A stretch of 36,766 bases of DNA from Clostridia bacterium. GTDB taxonomy: Bacteria; Bacillota; Clostridia; Christensenellales; Borkfalkiaceae. The stretch lies in NCBI GenBank assembly GCA_014805025.1, contig JAAUYR010000003.1:1-36766 (forward strand). Direction: 5' to 3'. The position numbers and the translations under genes are program-made. Positions 1-36,766 of the stretch are shown one piece after another. Every line of letters starts with the position of its first letter. The first letter of the stretch is position 1. Below the pieces are notes generated by a model. That model searched no databases. It was not told the DNA's origin and saw nothing but the letters and a program-made list of their open reading frames with translations.

Positions 1-242
1 ACCATTGCTATATCTCTGTTCTTCGGCTCAACGTCGTTTACTATTTCGTCGCCGATGCTCAGCTCACCGGCGGTAATCTCTTCAAGACCGGCAATCATTC
101 TGAGCGTGGTAGATTTACCGCAACCAGACGGCCCGACGAAAACTATAAATTCCTTATCCTCGATATCCATACAAAAGTCGTTAACCGCTTTTGCTCCGTT
201 GGGATAAACCTTATAGATGTGATTTAATTTTAAACTTGCCAT
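1..242 (-). CDS. Carbohydrate ABC transporter ATP-binding protein (MsmX/UgpC type), N-terminal part, truncated by window start
   Basis: Reverse-strand translation MASLKLNHIYKVYPNGAKAVNDFCMDIEDKEFIVFVGPSGCGKSTTLRMIAGLEEITAGELSIGDEIVNDVEPKNRDIAMV; Walker A GPSGCGKST; AGGAGG SD upstream. Confidence 0.93.
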   Translation of the reverse strand, partial: MASLKLNHIYKVYPNGAKAVNDFCMDIEDKEFIVFVGPSGCGKSTTLRMIAGLEEITAGELSIGDEIVNDVEPKNRDIAM

Positions 243-313
243 TTTTTCCTCCTGGACTTTTATCCGCGTATATCACGGCGTTAATTTAATTATACTTTGA
301 AAGCCTACGGCTG

Positions 314-1273
314 TCAATTTCTATTTAAACCGCACATAGCCAGTCGCGCCGCGCCGTATATACCCGCGTCGTTACCGAGCGTTGCGGTAAGAATTTTTAC
401 CGGAGCATAAGCTACGCCCCCGAATATGTTGCGTTTTACGTACTTTCTCAAAGGCTTTAAAAGCGTTTCGCCCTGCGCGCAAACTCCGCCGCCGAGCAAT
501 ACCGCGTCGGGACGGAAAACGTTGCAAACGTTTGTAATGCCCTCGCCGAGATACCGCACGTATTCGTTTACGACTTTTTTAGCCGCTTTGTCGCCCTGTT
601 GCATAGCGTCGAACGGAGTTTTTCCGTCAACGTTATCAATTACACCCCCACATATGTGCCACATAAGGCTTTCGGGGTTCTTTTTCATTGCCGCCTTGGT
701 ACTGTTTATAAGCGCAGTTGCGGATGCATACGCCTCGAAGCAGCCTCTTCTGCCGCAGGTGCACTTTTCGCCCTTCATTCTTATTACCGTATGACCGAGC
801 TCTGCGCCTGCGGAATAACCGCCCTCGTACAGTTTACCGTCTAAAACTATGCCGCCGCCAACGCCCGTACCGAGCGTTATTAAAACAATGCTGTTAAACT
901 TTTTGCCTGCGCCCATATAGCTTTCGCCGAGCGCCGCAGCGTTTGCGTCGTTGGTGATAAATACCGGTATTTGCAGCATATTGCCTATGCAATCGCCTAA
1001 GGGAACGTTTTCCCACTCGATGTTGTTGCTGTAAACTATTATGCCTTTTTTACTGTTTACAGTCCCCGGCGAGCCTATGCCCACCGCTTCAACTGTTACT
1101 CCCGATTTTGCTTCAAGGCTCTTTACGAGCTTTGCCATATCTTCGGCAATTTCTATATAGGGGCGCTCGCTGCCCGTCGGAATTTTATCCTTTATAATAA
1201 GCTGCCCGTCCGCGCTGACTATTCCGCATTTTATATAAGTTCCGCCTAAGTCTATACCTGCATAATATTTCAT
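314..1273 (-). CDS. ROK family sugar kinase (glucokinase-like)
   Basis: GIDLGGTYIKCG phosphate loop, catalytic NDANAAALGE, GTGVGGG, ELGH, Zn motif CTCGRRGCFE all present. Confidence 0.92.
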   Translation of the reverse strand: MKYYAGIDLGGTYIKCGIVSADGQLIIKDKIPTGSERPYIEIAEDMAKLVKSLEAKSGVTVEAVGIGSPGTVNSKKGIIVYSNNIEWENVPLGDCIGNMLQIPVFITNDANAAALGESYMGAGKKFNSIVLITLGTGVGGGIVLDGKLYEGGYSAGAELGHTVIRMKGEKCTCGRRGCFEAYASATALINSTKAAMKKNPESLMWHICGGVIDNVDGKTPFDAMQQGDKAAKKVVNEYVRYLGEGITNVCNVFRPDAVLLGGGVCAQGETLLKPLRKYVKRNIFGGVAYAPVKILTATLGNDAGIYGAARLAMCGLNRN

Positions 1274-1276
1274 TGC

Positions 1277-2188
1277 TCAGACCTCGCTTGTTAAAATAAT
1301 TCTGGCGTTTCCGCTGAGAGAAAAGCCCTTGCCGCAGGGAACGAAAAAGCTGTCTCCGGCGGTGAAAGTATCGCCGTTTATTTTGCCTTTGCCCTCTATC
1401 ACGTTCATTGCGACGAACGAATTTACCGTATCTTCGCTGTACGTTCCGCTCAATAACAGTTCGCGGCATTTAAAATATTTGCACTCGGTAAGTTTGCGGA
1501 TTTGTCCTCCGCCGCAGGGCAGAAAGCCGCCGCTTTGAGTATTGTCTTTAAACGCTTTGAAATTTATAACTTCAACGGCTTTTTTAACGTGCAGCTCGCG
1601 CAGGTTACCGTTAGCGTCGCGCCTGTTGTAATCGTAAACTCTGTATGTTACGTTACTGCTCTGCTGAACCTCGCAAATCACGCAGCCCGCGCCTATTGCG
1701 TGAACCGTGCCTGCCTCTATTAAAAAGCAGTCGCCGCTCTTTACGGGAATAAAGTTCAACAACTCTTCAACCGTACCGTCTTCAACCCTCTTTAAAAACT
1801 CGTCCTTAGACGTATCGCGTTTAAAACCGCAATATATTCCGGCACCTTTCTCGGCCTGGATAATATACCACATTTCGGTTTTGCCGTTGTCGTTCTCCAC
1901 GCGCCTTGCATACGCGTCGTCGGGGTGAACCTGCACGGAAAGATTTTGTTTTGCGTCAATATATTTAATAAGTACGGGGAACGGGTTTTCATCTATATCC
2001 ACCGCTTGGGGATACTTATTGAGATACTCGGCAAGAGTTTCGCTTGCGTATCCGCTTAAACCGTCGGGATGCACGGAAACTTCCCAGCTTTCCGATATTT
2101 TTTTACCGCCGTTATCACGGCCGAACAGCTCTTTAAGACGGTAACCGCCCCAAATATAATCCTTTAATACAGGCGTAAGTTTTAACAT
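1277..2188 (-). CDS. manA: Mannose-6-phosphate isomerase, class I
   Basis: LKLTPVLKDYIWGGYRL start, QVHPDDAYA and KTEMWYI metal-site motifs. Confidence 0.93.
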   Translation of the reverse strand: MLKLTPVLKDYIWGGYRLKELFGRDNGGKKISESWEVSVHPDGLSGYASETLAEYLNKYPQAVDIDENPFPVLIKYIDAKQNLSVQVHPDDAYARRVENDNGKTEMWYIIQAEKGAGIYCGFKRDTSKDEFLKRVEDGTVEELLNFIPVKSGDCFLIEAGTVHAIGAGCVICEVQQSSNVTYRVYDYNRRDANGNLRELHVKKAVEVINFKAFKDNTQSGGFLPCGGGQIRKLTECKYFKCRELLLSGTYSEDTVNSFVAMNVIEGKGKINGDTFTAGDSFFVPCGKGFSLSGNARIILTSEV

Positions 2189-2208
2189 TTAAGCCACCTC
2201 TTCTCCCG

Positions 2209-2937
2209 TCAATAAACTTCAACCCACACCGGAAAGTGGTCGGAAATATACAGACCGTCTTTTATCTGCTCGTCGCAAAAACTTTCGGAAAGTTTATTTA
2301 CGTTTTTGCTTACAAATACGTAATCTATCTTTTTATAATCTTTGCCGAATTCGGTGTAAGTCGGGGGTAAACCCTCAGTAAGGTCTTTAAATCTGCCGTC
2401 AACCCATTTATGAACGTTATCGGGAGTATCGTTAAAATCTCCGCAAACTATCGCTTTGCCGCAGCTTTCGGCGTGGGAAAAAATCAAATTCAAACCCTTC
2501 TCGCGTGCTATCCCGTCAACGTTGTCAAGGTGTGTTGCGAATATATCGTAAGTTCCGTTTTCGGACTTTAAGGTTACGTGCGTGCAGGTTCTGGGCCAGT
2601 GCTCCTGCGAGGGGTAGCGGCTGCCGGCAATATCCGGAGTATCGCTGAGCCAGAAATGCTCTGATGCCAACAACTTGAACTTGCTCTTTTTGAAAGCAAC
2701 AAGGTTGATTTCGTCGTACTCCTTCGGCTCGGCTAAGCGGCCTTTGCCCACACATTCGTAAACGCCTGCCAAAACTTTTGTAAGCTCGCTTTTAACCTCG
2801 GGCACAATCTCTTGCAGACAAATTACGTCCGCGCCCGAATTCAATAAATATTCGTAAACGAAACTCTTGCGGAACTTCCAGCTGTTCGCTCCGTCGTCCG
2901 CCAAAGCGTTTCTGATGTTAAAAGTTATTATTTTCAC
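2209..2937 (-). CDS. Endonuclease/exonuclease/phosphatase (EEP) family metal-dependent hydrolase, cytoplasmic
   Basis: MKIITFNIRNA...DVICLQEI...CGDFNDTPDN...KIDYVFVS...SDHFPVWVEV EEP motifs; no signal peptide. Confidence 0.88.
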   Translation of the reverse strand: MKIITFNIRNALADDGANSWKFRKSFVYEYLLNSGADVICLQEIVPEVKSELTKVLAGVYECVGKGRLAEPKEYDEINLVAFKKSKFKLLASEHFWLSDTPDIAGSRYPSQEHWPRTCTHVTLKSENGTYDIFATHLDNVDGIAREKGLNLIFSHAESCGKAIVCGDFNDTPDNVHKWVDGRFKDLTEGLPPTYTEFGKDYKKIDYVFVSKNVNKLSESFCDEQIKDGLYISDHFPVWVEVY

Positions 2938-2938
2938 T

Positions 2939-4924
2939 TTATTTTTCTACCGAAAGCAATAAAAGTATGAAGTGACCGCCAACTACCGTTCTGTTTCTGA
3001 ACCCTATCAGCCTGCCCGTCTTGGTTTCGTACCAGTCGCCGAACGGCAGTCTGTCCTCGCTTTGCCTTAAATATGCGTCAATGCCCTGCAACAATTTGCG
3101 TTGCTTTTTCAAAGAATTTGTAAGGCAAGCCGTCCACACAAGCCAGTCAGACTTTGTGAACTCTGCTCTGTTGTCAAGCGGAACTCCGTATTCGTTGGCT
3201 TTGGTAAGATAATAATCGATTTCGCTTTCGCATAACTCTTCGGGGAAAAGTTTAAGCCCGAGAATTTTATCAAAAGCAACGTTGTATTTTAAGCTGTAAG
3301 TTTCCTCGCCCGTATCCCAGGTAAGCGGTAAATGATTAAACTTTTTCGCAAAACCGGTAATTTCTGCAACGTACTCTTCTGCGGTTTTTCTGTACTTTGC
3401 ATAAGCTTCGGCTTTGCCGAGTGCTTTGCAGATTTCCGCAAAACAAGCAATTCCCACTACCGCCTTTATAGCAAGGTTTAAATTGTTTTTAAGATGCCCC
3501 GAAAAATCGTCCGTGCAAAGCTGGTTTTCGGGTTTAAGCCCGAACTTAACGAGATAATTCACCCATTTTTCAAGAGTGTCAAACTCGTTATTTACCATAT
3601 CCAGGCTGCCGTCCGCTTTGTACGCCGCCGCAAGCATTATAAGAACGTTGGCGCATTCTTCCACGGGCATCTGGCTCTCATATGAGAAAACGTCGGCGTC
3701 GGCAGGCAACGTCCATACGGTAGGGCGCGTCTTGTCGCCGTTGACGTGGACATATTTAAAACTTATTTCTTTTTGTTCACGCAGTCCGTAAACCTGACCG
3801 CAGCAGTTGGGATACGAGCCAACGTCGTGCGGAGCGAAATCGTACTTCCATACGGGCATTTTTGCGAACTTGAATATAGGACGAAGCATTGCCCTGACAA
3901 GCTCGGGGTTATACAAAAGATACAACGGCATCGACGGATAGCTTACGTCGACCGTGCCTATACAGCCGTTCGAGCGGCATTCCTTTGATAAGAACAGCAA
4001 CTGCCCGTCTTTGTCCTTTACAAGCTTATGCGCACCCACGGACTGCCGCAGCGACGCATATAAAATATTGATATACTCTTTACCGAATTTTGCCGCCCTT
4101 TTCGTCAAACGCTTATCAAACTCGGCAAGGTATTTATCCGTTTCCAACGAGGTTTTAAACGTTTCTTCAAGCGCTTCCGATATAGAATCGTTTTCCAAAT
4201 AATAGCCTTTGAGAATATCGCCGAAATAATTGATACTTGCGGTATCGTCAAAGCCGAGCATTATCTTTCCGCTTAAAGCTTTCGAAGAAGCCATCAACGC
4301 TTTACTGCCGCCGTTTTCTTCAAGCGGAGTTCCGTCTTTAATATACTTTTCGCAAGCTTCTGCCGAGGCATAATACGCGCGCTCGCCGCAAAGATACCAG
4401 TATCCCCAGTCGGCGCAAATTTCGTCCCAGTCGCAGGACAGCGCGTTCTGACCCTTTAAACCGAAGTGCGCGGCTTCAAAATTCGCAGTCTTTTCAACGC
4501 CGCCGCAAACTACTCCGTCTTCGCCGTTATAGCAAAGACACTGGTCTGCAACGATAATTACTTCCGCACTTTTCGCGCCCTTGACCGTGTAATTCATATA
4601 GCACACGGGGCAGGATAAAAGCCGTAAAATATCGGGCGGCAGCGGCGAAACGAAGCTTACCGAAAGCTTTGCTTTGCCGGCCTTGAAAGTATAGTCGGTT
4701 GTAAACGCCGAAACCGACAAACTCAGCTGCTTAGCGCGCTTGCAGTTTTTTGCGTTGCCGAGGAAGGAATAAACCTCGCCGTCAACTTTTATGTAGCCGT
4801 ATAACTTTTTTTCCGTTCCCGTCCAAAAAATTACGTCTTTTTCGTTGAGAATTTCCGTCTGCGCCCAAATTGAAAAATACGGGTCTTTCACAAACAGCGG
4901 ATAAGCGGGAAATAATCTTTTCAT
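2939..4924 (-). CDS. DUF4965/DUF1793 'glutaminase A'-type protein (six-hairpin glycosidase-like fold)
   Basis: PLFVKDPYFSIWAQTEILNEKDVIFWTG N-terminus; DVSYPSMPLYLLYNPELVRAMLRPIF; APHDVGSYPNC; LCTDDFSGHLKNNLNLAIKA; 4-nt overlap with upstream GH78 gene. Confidence 0.85.
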   Translation of the reverse strand: MKRLFPAYPLFVKDPYFSIWAQTEILNEKDVIFWTGTEKKLYGYIKVDGEVYSFLGNAKNCKRAKQLSLSVSAFTTDYTFKAGKAKLSVSFVSPLPPDILRLLSCPVCYMNYTVKGAKSAEVIIVADQCLCYNGEDGVVCGGVEKTANFEAAHFGLKGQNALSCDWDEICADWGYWYLCGERAYYASAEACEKYIKDGTPLEENGGSKALMASSKALSGKIMLGFDDTASINYFGDILKGYYLENDSISEALEETFKTSLETDKYLAEFDKRLTKRAAKFGKEYINILYASLRQSVGAHKLVKDKDGQLLFLSKECRSNGCIGTVDVSYPSMPLYLLYNPELVRAMLRPIFKFAKMPVWKYDFAPHDVGSYPNCCGQVYGLREQKEISFKYVHVNGDKTRPTVWTLPADADVFSYESQMPVEECANVLIMLAAAYKADGSLDMVNNEFDTLEKWVNYLVKFGLKPENQLCTDDFSGHLKNNLNLAIKAVVGIACFAEICKALGKAEAYAKYRKTAEEYVAEITGFAKKFNHLPLTWDTGEETYSLKYNVAFDKILGLKLFPEELCESEIDYYLTKANEYGVPLDNRAEFTKSDWLVWTACLTNSLKKQRKLLQGIDAYLRQSEDRLPFGDWYETKTGRLIGFRNRTVVGGHFILLLLSVEK

Positions 4925-7194
4925 AATTTAAACGTGTAACTGCCGCCACTTAGCGTAACGTCAGCCAAAGGGAAATTTGCCTTAGAACCGTAAGGCACGG
5001 TTATATTGAATTCGACGTTGTTTTCGGTACGCCGCCACCTGACGCGCAGCGTTCCGCGAACCGTTCGAACAGAAATATCCGAATTTGTCAAATCACCTGT
5101 AATCAGCGGCTCGACGGTAAAAGTTTTAAAGCCGTCCTTAACGTTTTTAATTCCGCCGAGGTATGCAAACAGCCATTCGTCGTACGTGCCTAAAAAGTAA
5201 TGGTTGCGCGAACGCGAGGTGCTCTCCCACATCTCCCAAAGCGAGGTAGCGCCGTTTTCAAGCCAGAACCCCCACGAGGGATAGGTCGTTTGCGTTAAAA
5301 TTCGGAAAGCCGTATCCGCATAGCCGTAATCGCACAGCACGGGTAAAATATACTTTGTGCCTATAATGCCCGTATCAAGGTGATAATCTTTTGCTTTGAT
5401 ATCTTTTACAAGATTTTCCACTACCGCCTGAACTTCGCGTTCGGGAACCATTTTGAACGCAAGCGGCAATACGTTAGAGGTCTGACGGTAACGCGTGCGG
5501 CCTCCCGCGTGCTCTTCCGACCACCAGCCCGTATCGTAAACTCCGTCCGAATAGAATTTGGCGTTGAATGCCTTAAAAATATTCCGCCGGGCTTCTTCGA
5601 ACGAGTTTTTATCCTCTGACCTTCCGAGTGCTTCGGCAAACCCGGACATAGTTTCAAGCATTTTGTAAACATAAGCCGTTGCCGCGAGCGAGCCGCCCTC
5701 GGGCGGATTTTCGTCGTAAGCGCCGTTTGCGCTGCCGACAGGCGAAACCCAGTCGCCGAGCAACTCTTCCTCTCCCCATATCCACTGCCTTTGCCTGAGC
5801 GTGGATATATCGAGGTCGGCAAGCTTTTTCATTCCGTCGTAATGCTCGGGGATAAGCCCGTGCATTCCGTAAAAATTTACGAGTGCTTCCACCGCAAATA
5901 TGTATACCGAATTCCATACCGGCGCGTTGGCTCTGCCGAAGTTGCCGACGGGAACTAACTGCGGTATGCTGCCGTTTAATTCCTGACCGTCCCTTATGTC
6001 GTTCAAAAACTTGGACATAAAGCGACGCATATCGAAATTGAAGCACATAGCGCCAAGCGCCATATTTACGTCACCGAGCCAGCCGTTCTTTTCAAGCCAC
6101 GGCGTATCGGTGGGCTTGCCCTGAAAATTGTTTAAAAGCGTATTGACCATCAAACCGTGAAGCCCGTTTATAAACCCGTTTGAAGTTTGAACGCTTCCCG
6201 TTTGTTTGACGGCGTTGTGCACCGAGTAGCAAATTATATCTTTGCCGCTGAGCGCCTCGTTATAGCCCTTAATTTGAATATATTGAAAACCTTTATAATT
6301 GAACTTTGGCTCGTAATGCTCAACGCTTCCGCCCTTGCAGATATAAATATCCCTTTGGAAAACGCCCTCTTCGATATGCTTTTTCACGCTTCCGTCATCA
6401 AGCAACGTTTCGCCGTAGTCAATTATTATTTTTTGTCCCGATACCGTGTTGCGGAAAGCTATTCTGCTCCAACCCGCAATCATACGCGGTAAAGTTACGG
6501 TATTATTTTTAATTTTAAGGTTTGCACCCGAAAAGGTTTTTATCCTTTTTATAGGCTCGGTATTCTGCCGAACGAGCTTGCCCTTGGGTGCTTTTACGGC
6601 AACCGCGTTTTGCCAAGCCGAATCGTCGTACTCGGCTACGGAAAAGTTACCGTCTTTCCTCGCGTCGAACGTTTCGCCGCGGTAAATACTGTTTGCCGCA
6701 GTAGGCCCGTCGACGGAGCATTTCCACGAAGTATCCGATATTACGCTTTGCGACGAACCGTCAAGGTAAGTAATATCGAGTTGGAATAACATTCTCGGGG
6801 TATTCCGCCAGAAAACCGACGACCAACCCCAGCCTTTTAAGCTTTCGTTGTAAAAGCCGTTGCCAAGCTCCACGCAAATTGCGTTTTTGCCGGACTTTAT
6901 AAGTTTGGTTACGTTGAAAACGTTATATAAAACCGTTTTGTCGTAGTCGGTATTAGCCGGGTTTAAAACACTGTTATCGGCAGACTTGCCGTTAATCTTT
7001 AAACAGAAAAGCCCAAGCCCGACAATGTATACCCGGGCGCTTTTAACGGCCTTGCCCGGCTGTGTTGAAAAGACTTTTCTAAGTAGCGGCGCAGCGCCGT
7101 TTAAATTCGGTTGTAACGTCGGCGCGCCTATCCAAATACAGGACTTGCCGAACTCCTTGCCGATTTTTACCACGTTAATACCGCTTTCCCACAT
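4921..7194 (-). CDS. GH78 family alpha-L-rhamnosidase-like, cytoplasmic
   Basis: N-terminal lectin-like domains (ARVYIVGLGLFCLKINGK; GWGWSSVFWRNTPRMLFQLDITYLDGS), DTPWLEKNGWLGDVN catalytic-region motif, SWGFWLENGATSLWEMWES. Confidence 0.87.
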   Translation of the reverse strand: MWESGINVVKIGKEFGKSCIWIGAPTLQPNLNGAAPLLRKVFSTQPGKAVKSARVYIVGLGLFCLKINGKSADNSVLNPANTDYDKTVLYNVFNVTKLIKSGKNAICVELGNGFYNESLKGWGWSSVFWRNTPRMLFQLDITYLDGSSQSVISDTSWKCSVDGPTAANSIYRGETFDARKDGNFSVAEYDDSAWQNAVAVKAPKGKLVRQNTEPIKRIKTFSGANLKIKNNTVTLPRMIAGWSRIAFRNTVSGQKIIIDYGETLLDDGSVKKHIEEGVFQRDIYICKGGSVEHYEPKFNYKGFQYIQIKGYNEALSGKDIICYSVHNAVKQTGSVQTSNGFINGLHGLMVNTLLNNFQGKPTDTPWLEKNGWLGDVNMALGAMCFNFDMRRFMSKFLNDIRDGQELNGSIPQLVPVGNFGRANAPVWNSVYIFAVEALVNFYGMHGLIPEHYDGMKKLADLDISTLRQRQWIWGEEELLGDWVSPVGSANGAYDENPPEGGSLAATAYVYKMLETMSGFAEALGRSEDKNSFEEARRNIFKAFNAKFYSDGVYDTGWWSEEHAGGRTRYRQTSNVLPLAFKMVPEREVQAVVENLVKDIKAKDYHLDTGIIGTKYILPVLCDYGYADTAFRILTQTTYPSWGFWLENGATSLWEMWESTSRSRNHYFLGTYDEWLFAYLGGIKNVKDGFKTFTVEPLITGDLTNSDISVRTVRGTLRVRWRRTENNVEFNITVPYGSKANFPLADVTLSGGSYTFKL

Positions 7195-7257
7195 CTTATC
7201 TCCCCCCCTTTAAAAGAGGGGGAGAAAGTGGTGGAGAAAAAATGAAGAATTTTTTAA

Positions 7258-10200
7258 TTAGCTTTCGGATACGAAAGTAATGTTACCTAAGCAAAGACGA
7301 TAACCTCTTGCAAAGCCGATAGCCAGCGTATAGTCGCCTGTCAGCGCCGCATTTAAGGTAAACGTATGCGTTCCGTTATCGTAGTTGTCGTTATTGGTAA
7401 CGTTTTCGCAGAACTCGTCAACGATATTGCCGTCCTTGTCGATTACGACTATTACCAGCTGAGGGGTAATGCCGTTATTCTGACCGCCGTAAGTACGCGA
7501 GGTAATCGTAATCTGAGTTAAGCCTGCGAACGCAAATTTTTTGTACGTATAAACCTGCAAATTGGTAGAGCCTTCGGGTTCGGCGTTACCAGCGTCTTTC
7601 AAAAGCCAGCCCTCGTTAGACGACGATTGGTCGCCGACTTTGCCCCAAGATGCATACGCATCATTCGAACCGCTGTTGTTGTTCTCTGCATTCGTTATAT
7701 TTTCGGGAGTTACCGCCGTAAGTCCGCTTATCATGGACAGGGTAAGTCCCTTTACGATTTCCTTAACGAGAACGATATCGCCCAAGGCCTTTTCGCCGCT
7801 TGCCAAATCGGTTGAAGCAACGTTAATTGCAGAACCCGTATAGGTGTATCCGGCTTTTTCGACTTTGACGGTTACGGAGTTTCCGGGGAAAATTGCTACG
7901 GGAAGCGTGAACGTACCGTCCGCAGCAGTGGTAACGGAAGTATGCGCGTAAGTTACGGTTGCGCCCTCGATAGCTTTCGTACCGTCGGTAACCGTGCCAG
8001 TTACGTTGCCCTTAACCATTGCTTCGGTCTTGAACTGAATCTGGTCTACGGCAAGCACTCTGCCCCTTGCAATACCTATAACGAACGTATAGTCGCCCGT
8101 CAAAGCCTGAGGTAAAGTCATATAAGCCGTCTGATAATCGTCGGTGTCGATAGTGTAGCAGTTGTTGCCGATTTTCAAAAGATTGCCCTCGGAATCGATT
8201 ACTGCTATTACTATCTGGGGATAAACCGAACCGTGTCCGCTTACGTTGTTCTGTGTGACGAACGTACGCGCGCGCACTACGATAGTGTTAACGCCGCTGA
8301 ACGTGAGCTTTTTATATGCATATCCGTTTAAATCGGTTGAGCCGTCTTCCGTATAGCGGTCTTCATTTCTGAACAGCCAGCCTTCATTTGAAATGTGGTT
8401 GCCGCCGGCACTGCTGTTGTCCTTTATCCAGGACGCGTCTTGCAATGCACACGTTCCGTTTTCGTTGTGGGGAATTTCGATATCTGCCGCTGCCGCTGCC
8501 GTAAGCGCCTCGATTTTTGAAAGAGTAATGTTGCCGATAATAACTTTATCAAGCGTGATATCGCCCAAAGAGTATTCGCCGTTTTCAAAATCGGTATCGG
8601 AAACGGAAAGCTGAGCGCCCGTATAAATATAGCCCTCTTTTTCAACCTTTACGGTTAAGGAGTTGCCGGGGTAAATTTCAACGGGAAGGTCGAACGAACC
8701 GTCCGCTCTCGTCGTGGTTCTGAAACCGCCGACGGTTACCTTTGCGCCTTCAACGGATACCGTGCCGCACTTTACAGTGCCTGCAACGTTGCCGCCAACC
8801 ATTTCCACGCTATCGAACAGGATTTGGTCTACTGCAAGGCGGTGTCCTCTTGCGATACCTATAACGAAGGTGTAGTCGCCGTTAAGCGTTTCGCCGAGCG
8901 AGAAATAACCTGTCTGATAACTGTCGGTGTCGATAGTGTAGCAGTTGCCGCCGACTTCTACGGGGTTGCCGTTTGAGTCTATAATCTTAATAACTATCTG
9001 TGCGGGAACGTTGGTTTTACCGGGAATTGTCTGGTCGACAAAAGTACGGGCATGTACGGCTATGCTGTTCGTTCCGTTGAACGTGAGCTTTTTATACGTG
9101 AATACGCACAAATCGGTTGAGCCATCTGCCGCGGCAGGGCCGTCCTTGAACAGCCAGCCCTGGTCAGCTTCGCCCTGGTCACCTACCTTAATCCAGGATT
9201 GGTCTTTGATTGCATTCTTAACTGCGGTTGCGCCGTCAAGGTTAGTTGCTTCCGAAGCTTCGAGTCCTTTAAGGTCTGCCGCAGTAGTGTAGGGCATAAG
9301 GTAGCTTTCGTTCGCGCCTATAAATTTGATACGCTCTATAACGGTATGCTGACCCTGTTTTGAGCCTATTATAATAACGACGTCTTTGCCCTCGTATGCG
9401 GAGAGGTCGTATTCGTAAGCCGTAAAGTAGCTTGCGCTGTCTATAACCTGCCAAGCGTCAGTGCCGTTCTTGGGGGTTAAATCGGTCTTTGTATAGCCGT
9501 CGATATCGATAACGCGAACGGCAAACAAAGCGCTTTTTGTGAGGTTATCGTCAAAGCCTCTTACGCGGAACATCATTTTGGAGTTAGCCGAAGTTACCTT
9601 TATCTTCTGGTAAATGACGGACTCCATATCTTCCTTGGTCTGGTTATTGTCGATATGTAAGCAAATTCCTTCGCCGTGGTCAACCTGAACGTTGCCGCGA
9701 GTTTGCCAACCGTTTCCCGTGTCCTTAACGTGAGTGAAATCGGTTGCGGTGCTTGCTTCCATAGTCTTTAACTGGAAGTACGACTGACCGAGTTCGGCAA
9801 TGGGTTTTACGGCGAGCTGCTGGTTCTTGGCGTTGCTGCCCGTTGCAATTTCAACTACGCCGGTAAAATTGTTGCAAGCAGGGTGCGTAATGGAAATTTC
9901 CACGTTAGAACCTGCGGTAAGTCCGTATACGGTGTAAACGCCGTTCTCATCCGTGGTCGCGGTTTTGCCGCCTATACTTACGGTTGCGCCGGCAAGTTTA
10001 TATCCGCCGTTAGGGCCGGGTGCGGTAATTGTACCCGTCAAAAACGTAATGGTTCTTGCATAGCCGCAGGTATTGCATTCTGCGTCGGCTTCGTTGTCGT
10101 AAACGTGTTCGCCGTAGTCTTTCTTTTCGTCGGCATGCTCGCAGGTTGCCGCATAATAGTGATGAGTTTCCGTCTGTGTCCACTCTTCCGCATAAGTATG

Positions 10201-10290
10201 CTCGTGTCCGCAGCCCGTAAGCGCAAACGCGCCGCCCAGGCTCAGCACCGCCGTAGCTGCCAAAGTTGCAATGATTTTTGATTTTTTCAT
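7258..10290 (-). CDS. Large secreted lipoprotein: Cys/His-rich N-terminus, carboxypeptidase-regulatory-like domains and three tandem ~160-aa beta-sandwich-like modules; function unknown
   Basis: Signal peptide and lipobox LTGC; internal repeats EGWLFK..DGSTDL..YTYKKLTF...QIVI.VID..GN...GDYTFVIGIARG..L.V..I.F read directly. Confidence 0.85.
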   Translation of the reverse strand: MKKSKIIATLAATAVLSLGGAFALTGCGHEHTYAEEWTQTETHHYYAATCEHADEKKDYGEHVYDNEADAECNTCGYARTITFLTGTITAPGPNGGYKLAGATVSIGGKTATTDENGVYTVYGLTAGSNVEISITHPACNNFTGVVEIATGSNAKNQQLAVKPIAELGQSYFQLKTMEASTATDFTHVKDTGNGWQTRGNVQVDHGEGICLHIDNNQTKEDMESVIYQKIKVTSANSKMMFRVRGFDDNLTKSALFAVRVIDIDGYTKTDLTPKNGTDAWQVIDSASYFTAYEYDLSAYEGKDVVIIIGSKQGQHTVIERIKFIGANESYLMPYTTAADLKGLEASEATNLDGATAVKNAIKDQSWIKVGDQGEADQGWLFKDGPAAADGSTDLCVFTYKKLTFNGTNSIAVHARTFVDQTIPGKTNVPAQIVIKIIDSNGNPVEVGGNCYTIDTDSYQTGYFSLGETLNGDYTFVIGIARGHRLAVDQILFDSVEMVGGNVAGTVKCGTVSVEGAKVTVGGFRTTTRADGSFDLPVEIYPGNSLTVKVEKEGYIYTGAQLSVSDTDFENGEYSLGDITLDKVIIGNITLSKIEALTAAAAADIEIPHNENGTCALQDASWIKDNSSAGGNHISNEGWLFRNEDRYTEDGSTDLNGYAYKKLTFSGVNTIVVRARTFVTQNNVSGHGSVYPQIVIAVIDSEGNLLKIGNNCYTIDTDDYQTAYMTLPQALTGDYTFVIGIARGRVLAVDQIQFKTEAMVKGNVTGTVTDGTKAIEGATVTYAHTSVTTAADGTFTLPVAIFPGNSVTVKVEKAGYTYTGSAINVASTDLASGEKALGDIVLVKEIVKGLTLSMISGLTAVTPENITNAENNNSGSNDAYASWGKVGDQSSSNEGWLLKDAGNAEPEGSTNLQVYTYKKFAFAGLTQITITSRTYGGQNNGITPQLVIVVIDKDGNIVDEFCENVTNNDNYDNGTHTFTLNAALTGDYTLAIGFARGYRLCLGNITFVSES

Positions 10291-10314
10291 ATCAGTTTCC
10301 CCTATATTTAATTT

Positions 10315-11844
10315 TTAAATAGTTCCGTGATTTTTTTCGTACTGTACGATAATCGCCAGCATTTCGGGCGTTGCCGCCGCGTCCTTTACGTCCTTGTGGG
10401 TATCCATGGTGTTCTCGCCGTACAGCCAGCCCTGAATATAGTTCTGAGGAAGCGAACGGTTAAGAAGATGGTTATCGAATGCATAGTTTATGCTCGACTT
10501 GAATACGCCTACGTAAGTGTTAATCTCGTTTTTGATGATGCTGTCCTTTTCAGCGGGAGCAACTTTCTTGACTGCGTCCGCAAGTTCAACGTAACCCTGT
10601 AAGAGTACGGAGTTGAAAAGCAACGACGAGGTACATTCGTACATCTGATGCTCTTTACCGTCGGTATCCTTTACGGTCTTGACGAATCTGTGATACGAGC
10701 CCTCGGCCATAAGCCTGCCCTGCTGCAAGTACTGCTCGTCTCCGGTAAGGCGGTAAAGCCAAGCCGCACCGCTTAAAACCGAACCCGTGTTATAGGTGTA
10801 TTTAGCCGCGCTGCCCGCGTCAAGCTTGCCTTCGAATTTAAGGTATGCGCCGCCGGTTGCTTCAACGCTTTCAATAACGGTGCTCTTATCGCCTCTTAAA
10901 TCGATATAGCAATAATCGCTTGAACGGAGAGTCGACCAGCACCAGTCGTAGATGGTCTGCAACCAGTGAAGGTAATAATCGTATTTCTTTTCGCCTACCC
11001 AGTTCTTCCACTCTACGTTGTTGTGACCGAAAGTCTGTTCTACGTAAACGGTATCTTCGGCCGTAACCAAAGCGTCGGAATCTTTATAAACTTCCGCAAG
11101 TCCGCCGAGAACGCTCAAAATAGGGCCGTTGGAGCAAGCGTGCTTGGTTGCATACGCAGGACCCCAGGTTATGCCGCCCACGCCGTTTTTGGTTGAATCC
11201 CAACCGTCAAGGCAGACCTTTGTAAGGTATTCGGCTTTTTGAAGATAAGTAGTTTCGGTAGGGTTATAGGAGTAGCCCTCTATAAAGTAACGGGCAAGCC
11301 ACATCAAATCGTCGTAAACCATCATGTCGCCCTCGACGCTGCCTGCGAACTTATAGTCCGCACGGTGAACGCCGTAGATGTGCTCCCACTGACGCTTGCC
11401 GTGAGTGCTGGTAATGTTGCCCTTGCCGTCGAAGTAGTCAAGGCCCGCTATGTAGCCGTCCAACAGCTTTTTGTAGTAAGCTTTGTTTTCGCCCTCGCTT
11501 ACGTCGTACATTCTGTTTGCCATACCGATAAGCGCGCCGTATTCGTAACAGTTTGCGTATCCGTCCGTACCGCCTTCAAGCGCGTTGTAGTAGCCTGCAA
11601 CCGCTACGTTGCCCTCGCTGTCGTAAGTTGCGTAGTGCGCGTCTGCGCCGCGAGCAAGATAATCGGCAATCTGATACGTCGTCAAAGAGTCGGAGCCGCC
11701 GGGGCCGCCGGGGCCGGGCTGTTCGCCGGGAGCGCAGCTGCTGCACGAGCTGCAAGAACTGCACGAAGCGCCGCAACCTGCAAAAGCAAACGCCATTGCG
11801 CCGACTAATATACCTGACAATATTGCCTTAATAGATTTTTTCAT
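10315..11844 (-). CDS. GH76 family endo-alpha-1,6-mannanase-like lipoprotein
   Basis: Signal peptide with lipobox AFAGC; YDDLMWLARYF (DD catalytic pair), ACSNGPILSVLGGLAEVYK, GSVLSGAAWLYRLTGDEQYL. Confidence 0.83.
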   Translation of the reverse strand: MKKSIKAILSGILVGAMAFAFAGCGASCSSCSSCSSCAPGEQPGPGGPGGSDSLTTYQIADYLARGADAHYATYDSEGNVAVAGYYNALEGGTDGYANCYEYGALIGMANRMYDVSEGENKAYYKKLLDGYIAGLDYFDGKGNITSTHGKRQWEHIYGVHRADYKFAGSVEGDMMVYDDLMWLARYFIEGYSYNPTETTYLQKAEYLTKVCLDGWDSTKNGVGGITWGPAYATKHACSNGPILSVLGGLAEVYKDSDALVTAEDTVYVEQTFGHNNVEWKNWVGEKKYDYYLHWLQTIYDWCWSTLRSSDYCYIDLRGDKSTVIESVEATGGAYLKFEGKLDAGSAAKYTYNTGSVLSGAAWLYRLTGDEQYLQQGRLMAEGSYHRFVKTVKDTDGKEHQMYECTSSLLFNSVLLQGYVELADAVKKVAPAEKDSIIKNEINTYVGVFKSSINYAFDNHLLNRSLPQNYIQGWLYGENTMDTHKDVKDAAATPEMLAIIVQYEKNHGTI

Positions 11845-13166
11845 CTTTTTTCCTCCATTTGGATAGTTCTTTTAATATAAGAAATTTTGTCCGCTTTTTT
11901 AATTATGAAATATGCAAACAACGAGTTTGCCCAGGCGAACCACGGTCTGGAATAATCCGCGGCGTTATCCGCATTTATGCTTTCGTGCATATACCCCGTA
12001 CCGCCCGTAGTCTGCATAAGCGTTTCTACTATATCGTTGATACGTTTGCCGTCGTCCGTCGTTATTCCCTCTATCATAAGGGATATCGGCCAGACGTACT
12101 TGCCGGGGGTATGCGGACTGCCCGTTCCCGAAATCACGCTGCCGCTGTGATAGTACGGGTTGTCTTTACTCAGCACGAACCGCCTTGTGTTTTTATAGAC
12201 TTCGTCGTCTTCCGTGCACCAGCCGATATACGGCAAGCCCAAAAGGCTGGGAACGTTGGCGTCGTCCATAAGGTTGTAGTTGCCAAGCCCGTCCGTTTCG
12301 TAAGCGTAAATTCTTCCGTACTTGGGGTGGTCTACTATGCCGTATTTCGCAATGCCGTCCTCCACCGCTTTTGCAAGCTTTGCGGCACGCTCCGCTATGC
12401 TTGACTTGTTAAACTTTAAAGCCGTTTTATTGAGTCCGCGCATTACTACCGCAACGAACGCGTTGCCGGGGATAAAGTATCCGTATTCGCAGGGGTCGTC
12501 GCTCGGCCGGTAACCCGACCACACAAGCCCCGTCACTGCGCAAGGGCCGCCCTTGCCGCGTCCGGGAACGGAAAACTCGGGAGTTTCCGTCGGCCGGTAA
12601 TGATAATACGGCGAGTTTTTGTGGTGGTCCTGCTCGGTTTCGAATACCTGTAATATCCTTTCGGAAACCTTAAAATACGTATCGTCGAAAACCGTTTCGT
12701 CGTTCGTATACCCGTAATACCTTTCCGCAAGAAACAGCGGATAGCACAGCGAGTCAAGCTCGAACTTTCTTTCGAACACGAGTGGATTGCGTTCGCCGCA
12801 CTCGTCCTCGTTGTGGCCGTTGCCGTTCTCTTCGACGTTGAACGCGTTGGCGTATGCGTCGGAAAGAATACATCTGAACTGCCGCTTCAAAAGCCCTTTT
12901 ATAAGCCCCTGCACGTCGGAAGTTTTCGGCGAGATTTCAAGGTATTGCAGAACCTGCGCACTCGAATCCCTGAGCCACATTGCGTCGATGTCGCCGGTAA
13001 TCAGATAAATATCGCTACCCGTTGCCCGCACCGTCGTCGTAAGGGTGTTAAGGCTGCAATTTACGAACATCGTCCGCAAAGCTTTGACCTTTATGCGGTC
13101 TGCAAACCTCAGAATTTCCGAGTGCAGGCAAGGGTAATCTTTTAAAATCAGGTTGTTTATTTCCAT
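11841..13166 (-). CDS. GH125 family exo-alpha-1,6-mannosidase-like (former DUF1237)
   Basis: CSLNTLTTTVR, LITGDIDAMWLRDSSAQVLQYL, DDANVPSLLGLPYIGW, GTGYMHESINADNAADYSRPWFAWANSLFAYFI. Confidence 0.92.
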   Translation of the reverse strand: MEINNLILKDYPCLHSEILRFADRIKVKALRTMFVNCSLNTLTTTVRATGSDIYLITGDIDAMWLRDSSAQVLQYLEISPKTSDVQGLIKGLLKRQFRCILSDAYANAFNVEENGNGHNEDECGERNPLVFERKFELDSLCYPLFLAERYYGYTNDETVFDDTYFKVSERILQVFETEQDHHKNSPYYHYRPTETPEFSVPGRGKGGPCAVTGLVWSGYRPSDDPCEYGYFIPGNAFVAVVMRGLNKTALKFNKSSIAERAAKLAKAVEDGIAKYGIVDHPKYGRIYAYETDGLGNYNLMDDANVPSLLGLPYIGWCTEDDEVYKNTRRFVLSKDNPYYHSGSVISGTGSPHTPGKYVWPISLMIEGITTDDGKRINDIVETLMQTTGGTGYMHESINADNAADYSRPWFAWANSLFAYFIIKKADKISYIKRTIQMEEKR

Positions 13167-13170
13167 AAAC

Positions 13171-15609
13171 TTATTTAACAGTGAAAGTTACGCTGTCCTC
13201 TACGGTATTGACGCCGTCGGTTATGGAGATGGTTATCGTTACTTTGCCCTTCTTTAAGAACTCAACCGAGCCGTCGTCCATAACTTCCGCAATGCTGTCG
13301 TCGCTGCTCTTGAACGTAACGGTCGCGTCTGCCCAAGCGCCTTCGATTTCCCAGCTGAGCGAAGCGTAACCGTCTACCGTAAGGTCGTAATCTTCAACCG
13401 TAAGTTTTACGCTCGTAAGAGGCTTGCTGAGCTCTTTCAAGGAGTCAAGGTAACGTTCGGGGGTTACCGTCGAAACCTCGTCGTTATTAGGCGTATACCA
13501 GGTTGCCGCGTTATAGCCCGTGCAAACCGCGAAAGCCTTGTTGTTTTGAGCCGTCTTGCCGTTGTAATACTGGAAGTGCACGCTTGCGTTCGATTCGAGA
13601 GTGAATTCGTCGCCTGCCGGTGCGCCGAGGTACTGATGAGCTTTATAGGTATCGCCGCCCCAGGCGTCCATGAACGCGTCCTTTACAAGGAACACGTTGT
13701 TAAGACTTTCGTTATACATAAGCGCACATACGTTGGTACGCGCGTCGCCGCCGAAGGGCGTTGCCGTACTGTCGCCGTAAATGAACTGAGTTCCGAATAC
13801 GTCGTTCCAGGTACGGAAGCCGCCGTCGGGGAAGCCGGGGAAGAACCCGTCTTCAAGCAAGGCCTTGACTTTGTTTATAATCATATCCTGCACGCCGTCG
13901 ATATATTCGCTGCCGTCCTGCGAGTAACCGCTTTCCCACACGCCGGGGAAAGTATTGTCCTGCAAAGTGAACGAGCCGCTGCTGTAAAGCTTATCGTACG
14001 AAAGGAGTTTTGCGGTCAACGTGCCGTTTTCCTCAACGAAGTTGCGGCCGGGATAATAGTCGTAGAAGTAACCGACCTTTGCCGCCATCTGGGTAGCTTT
14101 TGCCGCGCCCTTCTGATAGTTAAAGTAATATACCGCGCGGCCGTTCTCGGTCTTTTCGATACTGTTGCCGACCTGCACGCCGTATTCCGAGGGAGCGGCG
14201 GGCGAAGCTTCGTACTTGAATTCGGTATAATCTTTATCGGTAGTTACGCCCGTTTCGGTTACGAGAGGGCCGTTGAGCTTGCCGTAGATGTAACCTTTTT
14301 CGAATATCTGTACGCGCTCGTAAGTTACGCCGGATATCTTATGGTTGTATAAAACGTTCGACATAGGCGCGCCGAGCTGAGGGCGGATGTTGTCTTCCTT
14401 CCATGCCTGCCAGAAATCGTCGCCGACGCCGTAAACCTTGTTCTGAACTCCGCTGTAAACAAGCGTGAACATATTCACACGGCCGGAGTCAAAGTTGTAT
14501 TCCGAGTCGGGGCTGTACTTATAATCGCAAACTACGAAAGACCAGGTCTTTATGCTCGAACAACGGTAACCGGGGATAACTCCGTGTTCTTCGTCGTTTA
14601 CCAAATCGAGATAGCCCTGACGGAACAAATCTTTCAAATCGTTTTCCGTTGCGCCGGGGGTACCCGAAAGGCTTTGGTACATAGAAAGCGCATCGCCCGT
14701 AACGCCCTCCCACAAATGTTCGTCCGTCGTATAGTTTTCAACGGGGAGATTTACGCGGTTGCCGTTCTTATCGAAATTCTGACCGGCATAAGAGCGACGA
14801 GAATTAAGCTCCAAGGTGTTATAGTTGTATTTAATATCGATACAGCCTGCGCGGAAGTTGTATTTTACTACAAGTTCGTCACCCACGTGAGAAGCTCTTG
14901 CCGTTCTCAAAGCGTGCCACTGGCCGTCAACGTCGCCGATAAAACCGTACTGCGTACCGTTTACGGTTAAATTCGACCCCCTGCCTGCGGCAAGTATGTC
15001 CTGGTCATCTATTAAGGGATAAATTTTATAAGTTTTGTCGGCGGTCTTTTCGACAACGCCAACGTAAGCATGAGAGGTGCCGCCGTTTTCAACGATAATA
15101 CCGGTTTCGAAAACCTGTACGTTGCCGGAAGTTACGTTTATCTGCTGCGCTTGTTTTTGGTTGCCTACTTGTTCGTAGCCGCCGCCCGTAACCGTCACAC
15201 CGGTTTCCGCATCCGTTACGGGTGCGCCGATAACGCGGATTTTAGCCGCCAAATCGTCAATTTTATTTACCGTGTAAACTTTGTCTTCTAAAACGTTGTA
15301 AATATAGCTGTTGTTACCGCTTTCTACGGCAAACGCTACTGCCTCGCCGGCACCGTTGTCCTTATAGAGCTTGATTGTATAGCTATCGGTGTTGAGCTTT
15401 GCGGTGAACGCGGCTTTTACTTTCTGCGATGCTTCCGCACCCCAGCCTGCGCCGTAAGCAATGCGGTCGCCTTCCTCGCTTACTAACGTGTACGATTGTT
15501 CCGCGGAAGCCGAATAAGTTTTATTCAGAAGCAGTCCGCCGGTAACCGCGCAAGCCGCCGAAGCAACGCAAAGCGCTATTACAGCCGATAATTTTTTGGT
15601 TTTTGTCAT
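13171..15609 (-). CDS. Secreted protein with three LGFP-like repeat units and a C-terminal Big_2-like Ig domain; function unknown
   Basis: N-terminal signal sequence; repeated N-KVY-V...(V/L)GAP motifs at residues 127-130, 412-415 and 661-664; C-terminal LTVEDYDLTVDGYASLSWEIEG...VTFTVK. Confidence 0.75.
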   Translation of the reverse strand: MTKTKKLSAVIALCVASAACAVTGGLLLNKTYSASAEQSYTLVSEEGDRIAYGAGWGAEASQKVKAAFTAKLNTDSYTIKLYKDNGAGEAVAFAVESGNNSYIYNVLEDKVYTVNKIDDLAAKIRVIGAPVTDAETGVTVTGGGYEQVGNQKQAQQINVTSGNVQVFETGIIVENGGTSHAYVGVVEKTADKTYKIYPLIDDQDILAAGRGSNLTVNGTQYGFIGDVDGQWHALRTARASHVGDELVVKYNFRAGCIDIKYNYNTLELNSRRSYAGQNFDKNGNRVNLPVENYTTDEHLWEGVTGDALSMYQSLSGTPGATENDLKDLFRQGYLDLVNDEEHGVIPGYRCSSIKTWSFVVCDYKYSPDSEYNFDSGRVNMFTLVYSGVQNKVYGVGDDFWQAWKEDNIRPQLGAPMSNVLYNHKISGVTYERVQIFEKGYIYGKLNGPLVTETGVTTDKDYTEFKYEASPAAPSEYGVQVGNSIEKTENGRAVYYFNYQKGAAKATQMAAKVGYFYDYYPGRNFVEENGTLTAKLLSYDKLYSSGSFTLQDNTFPGVWESGYSQDGSEYIDGVQDMIINKVKALLEDGFFPGFPDGGFRTWNDVFGTQFIYGDSTATPFGGDARTNVCALMYNESLNNVFLVKDAFMDAWGGDTYKAHQYLGAPAGDEFTLESNASVHFQYYNGKTAQNNKAFAVCTGYNAATWYTPNNDEVSTVTPERYLDSLKELSKPLTSVKLTVEDYDLTVDGYASLSWEIEGAWADATVTFKSSDDSIAEVMDDGSVEFLKKGKVTITISITDGVNTVEDSVTFTVK

Positions 15610-15626
15610 ATCATTTTCTCCTTATT

Positions 15627-16499
15627 TTATTTGATGCCTGCAAACGACATATTTTCGACGAAATACTTTTGTCCGCAGATAAATATCACCATGCTCGGCA
15701 GCGACATAAATACCGCAGCCGCCATTATGTTACCTGCGTCGTAGTCCCACATAGAGTTGAACTTGTTCAATGCAACCGCAAGCGTGCCCCAGGTATCTTC
15801 CATGGAAGGCAATACAAGGCTGGGCCATAAGTAGTTGTTCCAGCAGCCGTTGAACGTGAACAGTGCCAGCGTCAAGAAGCCGGGCAAGACCATCGGGATA
15901 TAGAGTTTAATAAATATTTTAAACTCGCCTGCGCCGTCAATTCTTGCCGCCTCCGCAATTTCGGGCGGTGTGGACATAAAGAACGAACGCATAAACAGAC
16001 AGCCGTAAATACTGTAAGTTGCCGGCATGATAATACCCAGAAGAGTATCAACCATTCCGAACGAGTTCACAACCATATAGGAAGGAATTAAGCTGATAAT
16101 GCCGGGAATCATCATCGTTGCCATAAAGAACTTAACGAGGAATTTTTTGCCCGGATAGCGGAGTCTTGCGAGCGAGTACCCCGCCATTGCGCAGAACAGA
16201 AGCTGCGAAACCATTATCGCAAGTATTACTATCAGAGTGTTGCCGATAAACTTGAACGCGCCGAAATCTATAAACGCTTTATAGTGGTCGAGCGTAAAGC
16301 TCGTGGGGAGCAGATTTATGCTCTCCGACCTGATTTCGTCAAGCGGTCTGAAACTCAGCAAAATCATCCAGTAAAAGGGAACGAGCATTATAAGGGCTAT
16401 TATAATAAGCGCAATGTACACGCCCGTATTTTTGGCAATACGGCTTGCCTTGTGCATTCTTGCTTTCTGGAAGCGCCCCAAACATTTAACGTTATTCAT
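15627..16499 (-). CDS. Carbohydrate ABC transporter permease (MalG/UgpE type)
   Basis: MVPFYWMILLSFRPLDEI, EAARIDGAGEFKIFIKLYIPMVLPG EAA loop, C-terminal QKYFVENMSFAGIK. Confidence 0.95.
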   Translation of the reverse strand: MNNVKCLGRFQKARMHKASRIAKNTGVYIALIIIALIMLVPFYWMILLSFRPLDEIRSESINLLPTSFTLDHYKAFIDFGAFKFIGNTLIVILAIMVSQLLFCAMAGYSLARLRYPGKKFLVKFFMATMMIPGIISLIPSYMVVNSFGMVDTLLGIIMPATYSIYGCLFMRSFFMSTPPEIAEAARIDGAGEFKIFIKLYIPMVLPGFLTLALFTFNGCWNNYLWPSLVLPSMEDTWGTLAVALNKFNSMWDYDAGNIMAAAVFMSLPSMVIFICGQKYFVENMSFAGIK

Positions 16500-17404
16500 T
16501 GCTTCCTCTCCTTTACAAGCCCCTGAGTAATAAACGTTACTACCATTATTACTACGAACAGCACTACGCTCATTGCCGAGGCCATACCGCCTTCGCCGTG
16601 ACGGAACGCCGCGGTTATCTGCATAACGGGGGTTTGAGTATAGTAGTTATCGCCGGCGCCTATCATTGCAACTACGTCGTACAACTGGAACGCGCCTATA
16701 AGGCTCATAGTCATTATGAAGTAAGTCGTAGGGCTTAAAAGCGGCACGGTTATGTGCATAAGCTTCTGGAAGCCGCTTGCGCCGTCAAGGTCGGCAGCCT
16801 CGTAAAGCTCGGGGCTTATAGAACGCATACCTGCAAGGTATATGAGCATATTGCCGCCCAGACCAGTCCACGCCGAAACGATTGCCACGCAGAACATTGC
16901 AAAATAGCTTTGGGATGATACCCACTTTATTCCTTCCAGACCGAACCATTGGGTAAGTATCGTGTTTAAAAGTCCGTAGTTGTCGTTATAGAGCCATTTC
17001 CAGATAAACGCAGTCGCTATACCGCTGGTTATCGCAGGCAGATAGTAAAGTACGCGGAATATTTTTATGCCCTTGACCTTGCGGTTCAAAAGCGCCGCAA
17101 CCAAAAGCGACGAAACTATCGACAGGGGCACGCTCATAAGCGCGAATATAAATACGTTCAATATGGAATGAAGGTAAATTTTATCCTGAAAGATATACTG
17201 GAAGTTTGCAAGCGTCCAGTTGAAGTTGTCGGGATTACCCGGCGCCATATCGGTAAACGCATATATAAAACCCATAAGTACCGTTACGAGTGAGAAAATC
17301 GTAAACAGTATTAACGTGGGAGCAAGGAAGAGATATCCTTGTATCGCTTCCTTTACTCTCAGTTTCGACATTCGCCGTTTTCTTATAGTCTTAATTGTTG
17401 CCAT
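16496..17404 (-). CDS. Carbohydrate ABC transporter permease (MalF/UgpA type)
   Basis: EAADLDGASGFQKLMHITVPLLSP EAA loop; six TM-like segments; 4-nt overlap with next permease. Confidence 0.95.
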   Translation of the reverse strand: MATIKTIRKRRMSKLRVKEAIQGYLFLAPTLILFTIFSLVTVLMGFIYAFTDMAPGNPDNFNWTLANFQYIFQDKIYLHSILNVFIFALMSVPLSIVSSLLVAALLNRKVKGIKIFRVLYYLPAITSGIATAFIWKWLYNDNYGLLNTILTQWFGLEGIKWVSSQSYFAMFCVAIVSAWTGLGGNMLIYLAGMRSISPELYEAADLDGASGFQKLMHITVPLLSPTTYFIMTMSLIGAFQLYDVVAMIGAGDNYYTQTPVMQITAAFRHGEGGMASAMSVVLFVVIMVVTFITQGLVKERKQ

Positions 17405-17424
17405 TTTTCCTCCTACGGGATTCT

Positions 17425-18807
17425 TTACGAACCGAGACCGAACAGAAGTTTAGTGTTGCCGTTGGTCTTTAAGTTGCTGATGCAGGTTTCAAGGCTGTCG
17501 TTGCCTTCAAGGAACAGTCTTACGTAAGCATTTACAACGTCGGTCTGCAACGTAAGGTAGTTGGGAACCTGAGGACGGATGGTGTACACGAAGCTGCCGT
17601 CGGTTTTCTTTGCCGTTGCATAGGTACGCGCGTCTGCCAAAACCTGATTTCCTGCTACGCACTCGTCTGCGTTCAGCGCTTCGCTGAGTGCCGGAAGCGA
17701 ACCGATATCCTTCGTCCATTTAAGCATATTGTCTTTGTTGTAGCAAAGCCACTTTGTGAACTTCCAGGCTGCCTGATGACGGGCTTCCCAAGCCTTGTTG
17801 TGGTATTTGCCCTTAGGCGAGGGATAAGCTATACCGTAGCCGCCTACCATTCCGCCGTTTACGCCGTCTTCGGAATTCTGTCTGGGCTGAGGCAGGAACT
17901 TATAGTCGGTAACCTTGCTGGTCTTGATTTGGTTGTTATGATAGAGAGGTTTGTTCATCATTGCGCAAACGCCGCCGATAAAGGAGTCTGCCTCCTGCTT
18001 GCCGCTGACGCCTGCGTTGGTAACTTCCTTGAAGAAGTTGAGAATATCTCTCGTTCTCTGGTTGTCGAAGTTGGTCTGGAATTTGCGGCCCGTCGTATCG
18101 CCCTCTACGGGAACAAGATACTCTTCGCCGTGGCCGGTGGAAACGTAGTACTTAAAGAGATGCTCGTACTGGTCGCCGCCCGAATAAGCCGTGTTGACGC
18201 TCGTGGTCTTTAACGCCTTAGCTACGGTAAGCAAATCGTCCCAGGTCCAGTTTGCCGTAAGCAGCTGGGAGATGGTTGCGCCGGGGTGCGCGTCGTCGTA
18301 TTCCTTGACGTATTTCATATTTACGTAAGTACCCCAGATATCAACGTCTATGGGCAGACCGTAAATTTTGTTTTCGTAAGTCATTTCTTCCATCGCCGGA
18401 GCGTAGAAAGCCGTGGTATCGATATTGTCAGCTTCGACTAAATCGTTAACGGGATACAGATAATCTTTAATGCCGTTGGTTGCCGTGTTGAATCTGTCCC
18501 AAATCATCATGTCGGGAAGTTTGCTGCTCGTAAGCACCGACTGGAACGACGTTTCAAGGTCGGGCTTGTGTTCGAGCTTAACTTCGAATCCGTCGGGCTT
18601 AACCTTGTTGTATTCCTTGATGAAGTTATCAAGGTTTACGTAGTTCTGTCCGGTCCACTCGCTGCCGCCGCACCACATGGTAATTTTTTTGACGTTACCG
18701 TCGGAATCAAGTCCGTCTCCGTTGCCGCCGCAAGCCGCCATGGGCACTGCAATCGCACCGACCATTAAAACCGATGCCGCAACACAAGCTAATTTTTTAA
18801 ATTTCAT
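17425..18807 (-). CDS. Extracellular sugar-binding lipoprotein (ABC SBP)
   Basis: Lipobox MAACGG; KKITMWCGGSEWTGQNYVNLDNFIKEYNK; directly upstream of permeases; AGGAGG SD. Confidence 0.93.
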   Translation of the reverse strand: MKFKKLACVAASVLMVGAIAVPMAACGGNGDGLDSDGNVKKITMWCGGSEWTGQNYVNLDNFIKEYNKVKPDGFEVKLEHKPDLETSFQSVLTSSKLPDMMIWDRFNTATNGIKDYLYPVNDLVEADNIDTTAFYAPAMEEMTYENKIYGLPIDVDIWGTYVNMKYVKEYDDAHPGATISQLLTANWTWDDLLTVAKALKTTSVNTAYSGGDQYEHLFKYYVSTGHGEEYLVPVEGDTTGRKFQTNFDNQRTRDILNFFKEVTNAGVSGKQEADSFIGGVCAMMNKPLYHNNQIKTSKVTDYKFLPQPRQNSEDGVNGGMVGGYGIAYPSPKGKYHNKAWEARHQAAWKFTKWLCYNKDNMLKWTKDIGSLPALSEALNADECVAGNQVLADARTYATAKKTDGSFVYTIRPQVPNYLTLQTDVVNAYVRLFLEGNDSLETCISNLKTNGNTKLLFGLGS

Positions 18808-18924
18808 ACCATTATCCTCCTGATGGTTGTTTTATGATTTTATTTTTTCTTTTAAAGTTTTTTAAGTAAGTGCCCGTCACTTACTTAGCGATAGGGCGCG
18901 CCCTATCGAAAATTTTTAATTTGT

Positions 18925-21840
18925 TTATTTTACCCTTACGGTAATTATTTCGTATCCTTTTAAAGTTAAGTTGCCGTCCGTCGGCGCAAGCCTGCGTTCA
19001 AGCATATCGGTAAGCTCCATCTTTCCGCCACGCGCCGTAAGCTTCGTCGTTATCGTATCGGGTCTGTCGTTATATATTCTTACGATATACCCTTTACCGT
19101 CCTCGGCAGGCTTAACCGCCTCGATTACCGCGTGAGTATTATCGGTATAAGCAAGCGACTCGGTCGGGGTTGCCTTGACAACAGTAAGCGGTCTGTTGAA
19201 CGCGTACGCCTTTTCCGCAACGTCGGATTCGTGAACGCTTCCCTCGTGCATATACAGCGCGTAAGAGAATTTGTGTTCGCCCTTATCCTGCTCCGCGCAG
19301 GGGTGTTTCTGACTGCGAAGAAGGTGCATCGAGATGCAGCCGTTCTTGCAACGGTAACCGTATTTGCTGTCGTTAATCAGCGCAACGCCGTGCGTTAACT
19401 CCGACATATCCACCCACTTATGCGCGCAAACTTCGTACTGCGCCGCCTGGACGGAGTTGTTTTCAAGCATACTGCGCTTTACGTTGCCGAACTGAATATC
19501 GCAGGTAACTTCGTCCGTTTCGACTGCCGGATAGAAATCCGTGCGGAGCATTTTTTCAAGCTCCTGCCAGTCGACTTTGATGTCGAACTTAACCAGCGGA
19601 CTGCCCTCGGTTACGCTTACGGTCTGCACTATGGTGGACTTTCCGTATTTATAACTGATTTTTACGCCTGCCTCGGGGCCGTCTGTATACGCAGTGCAAG
19701 CCGTCTTTTCAAACTTGCCGACGGTGCCGTTTCTGTAACCGTGGTAGAAGTCCCAGGCGTTTCCACAGTCGTCATAAACGTTGAACGCTCCCGAAGCCTG
19801 TTTCAAGGCTTCACGCCCGGTGCGCTTATCCTTAACCGATACAACCGTTCCCTCGTCGGAGAGCTTAACCTCTATAATTCCGTTACCCAAAACCTTGCCG
19901 TCCGAGTAAACGCTGTAAGCGCCGTTTGCCGCTTCCAGCTTAGCCACTGAATACGGTTGGGCCGCTACTATGTGCCATTTACCGTCCGCAAACACGTATT
20001 CGTTGCGTTTGAACGAGGTCGCGTTGTACACGCAGTTTTCCGCGCCCGTTTTCGCAAGAACTCCGTCCGTTAGCGAAGTAACTTCTTCAAGCATCTGCTT
20101 GTATCTGGGCACGCTTTCGTCGTAAACCCTCTTTATGGAAGAGCCGGGCAAAATGTCGTGGAACTGATACAAGAGAACTTCTTTCCAGATTTTGTCCTTA
20201 GCCTCGCGCTCCGTATCTCCGCAGAGCACCTGCGCAAATTCGTAAGCGCACAGCGCGTTTTCAATCTTCCTGTTATAGTATTTGTTATCCGACTGCGAAG
20301 TATATGTGCCCTGATGTCTTTCAAGATATATTTCGCCTTTATACGTAGGTAACAGGTCTTCTTCCTTTCTCAGCGCCTTGAAGAACTCGTTGCTCGTCGC
20401 GGGGATTACGTTGGGAACTCCGCAAACGTTCTTTTCGCGAATGAGATGTTCAAGATGCTGTCTGCCCGGGCCGCCGCCTCCGTCGCCTATGCCGAACAGC
20501 ATCAAGGCGTTTTTGGAGAGGCCCCTTTCGGAATAATTGCCGGCGGCTTTTCTTACCGCCTTAGGCGAAGCCGAGCTGTTGTAAGTTCCTTCGGGAGGCA
20601 TATGCGCAAGCACTTCGCTGCCGTCTATGCCCTGCCATTTAAAGGAATGATACGGGAATTCGTTCACCATATTCCAGCTCAGTTTAATCGTTAAAAAGTT
20701 ACGGCAGCCGCAGCCGCGCATTATCTGGGGCAGCGCTCCCGAAAAACCGAACACGTCGGGAAGCCACAGCGTTTCAACCTCTTTGCCGAACTCTTCTTTC
20801 CAGAACTTCGTTCCGTAAACGAACTGCCTTATGAGCGCCTCGCCGCCGGATACGTTGGTATCGGCTTCGACCCACATTCCGCCCTGAACTTCGAAGCGAC
20901 CTTCCTTGACCGCTTCCTTTATCTTTTCAAAGAGCGCCGGGTGTTCGTTTTTTATCCACTCGAACTGTTGCGGCTGACTTGCGCCGTAAACGTATTCGGG
21001 GTATTCCTTTAAGTTTGCGATAGCCGTTGCAAACGTTCTTACCGCTTTGCGACGGGTTTCCCTCAGCGGCCACAGCCAGGCCAAATCCAGATGCGAATGC
21101 CCAACGGCGTAAAACTTCAAGAGAGGGTCGGCAATGTTCTTTCTTTCAAGATGCGGTTTGAGTATCTTGCGGCATTTATCAACCGTCTCCGCGCTCATCT
21201 CTATCGTTGCAAGAAGCGCAACCTGTTCAAGCGCGTATGCCAGCGTATAGTGCAAGGGGGCTTCCTCGCTTACGCTCTCCATAACGTTGAGCAAAAATGC
21301 GTAATCGTAAAAAAGTTTGCGGCGCTCGGTATCGCAGCTCACAACGGCGCATTCGCGAACCGTGCCGGTGCGGATATTGCCGAACAAATCGTTGTTGCCC
21401 GTTTCCACCCAGAAATCTATCACGTCAGAGCCGGACTTTACGCACTCGGAAAGCTTAACGTATTTTTTACCGGGCATACCCAGTTCACGGTCAAACTCGC
21501 TTGAAACGTTGGTAACTCCGCGAAGCGCCACGCCGTTTAAATCGAATATGCAGCCCTCGCCGTCAAAGTCCAGCGAAATGTAAAGCTCGCGGTTTTCCGG
21601 AACGGCAGGTACTTTCCCCGTTATATGGAACCAACCGCAGTCCCATACCTTGCTGCTCCAAAGCTCGCCCTCCGCAATAGGCTTGTAGTCAAGCTTTAAT
21701 CTTTCGGAAAAAGCAACCGGCTCGTTAGTTACCGCATAGCTCATTTCAAGCCCCGCAACGCGGCTGTACATAAAGTCCCGTAACACGCATTTAGCACATT
21801 GTAGCTTCTCTTTTATCAATTTGTCCATGTACGGTTTCAT
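18925..21840 (-). CDS. GH38 family alpha-mannosidase, cytoplasmic
   Basis: GHSHLDLAWLWPLRETRRK, QGGMWVEADTNVSGGEALIRQ, LWLPDVFGFSGALPQIM, QFHDILPGSSI. Confidence 0.96.
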   Translation of the reverse strand: MKPYMDKLIKEKLQCAKCVLRDFMYSRVAGLEMSYAVTNEPVAFSERLKLDYKPIAEGELWSSKVWDCGWFHITGKVPAVPENRELYISLDFDGEGCIFDLNGVALRGVTNVSSEFDRELGMPGKKYVKLSECVKSGSDVIDFWVETGNNDLFGNIRTGTVRECAVVSCDTERRKLFYDYAFLLNVMESVSEEAPLHYTLAYALEQVALLATIEMSAETVDKCRKILKPHLERKNIADPLLKFYAVGHSHLDLAWLWPLRETRRKAVRTFATAIANLKEYPEYVYGASQPQQFEWIKNEHPALFEKIKEAVKEGRFEVQGGMWVEADTNVSGGEALIRQFVYGTKFWKEEFGKEVETLWLPDVFGFSGALPQIMRGCGCRNFLTIKLSWNMVNEFPYHSFKWQGIDGSEVLAHMPPEGTYNSSASPKAVRKAAGNYSERGLSKNALMLFGIGDGGGGPGRQHLEHLIREKNVCGVPNVIPATSNEFFKALRKEEDLLPTYKGEIYLERHQGTYTSQSDNKYYNRKIENALCAYEFAQVLCGDTEREAKDKIWKEVLLYQFHDILPGSSIKRVYDESVPRYKQMLEEVTSLTDGVLAKTGAENCVYNATSFKRNEYVFADGKWHIVAAQPYSVAKLEAANGAYSVYSDGKVLGNGIIEVKLSDEGTVVSVKDKRTGREALKQASGAFNVYDDCGNAWDFYHGYRNGTVGKFEKTACTAYTDGPEAGVKISYKYGKSTIVQTVSVTEGSPLVKFDIKVDWQELEKMLRTDFYPAVETDEVTCDIQFGNVKRSMLENNSVQAAQYEVCAHKWVDMSELTHGVALINDSKYGYRCKNGCISMHLLRSQKHPCAEQDKGEHKFSYALYMHEGSVHESDVAEKAYAFNRPLTVVKATPTESLAYTDNTHAVIEAVKPAEDGKGYIVRIYNDRPDTITTKLTARGGKMELTDMLERRLAPTDGNLTLKGYEIITVRVK

Positions 21841-22113
21841 CTTTTTCCTCCGAAATCAAGCCCAACTTGTATTATAACTTGTATTATTGTCTTGTATTTT
21901 TTAACACTCAAAATGTTACAATGGGAATTTCAAACATTAATGTAATGTTAAAATGTTAAAATAGTGCGTTATATGTTATGTTTATTCATATTATAAAATA
22001 TTGTATACATACTGTCAAGTTAAATTTTTAAAATGTTGTATTATATGTATTAAAAAACGGCAAAAATAATATAACATGTTGACTTTAACGGGTTCGTGTC
22101 GTAAAATGTAGAT
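21841..22113. promoter_or_regulatory. Divergent GH38-operon/regulator intergenic region with two promoters and repeat motifs
   Basis: Minus-strand TTGACA (22013..22018) N17 TATAAT (21990..21995); plus-strand TTGACT (22079..22084) N17 TAAAAT (22102..22107); repeated TTGTAT hexamers. Confidence 0.75.
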
Positions 22114-23193
22114 ATGTCGAATTTATTTATTTACGAGCAGATTAAAGAGTATCTTACAGAGCTTATAGTTGCAAACCGAAACAATCCCACTTACAAGCTG
22201 CCCAGCGAACAGCAGGTTTCGCAGAAGTTCAACGCAAGCCGCGTATCCGTAAGAAAAGCTTTTTCAATGCTGGAACAGGACGGCGTTATATACAGAATTA
22301 AGGGTAAAGGCACTTTTATTCAGCAGGAGCACGACTCGGTATTGCTTTCCGCAAAGGAAAACCCTTCAAACTGTTTCGTATTTATAATTCCCGAAGTTTC
22401 AAGCCGCTTCGTACAGGATATCTGTAACGGTATGTTAGCCGCAAGTAAAGAGCTCGACCGCAAACTGCTCATTTTAAGTTCGTCCAACTCCACGCAGCTC
22501 GAACGAGACAACATCTCCACCGCCATGCGGATTAACTGCGCCGGAATTTTACTTATGCCCGTCGACGACAATAATTACAACGACAGTATTCTTTCACTGT
22601 CGTTATCCAAATTCCCCACGATATTTATCGACCGACGCTTATACGGACTTAATATAAACTGCGTTTCTTCCGACCATAGTTACATTGGCTACAACGCCAC
22701 GAGCTATCTTTTAAAACACAACCGCGAACACATATTATTTCTTTCGCTGTCAAGGTCTATCTCTTCCGTTCGTCAAAGGCTCGACGGCTACGAAAACGCC
22801 CTTAACGAACACCTTAAAGGCACTTACAGGCGTTACATTCTGAATATCGAAGATTACATGACCAAGCCTGCGGAGCTGTTCAATATAATCCACAATTACT
22901 TGCAGGCAAATCCGCAGATTACCGGCTGCATAGCCGGCAGCGGAACTCCGGCGCTATATTTAGTCAAGGCCCTTCAAAGTCTGGGGCATAAGATAGGTGA
23001 AGATTTCGAAGTGGTCTTTCTGGACGACGACTCCCACGATATAAGCGAACTGCTCGACTACAACATACCTACTATAATTCAGGACGGTACGGAAATAGGC
23101 CGCACGGCAGTTAAAATGCTTTATAACTTCACTCTCGGAAAAGCCGATATGTCGGATAAAACGATTCCGCTCTTTAAATTTTGCGATATATAA
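22114..23193 (+). CDS. GntR-family HTH / LacI-type effector domain transcriptional regulator (AraR-like architecture)
   Basis: YKLPSEQQVSQKFNASRVSVRKAFSMLEQDGVIYRIKGKGTFI wHTH; C-terminal periplasmic-binding-like sugar sensor domain; divergent from GH38 operon. Confidence 0.92.
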   Translation: MSNLFIYEQIKEYLTELIVANRNNPTYKLPSEQQVSQKFNASRVSVRKAFSMLEQDGVIYRIKGKGTFIQQEHDSVLLSAKENPSNCFVFIIPEVSSRFVQDICNGMLAASKELDRKLLILSSSNSTQLERDNISTAMRINCAGILLMPVDDNNYNDSILSLSLSKFPTIFIDRRLYGLNINCVSSDHSYIGYNATSYLLKHNREHILFLSLSRSISSVRQRLDGYENALNEHLKGTYRRYILNIEDYMTKPAELFNIIHNYLQANPQITGCIAGSGTPALYLVKALQSLGHKIGEDFEVVFLDDDSHDISELLDYNIPTIIQDGTEIGRTAVKMLYNFTLGKADMSDKTIPLFKFCDI

Positions 23194-23194
23194 C

Positions 23195-23233
23195 AAAAAC
23201 GGTTTTTGCTCAAAACGAGCAAAAACCGTTTTT
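23195..23233. terminator. Bidirectional intrinsic terminator between convergent regulator and degV
   Basis: AAAAACGGTTTTTGCTC-aaaac-GAGCAAAAACCGTTTTT perfect 17-bp stem with flanking T/A runs on both strands. Confidence 0.93.
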
Positions 23234-23251
23234 TATAAATTCCGCTTTTTA

Positions 23252-24097
23252 TTAATCGTAAATAAACAGAACGCCGAGGGTGTTCTTGCCGCAGTGGGTA
23301 GTTACTACGCTGCCTGCGACCGTCTCCAAAATTTCGTCGAATTCGAACGTTTCTTTAACCTGCGTGCGCACCTTTTCCACAACCTCCGGCTCGCAGCACG
23401 AATGAGTTATAAAGCAGCGCGTTTTATCGTAACTGCGGTAATCCTGCGCAAGGTCGTTTATATAGTTTTTAAGGCAGCGGTCAAGTCCGCCCATATACTT
23501 CTTTTTGGCGTATAGCTTGCCGTCCTTCATATCTATCATGGGGTGAAGCTTTAAAACCTTGGCGCCCATAAGCGAAGCTAACGAGCATCTGCCGCCCTTA
23601 TGTAAATAATCGAGCGCGTCGGGCACGAACGAAGTATTGACTTTACCCCGTAAAGACTGCGTTATTTCCACTATATCCCGGGGGGAATTGCCCTCTTTGG
23701 CCAAATCGCACGCCTTTAACACAAGCAGCCCCTGACCCGTGGAAAGCGCAAGGGAGTCCACAACGAAGACCTTGCCCTTGAAAACCTTTGCCGCATACGC
23801 CGCGTTCTCGTAAGAAGTTGAGGCAAGCGACGAAATATTGTAGTGAATTACCGCGTCCGCCTCTTTTAAAGCGTTTTCGAAGAACTCTACGTACTCCTCG
23901 GCAGAGGGCGCGCTCGTCTTGGGCAAAACGCCCTTTTCCTTTACAAAGTCGAATATATTACGGGGTGTAACGTCCACTCCGTCGCGGCAAACCCTATCTC
24001 CGAGGACTACCGAAAGCGGCATTATTCCCACGTTGTATTTTTCCACCAGCTCCCCACTCAAATCGCAGGTTGAATCTGCCGTAATCTTTATTTTCAT
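23252..24097 (-). CDS. DegV family (fatty-acid-binding) protein
   Basis: MKIKITADSTCDLSGELVEKYNVGIMPLSVVLGD; TSAPSAEEYVEFFE; YLHKGGRCSLASLMGAKVLKLHPMI. Confidence 0.93.
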   Translation of the reverse strand: MKIKITADSTCDLSGELVEKYNVGIMPLSVVLGDRVCRDGVDVTPRNIFDFVKEKGVLPKTSAPSAEEYVEFFENALKEADAVIHYNISSLASTSYENAAYAAKVFKGKVFVVDSLALSTGQGLLVLKACDLAKEGNSPRDIVEITQSLRGKVNTSFVPDALDYLHKGGRCSLASLMGAKVLKLHPMIDMKDGKLYAKKKYMGGLDRCLKNYINDLAQDYRSYDKTRCFITHSCCEPEVVEKVRTQVKETFEFDEILETVAGSVVTTHCGKNTLGVLFIYD

Positions 24098-24106
24098 TAT
24101 TTCACC

Positions 24107-25357
24107 TTATTTTACGCAATCGGTGTAAAGCGGAAACGCCTTGCAAAGCTTTGCGACTTCCGCCTTGACGCTATCGAACGCAGCCTCTCTGTTTTCGATT
24201 ATCTGAGTTATAAGTTTTGCTATCGTTCTTGCCTCGGCCTCTTTCATTCCTCGCGAGGTCATCGCCGGAGTTCCGACGCGTATTCCCGAGGTCACAAACG
24301 GCTTCTGAGTATCGAACGGCACGGCGTTTTTGTTTACGGTAATATGCACTTCGTCCAAAAGCTTTTCAAGCTCTTTACCGGTCATATTCTTGTCGGTCAA
24401 ATTCAGAAGAATAAGGTGATTGTCCGTTCCGCCGGAAACCATTTTTACGCCGAGTTTTTTGAACTCGTCCGCCATTGCCGCCGCGTTCTTTACAATCTGC
24501 TTCTGGTACGCTTTGAACTCGGGGGTCAGCGCTTCTTTAAACGCTACGGCTTTTGCAGCAATTATATGCATAAGAGGGCCGCCCTGAGTGCCGGGGAACA
24601 CGGCTTTATCAATTGCCTTGCCCCACTCTTCCTTGCACATTATAACGCCGCCGCGAGGGCCGCGCAGGGTCTTATGGGTCGTGGTCGTAACGAAGTCCGC
24701 ATAGGGCACGGGCGAGGGATGAAGCCCTGCCGCAACAAGACCTGCAATATGGGCTATATCCACAAACATCAGCGCGCCGACCTTATCGCAGATTTCGCGT
24801 ATGCGCTTGAAGTCGATAACTCTGGGATAAGCGCTTGCGCCGGAAATTATAACCTTGGGCTTGCATTGTACGGCTATGCGCTCCATTTCGTCGTAGTCGA
24901 TAACCTCTTCGCCCTCTTTGACGCCGTAGGGAACTATATTGAAATACTTGCCGGAAATATTCACGGGCGAGCCGTGCGACAAATGTCCGCCGTGGGCAAG
25001 GTTCATGCCCATTACCGTATCACCCGGCTGACAGGTTGCAAACAGCACGGCAAGGTTAGCGCTTGCGCCCGAGTGCGGCTGAACGTTGCAGTATTCGCAG
25101 CCGAAAATTTCCTTTAATCTGTCGCGCGCAAGATTTTCTACTATATCCACGCAGTCGCAACCGCCGTAATAGCGGTGTGCCGGATACCCCTCGGCGTACT
25201 TGTTGGTAAGGTGGCTGCCTGCCGCCGCCATGACCGCCGGAGATACGAAGTTTTCGCTTGCTATTAATTCGATATTGTTTTGCTGACGTGAAAGTTCGAG
25301 TTTTAACGCTTCCGCCACTTCGGGGTCGGTTTGCGAGATTAAAGAAATATCTATCAT
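24107..25357 (-). CDS. glyA: Serine hydroxymethyltransferase
   Basis: [49 protein letters not shown] lysine site; start re-set to the Met at 25357 instead of the longer ORF at 25468. Confidence 0.95.
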
Positions 25358-25461
25358 TTCCTGCTCCGTTTTCGGCAATTTTGCCGTTTTTTTTATTCTA
25401 TCATAATTTTCCGGATTTAACAACAGATTAAACGCGGTAATTGTCAAGCGATTAAAAGACG

Positions 25462-25490
25462 TTGACAACGGCGCGAATTTGGGATATAAT
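25462..25490 (+). promoter_or_regulatory. Consensus sigma-A-type promoter for GT4 gene
   Basis: TTGACA (25462..25467) N17 TATAAT (25485..25490). Confidence 0.85.
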
Positions 25491-25525
25491 GGCAGAAAAT
25501 TGTTTACACAACAGGCAATATATTA

Positions 25526-26644
25526 ATGAAAATTGTAATGGTTATCGATTTAGTCGATTTAAAAACCAACGGTTCGGTTATGACGGCGCTGAGGTTTGTA
25601 AACGGCCTTAAAGAGCGCGGACACGAGGTAATAACGGTTGCAATAGGCGCAGACGGTGAAAACGACTGCCCCGTTGACGAAAAATACGTGCCCTTAGTTA
25701 CCGAGGTTTCGGCTAAAAATCAGATTAAATTCGGTAAATTCGATAGAGATAAAATTAAAAAGACGTTCGAGGGCGCCGACATCGTGCACTTTATTTTCCC
25801 GTTCAACCTCGAAAAAAAGTGCAAAAAGCTTGCCGACGAAATGGGTATTCCCAACACCGCCGCATTCCACGTTCAGCCCGAAAACTTTTCGTACAATATG
25901 CACCTCGGGCACTTTAAGCCCGTAGTGGACTTTATATACTTCTTTTTCAGAACTTATTTTTACAAGAATTTCCAAAGAGTGCACTGCCCTTCGCAGGTCA
26001 TTGCAAACGCGCTCAAAAAGCATAAATACAAGGCCGAGCTGTACGTTATATCCAACGGCTACGACAAAAGCTTTATTCCGCCCGTAACCCGTACGGAAAA
26101 CGAGAAGTTCGAAATCGTAATGGTCGGAAGGCTCTCGCCCGAAAAGAATCAGCAGGTTATTATTAATGCGATTGCAAAGTCAAAGCACAAGGATAACGTT
26201 CATCTTACCCTTCTCGGCAACGGCCCTAAAAAGAAAAAGCTTGAAAAATCGGCTAAAAAGCTCGGCGTTGATATCAGCTTTGACTTCCTCGGCAGGGACG
26301 AGCTTATCAAAAAATTACAGGCAAGCGATTTATACATTCACTCCGCAAAGGTCGAAACGGAAGCCATCGCCTGCATAGAGGCCATTGCCTGCGGTCTTGT
26401 GCCCGTAATTTCCGACAGCAAGCTTTCGGCTACTCCGCAGTTCGCAATTGACGAAAGGTCGCTGTTTAAAAACAATAACGCCCCGTCTTTGGCTGAGAAA
26501 ATTGATTACTGGTACGAAAATAAGGACGAACGCCTTAAAATGAGCGGTCTGTACGCCGAAGAGGCTAAAAAATACAGCCTTGAAAACTCTATAATAAAGG
26601 CCGAAAAAATGTTCCAAGACCAGATTAACGCAACAAAAAATTAA
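25526..26644 (+). CDS. Glycosyltransferase family 4 protein (glycolipid synthase-like)
   Basis: MKIVMVIDLVDLKTNGSVMTALRFVNGLKERGHEV; VMVGRLSPEKNQQVIINAI; EAIACIEAIACGLVPVIS E-x7-E motif region. Confidence 0.9.
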   Translation: MKIVMVIDLVDLKTNGSVMTALRFVNGLKERGHEVITVAIGADGENDCPVDEKYVPLVTEVSAKNQIKFGKFDRDKIKKTFEGADIVHFIFPFNLEKKCKKLADEMGIPNTAAFHVQPENFSYNMHLGHFKPVVDFIYFFFRTYFYKNFQRVHCPSQVIANALKKHKYKAELYVISNGYDKSFIPPVTRTENEKFEIVMVGRLSPEKNQQVIINAIAKSKHKDNVHLTLLGNGPKKKKLEKSAKKLGVDISFDFLGRDELIKKLQASDLYIHSAKVETEAIACIEAIACGLVPVISDSKLSATPQFAIDERSLFKNNNAPSLAEKIDYWYENKDERLKMSGLYAEEAKKYSLENSIIKAEKMFQDQINATKN

Positions 26645-26819
26645 CGTATAGTCGCGGTTTTTCGGCAGGTTTTTACGGTAATTTCCGCCGAAATTTGACT
26701 ATTCGACAAATACCGACCAACAAAGCCATAAATCAGCAAAGTATTACATTGTGAAATCTATAAAGTTTATTAAGTAATAGTGTATAATTAAAGTACGCTA
26801 AATTGAAGAGGTAAATTTT

Positions 26820-27008
26820 ATGGATGAAAGAATTTTTAATGCACAAACGGAAAACGAAGCCAGGTTCAGCGCGGCGCAGCTGCTTGAAGAGATAACCTCT
26901 CTTTTAGAAGATTATTTTATTTGCCGTACGGAACTGACCAAGGGCGGCGTAAACCTGACCTTTTTAAACAACCAACAATTCAGACTTGTAGCAAGCGAAA
27001 TAGCTTAA
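26820..27008 (+). CDS. 62-aa small protein of unknown function
   Basis: Own TATAAT (26783..26788), SD GAAGAGG before ATG, followed by a strong hairpin. Confidence 0.6.
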   Translation: MDERIFNAQTENEARFSAAQLLEEITSLLEDYFICRTELTKGGVNLTFLNNQQFRLVASEIA

Positions 27009-27012
27009 ATAA

Positions 27013-27040
27013 AATAAGCGCCCCTCTCGGGGCGCTTATT
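27013..27040 (+). terminator. Hairpin (probable terminator) after 62-aa ORF
   Basis: AATAAGCGCCCC-tctc-GGGGCGCTTATT perfect 12-bp stem, only a short T tract. Confidence 0.65.
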
Positions 27041-27076
27041 GCATATTCCGGGCCGCGTATTAAATATATTAGATAT

Positions 27077-28582
27077 ATGGCAACGGAAAAATTCAGCTCT
27101 AAAACGGGGTTTATTTTGGCGAGCGTGGGCGCTGCGGTCGGGCTTGGCAACGCGCTGCGCTTCCCCGGTCTTTGCGCAAAGTACGGCGGCGGCACGTACC
27201 TGTTTATCTATATTATCGCGCTTCTCGTCCTCGGCATACCCATGCTTAACGCAGAAATCGCGCTTGGCAGAAAGTTCGGGGGCGGCGCGCCCAAGTGCAT
27301 GGAAAGCCTTGTAAAAGGCGGCGCAAAGCTCGGCTGGGCGGCTTGCCTCAACTCGCTTATAACCGCAATAATTTACGCCGGTCTTGCAGGCTGGATAATT
27401 GCCACGATTGTAAATATAGTTCCGCTGTGCATGGGCTCCGCCGATATGTCCAAAACGGAAATAAGCGGACACTTTTTCAAAAACGTTTTAAACGCCCGTA
27501 ACGACGGCGTTATTTCAAGCATATCCCCCACCGTATGCGCCGGAATTGCCGTAGCTTTCGCGGCGATGTTTTTATGTTTGCGCGGCGGTGCGGACACCCT
27601 TTCAAAGGCTGCGAAATTCACCGTAATTATCCCCGTAGTCCTGCTTGCGTTCATGGCCGGGCGCGGACTTATTTACGAGAACAGCGGCACCGCTTTATCC
27701 GCGCTGTTCACGCCCGATTTTTCAAAACTCGCCTCGCCCGAGCTTTGGCTGAGCGCATTGGGTCAGGTGTTCTTTTCAATGTCCGTAGGGGTCGGAATTA
27801 TGCCGGCATACGGCGCGTACCTGCCCGAGGGCACAAACATATTCAAGTGCAGTCTGATAATTGCCGCGGCGGACTTTGCCGTATCCGTGCTGGCTTCCGT
27901 AGTTCTGTTCACAACTTTGTACGGCTGCGGCTTGCAGGCAGAAATAGGCCAGTCGGGAATAATTACCGCCTTTGCAGTTTACCCCGTTGCAATAACTAAG
28001 CTGTTCGGCGCAACCGCCTGGCTGAACGCCGTTGCCGGAGTACTGTTTTACGCATCGCTTGCAATGATTGCAATTCAGGCGGCAGTATCTATGGCGGAAG
28101 CGTTTTTAGCGCCGCTTAGCGAGAGCTTCGGCATAAAAAAAGCCCGACTTGCGGGCTTAATTTGTATAATTGGTGCAGGAATATGCTTGATTTTCGCCAC
28201 TTCCGCCGCAGTTGTGCTGGTCGACGTTTCCGACAGGTTCGTAAACTTTTACAACGTGCTACTACTCGCCATTGCCGAATCGCTGATACTCGGTTGGAGC
28301 GGCCAAATAAACGGGGTTTGCACCGAAATAAACAGGTTTACCAAAAAGCTGAAAATGCCGGAAAAGCCTTTTAAAATTTCCGTTAAGCTCCTCTGTCCGG
28401 CCGTGCTCATATCGCTGAGCGCGTACGAGGCGGTAAGGCTTATAATAAACGGACTTGACTTCCCCCTGTGGATTCAGGCAGGCTTCGGTTGGGGGCTTAG
28501 TCTTCTTGTTTTTGCTTGTTCTCTTTTAATCGGGAAACTCGCGAAAGCGCGCAGTATACCACGGGCACTAATACGAGCGTAA
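27077..28582 (+). CDS. Neurotransmitter:sodium symporter (SNF/NSS) family transporter
   Basis: KTGFILASVGAAVGLGNALRFPGLCAKYGGGTYLFIYIIALLVLGIPMLNAEIALGRK; start re-set to MATEKF at 27077. Confidence 0.93.
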   Translation: MATEKFSSKTGFILASVGAAVGLGNALRFPGLCAKYGGGTYLFIYIIALLVLGIPMLNAEIALGRKFGGGAPKCMESLVKGGAKLGWAACLNSLITAIIYAGLAGWIIATIVNIVPLCMGSADMSKTEISGHFFKNVLNARNDGVISSISPTVCAGIAVAFAAMFLCLRGGADTLSKAAKFTVIIPVVLLAFMAGRGLIYENSGTALSALFTPDFSKLASPELWLSALGQVFFSMSVGVGIMPAYGAYLPEGTNIFKCSLIIAAADFAVSVLASVVLFTTLYGCGLQAEIGQSGIITAFAVYPVAITKLFGATAWLNAVAGVLFYASLAMIAIQAAVSMAEAFLAPLSESFGIKKARLAGLICIIGAGICLIFATSAAVVLVDVSDRFVNFYNVLLLAIAESLILGWSGQINGVCTEINRFTKKLKMPEKPFKISVKLLCPAVLISLSAYEAVRLIINGLDFPLWIQAGFGWGLSLLVFACSLLIGKLAKARSIPRALIRA

Positions 28583-31500
28583 CGAGCGTACCTATAATAA
28601 GTCCGCCGATAACCACAATGCCGAGCGGCTGCATAAGCTCGCTGCCCTGACCTACGCCTATTGCAAGCGGAATAAGCGCCAAAACTGTTGTAAGCGTAGT
28701 CATAAGTATGGGGCGCAAACGAACCTTGCAGGCCTCTACCACCGCCGTAAACCGTTCCATACCGCTTTCTTCAAGCTGTTTGATTTTTTCCAGCATTACT
28801 ATTGCGTTATTGACCACGACGCCCATAAGCATTATAAGGCCTATAAACGATACTACGTTCAGACTTGTGCCGGTTATAACCAGCGCTATAAATCCGCCCG
28901 TGAAGCTGAACGGAATACTCGCCATAACTATAACGGGTTTTAAGAACGAGCCGAACTGCACCGCCATTACCGCGTACAGCAAAAAGAATGAAATTACAAG
29001 CGCCACGGCAAGCCCCTCGAACGCGTCGGTAAGATAGCTTGAAACTCCGCTGCTTTCAAAAGTATAGCCCTCGTACTCGGCCTTTTCGGCAAGCACCTCC
29101 GCGGCAATTTTTTGCAGCTTTTTGCTTGCAGAACCTGTATCCAGCGTGGGGTGCGAAGCCGATACGGAAATCATCTGTTTTCCGTTGGAACGGCGGATAC
29201 ACGCCTCCGTTTCTATACGCGTTACCCCACATATATCCTTTAATTTAACGGCTTTCATACCGCCGTCGTTCTCCGCGCCGACAACAAAGTTTTCCAAATC
29301 GGCAACGCTTTTTACAGCGTTTTCGTCAAACTTTACGTTAAGATTATAGCTCTCTCCGTCAATGGTAACCGAGCAGGCAGTGTACGAAGCTATGCCTATT
29401 CTCAGCGTTAAAACGGTCGTCTGATAATCGATGCCAAGCTCCGCCATTTTGCGGCGGTCGAACTTCAAATCGTATTCCACGGCGCTGTCGGTAGCGCTGT
29501 TTTTTACGTCCTTAAATCCGTTTTCTTCAAGGCCGAGGCGCGAGCAGATTTCGTCCGCAATTACTTTGAGAGTTTCGCCGTCCTCGCCAACTATCGTAAC
29601 CGACATATCGTCCGAGCCGGACATAAGCGAAGCCACAACGCCGTCTATCTCTTTTACCGTAACGGCGCCGACTGGCTTGAAATTTTGGCTTTCGGAAAGC
29701 TCGCGTATCTTATTTACAACCTTTGAAGTGCCGCGGTTTGTAGAAAGCTGTACCGTTATTATACCCGTATCGGTAAGCGCCAAAAGTCCGTTTTTACCGA
29801 CGCTGACCGAAACGTATTCCACGTTATCTATTTCGCTTTGAATTGCGCTTGCAAACTTAAATACGTCGGCCTGCACCTCGTCCAAATCGGAAACCGAGCC
29901 GTAGGACATATTTACTTCTATCTGTCCCTTGTCTATCGAGGGCAAGAACTCCGTGCCCGTCAAAAACAGCAGGCCCACGCTTCCGCCGAAGATAACTACC
30001 GCGCAAATTATCGTAATAAGCTTTTTGCCGAGCACCTTGGGCAATATCTTGCCGTACGCGTTTTGCACGGCGTTCATAACGTTATCCTGCTTGACTTTGC
30101 GCACAAAGCCCTTGAATTTACTTTCGGGTTTTTGCGTTATTTCGGGGATATTCGGGGGGCAATCCTTCTTTTTGAACCTTCCGCCTTTAAGCAGCGACCT
30201 TTCGCCGCTGAACAGCGAGTACAGCGTAGGGATAACGGTAACGGCAACCAAAAGCGAGAACGTAAGCGAGAATATAACCGCCCAGCTTAAATCGGTAAAG
30301 ATTTCGCCCGTAAGACCGCCGGAAAAGATTATGGGTATGAACACGCAAACGGTCGTAAGCGTAGAGCCGAACAGCGCGCCACCGACTTCGGTTGTGCCGT
30401 CCACGGCCGCCTCGTAAGCCGTTTTATCCATCTCCCTGTGCTTTGTAATGCTCTCGATAACAACAATGCTGTTATCAACCAGCATACCTATGCCAACGGC
30501 CAGACCGCCGAGGGAAACCATATTCAGCGTTATGCCCATAAGCGAAAGGCAAATCAAAGCTGCAAGCACCGAAAGCGGCATTGTTACCGCGATTATCAGC
30601 GAAGAGCGGACTTTTTTAAGGAATACGAAGATTATCAGTATTGCCAGAACGCCGCCTATAAGCATACTGACTAAAACGTTTGAAATGCTGTCGGAAATGA
30701 ACTCCGACTGGTCGTCCAAAAGCATTATTTTCGCGCCGTAGCTCTGTGACGAGCCGAGGTACTCTGTATAAGTCTTTTTTACCGCGTCCACCACCGCCGA
30801 AGCGTTTGCGCCGTTGGACTTGTAAACTTCTATAATAGTGCCCTTTATGACCTTTGCGCCGCCGTCGCCGAAGTAAACGTACGACGAAAAGCTGTCTTCA
30901 AGCTTGACCGTGGCAATTTCCGCAACGCTTGTAACAAGCGTTTCCCCTGAAAAATCGGTTTTTAAAATAAAGTCGAAAAGCGGCTCGGAAAGCTTAAACT
31001 CGAACACTCCTTCAAGCTTTAAATCGCGGTAAAGCGCATTGAACTCCGCCGCCGTAATTTCCTCGCCAAGCTCTTCCCTGCGCTCCTCCAATAGCGACAT
31101 ATTATACTTATAATTATCGCTGCGCACAAACGCCATAAACGTGGGCGAGGCTATTATAGGGTGCTCCGACGAAAGCTCCGTTCCGGTAAACAGCAACGCG
31201 CACTCCGCGTCGGTAGGAACGTACCCGTCGCCCTCGTCGCGCTTTTTATCGGCAATGCTTCTGAGCCCCGTTGCCGAGGTCTTTTTTACGAAGTCCGCAT
31301 CTGCCGAAATTTCCTCGTCGGAACGGGGCGAGCCGTCCTCGTTTTTGTCGCAGACCCCCATATATCTTGCAAGTTCGATATACGCGGCGTTATCGTCGCC
31401 GTTAAAATCGTAATCGTCGTCGTAACGTTTTCTGAAATCGATAAGGTCGTTCAAGACGCCGTCGCGCACCATTATAAGCATATCCTGCGTAATGGTAAAC

Positions 31501-32537
31501 GGCAGGTCGTACCTATCGTTTATTGTTTCGGCAAGGTCTTTAAGCTCCTCGTCCGTTCTGTCCTCTACAACTCTTTGTAAGCGCTTGTTAATGTCTTTAA
31601 GTTCGTCGGCGGTAAAACCGCTTACAAGGTTTATGTAAGTTTTATATTCGGATAGCTCGTCAAGCTCGTCGGCGGACATATTGCCGAGGTCGTTCAACAC
31701 GGCTAACACTCCGCCGTCCAAATCGGTTTCAAGCTCGCGCAAGTCTTGTGCCGACTGCTCCTCATACATTTGGGCAAGCTGTTTTACCGAAGTAAGTAAG
31801 CCTACTATCGCAGGCGGAAGAGTTACGGGCATTTTGTTTATATCGTCAACGCTCGTTACGTCGGAGTTATTGCGTATCTGCATGTCGCCGCCGTCCTGAG
31901 TAATGTTGCCGAGCGGTATATCCAGCGCGCCGTAAGAAAATGCCTGGACTATTAACGGGCTTATAAGCTCCAAGCCCTCGAACGGGCTGATAACGTACGA
32001 AGTTTCCGCGCCGCCCTTAATTTCTACGCTTTCGACACCGTCAATGCCGGAAAGCTGCGCGGCAAGCTCCTTTGCCGCTTTGTAAGCGTTTAAAAGGTTT
32101 CCGTCCTCTTCGGTAACGGAGAGCACCGCAAGCGCTTCGGCGTTCAAATCGATATCGTAGACGGAAGTCGTAACCCCGTCGGGCAGGTCTACCGAAGATA
32201 GCTTTTCCTGAATATCGCTCTTCTTATCGGTTGTGTCCGTGCCGTAATCGAAGGAAAGCAGAACGGCCGAAACGTTATCGTAAGAATAGCTGTCAAAGCC
32301 GGTAAGTCCGCCTATTGAAGAAAGGTTTTCTTCAAGCTTTTCGGTTACGTCCTTTTCAACCGAGGTTGCGTTGGCGCCGGGATAGATTACCTGCACGCAG
32401 ACCATGGGCACGTTTATGTCCGGCAACAGGTTTACGGGCATTTTAACCGTTGCGTAAACCCCGAACGCAAGCACGAAAATTACTATTAAAATTATTGCGA
32501 CCGACTGTCGTATTATAAATGAGAAAAACTTTTTCAT
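28497..32537 (-). CDS. RND (AcrB/HAE1-like) efflux permease with large extracytoplasmic insertion
   Basis: N-term VYATVKMPVNLLPDINVPMVCVQVIYPGANATSVEKDV; GGLAVGIGMLVDNSIVVIESI; LMGVVVNNAIVMLEKI; LRPILMTTLTTVLALIPLAIG. Confidence 0.94.
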   Translation of the reverse strand: MKKFFSFIIRQSVAIILIVIFVLAFGVYATVKMPVNLLPDINVPMVCVQVIYPGANATSVEKDVTEKLEENLSSIGGLTGFDSYSYDNVSAVLLSFDYGTDTTDKKSDIQEKLSSVDLPDGVTTSVYDIDLNAEALAVLSVTEEDGNLLNAYKAAKELAAQLSGIDGVESVEIKGGAETSYVISPFEGLELISPLIVQAFSYGALDIPLGNITQDGGDMQIRNNSDVTSVDDINKMPVTLPPAIVGLLTSVKQLAQMYEEQSAQDLRELETDLDGGVLAVLNDLGNMSADELDELSEYKTYINLVSGFTADELKDINKRLQRVVEDRTDEELKDLAETINDRYDLPFTITQDMLIMVRDGVLNDLIDFRKRYDDDYDFNGDDNAAYIELARYMGVCDKNEDGSPRSDEEISADADFVKKTSATGLRSIADKKRDEGDGYVPTDAECALLFTGTELSSEHPIIASPTFMAFVRSDNYKYNMSLLEERREELGEEITAAEFNALYRDLKLEGVFEFKLSEPLFDFILKTDFSGETLVTSVAEIATVKLEDSFSSYVYFGDGGAKVIKGTIIEVYKSNGANASAVVDAVKKTYTEYLGSSQSYGAKIMLLDDQSEFISDSISNVLVSMLIGGVLAILIIFVFLKKVRSSLIIAVTMPLSVLAALICLSLMGITLNMVSLGGLAVGIGMLVDNSIVVIESITKHREMDKTAYEAAVDGTTEVGGALFGSTLTTVCVFIPIIFSGGLTGEIFTDLSWAVIFSLTFSLLVAVTVIPTLYSLFSGERSLLKGGRFKKKDCPPNIPEITQKPESKFKGFVRKVKQDNVMNAVQNAYGKILPKVLGKKLITIICAVVIFGGSVGLLFLTGTEFLPSIDKGQIEVNMSYGSVSDLDEVQADVFKFASAIQSEIDNVEYVSVSVGKNGLLALTDTGIITVQLSTNRGTSKVVNKIRELSESQNFKPVGAVTVKEIDGVVASLMSGSDDMSVTIVGEDGETLKVIADEICSRLGLEENGFKDVKNSATDSAVEYDLKFDRRKMAELGIDYQTTVLTLRIGIASYTACSVTIDGESYNLNVKFDENAVKSVADLENFVVGAENDGGMKAVKLKDICGVTRIETEACIRRSNGKQMISVSASHPTLDTGSASKKLQKIAAEVLAEKAEYEGYTFESSGVSSYLTDAFEGLAVALVISFFLLYAVMAVQFGSFLKPVIVMASIPFSFTGGFIALVITGTSLNVVSFIGLIMLMGVVVNNAIVMLEKIKQLEESGMERFTAVVEACKVRLRPILMTTLTTVLALIPLAIGVGQGSELMQPLGIVVIGGLIIGTLVTLVLVPVVYCALSRVSRLKENKQKQED

Positions 32538-32596
32538 AATAAATTAACGTGGGCAAGCCGTTTTTAGGCTTGCCCGAAACTTTTTTAATTTTGAAT

Positions 32597-33208
32597 TCAA
32601 ATCAGGCTTGATAAAATTGCAAGGTTTGCCGCCAAATCGATATTGCGCACGTTGAAATCTTCCGGCACTTTTAAAAGCACGGGCGCAAAGTTCAAAATTG
32701 CTTTTACGCCGCAACCGACCAAAACGTCGGCAACCTCCTGCGCGTGAGTTGCCGGCACGCAGATTACCGCAAGCTCTACGCCGAGTTTTTCAACGCCCTC
32801 TTTTGTTTCCGAAACGTCGTAAACGGGCTTGCCGGAAATTTCCGTGCCGATTTTTTCGGGGTCTTTATCGAATGCGGCAACAATCTCTATGCCGTAGTTG
32901 ATAAATCCGCCGTACGATAACAGCGCGTGACCGAGGCCGCCTGCACCGAAAATCGCCGCGTTCTTTTTATTGTTGCAGCCAAGGTAATCTTCAAGCGCCG
33001 CCACAAGCTCTACGCGGTTATAGCCGACGCGCGTTCTGCCCTGCGCCGAGGTATACGCCAAATCCTTACGCACTAAAACTTCGCCCATATTCAGAGCGCG
33101 CGCAATTGCGCCCGAGGATATATATTCCGCGCCGCCGTCCAAGGATTTTAAATAATTTAAATAAACGGGAAGTCTTTGCAGACAAGTTACCGGTATATCG
33201 CTTTTCAT
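32597..33208 (-). CDS. rex: Redox-sensing transcriptional repressor Rex
   Basis: IPVTCLQRLPVYLNYLKSL; ISSGAIARALNMGEVLVRKDLAYTSAQGRTRVGYN; AAIFGAGGLGHALLSY Rossmann; start re-set to Met at 33208. Confidence 0.95.
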   Translation of the reverse strand: MKSDIPVTCLQRLPVYLNYLKSLDGGAEYISSGAIARALNMGEVLVRKDLAYTSAQGRTRVGYNRVELVAALEDYLGCNNKKNAAIFGAGGLGHALLSYGGFINYGIEIVAAFDKDPEKIGTEISGKPVYDVSETKEGVEKLGVELAVICVPATHAQEVADVLVGCGVKAILNFAPVLLKVPEDFNVRNIDLAANLAILSSLI

Positions 33209-33218
33209 TTTAACTCCT

Positions 33219-34082
33219 TCACTCCATTGCAGCGGCCGCCGCACCCAAGACTGCGGCGCGCGCACCAAGCTTTGCCGAGGCTATCTCCACGGGATAGTTC
33301 CCGTAAACTTCCTTCGTTACCGCCTCTTTCAAAGGCTTTGTAAGCCGCGAGCCCTGCGCTGCCATTTCTCCGCCGATTATAATAAGCTGCGGACGGTACA
33401 GGTTTGCAAGGTTTCCTACTCCGCAGGCAAGGTATTTTAAATATCTTTCCACAACTTCCTTTGCGGTGCGGTCGCTGTCCATATGCCCGAAAGCCGTTTT
33501 TTCGTCGGCGGTTTCGTGGTTACAGCTCTTCCACATCTCCGAGGAAGTGTACTCTTCCATAGCCCACTTGGTACGGGCTTTAAGCGCGCGCGTAGAGCAA
33601 TACACCCCGAAGCATCCGCGCCTGCCGCACTTGCAAAGATTTCCGCCGCGCTCTATTACCATATGCCCGAACGCGACGTCCTCGCTCCCTTTAAAGAGCT
33701 TGCCGCCGTAAACGTATCCGCCGCTCACCTCTTCGCTGAGGTCAAGATAAACGCAGTCTGAATAATCTTTGCCGGCGCCGAACTTAGCCTCGCCCAAGGC
33801 CGAAGCGTTTGCGCCGTGTAATAAGGTTACTTTAACGCCGAGCTTCTTTTCAAGCGCTTTTCCGTCAACCTCGCCCGAGCAGCTTACTCCCACGCCGGAA
33901 ATTTTTGAAAACACGGTCTTTGCGCCCTGAACGAGAATTTCCGAAAGCCTTACAAGGCATTCCGTAATATTTTCGCCGCGGCTTACCGCCAAAGAGTTTT
34001 CCGCAAAAACTTTGCCATTTTCATCAATGATAAGACCCTTCACCTCAGACGTGCCGACGGACAGACCCAAATACAACGACAT
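33219..34082 (-). CDS. ROK-family protein lacking canonical catalytic residues (putative pseudokinase)
   Basis: Zn motif GHMVI...CKCGRRGC retained; catalytic NDAN replaced by HGAN, GTGVGGG by SEEVSGG, DLGGT by SVGTS. Confidence 0.85.
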   Translation of the reverse strand: MSLYLGLSVGTSEVKGLIIDENGKVFAENSLAVSRGENITECLVRLSEILVQGAKTVFSKISGVGVSCSGEVDGKALEKKLGVKVTLLHGANASALGEAKFGAGKDYSDCVYLDLSEEVSGGYVYGGKLFKGSEDVAFGHMVIERGGNLCKCGRRGCFGVYCSTRALKARTKWAMEEYTSSEMWKSCNHETADEKTAFGHMDSDRTAKEVVERYLKYLACGVGNLANLYRPQLIIIGGEMAAQGSRLTKPLKEAVTKEVYGNYPVEIASAKLGARAAVLGAAAAAME

Positions 34083-34114
34083 TAAATTTCCCCTAATTGA
34101 TAATTTTTTATTTA

Positions 34115-34143
34115 ATTATATAACTTATAATCAGTTTCGTCAA
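34115..34143 (-). promoter_or_regulatory. Promoter for ROK-like/rex transcription unit
   Basis: Minus strand TTGACG (34138..34143) N17 TATAAT (34115..34120); AGGGG SD before ATG at 34082. Confidence 0.8.
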
Positions 34144-34145
34144 GT

Positions 34146-34175
34146 TAAAAAATGCGGCGCTCTGACGAGCGCCGC
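34146..34175 (-). terminator. Intrinsic terminator of nrdD-nrdG-dut unit
   Basis: Minus strand GCGGCGCTC-gtca-GAGCGCCGC followed by ATTTTTT. Confidence 0.9.
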
Positions 34176-34185
34176 CTGAATTCTA

Positions 34186-34629
34186 TTATTTACTGCCCGT
34201 CGAGCCGAAGCCGCCCTCGCCGCGCACCGTTTTCGAAAGCCCGTCCGTTTCAACGAACTCCGCCGTAATATACGGAGTAATTACAAGCTGAGCTACGCGC
34301 TCGCCGACGGCCACCGTCTGAGGGATATCGGAATGGTTATGAAGCGCAACCTTAACCTCGCCGCGGTAATCGCAGTCCACGACCCCGACTTTGTTTGCGG
34401 GGGCTAGCCCTTTTTTGGTTGCAAGACCGCTTCTTGCATAGATAAGTCCGGCATATCCCAGGGGCAATTCAAGCGCAAGCCCCGTGGGCACTAATACCGT
34501 GGTATGCGGCGCAACGGTAATTTCCGCGTCTATACAAGCGTACAAATCCGCGCCTGCGGCGTACTCACTACCGTATACGGGAATAACTGCTTTTTCGTTG
34601 AGCTTTTTAATTGCAACTTGCATTTTCAT
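34186..34629 (-). CDS. dut: dUTP diphosphatase
   Basis: YAAGADLYAC, GLIYARSGLATKKGL, NKVGVVDCDYRGEVKVALHN, ERVAQLVITPY, RGEGGFGSTG; start chosen at MKMQVAIKKL. Confidence 0.95.
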   Translation of the reverse strand: MKMQVAIKKLNEKAVIPVYGSEYAAGADLYACIDAEITVAPHTTVLVPTGLALELPLGYAGLIYARSGLATKKGLAPANKVGVVDCDYRGEVKVALHNHSDIPQTVAVGERVAQLVITPYITAEFVETDGLSKTVRGEGGFGSTGSK

Positions 34630-34665
34630 CGGTAAAATCCTCGATAAACGCGGCATATATGGGGG

Positions 34666-35199
34666 TCAAACTATCGTTTGCTCGTCCCACAGCACTATTT
34701 TATCCTGCTTTAAAGTCGGCTTTACAAGTATTATTCTCTGGTTGGACGAGCCGCGGAACAACAGGTTCAAATCTTTGAGCTCTTCCACAAACTTTCCGTC
34801 CACCAGAACGTCCAGGCATTTAAGCATTCGCATAACCGTATCCACGTCGCCGAGCTTGCCCGTTAAAAGGTGAGCTTCGAAGTCGTAACCCGTGAACGCC
34901 CACAACGATTTTTTGGGATAGGCTTTTCTCAGTCTTTCCAAAAACGGCGCAAGCACAACCTGATTTTCAGGCTCGAACGGGTCGCCGCCGAGCAGCGTAA
35001 ACCCCTTAATATAGTCGGGTTTCATGCTTTCTATTATGGAATTTTCGACTTCCTTAGTGAAAGGCTCGCCGTAACCGAAGTCCCACGTTTCCGGGTTGAA
35101 GCAGTTCTTGCAACGGTTGCGGCAACCGCTCACGTACAGCGATACGCGCACTCCCGGCCCGTTGGAAACGTCGAACGGCTTTATTTTTGCATAATTCAT
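34666..35199 (-). CDS. nrdG: Anaerobic ribonucleoside-triphosphate reductase activating protein (radical SAM)
   Basis: VSLYVSGCRNRCKNCFNPETWDF cluster motif; FTLLGGDPFEPEN. Confidence 0.95.
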   Translation of the reverse strand: MNYAKIKPFDVSNGPGVRVSLYVSGCRNRCKNCFNPETWDFGYGEPFTKEVENSIIESMKPDYIKGFTLLGGDPFEPENQVVLAPFLERLRKAYPKKSLWAFTGYDFEAHLLTGKLGDVDTVMRMLKCLDVLVDGKFVEELKDLNLLFRGSSNQRIILVKPTLKQDKIVLWDEQTIV

Positions 35200-35269
35200 A
35201 AACGTGCCGTTTAATCCTTGTATCTTTATTGCGTTACCAAAGTCGTGCGGTAACGCACATCAACCTTAA

Positions 35270-36766
35270 TTATAAGTGTAATACGCGCGACTTAATCTCT
35301 TTTGTTTTGCCGACGTTCCAGAAGTTTTCGCCGAGGTAACCGCAGGTACGACGGGTAACGTTCATCTTTCTCTGGTCTTTATTGTGGCAAACGGGGCACT
35401 CCCATTCGTTATCGTCGTTAATGATAATTTCGCCGTCGAAGCCGCAAACGTGGCAGTAGTCGGACTTGGTGTTGAACTCGGCGTACTGAATGTTGTCGTA
35501 AATGAAGCGTACAACGTCCTCGATAGCCGTTAAATTGTGGCGCATATTGGGAATTTCAACGTAGGATATAGCGCCGCCGGAAGAAATCTTCTGGAACTGA
35601 CTTTCGAACTTGAACTTCGAGAACGCGTCGATATTCTCGCGCACGTCGACGTGATAGCTGTTGGTATAATAGCCCTTGTCGGTTACGTCCTCGATAGTGC
35701 CGAAGCGCTCCTGGTCGATTCTTGCAAAGCGGTAGCAAAGGCTTTCCGCAGGCGTGCCGTAAAGTGCAAAACCGATATTGGTTTCCTTCTTCCATTTTTC
35801 GCAGTGCTCGCGGAGCGACTTCATAACTTTAAGCGCAAATTCCGTGCCCTCGGGAGCGGTGTGCGAGCAGCCCTTTACAAGCTTTGTAACCTCGTAGAGG
35901 CCTATATATCCCAGAGATATCGAAGAATATCCGCCGAATAAATACTTGTCGATTTTTTCGCCCGGTTGCAGTCTTGCAATCGCGCCGTACTGCCAGTGCA
36001 CGGGTGAAACGTCGCTGGTTACGCCCATAAGCGCGTAATGGCGGCACATTATAGCCTCGAAGCAGAGGTTAAGTCTTTCTTCTAAAAGCTCCCAGAATTT
36101 CTTTTCGTCGCCCTTGGAAAGTATGCCTATCTGCGGAAGGTTTAACGAAACAACGCCCTGGTTGAACCTGCCCTCGAACTTGTAGTTGCCGTTTTCGTCC
36201 TTCCAGGGGGACAGGAACGAGCGGCAGCCCATAGGCGAGAACACGTTGCCCTCGTAATTTTCGCGCATCTTCTTTGCGGAAATGTAGTCGGGGTACAAAC
36301 GCTTTGACGAGCACTTAACTGCAAGCTTGGTAAGATAATCGTACTTGCCGCCTTTAAGGCAGTTGTTTTCGTCCAAAACGTAAATGAGCTTGGGGAACGC
36401 CGGGGTAACGTAAACGCCCTTTTCGTTCTTTATGCCCTGATAACGCTGTTTTAAGATTTCCTCTATAATCATAGCGTTTTCTTCGATATACTCGTCCTTT
36501 TCGTCGAGATAGAGGAAAAGCGTTACGAACGGCGACTGACCGTTGGTGGTCATGAGCGTGTTAATCTGATACTGAATGGTCTGAACGCCAGCTTTAAGCG
36601 CTTCTTTGACGCGGAGGTCAACGAAGCTGTTCTTGGTTTTCTCGTCAAGAGTATCGCCGAACTGCTCGTTGCACTGCGCAACGTACTTTTCGCGCGTTAA
36701 ACGAAGGTACTTGCCGAGGTGCGCGATATTTACCGACTGTCCGCCGTACTGCGACGAAGCAACCGA
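35270..36766 (-). CDS. nrdD: Anaerobic ribonucleoside-triphosphate reductase, C-terminal part, truncated by window end
   Basis: TRRTCGYLGENFWN glycyl-radical site, CHVCG...CPVC zinc site; frame continues through 36766 (SVASSQYGGQSVNIAHLGKYLRLTREKY...VQTIQYQINTLM). Confidence 0.96.
   Translation of the reverse strand, partial: SVASSQYGGQSVNIAHLGKYLRLTREKYVAQCNEQFGDTLDEKTKNSFVDLRVKEALKAGVQTIQYQINTLMTTNGQSPFVTLFLYLDEKDEYIEENAMIIEEILKQRYQGIKNEKGVYVTPAFPKLIYVLDENNCLKGGKYDYLTKLAVKCSSKRLYPDYISAKKMRENYEGNVFSPMGCRSFLSPWKDENGNYKFEGRFNQGVVSLNLPQIGILSKGDEKKFWELLEERLNLCFEAIMCRHYALMGVTSDVSPVHWQYGAIARLQPGEKIDKYLFGGYSSISLGYIGLYEVTKLVKGCSHTAPEGTEFALKVMKSLREHCEKWKKETNIGFALYGTPAESLCYRFARIDQERFGTIEDVTDKGYYTNSYHVDVRENIDAFSKFKFESQFQKISSGGAISYVEIPNMRHNLTAIEDVVRFIYDNIQYAEFNTKSDYCHVCGFDGEIIINDDNEWECPVCHNKDQRKMNVTRRTCGYLGENFWNVGKTKEIKSRVLHL

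Follow-up and report, generated by a model that had tools for sequence, protein, structure and literature searches.

The window under study, a stretch of 36,766 nucleotides from a Clostridia bacterium (contig JAAUYR010000003.1), encodes upstream of the redox-sensing repressor gene rex a ROK-family protein that has lost the motifs of a sugar kinase and is retained by purifying selection, which acts most strongly on the lobe that carries the Zn site and the helical dimerisation region. Our overall reading, held with reasonable though not full confidence, is that this protein is a lineage-specific, non-catalytic ROK scaffold kept after the loss of catalysis. Its orthology with canonical kinases, the loss shared with a sister species (G007), the intact frames, the purifying selection, the bias of conservation towards the C-lobe and the predicted fold are directly supported. 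The two most likely partners of such a scaffold would be Rex and the remaining active ROK of the same genome, each of which we put forward tentatively.

The reading frame, located in the minus strand, starts with ATG and is devoid of internal stops; that the frame is intact had been stated in a preliminary description of this DNA. Its product matches the Pfam ROK profile (PF00480) with 143 bits for a cut-off of 22.9, versus 260 bits for the canonical ROK encoded in the same window. The ROK domain begins at residue 4, and a domain search evidenced no N-terminal helix-turn-helix domain such as defines the ROK repressors. Alignment bore out all the motif losses that had been listed (DLGGT, NDANAAALGE, GTGVGGG, ELGH and GCFE), and also the retention of the Zn site, of which the GH and CxCGxxGC ligands are present (Table 1). 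Indeed, the DxGxT phosphate motif of ROK sugar kinases is absent from the window protein, and the catalytic Asp of the active-site loop is missing in both species, the pair ND being replaced by HG in the window protein and by KK in that of G007, while the sugar-binding motif ExGH reads AFGH and QFGH, respectively. Within the Zn motif (GHx9-11CxCGxxGCxE) the histidine and three cysteines remain, the terminal Glu being a Gly in the window protein and a Glu in that of G007; the canonical counterpart of this segment is CTCGRRGCFE. A further feature, absent from the preliminary description, is the deletion of the sugar-binding loop between GxGxxG and NDAN, a stretch which canonical orthologues fill with ..VVFAGNLKLKNYPL..; the deletion makes the window protein shorter by about 25 residues, and the same loop is mostly deleted in the G007 protein. 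From these changes it appears that catalytic activity was lost.

Table 1. Positions in the window of the degenerate ROK gene, its altered and retained motifs, and the genes and signals considered with it.
Feature	Position	Strand	Basis
Canonical ROK, sole other full ROK of the window genome, candidate replacement kinase	314..1273	-	ROK profile, motifs
rex, redox-sensing repressor, 203 aa	32597..33208	-	Profile match
Catalytically degenerate ROK protein (pseudokinase), 287 aa	33219..34082	-	ORF, profile match, alignment, predicted structure
Zn knuckle with helical insert, used for dimerisation by ROK kinases; best conserved part	33393..33665	-	Identity to G007
Residues 150-159, CKCGRRGCFG; Zn cysteines stay, sugar-binding Glu gone (present in G007)	33606..33635	-	Alignment
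Residues 137-140, AFGH, replacing ExGH; sugar-binding Glu gone, Zn-ligand His stays	33663..33674	-	Alignment
Residues 116-122, SEEVSGG, replacing GTGVGGG (second ATP loop)	33717..33737	-	Alignment
Residues 89-98, HGANASALGE, replacing NDANAAALGE; Asn and catalytic Asp gone	33789..33818	-	Alignment
Junction of residues 73/74, site of the deleted sugar-binding loop	33861..33866	-	Alignment with canonical orthologues
Residues 8-12, SVGTS, replacing the ATP-phosphate motif DxGGT	34047..34061	-	Alignment
Promoter TTGACG-N17-TATAAT upstream of ROK-rex	34115..34143	-	Sequence match 11/12
Strong intrinsic terminator separating dut from the ROK promoter	34154..34175	-	Sequence
dut, conserved upstream neighbour	34186..34656	-	Synteny

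We have compared 108 ROK proteins, of which 99 belong to the genus and the other 9 to further families of its order. All the motifs tested are canonical in 104 of them, and contig ends truncate two more; the last two, encoded by the window genome and by G007 (contig CATLBN010000019.1), are degenerate. The G007 record was the sole return of a search of genome contigs. Among the ROKs adjacent to rex, every complete one is canonical save those of the two species. In the ROK tree the rex-linked clade contains both degenerate proteins as sisters (support 100/100), their stem measuring 0.62 changes per site, and the rex tree likewise pairs the two species (SH-aLRT 92). In the latter tree a very long branch (3.5 changes per site) leads to the Rex of another genome (G033), which is possibly divergent or affected by a frame problem. 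As the other complete ROKs found upstream of rex are canonical, the window protein is an orthologue having lost catalysis and not an odd paralogue; a distant paralogue is ruled out by synteny and by the tree. The two degenerate proteins are 60% identical for an identity of 81% between their Rex proteins, versus 78% and 81%, and 83% and 84%, in two canonical pairs. They have 20 derived residues in common, and 37 of 147 sites invariant in canonical proteins are changed in both, for an expectation of 17. At the lost sites the two species mostly carry different letters (T/E and S/C in DxGGT, HG/KK for ND, A/Q for the Glu of ExGH), which is expected if constraint on the catalytic positions ended before the split. 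A sequencing or assembly error is ruled out, as a second species known from another assembly has the same losses and open frames. The preliminary description had taken canonical orthologues, were they to be found, as a sign of such an error or of recent decay: they do exist, but that implication does not stand, since the sister species shares the loss. The same locus offers about 60 orthologues that look active, and it is the comparison with these that makes the branch of the loss, the retained parts and a possible replacement readable from sequence.

The arrangement with rex is older than the loss. A survey of ROK-rex pairs and of residue conservation, as proposed in the preliminary description, was carried out on 93 congeneric genomes, with ROK proteins in 88 and rex in 65; it evidences a genus-wide pairing, the substitutions being restricted to the window species and G007. 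In 64 of the 65 rex-bearing genomes, which have 65 such loci between them, rex is immediately preceded by ROK, with a median gap of 11 bp, the usual gene order being nrdD-nrdG-dut-ROK-rex, often with an RND transporter gene next. In the window an RND/AcrB-type gene (28497-32537, 1346 aa) is also found downstream of rex; a long stretch of the first half of its product falls outside the best ACR_tran match, which starts at residue 565. The window rex encodes a genuine Rex (NCBIfam, 237 bits), and both the 10 bp spacing from the ROK stop and the dedicated promoter that had been noted are confirmed, the latter being of sigma-70 type. Promoters resembling it precede ROK in 45 of the 65 loci, G007 included, and from this gene layout ROK and rex would be co-transcribed. 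A loose match to a candidate Rex operator is present 5' of ROK in 21 of the 64 regions scanned, versus 13% of mononucleotide shuffles, and these matches are mostly weak and AT-rich. None of 24 order-level rex loci outside the genus has the pairing in the flanking sequence retrieved, which extends to at most 1.5 kb. Also, rex was not found in 28 of the 93 genomes, some of them complete-looking, which corresponds to a repeated loss of the redox regulator, and in 15 genomes without detected rex the ROK gene still adjoins dut. Taken together, the surveyed loci and these dut-linked genes indicate that the pairing is confined to the genus and that ROK does not depend on rex. Within the genus the pairing is ancestral and involves canonical, active-looking kinases.

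These results bear directly on a first possible role for the scaffold, in which the dead kinase would bind Rex and tune its binding to DNA or NADH, just as MecR2, a ROK-fold antirepressor homologous to the sugar repressor XylR from which it derives, binds MecI directly (PMC3406092). The possibility is a tentative one. In both carriers rex is kept, adjoining and behind a shared promoter, the fold matches that of MecR2 (4ija) and the C-lobe surface is conserved; however, the adjacency predates the loss and is found with canonical kinases, ROK persists without rex in the dut-linked loci, and the rate of rex is unaltered in the degenerate lineage. Clearly, adjacency to rex is by itself no evidence for a Rex partnership, as it is ancestral with canonical kinases and ROK stays beside dut when rex is gone. 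A more specific proposal, by analogy with MecR2, would make the dead ROK an antirepressor or co-regulator of Rex: a sugar kinase scaffold, whose gene has long adjoined that of the NADH sensor, would have been recruited to bind Rex and to couple another signal to redox control. We regard this as rather unlikely. Were ROK to act on Rex, redox control in anaerobes would gain a new input, in parallel to MecR2.

In the history that we propose, the ancestor would have been a glucokinase-like ROK hexokinase with a housekeeping role, whose gene had long stood next to rex behind a promoter of its own. Catalysis would have been lost a single time, before the window species and G007 diverged from their common ancestor, sugar phosphorylation would probably have been handed to the remaining canonical ROK, and the old protein would then have been kept by purifying selection as a folded, Zn-containing and probably dimeric scaffold, presumably acting by binding another protein via its C-lobe. 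Each degenerate genome has exactly one other full ROK gene, which is canonical, and the Glk-type glucokinase (PF02685) is absent from both, although, at a completeness of 85%, the window MAG may fail to show a further kinase; the degenerate form is known from these two species, both represented by MAGs. The presence of one other canonical ROK in each, with no Glk-type glucokinase, suggests that hexose phosphorylation was handed over. The loss coincides with a second ROK in both carriers (2/2), which, as it corresponds to a single evolutionary event, is no more than suggestive. These second ROKs are not the same in the two species and belong to different clades. That of the window has as neighbours an alpha-mannosidase locus and, at 1277-2188, the gene for a mannose-6-phosphate isomerase; since G095 is the one other genome of the genus to have this ROK, and since it groups with ROKs of other families of the order, it may have been acquired. 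The surrounding region (314-21840) has the composition of a locus for the use of alpha-mannosides, with the ROK kinase, the isomerase, GH38, GH125, GH76 and a rhamnosidase-like GH, as well as a solute-binding protein and two ABC permeases.

A second role, to which we give the same tentative standing as to the binding of Rex, is that of a regulatory subunit forming heterodimers with the remaining active ROK kinase. ROK kinases dimerise via a helical cluster of the C-lobe (PMC2742894, PMC5458393, PMC10465942), a region which coincides with the best conserved part of the degenerate pair, and one active-looking ROK is available in each carrier. Against this, the canonical ROKs of the two species fall in different clades and are only about 42-47% identical to the pseudokinase. 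Such a pairing would constitute a pseudokinase subunit in bacterial sugar metabolism.

The retention of the protein was analysed with a branch codon model written for this analysis (codon ML). The canonical background branches have an omega of 0.10 and the whole degenerate lineage 0.24, omega=1 being rejected (2dlnL 77). With the stem set apart, the two tips have an omega of 0.17 (support range about 0.10 to 0.28; omega=1 again rejected, 2dlnL 77), a value which becomes 0.18-0.19 under two other topologies. The stem omega is above background and depends on topology (1.3, 0.32 and 0.45), and is not taken as evidence of positive selection; a relaxed phase on the stem is likely, and the concern for decay is greatest for the N-lobe. 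At the tips the C part has an omega of 0.125, indistinguishable from background, and the first part 0.23; in agreement, window and G007 are 74% identical in the Zn knuckle and helical insert versus 42% in the N-lobe. For rex the omega is unchanged in the degenerate lineage (0.106 versus 0.090). Under neutrality about 8 stops are expected on the window tip and 15 on that of G007, the probability of an open frame surviving being 4e-4 and 3e-7, respectively. The tip omega together with these probabilities indicates that the gene is selected as a protein and not just as an open leader of rex. The pseudokinase, rather than decay, put forward in the preliminary description is thus upheld by a loss common to two species, two open frames and the post-split omega. 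Lost catalytic residues, open frames and purifying selection are indeed the marks of a pseudoenzyme.

A slow decay would nonetheless account for part of these observations: the gene would have become redundant once a second ROK was gained, its frame persisting only as the leader of the rex transcript, in which a stop would hurt rex translation. Both carriers do possess a second ROK, the stem omega is raised (0.3 to 1.3), the identity of the N-lobe is low, and a gap to rex of 1-10 bp makes coupling possible. However, a constraint on stops alone predicts an omega near 1, contrary to what was measured at the tips and in the C part, and the two proteins have in common the Zn ligands and the derived residues, with a codon usage resembling that of neighbouring genes and a fold predicted intact. 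We consider decay improbable.

In respect to structure, the AlphaFold models have a pLDDT of 95.1 for the window protein and 93.2 for that of G007, values which support compatibility with the fold rather than prove it, as the alignments contained canonical relatives. Foldseek relates the window model to ROK glucokinases (prob 1.00; best match glucokinase 2qm1, TM 0.89) and also to ROK repressors and MecR2; together with the profile match, this places it in the ROK superfamily in fold and ancestry. Dimerisation of the window protein would be expected. Five residues of ROK proteins contact the sugar, namely Asn, Asp, Glu, His and Glu (PMC2742894, PMC5458393); four of the five are gone in the window protein, the His alone being left, and this is also a Zn ligand. 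Contrary to this, the ROK repressor 1z05, in which the ATP loop is changed, retains NDxxA, ELGH and GCLE. The sugar-sensing role that had been suggested is hence not sustained, and sensing through the old site is unlikely. A protein that still binds hexose without phosphorylating it, as in ROK repressors, would fit the kept fold and Zn site, and hexokinase sensors with catalysis-independent signalling exist elsewhere (PMC8256278), but the loss of Asn, Asp, both Glu and the sugar loop, the different letters at these sites in the two species and the lack of a DNA-binding domain make it very improbable. A kinase of altered mechanism or substrate, with which the fold, Zn site and purifying selection at the tips are compatible, is just as hard to credit, given the loss of the catalytic Asp, DxGxT and GTGxGGG alike and the drift of the catalytic positions to different residues in the two species. 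Most simply, the window protein would be a protein-binding scaffold, folded, carrying Zn and with its C-lobe preserved, and a new, non-enzymatic job for the retained dead ROK is probable.

In the literature searched we have found no report of a ROK pseudokinase devoid of a DNA-binding domain, and nothing direct on ROK pseudokinases or on a link between ROK and rex; the window protein is a probable pseudoenzyme of known fold, specific to its lineage. With the ROK sugar kinases (TIGR00744; E. faecalis glucokinase 2qm1, S. griseus GlkA 3vgk) it shares the fold, the HC3 Zn site and the C-lobe helices, and the canonical members encoded at this locus are its orthologues, from which it differs in having lost DxGxT, the catalytic Asp, GTGxGGG, the Glu of ExGH and the sugar loop. 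With the ROK repressors (Mlc, NagC, Lmo0178, 1z05) it has in common a ROK fold without a working ATP site, but these have a helix-turn-helix domain, and 1z05 the sugar ligands, both missing in the window protein. The closest precedent for a binding to Rex is MecR2, a ROK-fold protein recruited to interact with the repressor encoded by a neighbouring gene: however, MecR2 derives from a DNA-binding repressor and not from a kinase, its partner is MecI and not Rex, and its interaction has been shown, whereas that of the window protein with Rex would be a proposal.
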